From NCBI GenBank assembly GCA_947631925.1, contig CANRNE010000016.1:1-45318 (forward strand): a stretch of DNA of 45,318 nt. The letters run 5' to 3'. Of the stretch, positions 1 to 45,318 are shown one piece after another; position 1 is the first letter of the stretch, and each line of letters begins with the position of its first letter. The position numbers and the translations under genes were made by a program. A model generated the notes under the pieces. That model ran no database searches and was not told the DNA's origin. It saw nothing but the letters and a program-made list of their open reading frames with translations. Source of the stretch: an uncultured Clostridia bacterium. GTDB taxonomy: Bacteria > Bacillota > Clostridia > Christensenellales > Borkfalkiaceae.

Positions 1-92
1 TCGGGCAATGTGAAGCTGATGCCGTCGAGGGCGGTGCATGTCCCGCTCTTCCGGCTCTTGTAAATTTTCGTAAGATTTTTGACTTGTATCAT
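1..92 (-). CDS. ABC transporter ATP-binding protein, N-terminus (cut by window edge)
   Basis: Only the first 30 codons lie in the window. The minus-strand reading begins MIQVKNLTKIYKSRKSG and continues with a T-A-L-D-G-I-S-F segment. This is the standard opening of an ABC ATPase: a first beta strand, then the A-loop tyrosine (Y11) that stacks on the adenine of ATP, just ahead of Walker A. The style matches the MacB/LolD-type subgroup, but 30 residues cannot fix the substrate. The start is ATG at 92 behind a weak CGGGAA ribosome site, with a full promoter 37 bases further up (129-157). Confidence 0.8.
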   Translation of the reverse strand, partial: MIQVKNLTKIYKSRKSGTCTALDGISFTLP

Positions 93-128
93 ATTTCCCG
101 CCCCTTATCCGACGTCTCTCAAAGAAAA

Positions 129-157
129 TTATATAATTTTATTCACAACATGTCAAA
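129..157 (-). promoter_or_regulatory. Sigma-A promoter of the left-edge ABC ATPase
   Basis: On the minus strand TTGACA (157-152), a 17-base spacer and TATAAT (134-129) match both consensus hexamers exactly. Transcription should begin near 122, giving a 30-base leader before the ATG at 92. Confidence 0.88.
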
Positions 158-165
158 GCATTTTC

Positions 166-207
166 CGCCCAAAACAAAAAACGGTTTGACAAATTGCCAA
201 ACCGTTT
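166..207 (-). terminator. Rho-independent terminator of gap
   Basis: A perfect 10-bp stem (AAACGGTTTG at 179-188 with its complement at 198-207, 9-base loop) is followed on the minus strand by TTTTTGTTTTGGG. It lies 34 bases after the gap stop codon. Confidence 0.85.
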
Positions 208-240
208 GACTTGCAATGGGTGCGCCCGCAGGCGTCTTTT

Positions 241-1263
241 TTACAGGGTGGCGAAGTACTTGATGGTGCGGACCATCTGAGAGGTGTAGCTGTTCTCGTT
301 GTCGTACCACGCGACGACCTGTACCTGATAGGTGTCGTCGTCAATCTTCGTGACCATGGTCTGGGTGGCGTCGAAGAGGGAGCCGTGGGTGATGCCGATG
401 ATATCGGAGGAGACGAGCGGTTCCTCGGTGTAGCCGAAGGAGGCGGAAGCGGCTGCCTTCATGGCGGCGTTGATGGAATCCTTCGTGATGTCCTTGCCCT
501 TGACGACGGCGACGAGAATGGTCGTGGAGCCCGTGGGAACGGGAACGCGCTGTGCGCTGCCGATGAGCTTGCCGTTGAGGGCGGGGATGACGAGGCCGAT
601 GGCCTTGGCTGCGCCCGTGGAGTTGGGGACGATGTTGACCGCCGCCGCGCGCGCTCTTCTCAAGTCACCCTTGCGGTGAGGGCCGTCGAGGACCATCTGG
701 TCGCCCGTAAAGGCGTGGACGGTCGTCATGATGCCCGAGACGATGGGATAGACATTGTTGAGGGTGTTCGCCATGGGAGCGAGGCAGTTCGTCGTGCAGC
801 TTGCGGCAGAGATGACGGTGTCGGTGGGCTTCAAGGTCTTCTCGTTGACGCCATAGACGATGGTGGGAAGGTCGTTGCCCGCGGGGGCGGAGATGACGAC
901 TTTCTTGGCGCCTGCGTCGATGTGAGCCTGTGCCTTCGCCTTGGAGGTATAGAAGCCCGTGCACTCGAGAACGACGTCCACGTCGAGGTCCTTCCAAGGA
1001 AGGTTCTTCGCGTCCTTCTCCTCATAAATCTTGATGGTCGTGCCGTCGACGGTGATGGTTCTGTCCTCGTCGTTTGCGGTGACCTTGTCCGCCAAGGCGT
1101 ATCTGCCCTGCGCACTGTCGTATTTGAGAAGGTGTGCGAGCATGGAAGGGGTGGTGAGGTCGTTGATTGCGACGATTTCATAGCCCTCTGCGTTGAACAT
1201 CTGGCGGAATGCGAGACGCCCGATGCGTCCGAAGCCGTTGATCGCTACTTTTACGTTTGCCAT
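241..1263 (-). CDS. gap: Type I glyceraldehyde-3-phosphate dehydrogenase
   Basis: Converts glyceraldehyde 3-phosphate, phosphate and NAD to 1,3-bisphosphoglycerate in glycolysis, in the cytoplasm. The 340-residue protein is of normal family length. Residues 9-15 carry the NAD-binding NGFGRIG turn; SCTTNC at 155-160 holds the catalytic cysteine C156; the C-terminal [12 protein letters not shown] block is the usual family signature. The start ATG at 1263 has a good GGAGG ribosome site 7 bases away. The gene has its own consensus promoter (1309-1337) and terminator (166-207), so it is probably a single-gene, highly expressed unit. Confidence 0.98.
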
Positions 1264-1308
1264 TTGATATCCTCCGATTTTTTGACTTTTCGTCTGATTT
1301 CGCCCTAT

Positions 1309-1337
1309 ATTATAGCACGGTTTTTTGCGTCCGTCAA
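1309..1337 (-). promoter_or_regulatory. Promoter of gap
   Basis: Minus strand TTGACG (1337-1332), 17-base spacer, TATAAT (1314-1309). The start codon is at 1263, leaving a leader of about 40 bases with GGAGG. The -35 box begins only 25 bases after the stop of the upstream membrane-protein gene. Confidence 0.88.
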
Positions 1338-1362
1338 CGGTTTTTTCTGTGTTTTCGGCGTT

Positions 1363-2019
1363 TCAGAGCATCAAAAGTATGCTGGAAAACTGCAATATCG
1401 TGCCGAGCAGGACAAAGAGATGCCAGACGGAGTGGAAATAGCGCACTTTTTTCCCGAATGCGAAGAAAGCGATGCCCGCCGTGTACGCCACTCCGCCCGC
1501 GAGGAGCAGCCAGAAGCACGCGGCTCCGACGCGCGGCAAAAGGGCAGGGAGGAAGACGAGCGCCATCCACCCCATCACGACATAGAGCGCCATCGAAATC
1601 CCCTTGACGACGCGGTTGTTCATCGCGATGGCATTCATCGTAATCCCCGCCGCGGCGCACACCCACTGGGCGATGAGTACGCCCCACCCCACGGGAAGAT
1701 TATAGAGCGGAATGAGACAGTAAGGCGTATACGTCCCCGCGATGAGCAGGAAGATGGTGCAGTGGTCGAAGATGCGGAAGACCCGCTTCCCCCTCCCGCG
1801 CGGCAGAAAGTGGTAGAGCGCGCTCATCGTATAGAGCACGACGACGCCGAGTCCGAATGCCGAGACGGCAAGAATTTCCCGCGTCCCCCTTGCGAGCAGG
1901 GCGAGGACTATCCAAAACGCCAAGCCGAACGCCCCGCCCACGATGTGCGAGACGGCGCTGAAAATCTCCTCCCCCTTGGAATATGCGGGCATGGCCCGCA
2001 CGTTTGCGACAGCTTCCAT
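1363..2019 (-). CDS. Hemolysin III / PAQR family membrane protein
   Basis: A 218-residue integral membrane protein with seven hydrophobic segments. It shows the family marks: a conserved S-x-x-x-H in the first segment (SAVSHIVGG), a short loop with R-x-F-D-H-C, and the H-x3-H pair near the C-terminus (FHSVWHLF). These His/Asp residues form the metal site in PAQR/TrhA proteins. The molecular role of bacterial members is not settled; 'hemolysin' is historical, and TrhA of E. coli is linked to membrane fluidity. The ATG at 2019 has GGAGG 7 bases upstream and a promoter at 2043-2071. No obvious terminator separates it from gap. Confidence 0.93.
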   Translation of the reverse strand: MEAVANVRAMPAYSKGEEIFSAVSHIVGGAFGLAFWIVLALLARGTREILAVSAFGLGVVVLYTMSALYHFLPRGRGKRVFRIFDHCTIFLLIAGTYTPYCLIPLYNLPVGWGVLIAQWVCAAAGITMNAIAMNNRVVKGISMALYVVMGWMALVFLPALLPRVGAACFWLLLAGGVAYTAGIAFFAFGKKVRYFHSVWHLFVLLGTILQFSSILLML

Positions 2020-2042
2020 GAGATGCCTCCGTTTTTTTCTTC

Positions 2043-2071
2043 ATTCTACCGCAGGCACGCCCCGCCGTCAA
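2043..2071 (-). promoter_or_regulatory. Promoter of the hemolysin III family gene
   Basis: Minus strand TTGACG (2071-2066), 17-base spacer, TAGAAT (2048-2043), followed by a short leader containing GGAGG. Confidence 0.82.
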
Positions 2072-2141
2072 CCTACTCTTTTTTTGAGCGATTCCATTTG
2101 TTTTGCGGCAATTTCTTCTGCAAATATTGCCATTTCTACGC

Positions 2142-2174
2142 AAAAAAATCCCCCTCTATTCTGCGTAGAGAGGG
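2142..2174 (-). terminator. Terminator of the zinc-ribbon gene
   Basis: Minus strand stem of nine pairs (arms 2174-2166 and 2158-2150, one G-T pair), 7-base loop, then ATTTTTTTGCG. It lies 23 bases after the stop at 2198. Confidence 0.8.
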
Positions 2175-2197
2175 TTCTACCGCGCGAACGGTGTGAA

Positions 2198-2467
2198 TTA
2201 TCGGGGTCGGAAGACGATGAGGAGCACGATGACGGCGACCGCGAGGACGGCGCCCACCGAATAGGTGACGATTTTGATTTTCTTCATCTTCGCCTCGGGA
2301 ATGGGCCTATATCCCTTGGGGACGAGCTCCCCGCCGCAGTGCGGACACTTGGTCATGTGGTCGAGCACGTCGGCGCCGCAATGGGGACACGCCACGATGT
2401 GACGCGCCATGCGGGCTTCGCGCTTCTTTGCGCGCTCTTCATAGACGGTGGTCTTGTCCTTTTTCAT
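2198..2467 (-). CDS. Small double-zinc-ribbon, single-pass membrane protein (probably leaderless)
   Basis: An 89-residue hypothetical protein. Residues 1-25 are highly charged; residues 27-44 hold two CPHC knuckles (C-P-H-C, 10-residue gap, C-P-H-C), a rubredoxin-type zinc ribbon; residues 66-87 form one hydrophobic membrane span, with a short R-P-R tail. It resembles zinc-ribbon proteins placed at the cytoplasmic face of the membrane; function unknown. The start ATG at 2467 has no usable Shine-Dalgarno site. Instead TATAAT ends 7 bases before it, so transcription should start at the A of the ATG. The next in-frame ATG (codon 20) also lacks a ribosome site. It has its own promoter and terminator and is divergent from the DUF697 gene. 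Confidence 0.82.
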   Translation of the reverse strand: MKKDKTTVYEERAKKREARMARHIVACPHCGADVLDHMTKCPHCGGELVPKGYRPIPEAKMKKIKIVTYSVGAVLAVAVIVLLIVFRPR

Positions 2468-2473
2468 GATTTT

Positions 2474-2502
2474 ATTATACTCCCGCGCCCGCCGTTTGGC
2501 AA
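2474..2502 (-). promoter_or_regulatory. Promoter placed for a leaderless transcript (zinc-ribbon gene)
   Basis: Minus strand TTGCCA (2502-2497), 17-base spacer, TATAAT (2479-2474), then six bases and the ATG at 2467. A start site 7 bases past the -10 box is the first base of the coding sequence. Confidence 0.83.
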
Positions 2503-2563
2503 GCGTTTCGCGCGCGGAAACTTTTTCCTCCCCCCCGATTTTTCGGAACTTTCCCCAAATGAC

Positions 2564-2592
2564 TTTACAAATGCGGCAATTTGGTGTATGAT
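2564..2592 (+). promoter_or_regulatory. Promoter of the DUF697 gene
   Basis: TTTACA (2564-2569), 17-base spacer, TATGAT (2587-2592). The start site near 2599 gives a 31-base leader with GGAGG. Confidence 0.8.
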
Positions 2593-2629
2593 TGAATAGA
2601 AAGATTTGACATGCTTGCGGAGGATTATC

Positions 2630-3667
2630 ATGAAAAAAACCGACAAAAAGACGGCCGTCGCCGTCAGACACGAGACAGCGGAACCGCCCAAGATGACCAT
2701 CTATGAATATGAGGAGAAGTACTCCCGCCGCCAGAACACCAAGGGGGCGCGGAGATGGCTCTCCTTCCTCATCGCCGCCATCGGCGTCGCGCTCTTTGCC
2801 ATTCTCTTCTATATCTCCTTCCGCGTGTGGGAGTCCAACAACATCGCAGGCTATATTACGGGCGGCGTCTGCCTCTTGCTCTTTATCCTCTTCTATATCG
2901 TTCCGCTCGTGCGCATTCTGCGGACGGGGGCGTTCATCACCAACGTCAACGTCTTCGGCGCGCGCAAGGCCCAGCGGCACAACAGAAAGCTCCGCCGCTC
3001 CGTCTCCGAGAAGATTATCGACTTCACCGCCAAGGTGGACGGCGTGGGCTGGTACGATTCCGAGACGGTGGGCAAGCTTGCCATCGCGCTCAGGACGGAC
3101 GACGACGAGGCCATCAAAAAGCACCTCACCTCCCTCTACCGCGGCTCGGTGAAGAAGTCTGCGAAGGCGCTCATCATGAAGAGCTCCTTAAAATCCGCCG
3201 CCTATTCCGCCCTCTCCCCCGCGGCGAAGGTGGATGCCGTGCTCGTCGTGTTCGTCAATTTGCAGCTCGTCAAGGACATCGTCTACCTCTATGGGTTCCG
3301 CCCCTCGGACGCGCGGCTCATGCGCATTCTCGTGACAGTGCTGCACAACTCCCTCATCGCATACGGGTTGGGGGGCATCAACGTGGGCAGTTCCGTCGTC
3401 TCGATGATGGGCAATGCCGTCAAGGGAATTCCCATCCTCGGCAACGCCATCGCCGCCCTCGTGGATTCCTCCGTGCAGGGGCTCGTCAACGGCACGCTGA
3501 CGACGGTCATCGGCTACCAGACCATCAAATACCTCAACAAGGAATACCGCCTGCAGAACATCCTCGACGGGGTGGACATCTCGGAGACCGAGGTGGAACT
3601 CGAAGAGGCCTGCGCCGACCTCGAAAAGGAGCTGAAGAACAAGAAGAAGCTCGCACAGGCCGTATAA
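2630..3667 (+). CDS. DUF697 / YcjF-like membrane protein
   Basis: A 345-residue protein. After a charged N-terminus come two close membrane spans (about residues 43-62 and 70-90), then a long helical cytoplasmic part that carries the DUF697 pattern: VNLQLVKDIVYLYGFRP followed by a small-residue-rich hydrophobic stretch (GGINVGSSVVSMMGNAV, IPILGNAIAALVDSSVQGL). DUF697 proteins often act beside Era-like GTPases; none is adjacent here and the role is unknown. The ORF is open eight codons further up, but ATG 2630 is chosen because GGAGG precedes it by 6 bases. It has its own promoter and a shared terminator with hpt. Confidence 0.8.
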   Translation: MKKTDKKTAVAVRHETAEPPKMTIYEYEEKYSRRQNTKGARRWLSFLIAAIGVALFAILFYISFRVWESNNIAGYITGGVCLLLFILFYIVPLVRILRTGAFITNVNVFGARKAQRHNRKLRRSVSEKIIDFTAKVDGVGWYDSETVGKLAIALRTDDDEAIKKHLTSLYRGSVKKSAKALIMKSSLKSAAYSALSPAAKVDAVLVVFVNLQLVKDIVYLYGFRPSDARLMRILVTVLHNSLIAYGLGGINVGSSVVSMMGNAVKGIPILGNAIAALVDSSVQGLVNGTLTTVIGYQTIKYLNKEYRLQNILDGVDISETEVELEEACADLEKELKNKKKLAQAV

Positions 3668-3684
3668 CCTGAAAATTTTGCATG

Positions 3685-3713
3685 AAAAAAGCCGCCGAGC
3701 GCGGCTTTTTTTG
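3685..3713. terminator. Bidirectional terminator between DUF697 gene and hpt
   Basis: Stem AAGCCGC (3689-3695) with GCGGCTT (3701-3707), loop CGAGC. On the plus strand it is followed by a T run to 3712; on the minus strand by six T from 3690-3685. It serves the two convergent genes. Confidence 0.87.
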
Positions 3714-3715
3714 AT

Positions 3716-4255
3716 TCAACCGTTATAAATTTCGCGCTTCAAAACCCCGATGTAGGGAAGGTTGCGGTACCGTTCGTTGTAGTCGAGGCCGTAGCCGACG
3801 ACGAACTCGTTTTCGATGTCGAAGCAGTTGTAATCGGGCACGATGTCGTACTCCCGCCTGCCCTTCTTATTGAGCAGTGTGACGATGGCGACCGACCCCG
3901 CACCCCGCTCCGAGAGGAGCGCCTTGAGGTTGGCGAGGGTAAAGCCGCTGTCGATGATGTCCTCGACAACAATGACGTCCCGCCCCGCAACGTCGCGGTC
4001 TATGTCCTTCTTGATGCGAAGTTTCCCCGAGGAGACGGCGCCGTTTCCGTAGGAAGAGACCGCCATGAAGTCAAGCTCCACGGGAATGGAGAGCCGACGG
4101 ATGAGGTCGGAAAAGAAGACAATGCTCCCCTTGAGAATGCCGATGGCGAGGGGGAACTTGCCGCGATAGCGTTCGTCGATGGCGCGGGCGACCTCGGTGA
4201 TACGGCCGTCCAGCTGCTCCTCGGTGAGCAGGATGCGCTCGCAGTCTTGGTGCAT
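3716..4255 (-). CDS. hpt: Hypoxanthine-guanine phosphoribosyltransferase
   Basis: Salvages hypoxanthine and guanine to IMP and GMP with PRPP. The 179-residue length is typical. The PRPP-binding loop VVEDIIDSGFTLA lies at about residues 96-108; the base-contacting K-x-x-D-I-D stretch precedes it. The start ATG at 4255 has GGAGG 8 bases upstream. It follows tilS by 31 bases on the same strand, the familiar tilS-hpt order; the ftsH gene that usually comes next is absent, since the unit ends at a terminator right after the stop codon. Confidence 0.96.
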   Translation of the reverse strand: MHQDCERILLTEEQLDGRITEVARAIDERYRGKFPLAIGILKGSIVFFSDLIRRLSIPVELDFMAVSSYGNGAVSSGKLRIKKDIDRDVAGRDVIVVEDIIDSGFTLANLKALLSERGAGSVAIVTLLNKKGRREYDIVPDYNCFDIENEFVVGYGLDYNERYRNLPYIGVLKREIYNG

Positions 4256-4286
4256 GAAAATAGCCTCCGTTATCGTAAGTATGCGT

Positions 4287-5654
4287 TCAAAATAAAATTC
4301 CGCGGCGGACGGTGTGCTCCGTCACTTTGACGCTGTCCGCAATCTCCACGCCCACGACGGCGTAGACCTCGCTCCCCTTTGCGATGACGGGAAGTTTTTT
4401 GGAGAGACGGGCGGAAATTTTTCTGTCGGTGAGGAATTTCTTGAGGGTCTTCCTCGGGGCATGGTATGGGGTAATCATGTCTCCCTCCCGTCTGGCGCGC
4501 ACGACGCAGCCGTCGGGGAAGGCGTCCAAATCGACGAAAAGCTGTTTGCGCTTTATGCCGTAATCTGCCGAAAAAGTCTCGTCGGCCTCCCGCGCCGTGA
4601 AGGGAGAGGGCGCCGTGTAAATCCCCAACCCGAGCGGCGTGGCGGGCAGTCGGTCCACCTTTCTTTTCCCCACGGTGAAGGGGATTTCCACGGGCTTCGG
4701 GGCGCTGTCCCGATATTCCCAATCGAAGACGACCTCTCCCCCCTCGCGGAAGGCGTAGAGAGTTGCCGCCTTGTTGCCGTCCGAGACGGGCAGGGCGACC
4801 TTTTTCCCGCTCTGCAAGGTCTTGAGCTTCTTGATTTCCTCGATGTTGGCACGGGTGTAGCCGCCGCCCGGCGCATACTGCCGCATGCAGAAGAGACAGG
4901 CGCGGGCGAAGAGGACGTCTGGGAGGCCGACGGGCACCCGTTCCTCCCCCGCGAGGCGGGTGATGTTGCTCTCCGCAAGGGTTTGGAGGAAGTCGTCCTC
5001 CTCGGCGGCGAGGGCGGAAAACTCCACGAGGTGCTTCGTGGCGTTCCTGTGAATCTTCCCGAAGGCGGGCAGGACGGTATGGCGGATGTAGTTGCGGGTG
5101 TAATTTTCGTCCCCGTTCGTCAAATCTTCGACATGGGGCAGGTGATGTTCGGCCGCATATGCCTCGATTTCCGCGCGCGTGCGGGAAAGGAGGGGGCGGA
5201 TGATGCCGTCGTACTCCATGATGGCCTTCATCCCGGAGACGCCCGTCCCGCGGGCAAGACGGAAGAGCACCGTCTCGGCGACGTCGTCGGCGTGGTGCGC
5301 GGTTGCGACAAAGTCCGCCTCGTCCTCTTCGAGCAGGGAATGAAAGGCGCCGTAGCGCACACTGCGGGCGACATTTTCCAAATTTCCGCCCCCCTCTTTG
5401 ACGAGGTCGGGGACGCTCACCCGCACAATCTTCAGCGGAATGCCCCACTCCTTACACAGCGTTTGGCAGAACTGCATGTCGCGGACACTCTCTTCTCCGC
5501 GAATCCCATGCTCGACGTGCAGGGCGGAGAGGACGATGCAATTCGCTGCGGCCCCCTCCTTGAAGGCATGGAGCAGGGAGACGGAATCGACGCCGCCCGA
5601 GAGCGCGACCGCGACGCGGCTGCCCTGATATTTTTCCACAGAAAAAAGTGTCAT
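4287..5654 (-). CDS. tilS: tRNA(Ile)-lysidine synthase (probably leaderless)
   Basis: Modifies C34 of the CAU-anticodon tRNA-Ile to lysidine so that it reads AUA. The PP-loop ATP pyrophosphatase motif SGGVDS is at residues 19-24, followed by H-V-E-H-G-I-R-G-E-E and the HHADDVAET segment typical of TilS; the C-terminal part (K-R-K-Q-L-F-V-D, T-P-Y-H) matches the TilS C domain. At about 455 residues it has usual length. A GTG 16 codons further up (5702) lies upstream of the promoter -35 box and has no ribosome site. ATG 5654 lies 8 bases past a good -10 box, so the message should start at or one base before the initiation codon. It heads the tilS-hpt unit. Confidence 0.94.
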   Translation of the reverse strand: MTLFSVEKYQGSRVAVALSGGVDSVSLLHAFKEGAAANCIVLSALHVEHGIRGEESVRDMQFCQTLCKEWGIPLKIVRVSVPDLVKEGGGNLENVARSVRYGAFHSLLEEDEADFVATAHHADDVAETVLFRLARGTGVSGMKAIMEYDGIIRPLLSRTRAEIEAYAAEHHLPHVEDLTNGDENYTRNYIRHTVLPAFGKIHRNATKHLVEFSALAAEEDDFLQTLAESNITRLAGEERVPVGLPDVLFARACLFCMRQYAPGGGYTRANIEEIKKLKTLQSGKKVALPVSDGNKAATLYAFREGGEVVFDWEYRDSAPKPVEIPFTVGKRKVDRLPATPLGLGIYTAPSPFTAREADETFSADYGIKRKQLFVDLDAFPDGCVVRARREGDMITPYHAPRKTLKKFLTDRKISARLSKKLPVIAKGSEVYAVVGVEIADSVKVTEHTVRRGILF

Positions 5655-5661
5655 CTGTTCA

Positions 5662-5690
5662 AGTATATCATGAAACTGCCGCGAATGCAA
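5662..5690 (-). promoter_or_regulatory. Promoter placed for a leaderless transcript (tilS-hpt)
   Basis: Minus strand TTGCAT (5690-5685), 17-base spacer, TATACT (5667-5662), then seven bases TGAACAG and ATG at 5654. Confidence 0.83.
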
Positions 5691-5729
5691 CGTTTTTTTC
5701 ACACTGCGGGCGATTTATGCGAAAATCAT

Positions 5730-5758
5730 TTGACATCGTGCGCACGATTTGATAGAAT
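5730..5758 (+). promoter_or_regulatory. Promoter of the ArsB/NhaD-type permease gene
   Basis: TTGACA (5730-5735), 17-base spacer, TAGAAT (5753-5758). Start site near 5765; ATG at 5791 with an AGGA ribosome site. It lies back to back with the tilS promoter. Confidence 0.88.
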
Positions 5759-5790
5759 ACAGTCTGATTTTTTCACAAACAGGACTCTTC

Positions 5791-7089
5791 ATGGCAACCT
5801 ACATCATCTGCGGCGTGACATGCCTTGCGATGATCGTATGCGTTCTGTTCTTCCCCAACCTCCGCCTCGGCAAGGTGCATCTCTCCACCTATTGGATGGT
5901 CACCCTGCTCGGCGCCGTCGTGCTGCTCGCGAGCGGGCAGGTGGACGCGGTCGCTGTCGGAAGCGCACTCACAGCGGACACCGCGATTAACCCTCTCAAA
6001 ATTCTCGTCCTCTTCGTCTCGATGACGGTCCTCTCCGTCTTTCTCGACGAGAACGGGTTCTTCCGCTATTTTGCGAATGCCGTCTTAAAACGGGCGAAAC
6101 GCGGGCAATATCAGCTGTTTTTTGCGCTCTATGCCCTCGTTTCGGTACTCACGGTGTTCACGTCCAACGATGTCATCATCCTCTCGTTTACGCCCTTCAT
6201 CTGCTACTTTGCAAAGCATGCGAAGATTGACCCGCGCCCCTATCTCGCCGCCGAATTTGTCGCGGCAAACACGTGGAGCATGGCGCTCATCATCGGAAAT
6301 CCCACCAACATCTACCTCGCGACCGCGCTCGGCGTCGACTTTGTCTCCTATCTCAAAGTGAGCATCCTGCCCACCGTCGCCGCGGGGGCGGTCTCCCTTC
6401 TCCTCCTCTTTCTTCTCTTCCGCAAAAAGCTGAAGACCCCCATCGAGGGCGAGGCGGAGGAGGTGCATATCGAGGACAGGGCGCAGCTCATCGCGGGGCT
6501 CGTTCACCTCGGCGTGTGCACGGTGATGCTCGCCGTGGCGTCCTATCTCGGGCTCGAAATGTGGTACATCGCGCTCGGGAGCGTGGGGAGCCTCTTCGTC
6601 GTGTCGGGCATCATCTCCATCGTCAAGAAAAAACACGACGACGCGCTCTTCGGCTGTATCCGGCGCGCGCCCTATGAGCTCATCCCCTTCGTGCTGTCCA
6701 TGTTCGTGCTCATCGTGGGGCTCGAAGAGCAGGGCGCGACGGCGGCAATCGCGAACTTCTTCGGGGAGAATCTCGGCATCCTCAAATACGGCGTGAGTTC
6801 CTTCCTCACGGCAAATCTCATCAACAATATCCCCATGAGCGTGCTGTTTTCCTCCATTCTTTCGGCGGGAAATGCGGGAATGGGGTCGGTTTTTGCGACA
6901 ATCATCGGCTCCAACCTCGGGGCGCTTCTCACCCCCGTGGGCGCGCTCGCGGGAATCATGTGGAGCCATATCCTCCACCGCCACGGCGTGAAATTCGGCT
7001 ATCTGGACTTTTTGAAGACGGGCATCTTCGTTGCGGTTCCCGCCCTCGCTGCCGCGCTCGGCGTGCTCGCCGCCGTGCTCCTCATTTAA
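5791..7089 (+). CDS. ArsB/NhaD (SLC13-like) family permease
   Basis: A 432-residue inner-membrane protein with about 11 hydrophobic spans arranged as an inverted repeat. Each half carries a re-entrant family motif: TSNDVIILSFTPF and IGNPTNIYLATALG in the first half; NLINNIPMSVLFSSI and GSNLGALLTPVGALAGIMW in the second. These are the marks of the ion transporter superfamily members ArsB, NhaD and SLC13. Candidate substrates are arsenite, sodium/proton exchange or an organic anion. No arsR or arsC is nearby, so arsenite export is not favoured. A TTG 14 codons upstream lies before the -10 box and is excluded. A strong terminator follows. Confidence 0.87.
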   Translation: MATYIICGVTCLAMIVCVLFFPNLRLGKVHLSTYWMVTLLGAVVLLASGQVDAVAVGSALTADTAINPLKILVLFVSMTVLSVFLDENGFFRYFANAVLKRAKRGQYQLFFALYALVSVLTVFTSNDVIILSFTPFICYFAKHAKIDPRPYLAAEFVAANTWSMALIIGNPTNIYLATALGVDFVSYLKVSILPTVAAGAVSLLLLFLLFRKKLKTPIEGEAEEVHIEDRAQLIAGLVHLGVCTVMLAVASYLGLEMWYIALGSVGSLFVVSGIISIVKKKHDDALFGCIRRAPYELIPFVLSMFVLIVGLEEQGATAAIANFFGENLGILKYGVSSFLTANLINNIPMSVLFSSILSAGNAGMGSVFATIIGSNLGALLTPVGALAGIMWSHILHRHGVKFGYLDFLKTGIFVAVPALAAALGVLAAVLLI

Positions 7090-7127
7090 GGGCTCGTGCG
7101 CCGCATGGGCAATTCAAAACAGACGGG

Positions 7128-7160
7128 AAAAGGACGTAGAATTTGCTACGTCCTTTTTGT
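7128..7160 (+). terminator. Terminator of the permease gene
   Basis: Perfect 12-bp stem (AAAAGGACGTAG at 7128-7139 with its complement at 7146-7157), 6-base loop, then TGTTG. On the minus strand it follows yraN and may stop that operon too, though the T run is short. Confidence 0.82.
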
Positions 7161-7195
7161 TGCCCGCCCCGCAAAGGCCCGCGGGCGGGAGATTT

Positions 7196-7558
7196 TCAGA
7201 TGAAGGCATTCTCGAAGTACTCGAGCTCCCCCTCCCAGACGGAGGCGACGTCGAAGCGGATGGGCACCTCCCGCCGCGCGGATGCGCACCAATAGCCCGC
7301 CATCAGGCGGTATCTGCGCTCTTTTTCCCGCGTGACGGCCTCGGCGGGCAGCCCGAAGGCGTCCGACTCGCGCGTCTTGACCTCCACGAAACAGGTGTAG
7401 CCGTCGGGGCTCAGCGCCACGATGTCGGCCTCCCCGAACGGGGTCGTGTAGTTGCGCTTCAAAATCTTATAATGATGCTTTTTGAGGTACTTGCAGGTCA
7501 GTTCCTCACCCTGCCGTCCCAGAATTTTTTTACGAAGGTCTTGCGGTGAATTCTGCAT
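7196..7558 (-). CDS. yraN: YraN / UPF0102 family nuclease-fold protein
   Basis: A 120-residue protein with the family pattern GRQGEELTCKYLKK, RNYTTPFGEADIVA and FVEVKTRESDAFG-PAEAV. The E, D and E-x-K residues of these blocks form a PD-(D/E)XK nuclease-like core. The family is widespread and usually sits beside rnhB; its target is not settled. The ATG at 7558 lies inside rnhB, overlapping it by 61 bases, with AGGAAG upstream, so translation is likely coupled to rnhB. It is the last gene of the tmk operon. Confidence 0.92.
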   Translation of the reverse strand: MQNSPQDLRKKILGRQGEELTCKYLKKHHYKILKRNYTTPFGEADIVALSPDGYTCFVEVKTRESDAFGLPAEAVTREKERRYRLMAGYWCASARREVPIRFDVASVWEGELEYFENAFI

Positions 7559-8118
7559 ATTCCGTACTTCCTGATGGCTTCGATGTGCTCCTTGGTGCCG
7601 TAGCCGACGTTGCGTTCGAACCCGTATTCGGGGAATTCTTCGGCGTACTTCTTCATGAGCGCGTCCCGGTGGACTTTGGCGAGAATGCTCGCCGCGCCGA
7701 TGGAATAGACGAGGGCGTCCCCCTTCACGATACTGCGCTGATTTGCCGCAATATCGAGGGTCATGACGCCATCGGACAGTACCATGTCCGCGGGTATGGG
7801 CAACGATTCGATGGCGCGCTTCATGCCGAGGCGGGTGGCCTGCAAAATATTTATCTCGTCGATGGTGCCCTCGTCCACCTCGGAAATCGCATAGGCGCGC
7901 GCCCGCTCCCGAATGAGAAGGGCAAGCTGTTCCCGCTTCTTTGCGGACAGCTGCTTGCTGTCGTTGACGCCGACGATGCGGAGCTCCTCCTCGACGGGAA
8001 GGATGACGGCGGCGCAGACGACGGGGCCCGCCAAGGGGCCTCTCCCCACTTCGTCCACGCCCGCGACGGCAAAATACCCCATTTGGGCATATTCTTGTTC
8101 GTAAGTCGGATGGTCCAT
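7498..8118 (-). CDS. rnhB: Ribonuclease HII
   Basis: Removes ribonucleotides from DNA and RNA from RNA-DNA hybrids. The 206-residue protein opens with VAGVDEVGRGPLAGPVV, where D22 and E23 are metal ligands; the later acidic ligands lie in the VLSDG and S-I-L-A-K-V-x-R-D segments. The G-R-G triplet that recognises the 2'-OH is intact. Start ATG at 8118 is 5 bases after the rbgA stop. The 3' end overlaps yraN. Confidence 0.97.
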   Translation of the reverse strand: MDHPTYEQEYAQMGYFAVAGVDEVGRGPLAGPVVCAAVILPVEEELRIVGVNDSKQLSAKKREQLALLIRERARAYAISEVDEGTIDEINILQATRLGMKRAIESLPIPADMVLSDGVMTLDIAANQRSIVKGDALVYSIGAASILAKVHRDALMKKYAEEFPEYGFERNVGYGTKEHIEAIRKYGICRIHRKTFVKKFWDGRVRN

Positions 8119-8123
8119 ACCCG

Positions 8124-8984
8124 TCAGGCGAGAATGCCCGCCTCCTTCAGCTCCTCCGCGGTGTCGAGGCAGATTTTCCCGAGCTTGCCCTTTCGGAAGT
8201 CGTCGAGGAGCGCCCGTTCGCCGCGTTCATAGTCAAATTCGCCGCCCTTGCGCACAAATCCGCGCGTTTTGCACACCTGTCCCAACATTTCGAGGGGGGT
8301 GCCGCCCTCAATTTTGTAGCGCTCCGAAAGGCGGGCGGGGTAGCGGGCGGAGAGCTCTTCGAGCAGGCAGAGCGCAATTTCGTCGAGGGCGAGGATGTCG
8401 TCGTTGATGCTCCCGACGTAGGCGAGCCGCCGCGCAAAGGTCTGGTTTTCGCAGGCGGGAGGCATCGTTCCGGGGGTATCGAGCAGTTCGAAGGAGCCGC
8501 ACCGCACCCACTGTTTTCCCCGCGTGACGCCCGCTTTGTCCCCCGTCTGTGCGCGTTTTCCGCCCGCGAGGAGGTTGATGAGCGTGCTCTTTCCCGTATT
8601 CGGGACGCCCGCGACGAGAAAGCGCATGGGGCGCGAGGAGCCCTGTGCGAGCCGCCGCGCCGCCTTCTCCTTGACGAGCGCCTCGAGCCGCTCCGAGAGC
8701 ATGCGACAGGATGCGGGGGAAGTTGCCGCAAGCCGCATGGCCTGAACTCCCCCGTTTTGCAGGGTGGTGACGCATTCGGAGGCACCCATGTCCGCAAGGT
8801 CGGCCTTATTCAGGACGTACAGCACGGGTTTGGAGCCTGCGAGCGGGACGAGCGCCTTCTGAAAACTCGATGCGGGACAGCGGGCGTCGAGCACGAAGAT
8901 GACGGCGTCGCAGAGGCGGACGTTTTCCTCCATCATGCGCATCGCCTTCGCCATGTGCCCCGGATACCATTGGATGACTTTCAT
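8124..8984 (-). CDS. rbgA: Ribosome biogenesis GTPase RbgA/YlqF
   Basis: A circularly permuted GTPase needed for late assembly of the 50S subunit. Motif order shows the permutation: G4 NKAD at residues 59-62 comes before G1 GVPNTGKST at 126-134 and G3 DTPG at 169-172. The N-terminus MKVIQWYPGHMAKA is the usual YlqF opening, with the conserved W-x-P-G-H-M. The C-terminal helical domain is complete, and the 286-residue length is normal. It begins one base after the trmD stop codon, without a clear ribosome site, so it is probably translated by coupling. Confidence 0.97.
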   Translation of the reverse strand: MKVIQWYPGHMAKAMRMMEENVRLCDAVIFVLDARCPASSFQKALVPLAGSKPVLYVLNKADLADMGASECVTTLQNGGVQAMRLAATSPASCRMLSERLEALVKEKAARRLAQGSSRPMRFLVAGVPNTGKSTLINLLAGGKRAQTGDKAGVTRGKQWVRCGSFELLDTPGTMPPACENQTFARRLAYVGSINDDILALDEIALCLLEELSARYPARLSERYKIEGGTPLEMLGQVCKTRGFVRKGGEFDYERGERALLDDFRKGKLGKICLDTAEELKEAGILA

Positions 8985-8985
8985 A

Positions 8986-9651
8986 CTACTTCAAAAGGTC
9001 GGGACGGCGGGCCTTGGTGAGGGCGAGCGCCTGTTCCCTTCTCCATTTATCGATTTCGGCGTGATTTCCGCTGCGGAGCACCTCGGGAACGGTGAGCCCG
9101 CGGAAGGAAATGGGGCGGGTATAGTGTGGATATTCGAGCAATCCGTCCGAAAAACTTTCGTCCACGAGAGAGGCGGGAGAGAGCACGCCGTCCACGTAGC
9201 GGGCGACGCAGTCGCAGAGCACCATCGCGGGGAGCTCCCCGCCCGTCAAAACATAATCGCCGATGGAAATTTCCTCGTCGATGCACAAATCGATGGCGCG
9301 CTGGTCCACCCCCTCGTAGTGCCCGCAGAGAAGGACGAGGCTCTCCTCGCCGCCGAGGGCGACCACCTTCTCCTGCGAAAGCGGGGTTCCCTTGGGGGAG
9401 AGATAAATTCTCTTGGCACCATGTCCGGGGTCTACCGCTTCAATCGCGTTCACAACGGGCTGTGCCATCATGACCATGCCCGCGCCGCCGCCGAAGGGAT
9501 AATCGTCGCATTTTAAGTGCTTGTCCTCGGTGTAGGCGCGGATGTCGACGACGTCTATCTCCACCTTGTTGTCCCTCTGCGCCCTGCCGAGGATGCTCGC
9601 GTTGAGCGCGGAGAACATCTCGGGGAAGAGGGTGAGCACGGTGATTTTCAT
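8986..9651 (-). CDS. trmD: tRNA (guanine-37-N1)-methyltransferase
   Basis: Methylates G37 next to the anticodon to hold the reading frame. The 221-residue protein is a SPOUT knot enzyme. YLSPKGTPLSQ and the LLCGHYEGVDQR and ISIGDYVLTGGELPAMV blocks make the S-adenosylmethionine knot, with the catalytic D in the flexible D-x-S linker. The start overlaps the rimM stop as ATGA. Confidence 0.97.
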   Translation of the reverse strand: MKITVLTLFPEMFSALNASILGRAQRDNKVEIDVVDIRAYTEDKHLKCDDYPFGGGAGMVMMAQPVVNAIEAVDPGHGAKRIYLSPKGTPLSQEKVVALGGEESLVLLCGHYEGVDQRAIDLCIDEEISIGDYVLTGGELPAMVLCDCVARYVDGVLSPASLVDESFSDGLLEYPHYTRPISFRGLTVPEVLRSGNHAEIDKWRREQALALTKARRPDLLK

Positions 9652-10145
9652 AACACTGCGACCTCGTAAAATCTTGTTTTATTCACAACAATCCGCATGT
9701 TTTGGGGTTCGACGGAGCAAATTACCCCCTTTGCCGCGGGGAAGAGGACTTCCCGCTCCCCCATGAGAACGGTGTAGATGTCCGTCGCCGCGGGGGTGAC
9801 GGATGTGAGCGTGCCGAGCGTCTCCCCCTCCTCGGTCTCGAGCGTGCAACCGATGAGGTCGGCGATGTAGTAGCTCCCTGCGGGGAGTTCAGGCGCCTCG
9901 TCGCGGGGGACGGTCACTTTTTTCCCGCGCAAGAGCTCTGCGGCGTTGCGGTCGGGCACGCCGCGCAGGGAGAGATAGGCGCAGTCGGCCGCCGCCCGCG
10001 CAGAGAGAATTTTATAGGGGATACCATCCAAAAAGACGCGGGTGAGGGATAAAAAGTCCTCCGCGCTGTCCGTGAAGGCCTTTACCTTGATTTCGCCGCG
10101 GATGCCCTGCGGCTTTAAGACGACGCCCACCTCGAGCTCGTTCAT
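9648..10145 (-). CDS. rimM: 16S rRNA processing protein RimM
   Basis: Assembly factor for the head of the 30S subunit that binds S19. The 165-residue protein shows the N-terminal RimM barrel (VGVVLKPQGIRGEIKVKAFTD) and the C-terminal PRC-barrel (YYIADLIGCTLETEEGETLGTL, then VLFPAAKGVICSV). It lies between tmk and trmD with ATGA overlaps on both sides. GGAGG lies 6 bases before its ATG. Confidence 0.95.
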   Translation of the reverse strand: MNELEVGVVLKPQGIRGEIKVKAFTDSAEDFLSLTRVFLDGIPYKILSARAAADCAYLSLRGVPDRNAAELLRGKKVTVPRDEAPELPAGSYYIADLIGCTLETEEGETLGTLTSVTPAATDIYTVLMGEREVLFPAAKGVICSVEPQNMRIVVNKTRFYEVAVL

Positions 10146-10771
10146 TGCAGTCCTCCGAAGAGTTTGTCCGCGAGGGCGCGGAGTTTCTCCTGCGTCGCCT
10201 CCTTGCTCGGCTCGCTCCTGATGATGGCGATGTTCTCGCTCTCCTTGAAGCGTTCGAAGACTTCGAAGTACTTGTCGCGGATTTTGCGCTGGCGCTCGAA
10301 ATTTTCATACCGTTCGAGGTCGCCGCGGCGCTGTACGCGCTCCATGCCCACCTCGGGGTCGAGGTCGAGAAAGACGGTGAGGTCGGCGCGGAGGAGCTCC
10401 ATCGCGGCGCGGTTGAGTTCGATGACCCAGTCGAGGGGCACGAACCCGCCGTTGTAGGCGAAGGAGGAAAAGTAGTAGCGATCGCAGAGCACGGTGACGC
10501 CCTCTTCAATCTTCTTCTTCATGCCGTTGACGGCGTTCTGAATATGGTCGACGCGGTCTGCCGCAAAGAGAAGGGCGATGACGCGCTCGTCCGCATCCAT
10601 CCTGCCGCTCATGCAGGCATGAAGAATGGCGCCGAAGGGAGAGTCCGTCGGCTCGTGCGTGAGATAGCACGGAATGCCGTGCTGTTTGAGATATTTTCCG
10701 AGGAGTTGCATCTGCGTGGACTTGCCGCTGCCGTCCGTCCCCTCGAACACAATGAATTTGCCGCGTTCCAT
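10142..10771 (-). CDS. tmk: Thymidylate kinase (probably leaderless)
   Basis: Phosphorylates dTMP to dTDP. The P-loop GTDGSGKST is at residues 11-19; the H-E-P-T-D-S-P-F-G and DRYYFSSFAYNG blocks are the DRX and TMP-binding regions; the length of 209 residues is normal. The ATG at 10771 has no Shine-Dalgarno sequence. It lies 8 bases past a perfect TATAAT, so the operon message should begin at or just before the start codon. It heads tmk-rimM-trmD-rbgA-rnhB-yraN, in which every junction overlaps or is a few bases long. Confidence 0.96.
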   Translation of the reverse strand: MERGKFIVFEGTDGSGKSTQMQLLGKYLKQHGIPCYLTHEPTDSPFGAILHACMSGRMDADERVIALLFAADRVDHIQNAVNGMKKKIEEGVTVLCDRYYFSSFAYNGGFVPLDWVIELNRAAMELLRADLTVFLDLDPEVGMERVQRRGDLERYENFERQRKIRDKYFEVFERFKESENIAIIRSEPSKEATQEKLRALADKLFGGLQ

Positions 10772-10778
10772 ATCTCAA

Positions 10779-10807
10779 ATTATAGCAAAAACCCGCGCCT
10801 TTGTCAA
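10779..10807 (-). promoter_or_regulatory. Promoter of the tmk operon, interlaced with the degV terminator
   Basis: Minus strand TTGACA (10807-10802), 17-base spacer, TATAAT (10784-10779): both hexamers are exact. Seven bases TTGAGAT separate the -10 box from the tmk ATG. The -35 hexamer lies in the loop of the degV terminator hairpin and one stem arm lies in the spacer. Confidence 0.9.
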
Positions 10808-10814
10808 CGCGGGT
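10786..10814 (-). terminator. Terminator of degV overlapping the tmk promoter
   Basis: Stem ACCCGCG (10791-10797) with CGCGGGT (10808-10814), 10-base loop, followed on the minus strand by TTTTTGC. It is 27 bases after the degV stop. Confidence 0.78.
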
Positions 10815-10841
10815 CTGTAAAGATTTTTGTATTTTCGGAAA

Positions 10842-11690
10842 TTATGCGGAGAAAATCACGCCGAGCGTCCCCGGGCCGCAGTGCGAGCCGATGACGGGGC
10901 CGATGGTCTGGCGCACGACGTTGGCGTTGGGACGGCCAGCAAGGATGAGGTCGCGGAGATTGTCGCCCTCCTCGGGGCAATCGGCATCCACCACATAGAC
11001 GCGCTTGGTCTCGTCCCCCAGCTCCTCGATGACTTTGTTTGCGAGAGTCTGCATGACCCGCCGCTTGCCGCTCACCTTTCCGATGACTTTGAGCTCGCCG
11101 TCCTTTACCAGAATCATGGGCTTGAGCCCGAGGACGGTCCCCGCGACTGCCGCGACGCCCGAGCATCTGCCGCCGCGCTTCAAGTGCATGAGGTCGTCCA
11201 CGATGAAGTAGGTGCGGACGCGCCCGCGGAAGTCCTCGAGAAACGCCAGGATCTCCTCGTCGGACGCCCCTTTCTGCTTGAGTTCGGCCGCATATTCCGC
11301 CTGAATGCCCGTGCCGAGACAGATGTTTTGAGTGTCGAAGACGGTGCATTTCCTGTCGGGGAAGCGCTCCTTGAGCTCGGCAAGCGCCGCGTCGAGGGAT
11401 GCGAACGTGCCAGAGAGCTTGTGCGAGAAGGAGACATAGAGGACGTCTTCCCCGCGCTCGAAGTAGGGGGTCAAGATGCGCTTGTATTCCTCGGGATTGA
11501 GCGCCTGCGTCTTGGGGATTTTCCCGCCGCGGACCGCTTCGTAGAAGGCGTGGAAGTCCGTCTTCTCGCCGAGGTCGTAAAAATATTCCTTTCCGCCCAA
11601 CGTGTAGGGCATGGAGATGTAGTCCAGCCCGAGTTCCTTGGCGCGCGTGTACCACAGCTCGCCGTTGGAATCGCAAATGAGAACACTCAT
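10842..11690 (-). CDS. DegV family fatty-acid-binding protein
   Basis: A 282-residue cytoplasmic protein of the DegV/FakB type, which bind a fatty acid for phosphorylation by a FakA kinase. Family marks are the N-terminal strand with I-C-D-S-N-G (usual D-S-x-x-D/G), the SMPYTLGGKEY block, and VLYVSFSHKLSGTFASL, where S-G-T contacts the carboxylate. The C-terminal part shows R-G-G-R-C-S and the final conserved G-P-V-I-G-S-H-C-G-P-G-T-L-G segment. The ATG at 11690 has AGAGGTG 8 bases upstream. A GTG three codons earlier lies in that ribosome site and is rejected. No fakA is in view. Confidence 0.93.
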   Translation of the reverse strand: MSVLICDSNGELWYTRAKELGLDYISMPYTLGGKEYFYDLGEKTDFHAFYEAVRGGKIPKTQALNPEEYKRILTPYFERGEDVLYVSFSHKLSGTFASLDAALAELKERFPDRKCTVFDTQNICLGTGIQAEYAAELKQKGASDEEILAFLEDFRGRVRTYFIVDDLMHLKRGGRCSGVAAVAGTVLGLKPMILVKDGELKVIGKVSGKRRVMQTLANKVIEELGDETKRVYVVDADCPEEGDNLRDLILAGRPNANVVRQTIGPVIGSHCGPGTLGVIFSA

Positions 11691-11722
11691 AGCTTTCACC
11701 TCTTTCCGTGGGATTTGTTTAC

Positions 11723-11751
11723 ATTATAAAACATCTCATGCGCCTTGTCAA
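11723..11751 (-). promoter_or_regulatory. Promoter of degV
   Basis: Minus strand TTGACA (11751-11746), 17-base spacer, TATAAT (11728-11723), both exact. Confidence 0.9.
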
Positions 11752-11817
11752 GCAAAACGTCAAATTTTTTCTGTCATGAAGCACGGAAGAGGGAGGCAGG
11801 CGTATAAAACGCCGCCC

Positions 11818-12027
11818 TTACAGAAAGCCGAACAACTCATTTGGCGTAATATCGAACCGTTTGCACAGAAATACAATCTTTTCGTAATCGAGTTGCACCT
11901 TCCCCGTCTCGTACTCACTGTAATCGGATTGATATTTATGTAGTTCTTTCGCGATTTGCGCTTGGGTGATGCCTTTCGCACGGCGCGCGTTTTTCAAATT
12001 TTCTCCGACAATTTTTGCGATTTCCAC
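11818..12027 (-). CDS. Small XRE-family transcriptional regulator (probably leaderless, GTG start)
   Basis: A 69-residue protein that is almost only a Cro/C1-type helix-turn-helix: GENLKNARRAKGITQAQIAKEL, then YSEYETGKVQLDY, then LCKRFDITPNELFGF. The helices span residues 8-62. With no second domain it may be a simple repressor. The GTG at 12027 lies 8 bases past TATAAT with no ribosome site, so it appears leaderless. A dyad in its promoter (12037-12055) suggests autoregulation. It follows mutY by 41 bases on the same strand. Confidence 0.88.
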   Translation of the reverse strand: MEIAKIVGENLKNARRAKGITQAQIAKELHKYQSDYSEYETGKVQLDYEKIVFLCKRFDITPNELFGFL

Positions 12028-12034
12028 GAGAAAA

Positions 12035-12063
12035 ATTATAGGGAAAAATCCTATATAATGCGG
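12035..12063 (-). promoter_or_regulatory. Promoter of the XRE regulator gene
   Basis: Minus strand TATAAT (12040-12035), seven bases, then GTG at 12027. The -35 region 17 bases away (CCGCAT) is poor, which fits a promoter that needs help or is only weakly used. Confidence 0.6.
12037..12055. promoter_or_regulatory. Dyad overlapping the XRE promoter (candidate operator)
   Basis: TATAGG (12037-12042), seven bases, CCTATA (12050-12055). The dyad covers the -10 box edge and spacer, where a bound regulator would block polymerase. The link to the XRE protein is inferred from position only. Confidence 0.5.
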
Positions 12064-12068
12064 ATGGG

Positions 12069-13070
12069 TTATTTTTCAATCCATTGTTTGAAGGCGTTGA
12101 AGGCGGAGGGGATGGCGCAAGAGGCCTCAATTTCCGCGGCGGTCTTCCAGAGGTAGTCGCAAGACATTTCGCTTGCTTCGACGAGGTAGCCCGTCATGTG
12201 CCATTCGACGTGGGTGAAGACGTGCTTGGCGCGGCGGCAGTCCATCACCTTCCCAAACTGCGCGGGGTCCATTTCTCCCTCGAAAAAGGGAAAGCCGAAG
12301 AGACCCGAAAGCAGCCCCTTTTTGCGCTTTTCGAGGGCAAATTTGTCGCCGCAGGAAAGGACGAGGACGGTGGCGTCCACCACCCGTCTCTCCCGCTTGG
12401 GAAGGCGGACGGGAAAGGCCGTTTCTTTCCCCTCCTCATGTGCTTTGCAGAGGGTCACCCACGGACATGCCCCGCACGTCGGAGCTCCGTTGGGAACACA
12501 GACGAGGGCGCCGAGCTCCATCAGCCCCTCACAAAAATCGGCGCAATTTTCGGGATAAACCGCCGCGAGCATCGCCCGAAAGCGGCGTTTTACCGCCAAA
12601 TCGTCGATATTTGAGGGGTCGGCGAGCAGACGGGTGAGAATCCGAAGGACGTTGCCGTCCACGGCGGGCTCTTTGAGCCCCAATGCGATGGAACAAACCG
12701 CCCCTGCGGTGTAATCTCCCACCCCGGGGAGAGACTTTACCCCCACCCATGTCGCGGGGAAGCCCTCACATGCGATGCGTTTTGCGGCGCGGTGCAGGTT
12801 GCGCGCCCGCGTGTAGTAGCCGAGCCCCTCCCAGCATTTGAAGACCTCGTCCTCGTCCGCCGCCGCAAGGGCCTCTGCCGTCGGGAATTGCCGCAAAAAC
12901 GCAACATATCGCGCTTTTACCGCCTCTACACGGGTCTGTTGGAGCATGAATTCCGCCACGAGCGCGGAGTACGGCGTGCGGCATTTCCGCCACGGAAGGT
13001 CGCGCTTGTTCGCGGAAAACCATTCGAGCAGGGGGGCTACCGCCCGCGCAAGGCGTTCTTCGTCCGTCAT
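12069..13070 (-). CDS. mutY: A/G-specific adenine glycosylase
   Basis: Removes adenine mispaired with 8-oxoguanine. Visible marks: E40 in AEFMLQQT (catalytic), helix-hairpin-helix LPGVGDYTAGA at 114-124, D138 in AVDGN (catalytic), and four cluster cysteines C191, C199, C202 and C208. The spacing is 7-2-5, against the usual 6-2-5 for the 4Fe-4S loop. A NUDIX-like C-terminal domain follows; the 333-residue length is normal. The start overlaps the fhs stop (TGATG), so the two genes are coupled. Confidence 0.96.
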   Translation of the reverse strand: MTDEERLARAVAPLLEWFSANKRDLPWRKCRTPYSALVAEFMLQQTRVEAVKARYVAFLRQFPTAEALAAADEDEVFKCWEGLGYYTRARNLHRAAKRIACEGFPATWVGVKSLPGVGDYTAGAVCSIALGLKEPAVDGNVLRILTRLLADPSNIDDLAVKRRFRAMLAAVYPENCADFCEGLMELGALVCVPNGAPTCGACPWVTLCKAHEEGKETAFPVRLPKRERRVVDATVLVLSCGDKFALEKRKKGLLSGLFGFPFFEGEMDPAQFGKVMDCRRAKHVFTHVEWHMTGYLVEASEMSCDYLWKTAAEIEASCAIPSAFNAFKQWIEK

Positions 13071-14734
13071 CAGAACAGCCCCGTGATGTTGCCGTTCCCG
13101 TCGACGTCGATGTTTTCGGCGGCGGGATGTTTGGGAAGTCCCGGCATGGTCATGATGTTTCCCGTGAGCACGACGACGAAGCCCGCGCCCGCGGAGACGC
13201 GCACGCTGCGAACGGTCACATCGAAGTGCTCGGGTGCGCCGGGTTTTGCGGCGTCATCCGAGAAGGAATACTGCGTTTTTGCAATACATATGGGCATTTT
13301 GCCGAATCCGAGCCGCTCGAGGTCGGCGATTTCCGCCTCCGCCTCGGGGGTGTAGACGGCGCCGTCCCCGCCGTAGATTTTCGTGACGACGGCATGGATT
13401 TTTTCCTTGATGGACCACTCCGCATCATAGCAGAAGCGGAACTTGTTCTCCGTCTCGCAGAGGCGGACGACCTCTTCGGCGAGCGCCAGCCCCCCGCGTC
13501 CCCCATCCGCCCAGACGGTGGAGAGGCAGACGTTGACGCCGAGCGCCTTGCATTCCTCGGTGACGAGGGAGATTTCCGCGTCGGTATCCGCCGAAAAGCG
13601 GTTGACGGCGACGACGACGGGGAGTCCGAACACCGTCTGCAGGTTGGAGACATGGCGGAGAAGGTTGCAGAGGCCCCTCTCGAGGGCGGGAAGATTCTCT
13701 CGGGAGAGCTCGTCCTTGGCGAGCCCGCCGTGCATCTTGAGCGCACGCACTGTCGCGACGACGACGGCACAGTCGGGGTGGAGCCCCGCCGCGCGGCATT
13801 TGATGTCGAAGAACTTTTCCGCACCCAAATCGGCGCCGAATCCCGCCTCCGTGACGACATAGTCCCCGAGCCGAAGGGCGGCGTCCGTCGCGGCGACGGA
13901 ATTGCACCCGTGGGCGATGTTGGCAAACGGCCCGCCGTGCACGAGGGCGGGCGTCCCCTCGACGGTCTGCACGAGATTGGGCAGCATGGCGTCCTTCAGG
14001 AGGGCACACATGGCGCCTGCGGCATGCAAATCCCCACAGGTGACGGGTTCTCCCTCTTTATTATAGGCGACGACGATGCGGGCAAGGCGCGCCTTGAGAT
14101 CGGAAAGGGAGGTGGCGAGGCAGAGCACCGCCATGACTTCGCTCGCGACGGTGATGTCAAAACTGTCCCGCCGCGGGACGCCCGACTTGGGGCCGCCCAA
14201 GCCATCCTCGAGATAGCGGAGCTGGCGGTCGTTCATGTCCACGCAGCGATGCCACGGGATGCGCGCCGTGTCGATGCCGAGCGCATTCCCCTGAAAGATA
14301 TGGTTGTCGAGCATGGCGGCGAGCAGGTTGTTCGCCGCGCCGATGGCATGAAAATCCCCCGTGAAGTGCAGATTGATGTCCTCCATGGGCACGACCTGCG
14401 CATAGCCACCCCCCGCGGCGCCGCCCTTGAGGCCGAACACCGGGCCCAGCGAGGGTTCGCGGAGTGCGACGACGGTGCGCTTCTTCAGGCGGGAGAGTGC
14501 GTCCGCAAGCCCGATGGTGGTCGTCGTCTTCCCCTCCCCTGCGGGGGTGGGGGTGATGGCGGTGACGAGGATGAGTTTGGCGCGCCGCTCCTTCCCCTCT
14601 ATGGCGGAGGGAAGAAGTTTCGCCTTGTATTTTCCGTAATATTCGAGGTCCTCTTCCCCGACCCCGAGCTTTTTTGCGATATCGCGGATGTGCAGCTTCT
14701 TTGCTTCCCTTGCGATTTCGATGTCTGTCTTCAT
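13070..14734 (-). CDS. fhs: Formate-tetrahydrofolate ligase
   Basis: Makes 10-formyl-tetrahydrofolate from formate, THF and ATP, for purines, initiator tRNA formylation or acetogenic carbon flow. The 554-residue protein has the P-loop [16 protein letters not shown] at about 61-76 and the [23 protein letters not shown] block. Other family segments are [26 protein letters not shown] and [18 protein letters not shown]. The ATG at 14734 has GGGAGG 5 bases upstream. Thirty further in-frame codons above it lie upstream of the promoter start site and are excluded. Confidence 0.97.
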
Positions 14735-14771
14735 GTGGCCTCCCGCGGGCGCGCGCCCGACTTCCGAATTT

Positions 14772-14800
14772 ATTATATTCCCTTTTCGCGTCGGCGTCAA
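14772..14800 (-). promoter_or_regulatory. Promoter of fhs-mutY
   Basis: Minus strand TTGACG (14800-14795), 17-base spacer, TATAAT (14777-14772), leader of about 31 bases. Confidence 0.87.
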
Positions 14801-14899
14801 GCGAATCGGCGCGGCACGGCGCAATCGGAAAAATTACGGAAAGCACCCGAGAATTGAGAGGCGTGCAAATCCGCAAAAAAATCACAAGTTTTCATTTTT

Positions 14900-14918
14900 A
14901 ACAGTTCGATATCCTGTT
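14900..14918. repeat. Inverted repeat in the fhs / tiny-ORF intergenic gap
   Basis: AACAG (14900-14904), nine bases containing GATATC, CTGTT (14914-14918). The gap from 14801 to 15002 is AT-rich with no ORF; this dyad is the only local structure I see in it. Possible operator, not assigned. Confidence 0.35.
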
Positions 14919-15002
14919 ATATTCACATTTTGTAGCGGATGAAACAGGTTTTCGTGTTTGAGAATCACAAAAAAATCATTTTGAAATTTTTTTGAAATGT
15001 GA

Positions 15003-15031
15003 TTGACGAACATCAAAAAAGGTGCTATCAT
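15003..15031 (+). promoter_or_regulatory. Promoter of the 16-codon transcription unit
   Basis: TTGACG (15003-15008), 17-base spacer, TATCAT (15026-15031). Start site near 15038. A small GGGC/GCCC hairpin (15045-15057) lies in the leader just before the ribosome site. Confidence 0.82.
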
Positions 15032-15080
15032 AGGGCCGATTTCAGGGCGGAAAGCCCGAGAAAAAAGGAGGAGCGCGGAT

Positions 15081-15131
15081 ATGAAATTCTTTCGCTGGCT
15101 GCGCTATGTCAGAAGCCTGATGAGGGCCTGA
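15081..15131 (+). CDS. Tiny cationic peptide ORF (16 residues)
   Basis: ATG at 15081 follows a strong AAGGAGG site (9-base spacing) and reads MKFFRWLRYVRSLMRA before TGA. The peptide has one Lys and four Arg, no acidic residue, and alternating bulky hydrophobics, so it would form a strongly amphipathic helix. It has its own promoter 50 bases upstream and a terminator 36 bases downstream, so the whole message is about 155 bases. Possible roles: membrane-active small protein, type I-like toxin, or a leader peptide on a small RNA. I do not recognise a family. The isolated promoter, ribosome site, ORF and terminator together make a chance ORF unlikely. Confidence 0.68.
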   Translation: MKFFRWLRYVRSLMRA

Positions 15132-15145
15132 ACACCAAAGACAAC

Positions 15146-15160
15146 TTGTGCTTTGCACAA
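15146..15160 (+). other. Small hairpin 3' of the tiny ORF
   Basis: TTGTGC (15146-15151), loop TTT, GCACAA (15155-15160), between the tiny ORF and the terminator. It may protect or structure the 3' end of the short transcript. Confidence 0.45.
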
Positions 15161-15197
15161 AAAACAGACCTCTGCCGCGCGCAGAGGTCCTCTTTTT
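15161..15197. terminator. Bidirectional terminator of the tiny unit and the SDR gene
   Basis: Perfect 9-bp stem GACCTCTGC (15167-15175) with GCAGAGGTC (15181-15189), loop CGCGC. Plus strand continues CTCTTTTTATTT; minus strand continues TGTTTTTTG. Confidence 0.87.
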
Positions 15198-15996
15198 ATT
15201 TCTGGTTGAATTTTTTGCGGACGAGCCAGTCGGTGACGCGCTCGGGCAGGACGCGGGAGGCGTAGCGCACGAAGTTGTTCACCCCGCCCACGGCGGTGAC
15301 GGGAGGCGGGTTTCTGCGGCCTGCGAGCTTGAGAACGGCCTCGGCGACGATGGAGGGGCTCACGCCGCCCTGTTCCATGTTGGCAAGTGCGGCGGAGGCC
15401 TTCTTCACCGAGGGGGAATAGGACAGGCTCTCGGGCTCCTTATAGACGCGGCGGTTGTAGGTGAAGTCGGTGGCGGTGCCTCCGGGGAGCAGGGCGGAGA
15501 CGCGCACGCCGTAGGGACGAAGTTCCATATCCGCCTCGCGGGCGAGCATGGAAAGAGCCGCCTTGGAGGAGGAGTAGAAGCTGTCATACGGGATGGGAAG
15601 GTCTGCCCCCATCGAGCCGACGAGAATGGCTCTTCCCCCTCTCCGCTTCAAGAAGGGAGCGGCGGCACGGAGGGTCTCCACCGCGCCGAAGTAGTTGACC
15701 TCGAAGAGGTAGCGGTAGTCCCCGCTCTTGGCGTGTTCGATGGGCGCCGCCATGGAGAATCCCGCCGAATAGACGACGAGGTCGATGGCGCCCGTCTCCT
15801 CCCCGCAGTGCAAGACGGCGGCGGCGATTTCCCCCTCCCGTGCGGCGTCCGCGGGGTAAGTCGTGACGCGCTCCCCCTTGAACGGGGTGCGGGAGACGTT
15901 GAACACGCGGTAGCCCTTCGAGAGAAGTTTTAAGGCGGTCTCACGGCCAATCCCGGACGAGCCGCCGACGATTACTGCGGTGCGTCTTGCGGACAT
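15196..15996 (-). CDS. Short-chain dehydrogenase/reductase
   Basis: A classical SDR of about 266 residues. The cofactor turn GGSSGIG is at residues 10-16 and the NNAG-equivalent VYSAG near 85. The catalytic set is Ser in VGSMG plus Y-S-S-S-K. R-x-P-F after beta-2 suggests NADP(H). A hydrophobic C-terminus with terminal K-K-F-N-Q-K is seen in membrane-linked SDRs. Substrate unknown. No start has a good ribosome site. ATG 15996 gives the standard SDR opening (MSARRTAVIVGG), while ATG 16077 and TTG 16116 would add a lysine- and glutamate-rich extension of 27 or 40 residues. It may be read from the ZIP gene upstream. Confidence 0.85.
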   Translation of the reverse strand: MSARRTAVIVGGSSGIGRETALKLLSKGYRVFNVSRTPFKGERVTTYPADAAREGEIAAAVLHCGEETGAIDLVVYSAGFSMAAPIEHAKSGDYRYLFEVNYFGAVETLRAAAPFLKRRGGRAILVGSMGADLPIPYDSFYSSSKAALSMLAREADMELRPYGVRVSALLPGGTATDFTYNRRVYKEPESLSYSPSVKKASAALANMEQGGVSPSIVAEAVLKLAGRRNPPPVTAVGGVNNFVRYASRVLPERVTDWLVRKKFNQK

Positions 15997-16127
15997 GGTA
16001 TGGTCGTTTGCCGTCTCAAAGTTCTTTTCCTGCTTTTCCGCCTCCGTCTTTTTCGGGGCGGTCGTTTCCGATTTCATACCCGAAGTATGGGCGATTCGGA
16101 CGTTCTTATTCCGCAAACGGAAAATTT

Positions 16128-16895
16128 TTATCCGAGCGCGACGTCGAGCACCATCATCAGGGCAAATCCAAGCACGACGCCGAGGGTGGCGACCGTCTTG
16201 TTGCCCTCAAAGCACTCGGGAATGAGCTCCGCGCAGACGACGGCAATCATCGCGCCCGCCGAAAAGGAGAGCGCCCACGGCAAGAATCCCCCCGCGGCCG
16301 CGGAGACGAGCGCGCCGAGGATGCAGGCGGGGATTTCCACGGCGCCCGAGCCCGCGGAATAGAGAAAACACTTCCACGGGGGCATCCCGGAGGCGCGAAG
16401 CGGAAAGGCGACACACGCCCCCTCGGGGAAGTTCTGGACGGCAATCCCGAATGCAAACACGAGCGCCGCGGCGACCGTTCCCGCGTCCCTTGCCGCCGCG
16501 AGCGCCACGCCGACCGCCATCCCCTCGGGGATGTTGTGCAGGGTGACGGCGAGAAACATCAGCGCGTTTTTCCGCCCCATTCCGCACTTTTTGGGAGTTT
16601 TGCGCGAAAATATGAGGTCGGAGACGAGGAGAAATCCCCCACCGAGGACAAAGCCCAGCGTCACGGTGAGATAGCTCGGCAGGGCGCTTGGGTAGGAGAG
16701 CGCGGGAAGGAGCAGAGAGAAGAAACTTGCGGCCGTCATAATTCCCGCCGACAGCCCCAAGAGAAGGGTGAGCGCGGCGGGACGGAATTTTTTGGAGACG
16801 AACACGAGCGCTGCGCCGAGCGCGGTGGAAGCAAATAAAAAGAAGGAGACGAGGACCGCCTGTTGCCACGTCTCCAATCCGAAAAACCACAGCAT
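16128..16895 (-). CDS. ZIP family metal (zinc) transporter
   Basis: A 255-residue membrane protein with about eight spans. Span IV holds HNIPEG and span V QNFPEG, the paired metal-site motifs of ZIP carriers, with E-L-I-P-E in a later span. ZupT-type members import zinc and other divalent metals. The second motif has Q in place of the first His, common in the GufA-like subgroup. The ATG at 16895 is 13 bases after a GGGGG stretch; the leader can form an imperfect hairpin over this site. It follows galM by 66 bases. Confidence 0.92.
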   Translation of the reverse strand: MLWFFGLETWQQAVLVSFFLFASTALGAALVFVSKKFRPAALTLLLGLSAGIMTAASFFSLLLPALSYPSALPSYLTVTLGFVLGGGFLLVSDLIFSRKTPKKCGMGRKNALMFLAVTLHNIPEGMAVGVALAAARDAGTVAAALVFAFGIAVQNFPEGACVAFPLRASGMPPWKCFLYSAGSGAVEIPACILGALVSAAAGGFLPWALSFSAGAMIAVVCAELIPECFEGNKTVATLGVVLGFALMMVLDVALG

Positions 16896-16930
16896 TGGTG
16901 AGACCCCCGTAAAAATGCGGTCACCTCATC
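16896..16930 (-). promoter_or_regulatory. Imperfect hairpin over the ZIP gene ribosome-binding region
   Basis: On the minus strand GGTGACCG pairs in parts with CGG and TCACC further down, closing around an ATTTTT loop and including the G-rich ribosome site directly before the ATG. It could hide the site; whether it responds to metal is not visible. Confidence 0.35.
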
Positions 16931-16961
16931 GTATGCCGTCTTTTCGCCCTTTCGTGCAGGG

Positions 16962-17972
16962 TTACTTTTCGATGCCGAATTTGTATTCCACGGTGTGGTC
17001 GTAGACCTCGCCGGGATTCAAGAAGGAGCTCCCGAGCGCGCAATACTCGGGGACATTGACGTTGTTGGGAATGAGCTGTGCCTCGAGGCAGAGCCCCGTG
17101 TGCGGCTCGAAGGCGCCGAAGAGCTCGTTGCCCGTGTAGAACTGGGCGCAGGGCAAATCGGTGAAGAGTTTGAGACGAATGCCCGTCCGCTCCCCCTTGA
17201 CTTCCATGAATTCCCCCTCCCCGTCCCGCACGTAGGAATGGTTGTAGCCGTGCTCGGTGAGCAAGCTGAGGTCCCCCTTGATGTCCCGCCCAATCTCCTT
17301 CGGGTTGTTGAAATCGAACGCGGTGCCCGCAACGGGGCGGAACCCGCCGACGCATGCCATCGTCTCGTCCGTCCTGACGATTTTGGAGGAGTTGATGCGC
17401 ACGATGTGCCCCAAGATGTCCCCCGAACCGATGCCGTTGAGATTGAAATAGGTATGATTGGTGAGATTGACCGCCGTGGGCGCCTCCGTCGTGGCGCGGT
17501 AGCGAATGCGGAAACAGCCATCGTGAAGGGTATAGACCACGGTTGCCGTGAGCCGCCCGGGATACCCCTCCTCGCCGTCGGGAGAAATGTAGGTGAGCGC
17601 GAGGGCGTCGCCCACAACCGCCGCGGAGAAGAGCTTTCGCCCGAACCCGTTTTCCCCGCCGTGGAGATGGTTGCCGCGGTCGTTGCAGGGAAGTTGATAG
17701 AGGGTGCCGCCGATGACGAGCCGCCCGTCCTTGATGCGGTTGGCGCATCTGCCGACGACGGCTCCCACCTGAAAGCTGTCGTGCTCGTAACCGTCCACCG
17801 TCGGATAGCCGAGGGCGATGGGGACGGAGAATCCGCTCGCGTCGGGGACGCGGATGCTCTGCACCGCTCCGCCCAAATCGAGGACGGTGACTTCCATTGC
17901 CCCGTCCCGCAAGGTATATGCGTGGACCTTTCTTCCGTCCGAAAGCGTCCCGAATTCTCTTACCGTAATCAT
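16962..17972 (-). CDS. galM: Aldose 1-epimerase (mutarotase)
   Basis: Interconverts alpha and beta sugar anomers. The 336-residue protein has the substrate-binding blocks VGRCANRI and NHLHGG, the catalytic His in NLTNHTYFNLNG and the catalytic Glu in GLCLEAQLIPN. The ATG at 17972 has GGGAGG 6 bases upstream. An ATG seven codons earlier and a longer reading up to 18077 are rejected because they cross the transcription start. No gal or rha genes adjoin it. Confidence 0.95.
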   Translation of the reverse strand: MITVREFGTLSDGRKVHAYTLRDGAMEVTVLDLGGAVQSIRVPDASGFSVPIALGYPTVDGYEHDSFQVGAVVGRCANRIKDGRLVIGGTLYQLPCNDRGNHLHGGENGFGRKLFSAAVVGDALALTYISPDGEEGYPGRLTATVVYTLHDGCFRIRYRATTEAPTAVNLTNHTYFNLNGIGSGDILGHIVRINSSKIVRTDETMACVGGFRPVAGTAFDFNNPKEIGRDIKGDLSLLTEHGYNHSYVRDGEGEFMEVKGERTGIRLKLFTDLPCAQFYTGNELFGAFEPHTGLCLEAQLIPNNVNVPEYCALGSSFLNPGEVYDHTVEYKFGIEK

Positions 17973-18005
17973 ACTTGCCTCCCGCGTCTTCATGGATTTT
18001 TCTCC

Positions 18006-18034
18006 ATTATAGCACGGGGAGAGCAAGATGTCAA
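18006..18034 (-). promoter_or_regulatory. Promoter of galM
   Basis: Minus strand TTGACA (18034-18029), 17-base spacer, TATAAT (18011-18006), both exact. Confidence 0.9.
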
Positions 18035-18139
18035 ACCGCTCGCAAAATTTTTCGTGCCCTTGTCCCTTCTTTTGCAAATCAAATGGGCGTTTGCGCGCGA
18101 ATCCCGAATAAATCGGGAAAAATCCCCCAAACTTTGGGT

Positions 18140-18820
18140 ATGTACAAGAAACCGCTGCGCATTGCCATCGTGCTGTTCGTTGCGTTTTTGCTCCTCCTCG
18201 CCCACTTCGGGGGGAGGATGGCTGCGGTGGAGACGTTCAGCCTTGCGGCAGGCGAAAAACACATCTATCTCACCTTCGACGACGGCCCCAGCACCGTCGT
18301 CACGGGGCGCATTCTCGACACCCTCAAACGGGAGAAGGTCAAAGCGACCTTCTTCATCGTGGGCGACCGCGTCTACGGGCGGGAGGAGACGCTCCGCCGC
18401 ATCGCGCGCGAGGGGCACAGCCTCGGCGTGCACTCGATGAGCCACGAATACAACAAAATCTATGCCTCCGAGGGGGCGTTTTTACGGGATATCCGCGACT
18501 GCGCCGCCCTCATCTTTTCGGTGACGGGAATAAAACCCACCCTCTACCGCTTCCCCGGGGGCGGCACGCATGCGCGGGAGAAGGCGCTCGCCGAGGAGGA
18601 GGGCTTTACCGTCGTCGGCTGGAACGCCGTCTGCGGAGACGGGGAGACTGCGGCCTCCACCGTTCCCTTTCTCCTTCGCCGCACCAAGGAGACCGCCGCG
18701 GGCAAGGACAATGTCGTCCTGCTTTTGCACGACGCCGCCTATCAGAAGGCGACTGCGGAGGCGCTTCCCGCCATCATCTCCCTGTTTCGCGCGAAAGGGT
18801 ATACGTTTTGCGCATTCTGA
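18140..18820 (+). CDS. Membrane-anchored polysaccharide deacetylase
   Basis: A NodB-domain carbohydrate esterase (CE4) of 226 residues, probably acting on peptidoglycan or another N-acetylated glycan outside the membrane. Residues 7-24 form an uncleaved membrane anchor. Motif 1 TFDDGP is at 45-50 (catalytic and metal Asp), motif 2 H98-x3-H102 binds the metal, and motif 3 RFPGGG is at 137-142. ATG 18140 has only a weak GGG ribosome site and no clear promoter. Two short dyads (18105-18122 and 18126-18138) precede it. Its last 47 bases overlap the end of the calcium ATPase gene on the other strand. Confidence 0.9.
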   Translation: MYKKPLRIAIVLFVAFLLLLAHFGGRMAAVETFSLAAGEKHIYLTFDDGPSTVVTGRILDTLKREKVKATFFIVGDRVYGREETLRRIAREGHSLGVHSMSHEYNKIYASEGAFLRDIRDCAALIFSVTGIKPTLYRFPGGGTHAREKALAEEEGFTVVGWNAVCGDGETAASTVPFLLRRTKETAAGKDNVVLLLHDAAYQKATAEALPAIISLFRAKGYTFCAF

Positions 18821-21347
18821 CCCTTCCGAAGAGACGGACAAGGGCGCCGAGGGGCAATATGAGCAGGGACATGCACCCGACGAATGCCCACTGCGGGAGG
18901 GTGAGCGGCGTGAGGGCGAAGAAGGGGGCGAGGGGCGTGGCGACGAGAAGGACGGAGAGAAGGATGCCGACGGCTACCGTAATCCACAGCACCCTGTTGG
19001 AGAAGACCTTGCCGCGGTCCTCCGCCCGCACGTTGAAGGCATGGAAGAGCTCGAGGTTGGAGAGGAGCACAAACGCCACCGTCCCCGCCACGGCATTTCC
19101 CCAGACGTGCAGAGAAGTGACGAAGGAGAAAATCAGAATGGCGGTCATGAGGAGGCCGAAGAGGACGACTTTTAAGAGCGATTTCGGCGAAAAAATCTCG
19201 CTATCCGACACGGGACCCCGCGACATGGTACCCTCCGAACGCTCCACGCCGAGTGCGAGCACGGGAAGAGAGTCCGTGATGAGGTTGACCCAGAGGAGCT
19301 GCGTCGACGTGAGAAAATCATACCGCCAAAAGAAGAGGGAGACGAGGAGTACGCCCAAAACTTCCGCAAGGTTGGTGGACAAAAAGAAGGAAATGGTGCG
19401 CTTGATGTTGAGAAAGACCCCGCGCCCCTCCTCGACGGCGTGCACCATCGTGGAGAAATCGTCGTCGCCGATTACCACGTCGGCGGCGTTTTTCGTGACA
19501 TCGGTGCCCGAACCCATCGCAACGCCCACGTCGGCGGCCTTGAGCGCAGGCGCGTCGTTGATGCCGTCCCCCGTCATGGCGACCACTTCGCCGCGGGCCT
19601 TGAGGGCGGAGACAATCTGCACCTTGTGGACGGGCGCGACCCGCGCATAGACGGAATATTCGCCCGCATGCGCCTCGAAATCCGACCCCATTCTGTCAAT
19701 TTGCTCCCCTGTCACGACTTCCGAGGGGCCCTTCGCGATGCCCAAACGGCGGGCGACGGCGAGCGCCGTCTCGGGACTGTCCCCCGTAATCATCACGGGC
19801 CGCACCTGCGCCGCTTTCGCGAGGGAGACCGCCTCTTTTGTCCCCTCTTTGGGCGGGTCGAAGAGAGCCGCAATGCCCAAAAAGGTGAGGTTTTCCTCCT
19901 TCTTTTCTCCGCGGGCAAAGGCGAGCACCCGCATGGCCTGCATGGCATAACTTCCCGCCCGAGAGAGGATTTTTGCGCGGTCATCCTCGGACATGGGTAC
20001 CTCGTTTTTGCCGGAGAGCCGCTTCGTGCACAACTTTAAGAGGACGTCATAGCCCCCCTTTACATAGAGAACGTCTCTATTTTGAAGGCGGGCGAGCACG
20101 CTCATGCGCTTCCGTTCCGAGGAAAAGGGCGTCCCCCCGACCGCGCGGAAGTTGAGCTCGAAATTTTGCCCGTCCGCATATTCGAGCAGGGCGACTTCGG
20201 TGGGGTCGCCGAGGTAGCCGCCCGCGTGCCCCTTCACCGAGTGGCAGACGCGCATGCAGGCGAGAAGTTCCTCCCCCGCTTCCGCGTCCGCAAAGCAGGC
20301 GTCCACGGCCTCCACCGTCATGCGATTTTTTGTGAGAGTCCCCGTCTTGTCCGAGCAGAGCACGGTGCAACTGCCGAGCGCCTCCACGGCGGAGAGCTTT
20401 CTCATAACCGCGCCCCGCTTTGCCATCCGCTGGACCCCCACCGCGAGGATGACGGTGACGACGGCGCCCATCCCCTCTGGGATTGCCGCAACGGCGACGG
20501 CGACCGCCGCCATGATGCTGTCAAGGATTCCCGCGCGCCCCGAGAGGATCTTTCCCATAAAGAGCACCGCCGCCACCGCGAGCACGGACACCGTGATGAC
20601 TTTGCCGAGCTTTGCTATCATCTTGTCGAGGGGGGAGGGCTGCTCCCCGCTCTGTTCGAGAAGGTCTGCAATCTTGCCCGTCTCGGTGTCCTTGCCGCAC
20701 CCGACGACGACGCAGCGCGCGTGCCCCTTTACGCAAAACGTGGAGGAAAAGGCAGAGTTTTTGCGCGTGGCGAGCGCCCCCTCCGAGAGCACGCAGTCGC
20801 CCTTTCTGACGGGGCGGGATTCCCCCGTGAGGGCGGACTCGTCACAGGAAAAGTCCTCGCTCGAGAGGATGCGAAGGTCTGCGGGGATGCGGTCCCCCTC
20901 CTCCACCTCGACAATGTCGCCGACGACGAGCCCTTCCGCGTCGATTTTGACGACCCGCCCGTCGCGCACGGCTTTCGCCTCACAGCGGGAGAGCTTTTTG
21001 AGGTGCTCGATGGCGGCATCCGCGCGGAACTGCTGCAAAAAGCCCACGAGGGCGTTGAGGACGATGATGGCAAGAAGAATGCCCGTGTCCACGAGCTCGC
21101 TCATCTCCCCCGTCACCGCCGCGAGAATGCCCGAGAGCACCGCCGCCGCGATGAGGATGATTGTCATGAGGTCCTTGAATTGTGCAAAAAAGAGGGCGAG
21201 TTTGCTCTTTTTCTTGGGGGCGGGAAGGGCGTTTGGACCATTCCTTTTCAGCCGCTCTGCCGCCTCATCCGAAGAGAGCCCGCTCTCACTTCCCCCGACG
21301 CGGCGCAAAACTTCCCGCGCGCTCAGCTTGTACGCTTCCATACGCAT
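18774..21347 (-). CDS. Calcium-transporting P-type ATPase
   Basis: A P2-type ATPase of 857 residues that should pump Ca2+ out of the cytoplasm. Order: cation ATPase N-domain, TGES at 174-177 (dephosphorylation), PEGM at 290-293 in M4, phosphorylated D333 in CSDKTGTLT, then MITGD and TGDGINDAPALK hinge motifs. M6 has NLITDSLPVLALGVE, where N and D are calcium ligands of the SERCA-like class. Ten membrane spans are present. The start is uncertain: ATG 21347 or ATG 21341, neither with a strong ribosome site. Longer readings to 22055 run through the sigma gene and are rejected. The gene end overlaps the deacetylase. Confidence 0.95.
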   Translation of the reverse strand: MRMEAYKLSAREVLRRVGGSESGLSSDEAAERLKRNGPNALPAPKKKSKLALFFAQFKDLMTIILIAAAVLSGILAAVTGEMSELVDTGILLAIIVLNALVGFLQQFRADAAIEHLKKLSRCEAKAVRDGRVVKIDAEGLVVGDIVEVEEGDRIPADLRILSSEDFSCDESALTGESRPVRKGDCVLSEGALATRKNSAFSSTFCVKGHARCVVVGCGKDTETGKIADLLEQSGEQPSPLDKMIAKLGKVITVSVLAVAAVLFMGKILSGRAGILDSIMAAVAVAVAAIPEGMGAVVTVILAVGVQRMAKRGAVMRKLSAVEALGSCTVLCSDKTGTLTKNRMTVEAVDACFADAEAGEELLACMRVCHSVKGHAGGYLGDPTEVALLEYADGQNFELNFRAVGGTPFSSERKRMSVLARLQNRDVLYVKGGYDVLLKLCTKRLSGKNEVPMSEDDRAKILSRAGSYAMQAMRVLAFARGEKKEENLTFLGIAALFDPPKEGTKEAVSLAKAAQVRPVMITGDSPETALAVARRLGIAKGPSEVVTGEQIDRMGSDFEAHAGEYSVYARVAPVHKVQIVSALKARGEVVAMTGDGINDAPALKAADVGVAMGSGTDVTKNAADVVIGDDDFSTMVHAVEEGRGVFLNIKRTISFFLSTNLAEVLGVLLVSLFFWRYDFLTSTQLLWVNLITDSLPVLALGVERSEGTMSRGPVSDSEIFSPKSLLKVVLFGLLMTAILIFSFVTSLHVWGNAVAGTVAFVLLSNLELFHAFNVRAEDRGKVFSNRVLWITVAVGILLSVLLVATPLAPFFALTPLTLPQWAFVGCMSLLILPLGALVRLFGRVRMRKTYTLSRETGR

Positions 21348-21410
21348 AACATATTCCGAGGCCGCCCTGAATATGCTCCGCGGAAAAATCAAAAAATTTT
21401 GTCCGCGCGC

Positions 21411-21439
21411 GTGACATTTGACCCCCGATATGGTAGAAT
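21411..21439 (+). promoter_or_regulatory. Promoter of the sigma factor gene
   Basis: GTGACA (21411-21416), 17-base spacer, TAGAAT (21434-21439). Start site near 21446 gives a leader of only about 10 bases that is essentially the GAGGGTG ribosome site itself. Confidence 0.72.
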
Positions 21440-21455
21440 CTTTTTGAGGGTGTTC

Positions 21456-22010
21456 ATGGACGACGAGAAAATCATACAACTTCTCTTCGCGCGGGACGAG
21501 ACGGCTCTTCCCGCCCTTGAAGAAAAATACGGGCAGGCCTGCAAAAAGATTGCCTTCAACGTCACCCACTCCGCCGCCGATGCGGAAGAGGCCTGCAGTG
21601 ATGCCATGCTTGGGGTGTGGAACAGCATTCCGCCCAACCGTCCCGTGCATTTCTTCCCCTATGTCGCAAAAGTCGTCCGCAACTGCGCGCTCAAAAAGGC
21701 ACGCTACAACGGGGCGGAGAAGCGGCGCGGGGACGCCGTCCCCTTTTCCGAACTCGAGGAATGTATCCCCGCCGCCCTTCGCACGCAGGAGGAAGTGGAC
21801 GTCCGCCAGCTCGCCCGCCTCGTCAACAAGTTTCTGGAGGGGCAGGACAGGGCGACGCGGGTGGCCTTCGTCAAGCGGTACTGGTACTGTGAGAGCGTCC
21901 GGGAGATTGCATCCGCGCTCGGCATGCGCGCCCACGCCGTCACCTCCCGCCTCTCGCGCGCAAGGGGTCGGCTCAAAGAATTTTTGATTGAGGAGGGATA
22001 TTCCCTGTGA
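21456..22010 (+). CDS. ECF-like sigma-70 family RNA polymerase sigma factor
   Basis: A 184-residue factor with sigma region 2 at about residues 10-80 (D-A-E-E-A-C-S-D-A-M-L-G-V-W, then F-F-P-Y-V-A-K-V-V-R-N) and region 4 at about 120-180 (FVKRYWYCESVREIASALGMRAHAVTSRLSRARGRLKE), a clear helix-turn-helix for the -35 element. There is no region 1 or 3. ATG 21456 follows GAGGGTG. The next gene starts within its stop codon, the usual setting for a membrane partner that controls an ECF factor. Confidence 0.92.
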   Translation: MDDEKIIQLLFARDETALPALEEKYGQACKKIAFNVTHSAADAEEACSDAMLGVWNSIPPNRPVHFFPYVAKVVRNCALKKARYNGAEKRRGDAVPFSELEECIPAALRTQEEVDVRQLARLVNKFLEGQDRATRVAFVKRYWYCESVREIASALGMRAHAVTSRLSRARGRLKEFLIEEGYSL

Positions 22011-22642
22011 ATACACAACTGTTTGCGGAAGCGCTTTCCGAAATCGATGAAACATTTGTCATGGAGGCGGCAGAGACCGCCCCGCGCCGCAGCTTTCGAC
22101 GCGCATGGACGGCAGGAATAGCCGTCGCCGCAGTCGCCCTTCTCCTCGTGCCCGCAGCCATCGCCCCCGCTCTGCTCGCGGGAGAAAGCGGGTCCGGAAC
22201 GGGCGGCACGCCCCCCTATACCGGCGATGATATCGGCGGGGGGACGGGAGGAGCCGCGGGAGATACCCCGGGAGGGTCCGAGACGGGGGGCGCCCCCATG
22301 CAGCTCTCGGAGACGCGCAGCGTCCGCGGCGGGGTGATTACCTATCTCTCCCGCACCGAGACGACGGTCTCCTTCCGTTTTGAAAAGACAGACACCTCTC
22401 CCGTTTGGTTCACCCTCACGGGCCGGCGGGCGGGCAGGACGTATTTTGCGACAACGGACCCCTCGAATGCGGACATGGGTACCCCCGATGCCGTCTTCAC
22501 CTTTTATATCGACGGCGAAGCGGGAGAATTCCCCACCGCCGCGGGGACGTATGACGTGGTCGTCGATTTCTCATCCCTGTATGCACTTTGCGACACGCTC
22601 GGACCCCTTCAGAGCACGGTGGCAAGTTTCGCGCTCGAGTAA
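22007..22642 (+). CDS. Membrane partner of the sigma factor (putative anti-sigma protein)
   Basis: A 211-residue protein starting at GTG 22007, overlapping the sigma stop by four bases. Residues 1-32 form a short cytoplasmic segment, 33-57 one membrane span, 60-95 a flexible Gly/Thr/Pro linker, and the rest a beta-rich extracytoplasmic domain. This layout is typical for regulators that hold an ECF factor and sense outside signals. I see no zinc-binding anti-sigma motif (H-x3-C-x2-C), so the class is unassigned. A strong terminator follows at 22673. Confidence 0.75.
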   Translation: MNTQLFAEALSEIDETFVMEAAETAPRRSFRRAWTAGIAVAAVALLLVPAAIAPALLAGESGSGTGGTPPYTGDDIGGGTGGAAGDTPGGSETGGAPMQLSETRSVRGGVITYLSRTETTVSFRFEKTDTSPVWFTLTGRRAGRTYFATTDPSNADMGTPDAVFTFYIDGEAGEFPTAAGTYDVVVDFSSLYALCDTLGPLQSTVASFALE

Positions 22643-22672
22643 AATCATCCACACCATTTACGGACTAAATAC

Positions 22673-22712
22673 AAAAACCCCTCGCTTCCCATGTCGGAAG
22701 CGAGGGGTTTTT
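22673..22712. terminator. Bidirectional terminator between sigma partner and serpin genes
   Basis: A perfect 17-bp stem (22673-22689 with 22696-22712), 6-base loop; A5 on one side and T5 on the other give a T run in either direction. Confidence 0.93.
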
Positions 22713-22721
22713 CACGCCAAC

Positions 22722-24035
22722 TTACAGGCTTGTGATGACGCCCGAGAAGAGGACGTTGGCATACTTATCCGTCAGCAAAAATGCGAACGGGCGGTCCACG
22801 ATGAAATCCTCATACTCATAGGTGTACAAGTCGGGCGCGGCAGTAGCTCCCTCCCCCATGATGGTGACTGCGGCGCCCTCCACGCCCTGTCTGTCCACCT
22901 TGAGTTTGGCGATGTGCTCCACCTTGTTGCAGTACGCCTCCATGCCGTCGAGAAGGGCCGCCGCGGCGTTGCCCTCGTTTTCGAACAGTGCGTGGATGCC
23001 GAGATTTTGCAACGTTTTGATGAGGTCGAGGTCGCTGCTTGCCTCAAAGACGGGCAAAATCATGCGGGTCATGTGGCGCACGCGCGCCTCCTCGTCGACG
23101 CCGCCGTAGTCCTTCGTGGCGTTGATGCGGGAAAGATTCTTCGAGGTGAAGAGCTCCTCCGCGGAATTGCCCTCGTCTGGAAGAAGGACTTTGAGCGTGT
23201 AGCCGTGCTGCGTGGACGCCGTGAAGTAGGAGTAGCCCTCCCCCTTTGCCACCTCGCCGATGCGGTAAAGGGTGCGCATGAAGGGCGTCATGGAAGCGGT
23301 GCCGTCTGCGTTTTCAAACTGCGTCACGTCGGGGTCGAGGGCGAGTTCGTTTCCGCCGGGGAGCCACACGTCCTTGAGATAGAGCGTGTTCACGAGCGCA
23401 AAGACGGTGGTGTCGTCGATGCGGAAGTCTTGGTCGATGAGCCCCTTCGTCTTCTCCTTGACAAAGGCGCGGATGGAGTCGTTTGCACCTTGGTTGTCGA
23501 AGAGGAAGTCCGCCGAAAATGCGTCGCAGAAGTAGCTCTCCGCGAGCTTTTTGAGGCACGCTTCGCGGACATGGGGGGCATATCCGACGTCAATCCAGAT
23601 GGAATTGGCGAGTTGCGCATAGCCCGTATCTTCGTATTCGTTCTCGGCGCCGAGCATGCGGTAGTAGGTGGAAAAGTTGTTGTCGAGCGCGCCCGCCGTC
23701 GTGTGGAGCGCGGCGAGAAGTTCCTCCTTCACCGCCCCTTCCGCGCAGGCCGAGGCCGTCGCGAGCGCCGTATAGACGGAGACGGGCGAGAGGACGAAGT
23801 TGTCCTTCTCTTCCGCGCGGGCGAACGCCTCCTCGGAGAGGGCGTAGGAGAAGAGGTCGGTGGAGGCGCGGAAGTCGGTAAACGCCGGCGAGGAAATCTC
23901 CCGAAAGGTGACCGAAGTGACGACGGATGCGGTCGCAAGGCGCTCGGCGGTGCCGATTTGTCCGGGCGCACATCCCGCCGCCGCGGCGCACAGGGCGCAG
24001 GCGAGCGAGAGGGATATCGCAGTGCGGATTTTCAT
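22722..24035 (-). CDS. Serpin-family protease inhibitor, lipoprotein
   Basis: A 437-residue protein that should be displayed on the outer face of the membrane. Residues 1-22 are a lipoprotein signal ending in A-A-A-G-C. The serpin fold follows: FVLSPVSVYTALATAS near 90, ANSIWID, and ALVNTLYLKDVW. The reactive-loop hinge GVEGAAVTIM is followed by DRPFAFLLTDKYANVLFSGVI. By alignment to alpha-1-antitrypsin the scissile bond would be Thr-Ala in GATAAPD, suggesting an elastase-like target. Position 12 before it is Gly rather than Ala. ATG 24035 has AAGGAGA upstream; longer readings are rejected. Confidence 0.92.
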   Translation of the reverse strand: MKIRTAISLSLACALCAAAAGCAPGQIGTAERLATASVVTSVTFREISSPAFTDFRASTDLFSYALSEEAFARAEEKDNFVLSPVSVYTALATASACAEGAVKEELLAALHTTAGALDNNFSTYYRMLGAENEYEDTGYAQLANSIWIDVGYAPHVREACLKKLAESYFCDAFSADFLFDNQGANDSIRAFVKEKTKGLIDQDFRIDDTTVFALVNTLYLKDVWLPGGNELALDPDVTQFENADGTASMTPFMRTLYRIGEVAKGEGYSYFTASTQHGYTLKVLLPDEGNSAEELFTSKNLSRINATKDYGGVDEEARVRHMTRMILPVFEASSDLDLIKTLQNLGIHALFENEGNAAAALLDGMEAYCNKVEHIAKLKVDRQGVEGAAVTIMGEGATAAPDLYTYEYEDFIVDRPFAFLLTDKYANVLFSGVITSL

Positions 24036-24140
24036 GGAAAAATTCTCCTTTTGATGTCTTTCATCTATTATGTACCCAAGCCGCGCGGAAAAGTCACGCG
24101 ACGCTTCCCGTAAAAAAATTTTTTTTGCGAGCAAAAACAG

Positions 24141-24169
24141 TTGACAAACGGGCGAGATTCGGGTAAAAT
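24141..24169 (+). promoter_or_regulatory. Promoter of the tRNA cluster
   Basis: TTGACA (24141-24146), 17-base spacer, TAAAAT (24164-24169). Confidence 0.87.
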
Positions 24170-24178
24170 AAAAAAGCT

Positions 24179-24201
24179 ATTCGGTGAGAGCCGAATATTT
24201 T
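24179..24201 (+). other. Hairpin in the tRNA leader
   Basis: ATTCGG (24179-24184), loop TGAGAG, CCGAAT (24191-24196), then ATTTTTAT. It lies between the promoter and tRNA-fMet and looks like a weak terminator or a processing mark. Confidence 0.5.
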
Positions 24202-24204
24202 TAT

Positions 24205-24281
<77 letters not shown>

Positions 24282-24284
24282 TAT

Positions 24285-24361
24285 GGCGATGTAGCTTAGC
24301 TGGTTAGAGCGATCGGTTCATACCCGATAGGTCAGCGGTTCGAATCCACTCATCGCTACCA
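24285..24361 (+). tRNA. Elongator tRNA-Met (CAU)
   Basis: 77 bases with encoded CCA. Loop TTCATAC gives anticodon CAU. The G1-U72 pair and overall body match the elongator Met tRNA of Bacillus rather than tRNA-Ile2. The T stem AGCGG/CCACT holds one C51-A63 mismatch. Confidence 0.93.
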
Positions 24362-24398
24362 GCAATTTGCGGCAAAGTCCGTTTGAATATCAAAACAA

Positions 24399-24473
24399 GG
24401 CCCGTTGGTCAAGCGGTTAAGACATCACCCTTTCACGGTGGTATCGTGGGTTCGATTCCCGCACGGGTCACCA
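24399..24473 (+). tRNA. tRNA-Glu (UUC)
   Basis: 75 bases with encoded CCA; anticodon loop CTTTCAC gives UUC. Acceptor, D, anticodon (TCACC/GGTGG) and T stems (GTGGG/CCCGC) all pair. Last gene of the cluster. Confidence 0.96.
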
Positions 24474-24496
24474 CGTCGCAGCAAGGCTGCGCTATG

Positions 24497-24529
24497 AAGT
24501 GCCAACCGAAAGGTTGGCGCTTTCCTTTT
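24497..24529 (+). terminator. Terminator of the tRNA cluster
   Basis: 11-bp stem (24497-24507 with 24512-24522, one T-G pair) closed by a GAAA tetraloop, then TCCTTTTG. Confidence 0.85.
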
Positions 24530-24598
24530 GCGGCTTTCCGCTTCTCCCTAAAAAGTTTCGTCTTATTTTTGGGGGCCCTGTTTTAGTGAGGAGATACC

Positions 24599-25483
24599 AT
24601 GCGCAGAGGCCTCATTCTCAACAACGCCTATTCCAAATTGGAGCACAGTCTTAATCAGTCCCGCCGCCTCAAGGAGGAATTTGAGGCGCTCGGGGTGGAA
24701 ACGGACATCAGGCGCAACAACTTCTTCCCCGCCGTTCTTTCGGAGAGCGGGGAGATTGTCTCGCGCGCCGCGGGCTACGATTTTTGCGTCTGTCTCGACA
24801 AGGACAAATACGTCTCGCTGATGCTCGAAAAGAGCGGCCTTCGGCTCTTCAACTCCCATGCCGCCATCGAGGCGTGCGACGACAAGATGATGACGCACAT
24901 CCTTCTGTCAGGGCAGGGCATTCCCATGCCGCGCACCCTCCCCGCCCCCCTCTGCTACAGCCCCGAGGAGCAAATCCCGGACAGTCTTGTGGAAGAGATT
25001 GAAGACAGCCTCGGCTATCCCCTCATCGCAAAGGAGAGCTATGGGTCGTTGGGGAAGGGGGTCTATAAAATCGACAGCCGCGACGAGCTGAGGGCACGCA
25101 TGGAGGCGCTCAAATGCACCCCCCATCTCTTCCAGAAATTTATTCAATCGAGCTATGGACGGGACATGCGGGTGATTGTCATCGGTCACAAGTGCGTCGC
25201 CGCGATGGTGCGCAAGTCCTGCGGGGACTTCCGTTCCAATCTCGAATTGGGCGGGACGGGCACCGCTACTGTACCGCCTGAGGAAGTGGCAGAGATGTGC
25301 GAGAAGGCTTCCCGCGTGTTGGGCCTCGACTACTGCGGAGTGGATGTCCTGTTCGACGGGGAGGGCTATGCCGTCTGCGAGGTCAACTCCAACGCCTTCT
25401 TCGGGGGTATCGAGGCCGTCACGCACATCAACGTGGGAAGGCTGTACGCCCAACACATCTGCCGCGAAATTTATGAGGGGTAG
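24599..25483 (+). CDS. RimK-type ATP-grasp ligase
   Basis: A 294-residue ATP-grasp enzyme that would join an amino acid or similar amine to a carboxylate. Residues 1-90 form the pre-ATP domain; the ATP-binding lysine and glycine loop are in IAKESYGSLGKGVYKI (about 139-154). RDMRVIVIGHKCVAAMVRK and GGTGTATVPPEEVAEMC follow, with the metal ligands in VDVLFDGEGYAVCEVNSN near the end. This is the RimK/LysX-like alpha-L-glutamate ligase pattern. The substrate is unknown, and no lysW or S6-linked gene is adjacent. ATG 24599 has GAGGAG 6 bases upstream. Confidence 0.87.
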   Translation: MRRGLILNNAYSKLEHSLNQSRRLKEEFEALGVETDIRRNNFFPAVLSESGEIVSRAAGYDFCVCLDKDKYVSLMLEKSGLRLFNSHAAIEACDDKMMTHILLSGQGIPMPRTLPAPLCYSPEEQIPDSLVEEIEDSLGYPLIAKESYGSLGKGVYKIDSRDELRARMEALKCTPHLFQKFIQSSYGRDMRVIVIGHKCVAAMVRKSCGDFRSNLELGGTGTATVPPEEVAEMCEKASRVLGLDYCGVDVLFDGEGYAVCEVNSNAFFGGIEAVTHINVGRLYAQHICREIYEG

Positions 25484-25492
25484 AAAATAAGG

Positions 25493-25520
25493 CCCTTCGG
25501 CTGCGCTCAGGGTGACGATG
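25493..25520 (+). repeat. Short palindromic intergenic repeat fragment
   Basis: CCCTTCGGCTGCGCTCAGGG followed by TGACGATGG: CCCT and AGGG close over an inner CGGCTGCG. This type of 'CTTCGGCTNCGCTCAGG' string is a common intergenic repeat in Firmicutes. It lies just before the terminator. Confidence 0.45.
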
Positions 25521-25557
25521 GAAAAGCGGGGCGGACAAAGGGTCCGCCCCGCTGTTT
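25521..25557. terminator. Bidirectional terminator between the ATP-grasp and lipoprotein genes
   Basis: 12-bp GC-rich stem AGCGGGGCGGAC (25525-25536) with its complement (25542-25553), loop AAAGG. Plus strand has GTTTG; minus strand has TTTTCC. Confidence 0.83.
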
Positions 25558-25574
25558 GCGTGAAAGAATGAAAT

Positions 25575-26720
25575 TTACGCGGCGGCGCCGTCGCCTGTTT
25601 CGCCTTCCGCGGGCAGGTCGTAGCTCGCCGTGATTGCAAAGTTGCCGCCCGCACGCACCGTGCTCTCGGTATAAAAGAGGTGGCGCATTTCCAAAGAGGC
25701 CGTCAGGGCGACGTCGCTCGACATGGAATATTCGCGGAAAATTCCGTTTGCGTCGAACGCCAAGGTGATGTCGAACACCGTCCGCTCATACCCGAAATCG
25801 GCGCGCGGAAGGTAGTTGAGCCACTTCGCGGGGAGGAACTCCTCGAGCATATCGTTGAGAAGGTCGGTATAAAAGCCCGCGTTCGCCCTGAGGGAGATGG
25901 CGAGGCCGTCCGTGTCGTCAATCTGCAGTGTGAAGCCGAGGTCGATGAGTTTCTCCACGGCAAAGCGGAGGGACATCCCCTTCTGCAGTTCCTCGGGAAT
26001 GGTCAGAAACGCTTGCTCCATCTCTTGGAGGGTCTCCATCATCATGACGTCCTCGAGCTGCGCCTTCAAGTCCTCGAGCGAGGTCTTTGTCTCGCTCTCG
26101 CCCTCGCCCGCATACCAGACGAAGTCGCCGTCATGGCGGAAGCCGACGTCATAGCTCTTTTCGACGGGAGCAGAGTCCGACTTGGGGCCGCGGTAAATAA
26201 AGGACAGGTTGGCATTTCCGCCCCCGAACAGCTCGAACCCGAGCGCGTTTTCGGCATTGCGCACCCCGAACAAATCGTCGAGACCCACGCCCGCGCTGCA
26301 CAGCAGGTTGACTTTCTCCTCATCGGTGATTTCGGAATCAAACCGGAACCCGTACGAGGCGGATAAATCGCCCGCCGCCTTCAGAGCAAACGACCAGCCC
26401 TCCGCTTCGCGGTCGCCGAATGCGTCGGCGACGTCCACCGTGTCCAAAAGGGCAATGGGAGAGATGGCGGGGGTCTCTTGGGGGAGCTCCCCGGGTTGTT
26501 CCGCGGGTTTCTCTGCGGGTTTTTCGGCGGGAAGTTCTTCGGGCTTCTCCTCGGGCTTCTCCTCGGGCTTTTCTATGGGCTTCTCCTCGGGAAGTTCCGT
26601 CTGATAGGAGTCGGGGGCTTTTTCGAGGTCTGCGCTTGTGCCATCGCCGCCCGCACAGCCCGCGAGCGCGGACAAGCCGAACAGGACCGCCAACGAGGCG
26701 GCAATCGGGAATTTCTTCAT
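25575..26720 (-). CDS. Proline-rich surface lipoprotein, function unknown
   Basis: A 381-residue predicted lipoprotein: residues 1-21 are a signal with lipobox L-A-G-C. Residues about 33-80 form a Pro/Glu/Lys spacer of repeated E-K-P-E and A-E-K-P units that could span the cell wall. The rest is a globular domain with no motif I recognise: a conserved-looking GFRFDSEITDEEKV region, a central coiled segment (LEDLKAQLEDVMMMETLQEMEQAF) and a beta-rich end. ATG 26720 has AAGGAGA 7 bases upstream. It has its own promoter and terminator. Confidence 0.82.
   Translation of the reverse strand: MKKFPIAASLAVLFGLSALAGCAGGDGTSADLEKAPDSYQTELPEEKPIEKPEEKPEEKPEELPAEKPAEKPAEQPGELPQETPAISPIALLDTVDVADAFGDREAEGWSFALKAAGDLSASYGFRFDSEITDEEKVNLLCSAGVGLDDLFGVRNAENALGFELFGGGNANLSFIYRGPKSDSAPVEKSYDVGFRHDGDFVWYAGEGESETKTSLEDLKAQLEDVMMMETLQEMEQAFLTIPEELQKGMSLRFAVEKLIDLGFTLQIDDTDGLAISLRANAGFYTDLLNDMLEEFLPAKWLNYLPRADFGYERTVFDITLAFDANGIFREYSMSSDVALTASLEMRHLFYTESTVRAGGNFAITASYDLPAEGETGDGAAA
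26495..26602 (-). repeat. 12-base tandem repeats coding the E-K-P-E spacer
   Basis: Imperfect units related to GAGAAGCCCGAG (minus strand) in frame inside the lipoprotein gene; best copies lie between 26540 and 26600. Unit number could vary between strains. Confidence 0.75.
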
Positions 26721-26774
26721 GGCTTTCTCCTTATCGTGTTCTCCAATCGCTGTTTCCTTTCTGCTTACGAGTAT

Positions 26775-26805
26775 ATTATATCACACTTTCCATCTGTTTT
26801 GTCAA
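26775..26805 (-). promoter_or_regulatory. Promoter of the lipoprotein gene
   Basis: Minus strand TTGACA (26805-26800) and TATAAT (26780-26775) with a 19-base gap; a GATATA at 17 bases is the alternative -10 box. A TGTG stretch just upstream may act as an extended element. Confidence 0.72.
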
Positions 26806-26936
26806 CTTTTTGAGAAGATTTCAAACATTTTTCGCAATACTTCCGTGCCGCCACCGCGTGCATCGCGCTCCGCACGCGCAAAATCCCCCCTCTTTGTCCC
26901 CTTCAAAAGTTCCTTCGGCGATTTTTACGATTACGA

Positions 26937-26965
26937 TTGCTTTCCGGGAAGAGATATGATATAAT
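26937..26965 (+). promoter_or_regulatory. Promoter reading into the repeat-rich leader
   Basis: TTGCTT (26937-26942), 17-base spacer, TATAAT (26960-26965). The nearest downstream gene starts at 27380, so the leader would be about 408 bases. Confidence 0.75.
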
Positions 26966-26982
26966 GGGACTATACATGTTTC

Positions 26983-27018
26983 GGCGAAAAGCTTTCCTGC
27001 GGAAATCTTTTCGTCGAG
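26983..27018 (+). repeat. Near-perfect 15-base inverted repeat in the long leader
   Basis: GGCGAAAAGCTTTCC, loop TGC, then GGAAATCTTTTCGTC: all but one position can pair in RNA, counting one G-U. It is the first large hairpin after the 26937 promoter. Confidence 0.7.
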
Positions 27019-27160
27019 CGGATTGGCGTTAGCGCCTTCTCCTGCTCGTAGCCGCGCAAGCGGAGTCGTTTCATCGGACAATAAGCCTGCGGTGGCGTTG
27101 CAAATTGTGTCGCGCAGCGCAAAAGCGTAGTTTTGCTCGCGCACATTATTTTGAAATGAC
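27019..27160. repeat. Repeat-like intergenic stretch with nested dyads
   Basis: No credible ORF. It contains GGCG-TTA-GCGCC, GCAAAA-GCGTAG-TTTTGC inside matching CGCGCA/TCGCGCA flanks, and ends TTTTGAAATGAC, a motif shared with Firmicutes intergenic palindromes. GC-rich and unlike a coding sequence. Confidence 0.55.
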
Positions 27161-27355
27161 ACCCCCTACCTGCCCGCGGTGCGGGCTTCCTCTTTGGGCG
27201 GCAGGGACCGCCGCAAAGTCCGTCGCGCCTGCCAGCGCTCCTGTCGCGCCGCCGCTCACAGCACCCCGTGCTGTTGAGCGAGAACTGCGGCGCTCCACCC
27301 TCAAGTATAAGGGGGGAGGCGCCAAGAGAACCGCCCCCTTTTTCGAAGAAGGGGG
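27161..27355 (+). repeat. Structured dispersed repeat, copy 1
   Basis: Layout: CCCCCTACC, hairpin GCCCGC-GGT-GCGGGC (27172-27186), core TCCTCTTTGGGCGGCAGGGA (27188-27207), CACCCTCAAG (27296-27305), GGCGCCAAGAG (27318-27328), then a CCGCCCCC/GGGGG arm. The same order occurs at 45100-45260. It lies directly in front of the 27380 gene and its GAAAGGAG ribosome site. Confidence 0.75.
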
Positions 27356-27379
27356 AGAATGTCACATGAAAGGAGTTCT

Positions 27380-29548
27380 ATGAATACCGTCATAATTCTT
27401 ACAATCATCTACATGGTTGCGCTGTTTGTTGCAATCGTCGTCTGGCTCGCCAACTGCTCGAGAAAGGAACGGCTCGCGCGGCTGAAGAATTTCAAGCGCG
27501 GCAGATTCGTGTTCATCTACTTTGCCGTCATTCCCCTCTTCTTCCTCGCCCATCGGTTTGTCGGAAAGAGTGTGGAGGAGTCCCTTTGGAGCGCCGTGGG
27601 CGCCTGCTTCGAGGTGGTCGTCTTGAAATTTGACTACGGCGCCGTGGCACCCCTCCTTGCGGAGAGCGTGCTCTTCCATGCCGCGGTGGAAGTTCTCTTC
27701 TCCCTCGTCATTCTCAACACCCTGCTCTTCACGCTGTCCTTCTGCGGGCAGTGGGTCTATAACCGCGCATCCCTGCTCATTGCGGGAAAATGCAGCAAAA
27801 AAGTTGTCGTTATCATCGGCACGACCCAAAACGCGCTGCATCTGCTCGGCTCCGTTCCCAAGGGGCAAAAAGCGGTGCTCTTCGACGAGCTCACGCCCGA
27901 GCTCAAGGACGAGGCCTTTCTCCGCGGTGCGGCGGCCTGCTCCGTGAAGGAGGAAAATCTCGGCGCCGCCTTCCAAAAACTCTTCAAAAATCTCTCCAAG
28001 CGCAAGGTCTCCGTCATCATGGAGACGGGGGACGATGAAAGGACGCTGCGCTATGTGACCCAATTCCAAAAACTTGTCGCCGCGTCCGACCTCACGAATA
28101 TCCCCATCACCGAGGACTGCGGGCTCTCGGTGCACGTCTTTGCCTCCAAGGCAAACGCGGGAATCTTCGAGCACTACGCGGAGACTTCCTGCGGCATCAT
28201 CCGCTTTGTCAACCGCCACGAGCAGATTGCGACGGATTTCATCGACAAATACCCCCTGACGCAGTTCATGACGGAGCGGGAAATCGACTACTCTACCGCA
28301 ACAATCCGCGACGAAATTCAGCCGAACGTCTTCTTCGTGGGCTTTGGGAAGCTCAACGAGAGCCTCTTCCTCGCCTCTGTCTCCAACAACGAATTTTTGA
28401 CGATGCGGGACGGAAAGCCCGTGCCCAAGCCCGTGCACTATCACCTCATCGACCGCTACTACCCCGAGGGGATTTTTACCGAAAATTCCGAGGTGTACAG
28501 CGGCGCCCTGCACCACGGATATCTGCGGTATCGGGAATTTCTCAAATACTATCATGGCAGGGAGGACGAGTTCCTTCCCCTCGTCCCGATGCCCGCCGAG
28601 GTGAGCAAATATCCGCTCGAAGTCAACCATCCCGCCTTCTATGCCACCATCCGCACCCCGCTCTCCGAGAAAAACAGCTATAACTACATCGTCATCTCCT
28701 TCGGGACGGATTTGGAGAACATCGAGCTGGCGGAAAAATTGCAGCAGAAATTGCAGGAATGGGAGATTTCGGCGCCCGTCAAAATCTTCGTGAAGGTGCG
28801 CGACGCGCGGGCAAGCAGGGCGCTCGGCGGCGAATTCAAAGATATCATCTTCTTCGGCGCCAACCGCGAGTGCGTCTACAATGCGGCGCTCGTTTTGCGA
28901 GAGAAGACGGAGCGCATGGCGCGGCTTCGGCATCTCCTCTACACCGCAGAGGACGTGGCGAAGCGGCAGAACAGTTCCGAGGACGCAAAGCTCGACGGCA
29001 GCATTCGGGAGGCGGCGCGGCGCAAATGGTATTCCTTCAAGCAGTACCAGCGGGAAGCCAACCTCTACGCCTGCCTCAGCGCGCGGATGAAACTGCATCT
29101 GTGCGGCTATGACTACGCGGAAGAGGGCGAGGACTGCACCGCGGACTTTTTGCGGGCATACGAAGAGGCCGACAAGCGCACGCCCTCCCCTCTCACGGTG
29201 GCGGGAAAGCGGGTCTGGGAATACTCCAACGAAGAGCAGACGAGAAATTCCTTGCGCCATACCTTTGCCGTGCAGGAGCACCTTCGCTGGTGCGCGAACA
29301 TGATAGCAAACGGCTTTGTCCCCTGCAAAAGGAGTGAAATTCTCACCCTCGACAAGAAAGAGATGCTCAAAAAGCGCAAACACGGCAACCTGACCACGAT
29401 GGAGGGGCTGGAGGAATTCCGAAAAATCGTCGCGGACGCCGCGGGCAAGACGGAGGAGGAGACGGACGTCATCCGCTACGACTATCAGCTCATGGACGAC
29501 ATCGACTGGCTGCTCGCCCAATGCGGCTATAAAATCATCAAAAAGTAA
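27380..29548 (+). CDS. Large membrane protein with Rossmann-like domains and a possible RyR-like C-terminus
   Basis: A 722-residue protein. Spans at about 4-23, 46-63 and 99-125, plus a weaker segment near 70-86, form an N-terminal membrane part that could be channel-like. Three nucleotide-binding-type strands follow: KKVVVIIGTTQNALHLLG (about 142-159), NVFFVGFGKLNESLFLA (about 316-332) and NYIVISFGTDLENIELA (about 434-450). The layout suggests RCK/TrkA-N-like domains. The C-terminal block with QEHLRWCANMIANGF, K-H-G-N-L and a final LLAQCGYKI resembles the bacterial RyR-type module that follows such domains. Ligand and ion are unknown. ATG 27380 has AAAGGAG 6 bases upstream. Confidence 0.7.
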   Translation: MNTVIILTIIYMVALFVAIVVWLANCSRKERLARLKNFKRGRFVFIYFAVIPLFFLAHRFVGKSVEESLWSAVGACFEVVVLKFDYGAVAPLLAESVLFHAAVEVLFSLVILNTLLFTLSFCGQWVYNRASLLIAGKCSKKVVVIIGTTQNALHLLGSVPKGQKAVLFDELTPELKDEAFLRGAAACSVKEENLGAAFQKLFKNLSKRKVSVIMETGDDERTLRYVTQFQKLVAASDLTNIPITEDCGLSVHVFASKANAGIFEHYAETSCGIIRFVNRHEQIATDFIDKYPLTQFMTEREIDYSTATIRDEIQPNVFFVGFGKLNESLFLASVSNNEFLTMRDGKPVPKPVHYHLIDRYYPEGIFTENSEVYSGALHHGYLRYREFLKYYHGREDEFLPLVPMPAEVSKYPLEVNHPAFYATIRTPLSEKNSYNYIVISFGTDLENIELAEKLQQKLQEWEISAPVKIFVKVRDARASRALGGEFKDIIFFGANRECVYNAALVLREKTERMARLRHLLYTAEDVAKRQNSSEDAKLDGSIREAARRKWYSFKQYQREANLYACLSARMKLHLCGYDYAEEGEDCTADFLRAYEEADKRTPSPLTVAGKRVWEYSNEEQTRNSLRHTFAVQEHLRWCANMIANGFVPCKRSEILTLDKKEMLKKRKHGNLTTMEGLEEFRKIVADAAGKTEEETDVIRYDYQLMDDIDWLLAQCGYKIIKK

Positions 29549-29560
29549 GCATTGTTGTAT

Positions 29561-29601
29561 AAAAACCCCGCCCCCGCGCAGCGTCTGCTGCGCGGGGGCG
29601 G
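29561..29601 (-). terminator. Terminator for minus-strand transcription from the sirtuin operon
   Basis: 15-bp stem CCGCCCCCGCGCAGC (29568-29582) with its complement (29587-29601), loop GTCT. The T run (GGTTTTTAT) is on the minus strand. On the plus strand it also follows the 29548 stop. Confidence 0.83.
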
Positions 29602-29612
29602 CATAAAAGGAC

Positions 29613-29733
29613 GAGATTTCTCCACGCGCTCACTGCGTTCACTCGGCCCTGACAACAGTACGTTGTCATTTCGAGCGGAGCGTAGCCGTAGTACTTCGCC
29701 TGCGGCTCGTGGGCTTCTCCATCGGGAAATCTC
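29613..29733. repeat. MITE-like palindromic element
   Basis: Ends are inverted: GAGATTTC (29613-29620) and GAAATCTC (29726-29733). Inside is GACAAC-AGTAC-GTTGTC followed by ATTTCGAGCGGAGCG, a string seen in many Firmicutes intergenic repeats. No ORF. It lies between two terminators. Confidence 0.7.
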
Positions 29734-29736
29734 AAG

Positions 29737-29758
29737 CCCCCCCGTGGGGATTTTTTTT
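29737..29758 (+). terminator. Weak terminator with T8
   Basis: A C-run closing with GTGGGG (short stem) followed by ATTTTTTTT; plus orientation, after the palindromic element. Confidence 0.6.
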
Positions 29759-29773
29759 GTTTTCGGAGAAGTT

Positions 29774-30616
29774 TTACAGGCGGGACAGGATGGAGAGGTC
29801 GGCGTCGATGAGGATGGCCCTGTCTACGATTTCGGGCGGACAGAAGGCTTCGCCGTAGTTTACGCAGGCGTAGGTCGCGCGTTTGTTCTGCGCGGTCAGC
29901 CGCCGGAAGGGATATTTGATGATTGCGGGCGTATTGTAGCCCACGCCGAGTTCGAGATAGAGAATATTGCCGTCTTTGTGGGCGTTTATGAACCGTTCGT
30001 ACCGTTCGCAGGCGGCCTTCCAGCCCTCGTCCTCGACAAAGGTGTCGTCCGAACGCAGATTCATCGTCATCGGCTTGCCGCAGACGGGACAGCGCGGAAT
30101 GAGTTCGCTCGGAATGCGCATCCCTCGTTGCTCTCTCACCATGCGGTGGACGGCTTCCTCGTTGTCATACGTCTTATTATGACAAGGCACGGAGCACTGA
30201 AACAACCCGTAGTCCCCCTGCGTGTAAAAGAGTCGATTTTTGTCGAAACCCGCCTTCTGAAAGCAGTGGTCGACGTTGGTCGTGATGACAAAATAGTCCC
30301 TGCCCTTCACGAGGTCGAAAAGTTTTTGATAGAGCGGCTTGGGCGGGTCCATGTAGCGGTTGACGAGAATGTACCGCGACCAATACGCCCAATGCTCCTC
30401 GGGCGTATCATACGGATAGAAGCCGCCCGCATACATGTCGGAAAAGCCGTATTTCTCCCCAAAGTCGGAGAAATACTTTTCAAAGCGTTCGCCCGAATAG
30501 GTGAACCCCGCCGCCGTGGAGAGCCCCGCCCCCGCGCCGATTACGATGGCGTCGGCGGAACAAAGCGCAGTCCGCAGGCTACCGATTTGTGCCGAGAAGT
30601 CTTGCGTAAATTTCAT
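29774..30616 (-). CDS. Class M sirtuin (SirTM), predicted protein ADP-ribosyltransferase
   Basis: A 280-residue NAD-dependent sirtuin. NAD loop GAGAGLSTAAGFTYSG is at 27-42. Catalytic positions N114 and D116 (TTNVDH) and Q133 (YTQGDYG) replace the usual sirtuin N-x-D plus His, the set known for SirTM enzymes that ADP-ribosylate rather than deacylate. Zinc cysteines are C141, C145, C176 and C179. The end LELGVGYNTPAIIKYPF also fits. ATG 30616 has AGGA close by. The 5' end overlaps the macrodomain gene by 38 bases. In Staphylococcus and Streptococcus the target is lipoylated GcvH-L; no gcvH or lplA is in this window. Confidence 0.9.
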   Translation of the reverse strand: MKFTQDFSAQIGSLRTALCSADAIVIGAGAGLSTAAGFTYSGERFEKYFSDFGEKYGFSDMYAGGFYPYDTPEEHWAYWSRYILVNRYMDPPKPLYQKLFDLVKGRDYFVITTNVDHCFQKAGFDKNRLFYTQGDYGLFQCSVPCHNKTYDNEEAVHRMVREQRGMRIPSELIPRCPVCGKPMTMNLRSDDTFVEDEGWKAACERYERFINAHKDGNILYLELGVGYNTPAIIKYPFRRLTAQNKRATYACVNYGEAFCPPEIVDRAILIDADLSILSRL

Positions 30617-31355
30617 AATCCTGTCCCTTGAACACATTGAAAATAATCTTGATTTTGCTTGCCGTTTCCCGCTTGTATTTTCGCACCGTTTGAACGGCAA
30701 TCTCGGCGGCGCGCGCATGGGGAAAGTGAAATTCGCCCGTCGAAATACAGCAAAAGGCAAGGCTTTCAAGCCCGTTTTCGTCGGCAAGGGCGAGGCAGGA
30801 GCGATAACAGCTTTCAAGAAGCCGCTCGTGCGTTTCGGTGAGTCCGCCCCATACGATGGGCCCCACGGTGTGCAGAACATATTTGCAGGGCAAATTGTAG
30901 GCGCGGGTTATCTTCGCCCCGCCCTCGGACTCCTCATGCCCCTGTGCTTTCATAATATCCGCACACGCCTGTCGAAGCTCTATGCCCGCAAAGGTGTGAA
31001 TGGCGTTGTCGATACAGCCATGATTTGGGCAAAAGCATCCGAGCATTTGGGAGTTGGCGGCGTTTACGATCCCGTCGCATTGGAGAGTGGTGATGTCGCC
31101 TTGCCAAAGATACAAATCGGGCTGAACAGGCGAAAGGCCCATAATGTCCGTGATGCCTTTCAGCCGAAGTTCTTCTCCCAAATATTCGTCCTGCACGCGC
31201 AAAAACTCCTCGCTTGCCGCGCGGGGGGCTCGCACGTTGAAAAGCGCGCGCAAGAGGCGTTTTTGCGAATACTCGTCGTCGGGAATTTCCGCTTGCGCAT
31301 TTTGCTCGTCAAGCAAATACTTGATAAGATATTCCCGCCTTTGCGTTTGAATCAT
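30579..31355 (-). CDS. Zinc-type macrodomain ADP-ribosylhydrolase
   Basis: A 258-residue protein that should remove the ADP-ribose placed by the adjoining SirTM. Residues 1-75 are a helical extension; the macro fold starts at LYLWQGDITTLQCDGIVNAANSQML (about 81-105). The zinc signature GCFCPNHGCIDNAIH at 106-120 (candidate ligands C109 or C107, H112 and C114) marks the Zn-macro subgroup linked to SirTM operons. The phosphate loop is CISTGEFHFP. ATG 31355 has GGAG upstream. Longer readings to 31850 run into the cupin gene and are rejected. Confidence 0.93.
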   Translation of the reverse strand: MIQTQRREYLIKYLLDEQNAQAEIPDDEYSQKRLLRALFNVRAPRAASEEFLRVQDEYLGEELRLKGITDIMGLSPVQPDLYLWQGDITTLQCDGIVNAANSQMLGCFCPNHGCIDNAIHTFAGIELRQACADIMKAQGHEESEGGAKITRAYNLPCKYVLHTVGPIVWGGLTETHERLLESCYRSCLALADENGLESLAFCCISTGEFHFPHARAAEIAVQTVRKYKRETASKIKIIFNVFKGQDYEIYARLLGTNR

Positions 31356-31380
31356 ATTTTGCTCCGTCTGACCGAATTTT

Positions 31381-31405
31381 GGGGGCATATCGCAGACATG
31401 CCCCC
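31381..31405 (-). other. Intercistronic hairpin between cupin and macrodomain genes
   Basis: GGGGGCAT (31381-31388), nine bases, ATGCCCCC (31398-31405). No T run on the minus strand, so it may be a partial stop, a stability element or a processing site within the cupin-macro-sirtuin unit. Confidence 0.6.
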
Positions 31406-31434
31406 GCCGTTTTCGTTCAAAGTGCCCTGATTTT

Positions 31435-31788
31435 TCAGCCAATGACGGCGTCCGCGGCCGTGTATGCCCCGAGAGAGTGCTCCTTGACCTGAATGCAGAT
31501 GTACTGAATTGCATGGGCTTCCGACGCAAAAAATCTGCGCTTGGCAACAGGTGAGATGCGCAGCCAATCGCCTGCCTTGAGCGGGACGCGCTCTCCGTCG
31601 ATTTCGGCGACGCCCTCCCCCTCAAGAATGCCGTAAATCTCCTCATTCTGCTTATGTGCATGCACGAAGGGCACGCTTGCGCCTGCGGGGAGCGTGTTGA
31701 TGCTGATTTCCGCGCCCGTGAGACGGAGTGCGTCATGCAGTTCCACGCGCGCGCCGTCCTGTTTTGCAACCTTGTTATAATTTGCCAT
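31435..31788 (-). CDS. Small cupin-domain protein
   Basis: A 117-residue single-domain cupin. Motif 1 is V-H-A-H-K-Q-N-E-E-I-Y-G-I-L-E-G (two His and a Glu as metal ligands), and motif 2 holds the L-K-A-G-D-W-x-R-I-S-P turn followed by a hydrophobic strand. Function unknown; such cupins bind metal and may be enzymes or sensors. ATG 31788 has GGAGG 8 bases upstream. It is divergent from the HxlR gene, so it may be that regulator's target, and it may lead the macrodomain-sirtuin genes. Confidence 0.9.
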   Translation of the reverse strand: MANYNKVAKQDGARVELHDALRLTGAEISINTLPAGASVPFVHAHKQNEEIYGILEGEGVAEIDGERVPLKAGDWLRISPVAKRRFFASEAHAIQYICIQVKEHSLGAYTAADAVIG

Positions 31789-31832
31789 TTTCCATTCCTC
31801 CGAATTTTTTTCGACCCGCAACGGTCATGAAT

Positions 31833-31861
31833 ATGATAGCATACGGACACAAAAAATGCAA
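31833..31861 (-). promoter_or_regulatory. Promoter of the cupin gene
   Basis: Minus strand TTGCAT (31861-31856), 17-base spacer, TATCAT (31838-31833). Confidence 0.78.
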
Positions 31862-31876
31862 GATGGTTACCATTTA

Positions 31877-31889
31877 ATTATCGGATAAT
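31877..31889. promoter_or_regulatory. Perfect 13-base palindrome between cupin and HxlR genes (candidate operator)
   Basis: ATTATC, G, GATAAT, placed between the two divergent promoters. HxlR proteins bind such short dyads as dimers. The assignment rests on position and symmetry. Confidence 0.55.
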
Positions 31890-31920
31890 AAATTTGTTAC
31901 AAAGTTTCTATTTTGAACTA

Positions 31921-31949
31921 TTGACAAATGTTGTACTTTATGATACGAT
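31921..31949 (+). promoter_or_regulatory. Promoter of the HxlR-tag unit
   Basis: TTGACA (31921-31926), 17-base spacer, TACGAT (31944-31949). Confidence 0.82.
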
Positions 31950-31981
31950 GAACGTGACTTCGCAAAAGGGAGAACACACGG

Positions 31982-32323
31982 ATGTTGACGAAGGAAGAAC
32001 TTCCCGAATGTCCCGTGGCGACCACGGTACAGCTCATCGGCAATAAATGGAAATTGCTCATCCTGCGCAATCTGCTTTACAACGGAAAGCAGCGGTTTTC
32101 CGATTTCATCAAAACACTCCCGATTAGCCAGAAGGTGCTGACGGACAACCTTCGCGCGCTCGAAAAGGACGGGCTCGTCGAGCGGCAGGTCTTTGCCGAA
32201 GTGCCGCCGCGCGTCGAATATTCCCTCTCCCCGCTCGGGTGTTCCCTCCGCCCCCTCATCGACAAAATGGCGGAATGGGGGGAGGAATATCAGAAAATCG
32301 CAGAGAGCGGAGGGCTTTCATGA
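31982..32323 (+). CDS. HxlR-family (MarR-like winged helix) regulator
   Basis: A 113-residue dimeric regulator. The opening ELPECPVATTVQLIGNKWKLLILRNLL is the HxlR signature, with C10 at the place used as a redox or electrophile sensor in several members. The recognition part is FSDFIKTLPISQKVLTDNLRALEKDGLVER and the wing lies near VPPRVEYSLSPLG. ATG 31982 has GGGAG upstream. It overlaps tag by four bases (ATGA) and faces the cupin gene. Confidence 0.94.
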   Translation: MLTKEELPECPVATTVQLIGNKWKLLILRNLLYNGKQRFSDFIKTLPISQKVLTDNLRALEKDGLVERQVFAEVPPRVEYSLSPLGCSLRPLIDKMAEWGEEYQKIAESGGLS

Positions 32324-32883
32324 AGCGATGCAACTTCAGTTTGGGGGCGAAGGGTGAGGCCCCCGCGGTGGCCGTCCGCTACCATGACACGCGCTGGTGC
32401 AAGCCCGAACATCGGGAGCGCGAGCTCTTCGCCATGCTCGTTTTGGAGGGCATGCAGGCAGGCGTCAACTGGAATCTCATCCTCGGAAAGGAGGAGAATT
32501 TCCGCAGGGCGTTCGACGGATTCGACCCGAATGTTGTGGCTCTTTACGGGGCGGAGAAGGTGGAAGCGCTCCTTGAAGACAAGGGCATCATCCGCAACCG
32601 CAGAAAGATTGAGGCGGCGATTGCAAACGCGCGGGCGTTTCTTGCCGTGGAGAAGGAATTCGGCAGTTTCGACGCCTTTATCTGGAGTTTTACGGACGGC
32701 AAGCAGGTCGACCATCACCTCAAGGATTTGCGGGACATGCCCGCAAAAGACGCTCTTTCGGAGGAGGTCAGCGCGGCGCTCAAGAGGCGCGGGTTCAAAT
32801 TTGTCGGCCCCACCATCGTCTATTCCTACCTGCAGGGCATCGGCGTCATCAACGACCATTGGGAGGAGTGCGACTTCCGTTAA
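32320..32883 (+). CDS. tag: DNA-3-methyladenine glycosylase I
   Basis: Removes 3-methyladenine from alkylated DNA. The 187-residue length is normal. The N-terminal C4 and H22 (YHDTRW) and C-terminal H-W-E-E-C form the structural zinc site; LVLEGMQAGVNWNLIL and the FVGPTIVYSYLQGIGVINDH block are family marks. The catalytic Glu is in LEGMQAG. Its start overlaps the HxlR stop, so the regulator may control it together with itself. Confidence 0.95.
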   Translation: MKRCNFSLGAKGEAPAVAVRYHDTRWCKPEHRERELFAMLVLEGMQAGVNWNLILGKEENFRRAFDGFDPNVVALYGAEKVEALLEDKGIIRNRRKIEAAIANARAFLAVEKEFGSFDAFIWSFTDGKQVDHHLKDLRDMPAKDALSEEVSAALKRRGFKFVGPTIVYSYLQGIGVINDHWEECDFR

Positions 32884-32890
32884 AAACTTC

Positions 32891-32918
32891 CGGCCGCCAC
32901 ATGGCGGCCGTAAATTTT
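32891..32918 (+). terminator. Terminator of the HxlR-tag unit
   Basis: CGGCCGCC (32891-32898), loop ACAT, GGCGGCCG (32903-32910), then TAAATTTT. Confidence 0.8.
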
Positions 32919-32950
32919 AGGCGCCCTCGGAAAGTTCCGAGGGCGCCTAA
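32917..32950. terminator. Second hairpin, terminator of the rhamnose operon
   Basis: 16-base complementary arms (32917-32932 and 32935-32950). Followed on the minus strand by AATTTACGG; it lies 47 bases after the rhaD stop and back to back with the tag terminator. Confidence 0.75.
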
Positions 32951-32997
32951 GCGGTTATTTGCGGACATGGTACCCCCGTTTTTCGTCAAACGGGGTT

Positions 32998-33804
32998 TTA
33001 CAGGTCGAGGAATTCTTTGCGATAGTTCACGCCGAACGCCTCGGCAAGGCGGGCGAGCTCCTCGTCCTTTATCGTGTTGATGCGGGGAAGGTGCGCCGTG
33101 AGCATATAGATTTGCGCCGCCTTTTCCACCGTTTCGATGAGGCCGAAGGCCTCGTCGAGGGTGTCGCCCGCGCCGTAAATGCCGTGCATGCCCCAGATGA
33201 CGAGGCGGAATTTTTTCATCTTCTCCGCCGTGGCGATGCCGATTTCATTGGTGCCGCACAGCATCCAGGGCAGCACGCCCACCCCCTCGGGGAAGACGAC
33301 GATGCACTCCGTGCTCATCTGCCAGAGCGTGTGCGAAATCTTCTTCTCGTCGAGCTCGTGGACGTAGTTCATCGCCAGCGTGTGCGTGGGATGGCAGTGG
33401 ATGACGACGCGCTGGGCGGAGTCCACCGAGAGGCGGGCAATGTGGCTCATGAGATGGGCAGGCAGTTCGCTCGTGAATTTTCCCCCGTCCGAATAGCCCC
33501 AGAGAAGTTCGGCATTCTTCCCGTCCTTTGCGATGCGGAAGGCGCCGAGGTTCTCCTCGGGGTATTTTTTTACATTCTTGAAGTATTTCCCCGTGCCCGT
33601 CACCAGAAAGCATCTCCCCGCGAGCGCGGAGGCGTCGAAGGGGATGGGAATGGTGCGGATGGGCGCGCCGAAGCACCCCTCCTCCTCTCTTGTGAGGAGC
33701 ATGGAGATGTTCCCGCCGTTGCGCTCATCCCAGCCGAGGCGGTACATGTTGTCCGCCGTGTCGCAAAATTCCCTGAAAAATCTCTCTTCCCGTAACTCTT
33801 TCAT
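32998..33804 (-). CDS. rhaD: Rhamnulose-1-phosphate aldolase
   Basis: Splits L-rhamnulose 1-phosphate into dihydroxyacetone phosphate and L-lactaldehyde. The 268-residue class II aldolase has the zinc His set in VIHCHPTHTLAMNY and a further His in WGMHGIYGAG; the N-terminal GGNISMLL contacts phosphate. GGGAGG lies 9 bases before ATG 33804, which follows the rhaA stop by 4 bases. No lactaldehyde reductase (fucO) is in the operon. Confidence 0.96.
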   Translation of the reverse strand: MKELREERFFREFCDTADNMYRLGWDERNGGNISMLLTREEEGCFGAPIRTIPIPFDASALAGRCFLVTGTGKYFKNVKKYPEENLGAFRIAKDGKNAELLWGYSDGGKFTSELPAHLMSHIARLSVDSAQRVVIHCHPTHTLAMNYVHELDEKKISHTLWQMSTECIVVFPEGVGVLPWMLCGTNEIGIATAEKMKKFRLVIWGMHGIYGAGDTLDEAFGLIETVEKAAQIYMLTAHLPRINTIKDEELARLAEAFGVNYRKEFLDL

Positions 33805-33808
33805 CGCT

Positions 33809-35050
33809 TTAATTCCTCCCGAGCGTATTTTCGTATGCCCTCACGGCGTCCGGCCAGTCTGCGCCGCGAACGCCGCAGCGGGAGAGATACTCCTCCCAGA
33901 CGGCGCCGAAGGGCAGCGTCTTGCATTCCTCCTGCACGGTCATGAGCGCGGTAAAGTTTGCCTCGTCCTGCAGCGTCTTCAGCCTTCCGTTGGGAAGGAG
34001 AAGGGCGTAGAGCAGCGCCTTCTGCATGTTTCTCGCGCCCGTTGCCCATGCCGCGATGCGGTTGATGCTCGCGTCGAAGTAGTCGAGCCCGATGAGCACC
34101 TTGTCCGTCGCATCATTGCGGACAATCTCCTTTGCAATCTCCTTGATTTCGTCCTCGAAGAGCACGACGTGGTCGCTGTCCCAGCGCACCCCGCGGGTGA
34201 CGTGGAGGGCGACTTTGTCGTAGAAGGCGAGGAGGGCGGGGATTTTGTCCGAGACGTATTCGAGGGGATGGTAGTGCCCGTTGTCGAGCAGACAGCAGAT
34301 GCCGCGCGTCGCCGCATAGTTCTGATAAAATTCGTTGGAGCCCACCGTGTAGCTCTCCACGCCGATGCCGAAGACCTTGCTCTCCACGGCGGGGATTACC
34401 CACTCTTTGTCGTAGCCGCGAAGAATCTCGTCGAGGGACTTCTTGAGGCGGAGGCGCGGGGTGAGGCGGTCGGCGGGGACATCCTTGAAGCCGTCGGGAA
34501 TCCAGATGTTCACGAGGCAGGGCTTTTGGAACGCCTTGCCGAGTTCGGCGGCAATCTCCATGCACCGTCTGCCGTGCTCCACCCAAAATGTTCTCGTCCC
34601 CTCGTCGGGGGAGGAGAGGGTGAGGCCGTCCTTGACGCGCGGATGGCCGAAGAACGTCGGGTTGAAGTCGATGCCGTCGAGCCCGAGCTCCTTTGCAAAT
34701 TCCACCCAGGGGAGGAAGTGTTTGAAGGTGTACCCGTCGCGGTCGGTTTTCCCCGCGTCCTCCCCCAAAATCGCATAACTTGCGTGCAAATTCAGCCGCT
34801 TTTTGCCGGGAATGAGGGAAAATGCCATGCGGATATCCGCCTTGAGCTCCTCGAATGTTCTCGCCCGCACGGGGTAGTTACCCGTCGTCTGAATGCCGCC
34901 CGAGAGTCCCCCTGCGCCGTCGAAGCCGATGACGTCGTCCCCCTGCCAGCAGTGAATCCCGATGGGAATCTCCGCGAGCTTGGAGAGGGCCGCCTCCGTG
35001 TCGACGCCGAGCGCCGCATAGCGCGACTTTGCTATCTCATAATAGGTCAT
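33809..35050 (-). CDS. rhaA: L-rhamnose isomerase
   Basis: Converts L-rhamnose to L-rhamnulose with Mn2+. The 413-residue TIM-barrel enzyme shows PIGIHCWQGDDVIGFD, TTGNYPVRARTFEEL, LNLHASYAI, GIDFNPTFFGHP, LDNGHYHPLEYVSDK and WDSDHVV blocks with the metal Glu, Asp and His ligands. ATG 35050 has AAGGAGG 6 bases upstream and overlaps the rhaB stop (ATGA). Confidence 0.97.
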   Translation of the reverse strand: MTYYEIAKSRYAALGVDTEAALSKLAEIPIGIHCWQGDDVIGFDGAGGLSGGIQTTGNYPVRARTFEELKADIRMAFSLIPGKKRLNLHASYAILGEDAGKTDRDGYTFKHFLPWVEFAKELGLDGIDFNPTFFGHPRVKDGLTLSSPDEGTRTFWVEHGRRCMEIAAELGKAFQKPCLVNIWIPDGFKDVPADRLTPRLRLKKSLDEILRGYDKEWVIPAVESKVFGIGVESYTVGSNEFYQNYAATRGICCLLDNGHYHPLEYVSDKIPALLAFYDKVALHVTRGVRWDSDHVVLFEDEIKEIAKEIVRNDATDKVLIGLDYFDASINRIAAWATGARNMQKALLYALLLPNGRLKTLQDEANFTALMTVQEECKTLPFGAVWEEYLSRCGVRGADWPDAVRAYENTLGRN

Positions 35051-36345
35051 ATCGTCCTCCTTGACATCTGAATCTTCAAATTGCCGAGCGCCGTCGCCTC
35101 GATGGGCAGGGCGACGACCTCCTTGTCGCATGCGCGGCGGGTGAGTTCGTTGAGAAAAGTATTCTTGGCGCCCCCGCCCACGAGGTAGATTTTTTCGAAT
35201 TTTCTGTGCAGGTTGCGCTCAATCTCCTCCACTGCCTGCGCGTATCCCGCGGCGAGGGAGAAGAAGGCACAGCGGAAGTAGTCCCCGATGCTCTTGGGAG
35301 GGGTGGAAAGCGCACCGTCGAAGGCGGCCTTCATGCTCTTCGGGGCGAGAAATGCGGGCGCGTTGACGTCCACGATGCCGCCGAATTTGCTCTCCCTTGC
35401 GAGGCGCTCAATTTCGGGGAAGGGAAGGGTGTGGCAGAGCTCCTCGCGGAGGCGGTTTACCACCCACTGCCCCATGATGTTCTTCTGGTAGCGGATGTAC
35501 CCCACGCCGCCCTCGTTGGACCAGTTTGCGGACATGCTCCCCTCGTCGGTGACGGGAGCGGGCACTTTTGCGCCCAAGAGCGACCATGTTCCCGAGGAAA
35601 TGTAGAGGTCATCCTCGGACATGGGTATGCCCTCCACCGCGCTCGCCGTGTCGTGCGAGGCGCACAACACGACGGGGATGTTCCCCCCGACTTCCCGTTC
35701 CACTTCGGGGAGAAAGCCTCCGAGCAGCGTCCCTGCGGGGGAAAGTTTGGGAAAGAGGCGGGCGGGGAGACCGAGCTTGTGCACAATTTCCCCGTCATAT
35801 GCCCCATCTTTGACGAGACCCGTCGTCGTGGCGTCGGTGTACTCGTGCGCCTTGACGCCCGTGAGCTTGTAGGAGAGGTAGCAAGGGAGCAGGAGGAAAT
35901 CCTCCGCCCCGTCGAGACGGCCCGCCTCGCGGTCGCAGAAGAGCTGATAGACGGTGTTGAAGGGCTGGAACTGGATGCCTGTTTTTGCATACAGGTCGCA
36001 AAAAGGCAGGATTTTATGGACTTTTGGGATGACCCGCCCGGTGCGCGCATCGCGGTAGGCATAGCAGGGCAAAATTTCCCCGTCCTTTCCGAGAAGGACA
36101 TAGTCGACGCCCCATGTGTCAATGGCGAGGCTCTCGATGTGCCCGAATTCGCGAAGCGCCGCCGAGATGCCCGCCTTCACGTGGGAAAAGAGCGCTTGGA
36201 TGTCCCAGATGAGGCTCCCCTCCCACTCCTTGACGCCGTTGGAAAAGCGGTAGACTTCCCTCGTCTGTATCTTCTCCCCCTCGCGCCAGCCGACGATGTG
36301 CCGCCCGCTCGACGCGCCGATGTCAATTGCCAGATAGTACTTCAT
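35047..36345 (-). CDS. rhaB: Rhamnulokinase
   Basis: Phosphorylates L-rhamnulose with ATP. A 432-residue FGGY-family kinase: LAIDIGASSGRH is the first phosphate loop, SLAIDTWGVDYVLL the second, CASHDTASAVEGIP holds the catalytic Asp region, and YLVGGGAKNTFLNELT is the adenosine motif. ATG 36345 overlaps the stop of the rhamnosidase gene and has no strong ribosome site, so it is probably coupled. Confidence 0.96.
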   Translation of the reverse strand: MKYYLAIDIGASSGRHIVGWREGEKIQTREVYRFSNGVKEWEGSLIWDIQALFSHVKAGISAALREFGHIESLAIDTWGVDYVLLGKDGEILPCYAYRDARTGRVIPKVHKILPFCDLYAKTGIQFQPFNTVYQLFCDREAGRLDGAEDFLLLPCYLSYKLTGVKAHEYTDATTTGLVKDGAYDGEIVHKLGLPARLFPKLSPAGTLLGGFLPEVEREVGGNIPVVLCASHDTASAVEGIPMSEDDLYISSGTWSLLGAKVPAPVTDEGSMSANWSNEGGVGYIRYQKNIMGQWVVNRLREELCHTLPFPEIERLARESKFGGIVDVNAPAFLAPKSMKAAFDGALSTPPKSIGDYFRCAFFSLAAGYAQAVEEIERNLHRKFEKIYLVGGGAKNTFLNELTRRACDKEVVALPIEATALGNLKIQMSRRTI

Positions 36346-38885
36346 ATTGCGCATTCGAGGGTGTATTCGCCCGAGGCGAGGGTGTGTTTGCTCCCGTCGG
36401 GAAGTTCGGCTTCGCACGTCGTGCCCACGGGGACGGTGATGCTGAGCGAGAATGTCCCGCCCTCCGTCTTCCAGCTCGAGGAAGCGACGCCGTACGGGGT
36501 GTTTGTCGAGGCCTCCGCCGCGGTGAGTCCGCCGCCCACGAGGGGACGGACGCGGAACTTCTTATATCCCCCTTCGAGGGGCTCGAGGCCTGCGACACGG
36601 GTATATAAGAACTCGCCGACCGCGCCGCTCGCGTAGTGGTTAAAGGAAATCATGCCGCCCGTGCCGTCGCCGCTGCCCGTATTCAGGGTGCCGTCCTCCT
36701 TGAGGCCGTCCCAGCGCTCCCAGATGGTGGTGCCGCCCGCCTTGACCTCATACAGCCAACCGGGGCACGCCTCGCTCGTGAGCATCGCATACGCCTCCTC
36801 CGCCTTGCCGTTGTCCGCAAGCGCGAAGAGGATGTTGGGGGTACCGGGGAAGCCCGTCATCACGCGGTAGCCGTCCTTTTTGACGAGGGCGGCGAGACGG
36901 TCCGCCGCGGCGGGCGCGTCCTCTTTGAACATGCCGAACCGGAGCGGGAGCACATAGCCCGTCTGGAATTCCTTCTTGAGCTTGCCCTTGCCGTCGGTGA
37001 AGACGGAGACGTACGCCCGCGAGACGGTTTCATAGAGTTTGTTGTACCGTTCGGCGTCCTCGGTCTTTCCGAGAACTTCGGCGACCTTTGCGACCATGCG
37101 CGCACAGTTGGCGTAGCTCGCCGTCGCCGTCCACTTGCTGCGCTTCTGCCAGCCCGCCATCGTCGGCTCGTCGGGGGCGAGCCAATCCCCGAATTGGAAC
37201 ATGTGGTGAATGTGCCAGATGTAGCGGTATTTGCCGACGCCCCAAATCTTTGCCCAGAAGGCGCAGGCCTTGACATACTTCTTCATGCTCTCATAGGAGA
37301 CTTCGAGGAGCGCCTTGTCGCCGCGGGCAAGGTACTCCGCCCACGGGACGAGAATGCAGGCATCTCCCCAAAATGCGACTGCCATCTCGGGCATGGTGGC
37401 GGGGAATCCGTAGCCCTGCACGGGGACGGTGTTGGGAAGTCCGCCCGTCTTCAACTGCTCCGCGCGGACGTCTTTGAGCCATTTCTCGAGGAAGCGCGCC
37501 GCCGAGAAGTTGAAGCAAGCCGTGGGCGCAAACACGGCGATGTCCCCCGTCCAGCCCATGCGCTCGTCGCGCTGCGGGCAGTCGGTGGGAATGTCCATAA
37601 AGTTCGCGCGCGTGCTCCAGAGGATGTTCTCCTGCAGGCGGTTGATGCGCGCGTCCGAGCAGGTAAAGTGTCCGCACTCCTCCATCTCCGAGCTGAGCAC
37701 GAGGGCGGAGAGTCCCAATTCCTCTTCCTTTGCGCCCGCCACGCCGACGTAGCGGAATCCCATATAGGTGTAGCGGGGGGAATAGACCTCCTCGCCGCCG
37801 CCGCAGATGTACGTCGCGCGCTGTTTCGCCGAGCGCAGAAGGTCACAGTTGGGCGTGCCGTCCGCATGCAGAATTTCGGCATGGGAGAAGACGATTTTCT
37901 GCCCGCGTGTCCCCTTGATGCGGCAGGAGATGACGCCCGCAAGGTTCTGTCCGAAATCGTACACGAGAAGGTCCCCCGCACGGGTGCAGGAGAGCGGCTT
38001 CATCACCCGCTTTACGACGACGGGGGCGCCGTACGACGCAAGAATGCGGGGAGAGATTTTCAACGTTTCGAGGCTCGCCGCATGCCACGGGAGCGCCTCT
38101 TCGTCAATCGTCGCGTCGAAGGTCTCGCCGTCATAGAAGTCGGCCTCCCGCACCCTGCCCCCGCGCACGGTCTCCCAGCTCCCGTCGGTGGGAATCACTT
38201 CCACACTGCCGTCCTCGTACTCGATGCGGAGCTCCAAAAGGAGGGCCTGACGGTCCGCCGTGATGCGGTTCTTGCGGGTGAAGACGAAGGAGCCGACCGC
38301 CCAGCCGCCCGCGACCGTCACTTTCATCTCGTTCTCGGTGCCGAGGAGCGAGGTGACGTCATAGACCTGATACTGAAGATTGCTGCGATAGGAGGTAAAC
38401 CCGGGGGCAAAATAGTCGCGGCCCACCCGCGTTCCCATGAGTTCGATGCCGTAGATGCCCATCGCCGTCGAGAAAATCTCGGCGCGGCGCACCGCTTTTG
38501 TGAGCGAAAAGCGCTTGCGGAAGAGGATGGGCTCGGGGGAGACCCCTTTTTCGGTGAAGGTGTAGCTCCCGTCCGTAATCCATTTCCCCTGCCAAGGGGT
38601 GGCGCGCCGCCCCGTACGGAAGGTGAGCGACGCCGTGTCCGTCTCCCCTTCGTCCCCGTACACGGTGAGCACGGCGGTATAATCGGTAAAGGGCGCGAGC
38701 GGGCCCGTGTAGGGGATGAGAATCTGCTCCGTCGTCTCCGTCTTCCAGTCCCCGACCGTCAAAACGGCGCGCGCAAGGCTCGCCCCGCGGCGGGGGGAGG
38801 AGACGGCAAAGGAGAAGCGCGGACGGTCGCTGTCCGTCACACAGCCTTCCTTCAGGTGCTCTACGGTAAACGAGGTGATTTTCAT
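36342..38885 (-). CDS. GH78 alpha-L-rhamnosidase, intracellular
   Basis: Releases L-rhamnose from rhamnosides by an inverting mechanism. The 847-residue protein has N-terminal beta domains, then the six-hairpin barrel with FMDIPTDCPQRDERMGWTGD, which carries the general acid and nearby acidic residues of GH78, and a second active-site part near TTIWERWDG. The C-terminal beta domain ends the protein. No signal peptide is present, so the substrate must be imported, yet no transporter is adjacent. ATG 38885 has GGGAG upstream. It is the first gene of the rhamnose operon. Confidence 0.95.
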   Translation of the reverse strand: MKITSFTVEHLKEGCVTDSDRPRFSFAVSSPRRGASLARAVLTVGDWKTETTEQILIPYTGPLAPFTDYTAVLTVYGDEGETDTASLTFRTGRRATPWQGKWITDGSYTFTEKGVSPEPILFRKRFSLTKAVRRAEIFSTAMGIYGIELMGTRVGRDYFAPGFTSYRSNLQYQVYDVTSLLGTENEMKVTVAGGWAVGSFVFTRKNRITADRQALLLELRIEYEDGSVEVIPTDGSWETVRGGRVREADFYDGETFDATIDEEALPWHAASLETLKISPRILASYGAPVVVKRVMKPLSCTRAGDLLVYDFGQNLAGVISCRIKGTRGQKIVFSHAEILHADGTPNCDLLRSAKQRATYICGGGEEVYSPRYTYMGFRYVGVAGAKEEELGLSALVLSSEMEECGHFTCSDARINRLQENILWSTRANFMDIPTDCPQRDERMGWTGDIAVFAPTACFNFSAARFLEKWLKDVRAEQLKTGGLPNTVPVQGYGFPATMPEMAVAFWGDACILVPWAEYLARGDKALLEVSYESMKKYVKACAFWAKIWGVGKYRYIWHIHHMFQFGDWLAPDEPTMAGWQKRSKWTATASYANCARMVAKVAEVLGKTEDAERYNKLYETVSRAYVSVFTDGKGKLKKEFQTGYVLPLRFGMFKEDAPAAADRLAALVKKDGYRVMTGFPGTPNILFALADNGKAEEAYAMLTSEACPGWLYEVKAGGTTIWERWDGLKEDGTLNTGSGDGTGGMISFNHYASGAVGEFLYTRVAGLEPLEGGYKKFRVRPLVGGGLTAAEASTNTPYGVASSSWKTEGGTFSLSITVPVGTTCEAELPDGSKHTLASGEYTLECAI

Positions 38886-38915
38886 AATTTTCTCCCGAGG
38901 ATTTTTCTCACCAAG

Positions 38916-38944
38916 ATTGTAGCACGTTTTCCGCCGTTTGTAAA
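38916..38944 (-). promoter_or_regulatory. Promoter of the rhamnose operon
   Basis: Minus strand TTTACA (38944-38939), 17-base spacer, TACAAT (38921-38916). I see no obvious CcpA or AraC-type site close to it. Confidence 0.82.
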
Positions 38945-39024
38945 CAGTTCTGAAAATTTGATTGCAAAGTTGAAAAACGAGCAAAAATTTTCCCCGAAAT
39001 GAGCAGAAACGAGCAGAAAAGAAA

Positions 39025-39052
39025 ATTTTTCGGGGGGAATTTCCCGAAAAAT
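39025..39052. other. AT-rich hairpin between rubredoxin terminator and rhamnose promoter
   Basis: ATTTTTCGGG (39025-39034), 8-base loop, CCCGAAAAAT (39043-39052). It may act as a second stop for the rubredoxin message. The gap 38945-39024 holds short GAGCAGAAA repeats and no gene. Confidence 0.55.
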
Positions 39053-39054
39053 CC

Positions 39055-39085
39055 CAAAAAAGAGGCCGCCGAAGAGTCGGCGGCC
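39055..39085 (-). terminator. Terminator of fprA-rubredoxin
   Basis: 9-bp stem GGCCGCCGA (39064-39072) with TCGGCGGCC (39077-39085), loop AGAG, followed on the minus strand by TCTTTTTTGGG. Confidence 0.88.
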
Positions 39086-39090
39086 GTCTC

Positions 39091-39246
39091 TTATTCTGCG
39101 GAAAAGTCCTCTTTGCCTACGCCGCAGAGCGGGCAGGTGAAGTCGTCGGGGACGTCCTCCCACTTGGTCCCGGGGGCGATGCCGTTGTCGGGGTCGCCCG
39201 CGTCTTCGTCGTACACATAGCCGCATACATTGCAGATGTACTTCAT
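39091..39246 (-). CDS. Rubredoxin
   Basis: A 51-residue iron protein that carries one electron. It reads [13 protein letters not shown] at the start and [13 protein letters not shown] near the end: two C-x2-C knuckles (C5, C8, C38, C41) hold a single iron. Conserved aromatic Y10 and P-D-N-G-I-x-P-G-T loop are present. ATG 39246 has GGAGG 8 bases upstream and lies 16 bases after the fprA stop, so it most likely feeds electrons to FprA. Confidence 0.97.
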
Positions 39247-39262
39247 GTTTACCCTCCGAATA

Positions 39263-40462
39263 TTATGAATTTTTTATGTCTTCCGCGAGGAGCGCGGCAA
39301 GATTTTCGAGCTCGGTTTTCGTCTTTTCCGTCGGCGCCGAGAGGATGGTAATCTTCTCGCCGATTTGGGACATGTTGCGCATTTTGAGCAGTTCTTCCTG
39401 CATGAGCGTGCCCGCCTGCGGCGCCCAGCTGCCGTTTTCCACGATGGCATATTTGCGGTCGCGTAAAAGGTGCGCCTTGAGGTCGGAAAGCAAGTGCTCC
39501 ATGCCCATGAAGATACCGTTATTGTACGTCGAAGAGGCGAAGACGAGATGGGAATAGCGGAACGCTTCGGGCAGCAGATCGCAGACATGGGTGGCAGATA
39601 CGTCGTGTACGGCCGTCAAAGTGCCCCTCTCCGCCAGCATGGAGGCGAGCATCTCCGCGGCGTTTTTCGTGTGCCCGTAGACGGAGCCGTAGAAGATGGC
39701 GACGCCCCGCTCTTCGGGCAGGTAGCGGCTCCACAGGTCGTACTTTGCAAGACACCAAGAAAAGTCCTTGCGCCAGACGGGACCGTGCAGGGGGCAGACG
39801 AGGCGGATGTCGAGCCCCGCCGCTTTTTTCAGCACGCTCTGCACCTGCAGGCCGTACTTCCCCACGATGTTGAAGTAGTATTTGCGCGCGTCGGAAAGAA
39901 AATCCCGTTCGAAGGCGACTTCATCCGCAAACAGAGCGCCGTGCAATGCGCCGAAAGTTCCGAAGGCGTCCGCCGAGAAGAGAATCCCGTCCTCGGGGAT
40001 GTACGTCATCATGACCTCGGGCCAGTGCACCATGGGCGCGAAGACGAAGCGCAAGGTCCTTGCCCCGACGGAGAGCTCTTCCCCCTCTTTGACGAGAAGA
40101 AGCTTGCCCTCGAAGCCGTAGAAATTTTTGAGCATCGCCGCGGACTTTGCGTTGGCGACGACGGTCGTCTCGGGGTGAAGGGAAACCGTGCGAAGGAAGG
40201 ACTGCGAATGGTCGGGCTCGACGTGGTGCACGACGAGATAGTCGAGCGGCCTTCCCCCGAGCGCGCAGGCGAGATTTTCGAGGAAGAGCTCCTCCACCGC
40301 CCCGTCCACCGTGTCGAAGAGCACCGTCTTTTCGTCTGAAAGAAGATAGCTGTTGTAGCTCACCCCGCGCGGAATGGGAATGGCGCCCTCGAAGAGCGCA
40401 AGCCGCCTGTCGTTGCCGCCGAGGTAGAAGAGGTTGTCGTTGATTTTTTTGAGAGTTTGCAT
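39263..40462 (-). CDS. fprA: A-type flavo-diiron protein (oxygen or NO reductase)
   Basis: Reduces O2 to water or NO to N2O in anaerobes. The 399-residue protein has a metallo-beta-lactamase domain with HHVEPDH (residues about 80-86), H-W in [10 protein letters not shown] and D in SADAFG as diiron ligands, plus His in CPLHGPVW. A flavodoxin domain with FMN loop [13 protein letters not shown] follows from about 255. The C-terminal rubredoxin domain of some relatives is missing and is supplied by the separate rubredoxin gene. ATG 40462 has AGGAG upstream and its own promoter. Confidence 0.96.
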
Positions 40463-40482
40463 ATCGGCTCCTGTCGAAGAGT

Positions 40483-40511
40483 ATTATACCACGCCGCACG
40501 GGAAAAAGCAA
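40483..40511 (-). promoter_or_regulatory. Promoter of fprA-rubredoxin
   Basis: Minus strand TTGCTT (40511-40506), 17-base spacer, TATAAT (40488-40483). Confidence 0.85.
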
Positions 40512-40560
40512 ATAAATTCGGAAAATTTGCCGTACGACGAGGAAATAATTGTAGCAATTG

Positions 40561-40584
40561 TTATTTCGAAAATTGTCGAAATAA
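40561..40584. repeat. 9-base inverted repeat upstream of the fprA promoter
   Basis: TTATTTCGA (40561-40569), six bases, TCGAAATAA (40576-40584). It lies 50 bases upstream of the -35 box and 32 bases after the ABC gene stop. AT-rich without a T run, so an operator (for example for a redox regulator) or a weak terminator are both possible. Confidence 0.5.
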
Positions 40585-40615
40585 GCGATTTTTTGCGGAA
40601 ATTTATGATTTTCTG

Positions 40616-42355
40616 TCAGTTTTCGAACTGTGCATGGTAGAGATTGGCGTAGAAGCCGTTGCGGGCGAGGAGCTCCTCGTGCGTGCCCCGCTCTACGATT
40701 TTCCCGCCGTCCATGACTAAAATCAGGTCGGCGCTTCGGATGGTTGAGAGCCTGTGGGCGACGATGAAGGACGTCCTGCCCTCCATGAGCTTTCGGAATG
40801 CCTCCTGCACGAGCGCCTCGGTGCGGGTGTCGATGTTGCTCGTCGCCTCGTCAAGGATGAGCATGGGCGGGCGGCAAATCATGGCGCGCGCGATGCAGAG
40901 CAGCTGGCGCTGGCCCTCCGAGACAGCCCCCTCGTCGTCGAGGACGGTGTCGTAGCCTTGGGGGAGCATGCGGATGAAGGTGTCCGCCTTGGCCGCCTTG
41001 GCCGCCTCCACCATCTCCTCTTCGGTACAGGACGGCCTTCCCATGCAGAGATTTTCCCGCACGGTGGCGGTCTTGAGCCAAGTCTCCTGCAAGACCATGC
41101 CGAAGTTTGCCCGAAGGGACGCCCTTGTCACCGTGCGCACGTCGTGCCCGTCCACATAGATGGCGCCGTCCGTCACGTCATAGAAGCGCATGAGGAGCCC
41201 GAGGAGGGTAGTCTTGCCGCAGCCCGTGGGGCCGACGACGGCGATGCGCATCCCCGGTGCGACGTCAAGGTTAAAATTCTCGATGAAGGGCTTCTCCGTG
41301 TAGGAAAAGCACGCGTTTTGGGCGGTCACCCGACCCTCCGCCGTGCCGAGTTCGAAGTTGCCCGCATCGGAGATTTCCTCCTCCTCGCCGAGCAGGGTGA
41401 AGATGCGCTTGGCACAGGCGAGCGCGCTCTGGAACTCCGCCGCGACCTCGGAAATCTCGTTGAAGGGCTTGGTGTACTGGTTGGCGTACTGCAAAAACAT
41501 CGTAAGGCTCCCCACGGTGAATGCGGCAACCGTCCCCGCCGTCGTGATGACGAAGATGCCGCCGATGAGCACGACCGCAGCATACACCACGGCATTGATG
41601 AAGCGGGTGGTGGGATTTACCGTGGAGGAGAAGAAGATGGCCCGAAGCGACGCGGCGCGAAGCTGTTCGTTCTTCTCCCCGAAGATTTTCTCGTTCTCCG
41701 CCTCGCGGGAGAACGCCTTGACGACTTTGAGATTTTGCAGCATCTCATCGGAGAACGCCGTAGCGTCCGCGCGCGCCTGTACCTGTTTTTGAGAGGCGCG
41801 GAAGGTGCGCCTTGCGATGAATCGCGCCGCAAAGAAGGAGACGGGGGTGATGCAGAAGACGGCGATGGCGATTTCCCAGCGCACGGCAATCATGATGCCG
41901 AGCACGCCGATAATTGTCAGAATTCCCGTGAAGAGCTGGCTCGTGGCGAGGAGCAGGCCGTCCGCGACCGTCTCCGCGTCGCTGACGATGACCCCCACGA
42001 GGTCGCCGTAGGGGCGATTGTCGATATATTTCAGGGGCAGGCAGGAAATTTTTCGGAAGGCGTCCTTTCGGAGTGCGGCGAGGAGCCGATAGGCAATGCG
42101 GTTCCCTGCGGCGGTGAGCGTCCACCAGAAAATCATCGCACAACCCGCGGAAACGCCGAGCGCGATGAGGTTTTTTGCAAGCGCATCCCAAAGAATGCCC
42201 GCCTCGAGGATGCAGTCAATCGCCTTGCCCGCGAAATAGGGCGCAAGGAGCTGGCCCGCGACGACGCCGAGGGCGGAGAGCGCCGCAAGGAGAAGGAGGG
42301 GCCAATCGCGCTTCAGATAGCGAAGGAGTAAGCGGAGCGCTTCGGACTTCTTCAT
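40616..42355 (-). CDS. ABC exporter half-transporter, subunit with canonical Walker B
   Basis: A 579-residue fused permease-ATPase. Six membrane spans occupy residues 20-310. The nucleotide domain has Walker A GPTGCGKTT, Walker B MLILDEATSNID with catalytic Glu, and switch H-loop VAHRLSTI. The signature is SEGQR instead of SGGQ. In heterodimeric exporters such as TM287/288 and BmrCD the catalytic-Glu subunit contributes the altered signature to the degenerate site, which fits here. The start overlaps the stop of the partner gene (ATGA). The substrate is probably a drug or lipid; not determined. Confidence 0.94.
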   Translation of the reverse strand: MKKSEALRLLLRYLKRDWPLLLLAALSALGVVAGQLLAPYFAGKAIDCILEAGILWDALAKNLIALGVSAGCAMIFWWTLTAAGNRIAYRLLAALRKDAFRKISCLPLKYIDNRPYGDLVGVIVSDAETVADGLLLATSQLFTGILTIIGVLGIMIAVRWEIAIAVFCITPVSFFAARFIARRTFRASQKQVQARADATAFSDEMLQNLKVVKAFSREAENEKIFGEKNEQLRAASLRAIFFSSTVNPTTRFINAVVYAAVVLIGGIFVITTAGTVAAFTVGSLTMFLQYANQYTKPFNEISEVAAEFQSALACAKRIFTLLGEEEEISDAGNFELGTAEGRVTAQNACFSYTEKPFIENFNLDVAPGMRIAVVGPTGCGKTTLLGLLMRFYDVTDGAIYVDGHDVRTVTRASLRANFGMVLQETWLKTATVRENLCMGRPSCTEEEMVEAAKAAKADTFIRMLPQGYDTVLDDEGAVSEGQRQLLCIARAMICRPPMLILDEATSNIDTRTEALVQEAFRKLMEGRTSFIVAHRLSTIRSADLILVMDGGKIVERGTHEELLARNGFYANLYHAQFEN

Positions 42356-44067
42356 GCCTGCACCTCCGTCTGTGTCGCAAAGATTTCCCGGTAGAGCGCA
42401 CAGCCCTTTAAGAGCTCTTCGTGGGTACCCATGCCCGCGACTCGACCCTCATCAAGCAGTAAAATCTTGTCGGCGTGCATGACGGACGAGACGCGTTGCG
42501 AGACGACTACCGTGGTGCAGTCGAGCGTCTTTAATGCGGCGCGGAGGCGGGCGTCCGTCGCGTAATCGAGCGCGGAGGCGCTGTCGTCGAGGATGAGAAT
42601 GTCGGGATGCTTTACGATGGCGCGCGCGATGGTGAGGCGCTGGCGTTGGCCGCCCGAGAAGTTGCGCCCCTCCTGTTCGACGGGCGCCGAGAGCCCGCCC
42701 TTTGCCCCGATGACGTCCTCCGCCTGTGCGATTTTTGCCGCAGCGAGCAGTTCTTCCTCCGTGGCGTCGGGGTTCCCCCAGCGGAGATTTTCCCCGACCG
42801 TTCCCGCAAAGAGGACGACTTTTTGGGGGACATATCCGATTTTTGCGCGCAACTTGTGGGCGGGAACGGCGCGCGCGTCCCGTCCGCCGACGAGCACACG
42901 CCCCTCCGTCGCCTCATAGAAACGGGGCAAAAGGCGCACAAGGGTGGACTTTCCCGACCCCGTGCCGCCCAAGATGCCGACGGTCTCCCCCTTCTTCGCT
43001 TGCAGGGTGATGTGGGAGAGCGCCGCAGACGCGGCGCCGCTGTAGGTGAAGGAGACGTCCTCGAACGAAAACGCAAAACCGTCTTCTTTTTCGGACATGG
43101 GTGCCTCCAAACTTGTCTCCTGCTCCCCTTCCGCATCGAGAATTGCCCCGATTCGCCCCGCACAGGAGACCGCCCTCGCCGTCGTCACGATGAGGTTGGC
43201 GAACTTGATGAGTTCGACGAGAATGAGGGAGAGATAGCCGTAGAGTGCGACGACGTCGCCCTGTGCGAGCGCGCCGCCGTCCACGCGCAGGGCGCCGACA
43301 TCAATGAGAATGACGACTGCGACGTTGACGAGCAGGAAGGTGAGTGGGCTCGTGACGGCGGAAATCAGCCCGACCCGCTCCTGTGCCCTGCGAAGATTGT
43401 CGTTTTTTGTCGAAAATTCGGCGTTTTCCTTCTCCTCGAGGCGGAAGGCGCGGATGACGCGCGCGCCCGTCAGATTTTCCCGCGCGGAGAGGTAGACGCC
43501 GTCGAGGTCCTCCTGCACGCGGCGATGTTTGGGCACGGTCACCGCCATCACCGCAAACACGACGGCGGCGAGCAGCGGAATGAGCCCGACGAAGACGAGG
43601 GCGGTCTTCCAATCCACCGTGAAGGCGAGAACAGTAGCGCCGAAGACGACGATGGGCGAACGGAGCAAAAGGCGGAGGGTGAGATTTACCCCCGACTGCA
43701 CGCGGTCGACGTCGCTCGACATGCGGGTGAGCATGGACGAGGTACCCATGTCGTCGATCTGGGTGAAGGAAAAGGACTGGAGTTTGCAAAAAAGTCTGCT
43801 CCGAAGTTCCGCGCCCGTCCCCACGGCGGCCTTGGCGGCGAAGTACTGGGCGGTGATTGCAAAACAAAGTCCCGCCGCGGCAAAGGCGGCGAGAAGTAAG
43901 AAGGCGTGCACAAGGTACCCCTTGTCCCCGTCTGCGATTCCGATGTTGACGACAGACCGCACGACGAGGGGGACAAGCAGCTCCATTCCCGCTTCGAACA
44001 GTTTGAAAATGGGTGCGAGCACGGCTTCGAGGCGGTAGCGTTTGAGGCAGGAGAAGAGATGTTTCAT
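42352..44067 (-). CDS. ABC exporter half-transporter, subunit with degenerate ATP site
   Basis: A 571-residue fused permease-ATPase, partner of the next gene. Walker A GGTGSGKST and signature NFSGGQRQR are canonical. Walker B is ILILDDSASALD, with Asp in place of the catalytic Glu, and the switch residue is Gln (VVSQRVSS) instead of His. These are the usual changes of the non-hydrolysing subunit in heterodimeric ABC exporters. ATG 44067 overlaps the exchanger stop and has GGAG 5 bases upstream. Confidence 0.94.
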   Translation of the reverse strand: MKHLFSCLKRYRLEAVLAPIFKLFEAGMELLVPLVVRSVVNIGIADGDKGYLVHAFLLLAAFAAAGLCFAITAQYFAAKAAVGTGAELRSRLFCKLQSFSFTQIDDMGTSSMLTRMSSDVDRVQSGVNLTLRLLLRSPIVVFGATVLAFTVDWKTALVFVGLIPLLAAVVFAVMAVTVPKHRRVQEDLDGVYLSARENLTGARVIRAFRLEEKENAEFSTKNDNLRRAQERVGLISAVTSPLTFLLVNVAVVILIDVGALRVDGGALAQGDVVALYGYLSLILVELIKFANLIVTTARAVSCAGRIGAILDAEGEQETSLEAPMSEKEDGFAFSFEDVSFTYSGAASAALSHITLQAKKGETVGILGGTGSGKSTLVRLLPRFYEATEGRVLVGGRDARAVPAHKLRAKIGYVPQKVVLFAGTVGENLRWGNPDATEEELLAAAKIAQAEDVIGAKGGLSAPVEQEGRNFSGGQRQRLTIARAIVKHPDILILDDSASALDYATDARLRAALKTLDCTTVVVSQRVSSVMHADKILLLDEGRVAGMGTHEELLKGCALYREIFATQTEVQA

Positions 44068-45080
44068 AGCACTCCGACGAAGAGATAGACGTAGTAGCCG
44101 ACAAAGGAGAGGAGCATGACGGCGCCCGCGATGCGGGAGAGCTTTTTCTTGAAAATCAGGGCGAGGACGGGGAGGAGCACCGCCGCACCGAGGGCGACGA
44201 GGGCGTCCACGAGGCGGGTGGCGTCAAAGGGCAGCGGGTGGACGAGGGAGGCAATCCCCGCGACGAGCATGATGTTGAAGATGTTGCTCCCGAGAATGTT
44301 GCCGACGGCGATGTCCGTCTCCCCCTTCTTCGCCGCGATGGCCGAGGTGACGAGTTCGGGAAGAGAGGTCCCGATGGCGACGACGGTGAGCCCGATGATG
44401 CCCGTTCCCACGCCGAAATAGTTCGCGATGTACGTCGCACCGTTGACGAGGAGCGTTCCGCCCCCCACGACCATGCCGAGACCGATGAGGGTGAGGAGAA
44501 TGAGGAACCACGTCTTCTGCTCCATGGTAAAGAACCACCGCCCCACCCTGCCCTTCGGGGGCTGTTTTCCCTCCTGAAGGGGCTCCGCGGGCTGCAGTTT
44601 TTGCTGTTTTTTCGCCTGCACGAAGAGAATTGTCATGTAGACCGCAAAGATGGCGAGCAGAATGAGCCCGTCCCACCATTCGAGCTGCCCGCCCCACGCG
44701 CCGAGTCCGATGAGGAGCGCCGAGGCGATGAGCACGACGGGGATGTCGAGCAGGAAGGAGCTCTTCTGCACGGGCAGGGGCCGGATGAGCGAGGCGACGC
44801 CGAGAATGAGCAGGATGTTCGTGATGTTGCTGCCGATGACGTTAGTAAGGGAGAGCTCGACGGCCGTGGGGTCGGTATACGCCGTGGCGGCAGAGGCAAT
44901 CGAGGTCGCAAGTTCGGGTGCGCTTGTCCCGAATGCGACGACGGTGAGCCCGATGACAAGGGGCGAGATATGCAGTTTCCCCGCAATGCCCGACGCACCG
45001 TCCACAAACCAGTCCGCGCCCTTGACGAGGAGCACAAACCCGACGATGAGCAGAAATATCCAAAGAATGAGAAGTTCCAT
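44064..45080 (-). CDS. CaCA-family sodium/calcium exchanger
   Basis: A 338-residue membrane protein of the YrbG type, expected to move Ca2+ out against Na+ or H+. Two inverted halves each carry an alpha repeat: VVAFGTSAPELATSIASA with SLTNVIGSNITNILLILG, and VVAIGTSLPELVTSAIAA with AVGNILGSNIFNIMLVAG. The Glu of PEL and the Asn residues are ion ligands. A charged cytoplasmic loop (about 155-185) lies between them. ATG 45080 has AAGG upstream. It is the first gene of an exchanger-ABC-ABC operon; its promoter is not clear and may lie beyond the repeat. Confidence 0.93.
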   Translation of the reverse strand: MELLILWIFLLIVGFVLLVKGADWFVDGASGIAGKLHISPLVIGLTVVAFGTSAPELATSIASAATAYTDPTAVELSLTNVIGSNITNILLILGVASLIRPLPVQKSSFLLDIPVVLIASALLIGLGAWGGQLEWWDGLILLAIFAVYMTILFVQAKKQQKLQPAEPLQEGKQPPKGRVGRWFFTMEQKTWFLILLTLIGLGMVVGGGTLLVNGATYIANYFGVGTGIIGLTVVAIGTSLPELVTSAIAAKKGETDIAVGNILGSNIFNIMLVAGIASLVHPLPFDATRLVDALVALGAAVLLPVLALIFKKKLSRIAGAVMLLSFVGYYVYLFVGVL

Positions 45081-45099
45081 AGTGTACCTTTTTGAATGT

Positions 45100-45117
45100 G
45101 GGGGTAGAATGACCCCC
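45100..45117. other. Hairpin in front of the exchanger gene
   Basis: GGGGGT (45100-45105), loop AGAATG, ACCCCC (45112-45117). No T run in either direction. It joins the exchanger leader to the structured repeat. Confidence 0.5.
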
Positions 45118-45260
45118 TTCCTGTCGCTGACGCGACATCCTCTTTGGGCGGCAGGGAAGGTGCCGTGTGAACAAGCGCCACCCCTTCCGTCGCTCTCTTC
45201 GTTCGCGCCACCCACCCCTCAAGGGGTGGGCAAGGGAAACCCTCTTGGCGCCCCCTTGAG
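45112..45260 (+). repeat. Structured dispersed repeat, copy 2
   Basis: Layout as in copy 1: CCCCCTTCC, hairpin TGTCGC-TGAC-GCGACA (45122-45137), core TCCTCTTTGGGCGGCAGGGA (45138-45157), CACCCCTCAAGG (45213-45224) closing a CACCCCT/AGGGGTG hairpin, and CTCTTGGCGCC (45242-45252). No ORF in this stretch is credible. Confidence 0.75.
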
Positions 45261-45263
45261 GGT

Positions 45264-45314
45264 CGCAAACGCATTTCTCGCGCACAGCACAGTGCGCTGT
45301 GCGCGGCGTTTGCG
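45264..45314. repeat. Nested palindrome at the right edge
   Basis: Outer arms CGCAAACGC (45264-45272) and GCGTTTGCG (45306-45314) enclose inner arms GCGCACAGC (45280-45288) and GCTGTGCGC (45296-45304). It is adjacent to repeat copy 2 and may be part of a larger element cut by the window end. Confidence 0.72.
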
Positions 45315-45318
45315 GTGA

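Follow-up and report, generated by a model that had tools for sequence, protein, structure and literature searches.

A 16-codon gene with a putative double-operator promoter in Borkfalkiaceae: the single-peptide form of a diversifying micro-peptide operon

Introduction

Does the gap between the genes of a formate–tetrahydrofolate ligase (13070–14824, minus strand) and of a short-chain dehydrogenase (SDR; 15196–16116, minus strand) in an uncultured Clostridia bacterium of the family Borkfalkiaceae contain a gene of its own, and if so, what could its very short product do? Both flanking genes were named by inspection of their translations, and all positions are those of the window, that is, the whole analysed stretch of 45,318 nucleotides. 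Peptides as short as the one considered here are normally missed by gene finders. A preliminary description had proposed that the gap harbors a self-contained transcription unit for a cationic peptide of 16 residues, which might be a membrane-active small protein or a type I-like toxin, or else a dual-function small RNA. The self-contained gene of a real cationic micro-peptide is upheld by our analysis, as related peptides with synonymous change exist in other species and the promoter layout is common to two genera of gut Clostridia; thus the unit is more than a chance arrangement. The type I-like toxin and the small RNA, on the contrary, are not supported, and the peptide may yet be membrane-active. 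The parts of the unit had been recognized correctly, but the double dyad upstream of it and the multi-peptide family to which it belongs had been overlooked.

Results

Organization of the transcription unit

By direct reading and by a scan of positions 15003–15197 the promoter, the AAGGAGG site, the ORF of 16 codons and the terminator were all found where they had been proposed. The promoter (15003–15031, plus strand) is of the sigma-A type, TTGACG-17-TATCAT with an extended −10 element (TGC), and is also recovered by the pattern search and the 74-locus profile described below. Its −35 element TTGACG (15003–15008) and its −10 element TATCAT (15026–15031) are separated by a spacer of 17 nt with the TG at 15023–15024, and 10 of the 12 positions match the consensus. 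The Shine–Dalgarno sequence AAGGAGG (15065–15071, plus strand; read directly) lies 9 nt before the ATG of the ORF (15081–15131, plus strand; ATG at 15081, stop codon TGA at 15129–15131), which codes for the peptide MKFFRWLRYVRSLMRA, referred to as LRY peptide in the following. The scan places an intrinsic terminator at 15167–15199, consisting of a 9-bp stem GACCTCTGC/GCAGAGGTC (15167–15189) followed by CTCTTTTTAT. It scores for the convergent SDR gene as well and would thus be a bidirectional terminator common to both genes.

The two additional hairpins described around the ORF are both present: a 5′ leader hairpin GGGC-GGAAA-GCCC (15045–15057, plus strand), identified by direct reading and folding, and a short hairpin TTGTGC-TTT-GCACAA (15146–15160, plus strand), identified in the same way, for which no counterpart can be seen when the carrier loci are aligned. 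Folding of the RNA from 15035 to 15200, terminator included, gave a z-score of −3.2 versus shuffles. The unit from 15003 to 15197 contains no tRNA and has no Rfam match at gathering thresholds; elsewhere in the window, two tRNA-Met genes and one tRNA-Glu gene form a cluster at 24205–24473.

Conservation of the LRY peptide

In a DNA search of 61 genomes the ORF was matched, besides in the window, only in genome G025, there twice and in two tandem copies that occupy the same place as the unit of the window, 3′ of the SDR gene; 15 other genomes matched at the SDR end only. At this locus (L019/L023) the ORF has been duplicated together with its ribosome-binding site, and the single match to the promoter pattern is found before the 5′ copy. 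Copies in G114 and G112 were found with a degenerate codon pattern. At E < 0.1, a profile of these five peptides identified only the four carriers G000 (the window), G025, G114, and G112 when all 103 genomes of the genus were searched. The order-wide profile search added G256 from a second genus, here called g26 (E 1.2e-6), and a profile including G256 added G602 (E 6.9e-8) and G575 (E 6.8e-4) from 398 genomes of the family; the copy of G575 was confirmed by reading downstream of its promoter. The copies of G256, G602, and G575 were each absent from the search profile when they were scored. Altogether eight LRY copies are present in seven genomes, four of the window's genus and three of the second genus.

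Several candidates were rejected. The order-wide search (396 genomes) yielded 13 genomes at E 0.05 or better, from which only G000, G114, and G256 were accepted; the remaining loci lie inside longer frames or in start-less frames, and this also holds for the top-scoring locus beyond the family (G160, E 0.0013). An exact-pattern scan of the genome contigs gave seven stretches, namely the carriers G114, G025, and G112 and four stretches judged to be chance, among them a 20-codon ORF in Gracilibacillus. The same scan of viral contigs gave 12 stretches, none of which contains an LRY peptide on translation.

The alignment of the eight copies can be summarized as M[KR][FIL][FIL]x[WY]LRY[VI]xSL[ML] with invariant M, L, R, Y, S, and L; the copy of G112 has one extra Lys. 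The core is LRY[VI]xSL, whereas the C-terminus is variable. Frame-breaking changes were sought in the relatives, and the frame is intact in all eight copies. For seven of the eight copies (G575 was left out of this test and of the charge and amphipathicity tests) synonymous changes are in excess, with a pooled pN of 0.18, a pS of 0.71, and a ratio of 0.25 in 21 pairs, each pair offering only about nine synonymous sites. For genes so short the null test on single pairs is weak: P was below 0.05 in four of seven pairs, and the comparison of G000 with G602 gave P 0.46. Taken together, the comparison of codons shows that the LRY ORF is under purifying selection. Nevertheless, the gene must be dispensable in the window's genus, as only 4 of the 103 species carry it.

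The net charge of MKFFRWLRYVRSLMRA, estimated before at about +5, was computed to be +5, and the seven copies range from +2 to +5. The peptide had also been described as amphipathic. It has a modest hydrophobic moment (muH 0.59), but 9% of the shuffles of the same residues reach this value, which is thus not significant; the six relatives are lower (0.38–0.54), and significance against residue shuffles was reached by none of the seven copies. The mean Eisenberg hydrophobicity of MKFFRWLRYVRSLMRA is −0.20, unlike that of a hydrophobic membrane-spanning toxin.

The double-dyad promoter

Upstream of the unit we found two dyads which are putative operators. Dyad 1, TGTTT-GAGAA-TCACA (14955–14969), starts 48 bp before the TTGAC, and dyad 2, TGTGA-TTGAC-GAACA (14998–15012), starts 43 bp after dyad 1 and lies over the −35 element. 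A possible third half-site TTCACA (14922–14927, plus strand; counted by eye) ends 27 nt before dyad 1. In the six loci compared first (G000, G114, G112, G025, G256, and G602) a dyad TGTTW-N5-WHACA is located exactly 48 bp before the TTGAC without exception. The second dyad (TGTDA, TTGAC, KAACA), 43 bp after the first and over the −35 element, is present in four of the six; G025 has lost it and G112 has lost part of it. TTCACA or TTAACA occurs at the distance of the third half-site in G114, G025, G256, and G602 and is absent in G112.

A pattern composed of dyad 1, a fixed gap of 33 bp, TTGAC, and TATNNT was then used to search the 398 family genomes; since this pattern imposes the spacing on the loci it finds, the spacing of dyad 1 is tested by the first six loci only. 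Eighty genomes matched, and the reversed control gave two matches. In the window's genus the matches are exactly the 4 LRY carriers among 103 genomes. In g26 the pattern is present in 73 genomes, and 71 of 93 (the latter number counted by hand) have the true layout, G539 (read) and G578 (by its matched letters) being set aside as they are without it. In all, 75 genomes, each representing a single species, have the layout, mostly once; G549 and G575 have two promoter copies each. Three matches in other genera were judged unrelated: G633 and G662 revealed on inspection no cassette for LRY peptides or for the CAR peptides described below, and behind the match in G501 lies a longer ORF that is unrelated. 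Outside the family, 181 genomes of the order gave one match (G170), judged to be chance. Exact matching misses variants, as exemplified by G230, where a similar promoter that differs by one letter in dyad 1 precedes CAR peptides.

A conservation profile was calculated from 74 of the 77 loci (L103, L132, and L133, which have less than 60 nt of sequence ahead of the dyad, were dropped). Its fully invariant columns TGTT, ACA, TTGAC, TAT, and T follow from the search pattern itself. Conservation that the pattern does not impose is seen in a block about 7–36 nt before dyad 1, with TTAACA at the distance of the third half-site, in the A/T tract between the dyads (AAAAATTTTT), in TGTTA before and TA after the TTGAC, and in the TG and the ACT end of the −10 element. 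The spacing from TTGAC to TAT is 18 in 72 loci and 19 in two, with 16–20 having been allowed, and TGTNNTTGACNNACA, which corresponds to dyad 2, is found in 71 of the 77 loci.

Operons behind the promoter

Behind this promoter layout, the loci of g26 have between one and about six small ORFs in tandem with Shine–Dalgarno sequences, although some short ORFs in these lists may be due to chance. Under a fixed rule, such an ORF follows within 260 nt in 76 of the 77 loci, the remaining one (L108) having a weaker site. By the same rule 58 loci code for a CAR peptide (within 700 nt), seven for an LRY peptide (within 260 nt), one of these seven for both, and 13 for neither. CAR peptides follow roughly the scheme MxIY[DE]xLNxLDE...G[VI]SPLSYVVLNCAR and are acidic and mostly 30–32 residues long; their C-terminus is conserved and resembles SPLSYVVLNCAR, and their middle varies. 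All 70 distinct CAR peptides have a net charge of −1 to −9; the filter behind this set missed loci, seven of which were recovered later. The operon of G575 encodes an LRY peptide, a CAR peptide, and a third acidic peptide together, and this operon ties the peptide of the window to the wider family. Thus, the unit of the window belongs to a diversifying type of micro-peptide operon that is restricted to this lineage, and represents its single-peptide form.

Further cassettes encode unlike peptides, many with a short aromatic-hydrophobic stretch and Asn/Cys-x-Arg at the end, for which common descent is possible. Two cassettes, L098 (G546) and L112 (G549), contain another peptide type (MYDFDEIEKLDNIEMM...FASMLMF). 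The six-ORF operon of L104 (G552) opens with three tandem variants containing Cys and His (MDMYKNLTQTCITHCMNYC...) at +70, +245, and +420 after the −10 element, and these peptides are possibly metal-binding. The acidic second ORF of G256 was considered as a fixed partner of the LRY ORF and rejected, since neither G602 nor the window has it downstream of the LRY ORF.

Eight cassette peptides gave only sub-threshold matches against Pfam, NCBIfam, and PHROGs (E 0.009 or worse), and the best match of the CAR profile to PDB sequences had an E-value of 0.028. In viral contigs the CAR search gave three stretches by pattern, none of which was confirmed. With tblastn, one CAR peptide matched phages only at E = 4 (two records of one phage) and plasmids not at all. 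Among 248 genomes of the order the CAR profile recovered five from the second genus; elsewhere it gave a single weak match, inside a 351-codon frame. A literature search, including 'Borkfalkiaceae' together with small protein, returned no paper that names an LRY or CAR family in its title or in the opening of its abstract.

The leader of the wider family also has a common feature. Of 74 leaders, 51 have a stem of 5 bp or more anchored near the 5′ end, with 36 different stems among them; the controls gave a mean of 10.5 when the 3′ part was shuffled and a mean of 26 (maximum 36) when the partners were swapped between loci. The hairpin therefore seems, as judged from this covariation, to be maintained through compensatory changes. 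Four of the seven LRY loci (G114, G025, G602, and G575) pass the rule and three fail, among them the window, whose own leader hairpin has only 4 bp. Perhaps the hairpin at 15045–15057 is nonetheless the counterpart of the covarying one.

Neighboring genes and candidate regulators

In the window's genus, three carriers have the cassette on the 3′ side of the SDR gene; the contig of G112 ends too early to show its position. In an SDR tree of 18 species, the 15 non-carriers of which matched in the DNA search at the SDR end only, the three carriers with the SDR gene on the contig require two changes, with partly weak support of the relevant branches. It follows that loss or gain of the cassette probably happened repeatedly. 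The stretches fetched around the cassettes contain, with names given by inspection, an M23 peptidase gene at 43 loci, usually directly upstream, an adenine-deaminase-like gene at 12, and an alcohol-dehydrogenase-like gene at eight.

None of the fetched stretches points to one regulator gene that accompanies all cassettes; a gene of the XRE helix-turn-helix type, classified by inspection, is present at seven of them. At 31 loci of the second genus, the stretch fetched includes a MocR/GntR-aminotransferase gene on the 3′ side of the cassette, in most cases convergent with it, and MocR dimers are able to bridge two sites. MocR was nevertheless rejected as the regulator, as all four carriers in the window's genus are without a match at E 1e-10; the matches in 8 of the 103 genomes are all in non-carriers and are partial or about 25% identical, the best one being partial with 38% identity.

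We also sought a regulon. In ten genomes TGTTA-N5-TAACA occurs at 34 sites, 11 of them in cassettes. The 23 other sites compare with 24 in the reversed control, ten of which come from G000; without G000 the numbers are 22 and 14. Ten of the 23 sites were read, and the genes downstream are unrelated with none shared. Owing to this near-chance rate of sites and the lack of a shared gene at the ten sites, we regard a dedicated regulator as more probable than a global one; a small regulon is possible. Together with the lack of a MocR match in the carriers, the near-chance rate leads us to a working assumption of a dedicated but unlinked regulator.

Discussion

Our comparison of genomes shows the LRY ORF to be a genuine gene which codes for a basic, aromatic peptide of 16 residues and stands alone in its terminated transcription unit. 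The dedicated promoter is probably repressed. In the model that we propose, which takes the repression from the position of the dyads alone, a dedicated DNA-binding dimer would sit cooperatively on both dyads, which are separated by about four helical turns that include an A/T tract, and would block the near-consensus −35 element and the extended −10 element. A signal that removes the dimer would allow a burst of peptide from the strong promoter and the strong Shine–Dalgarno sequence. As the least certain step, the peptide would act as a small binding effector inside the producing cell and might dock with its conserved [WY]LRY[VI]xSL core on a protein or on a partner at the membrane surface. 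On balance, and with modest confidence, we lean towards this explanation as a whole: a selected micro-protein gene with a repressible dedicated promoter and an intracellular binding-effector peptide.

More tentatively, and with considerable doubt, the operons could form a new class of peptide-effector or peptide-signal operon in which one dedicated regulator and a rigid double-operator promoter serve two genera that shuffle and diversify peptides of 16–48 residues (basic LRY, acidic CAR, and acidic or Cys-rich third peptides), with the peptides jointly acting on a common partner. Either way, the conserved handle is the promoter and not the peptide, as about 100 bp of regulatory DNA mark a micro-peptide locus. 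Micro-proteins can thus be found by their regulation, and the family is a testable case in which the output diversifies behind a nearly frozen switch.

The strongest rival is a role in signalling. The ORF would then code for a pro-signal peptide whose promoter is controlled by a cytosolic receptor reading the mature peptide, as in Rgg/SHP or ComR/ComS. The shp and comS pheromone genes of these systems are tiny ORFs whose promoters have inverted-repeat operators. The dyads would provide such an inverted-repeat operator, as expected for RRNPP and Rgg/SHP systems, and the small size of the peptides, the tandem variant copies, the CAR peptides with their conserved C-terminus behind a variable middle, and the XRE-type genes at seven cassettes all fit. 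However, RRNPP systems are described as pairs of adjacent genes (PMC10075063), whereas the ligase and SDR genes leave no adjoining receptor gene at the window's unit and no single regulator is found beside all cassettes. In addition, the C-terminus of the LRY peptides is variable and, unlike shp and comS, the unit has a near-consensus promoter and its relatives encode several dissimilar peptides per operon. We regard a signalling role as rather unlikely.

A type I-like or membrane-active toxin, kept in check by repression or by an antisense RNA, would agree with the short cationic peptide, the strong promoter with dyads, and the one tandem duplication. Type I toxins such as TisB and Ibs are short peptides under tight control, a likeness which for the LRY unit holds as far as its putative operators do. 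In contrast to these toxins, the LRY peptide is devoid of a hydrophobic membrane-spanning stretch and the unit contains no promoter-like site for an antisense RNA; the only such site on the minus strand that a consensus scan of 13000–17000 detected (14800–14772) lies outside the unit. The lack of significant amphipathicity and the uniformly acidic CAR peptides of the sister cassettes also argue against a toxin, and the LRY[VI]xSL core is more specific than a generic amphipathic peptide requires. A toxin is therefore improbable, and it is the specific core, the missing antisense site, and the acidic companions that let us favor a binding effector over a pore-forming peptide. A further short peptide for comparison is SpoVM, a membrane-binding protein of 26 residues in spore formers. 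Its gene resembles the LRY gene in standing alone and in encoding a very short basic peptide; unlike SpoVM, the LRY gene has a sigma-A type promoter with dyads, and its relatives encode acidic peptides.

It appears very improbable that the unit is a dual-function small RNA which base-pairs with targets. A terminated RNA of about 155 nt with hairpins would suit this role, and many members of the wider family have a leader hairpin. AzuCR is a dual-function small RNA gene with the short peptide AzuC. VcdRP is described as the same kind of gene, with the 29-residue VcdP (PMC8672173). Both are like the window's unit in being isolated, regulated small RNA genes with one short peptide, a likeness of gene layout that implies no relation in sequence. 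In contrast to them, the RNA of this unit is little conserved beyond the ORF, and its promoter serves operons for several peptides in relatives. Loci from the four species that carry the gene in the window's genus align little beyond promoter and ORF, and neither the five-row alignment of the carrier loci, inspected by eye, nor Rfam revealed a conserved base-pairing region outside the ORF.

A leader or attenuator peptide for a downstream gene, suggested by the very short ORF with its strong Shine–Dalgarno sequence and nearby hairpins, can hardly be entertained, nor can a chance ORF, as both are largely excluded by the conservation data: the coding signal is conserved, a terminator follows the ORF, and the next long ORF is convergent in six of seven LRY loci (in the seventh, G112, the contig ends), so the LRY peptide is not a leader.

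A dyad of the same kind also occurs apart from the cassettes. In a third genus of the family, locus L155 (G633) has a promoter with a TGTTA-N5-TAACA dyad at another spacing, and behind it lie several mini-ORFs of about two to ten codons that are preceded by Shine–Dalgarno sequences, some with GGAG...CTCC inverted repeats.
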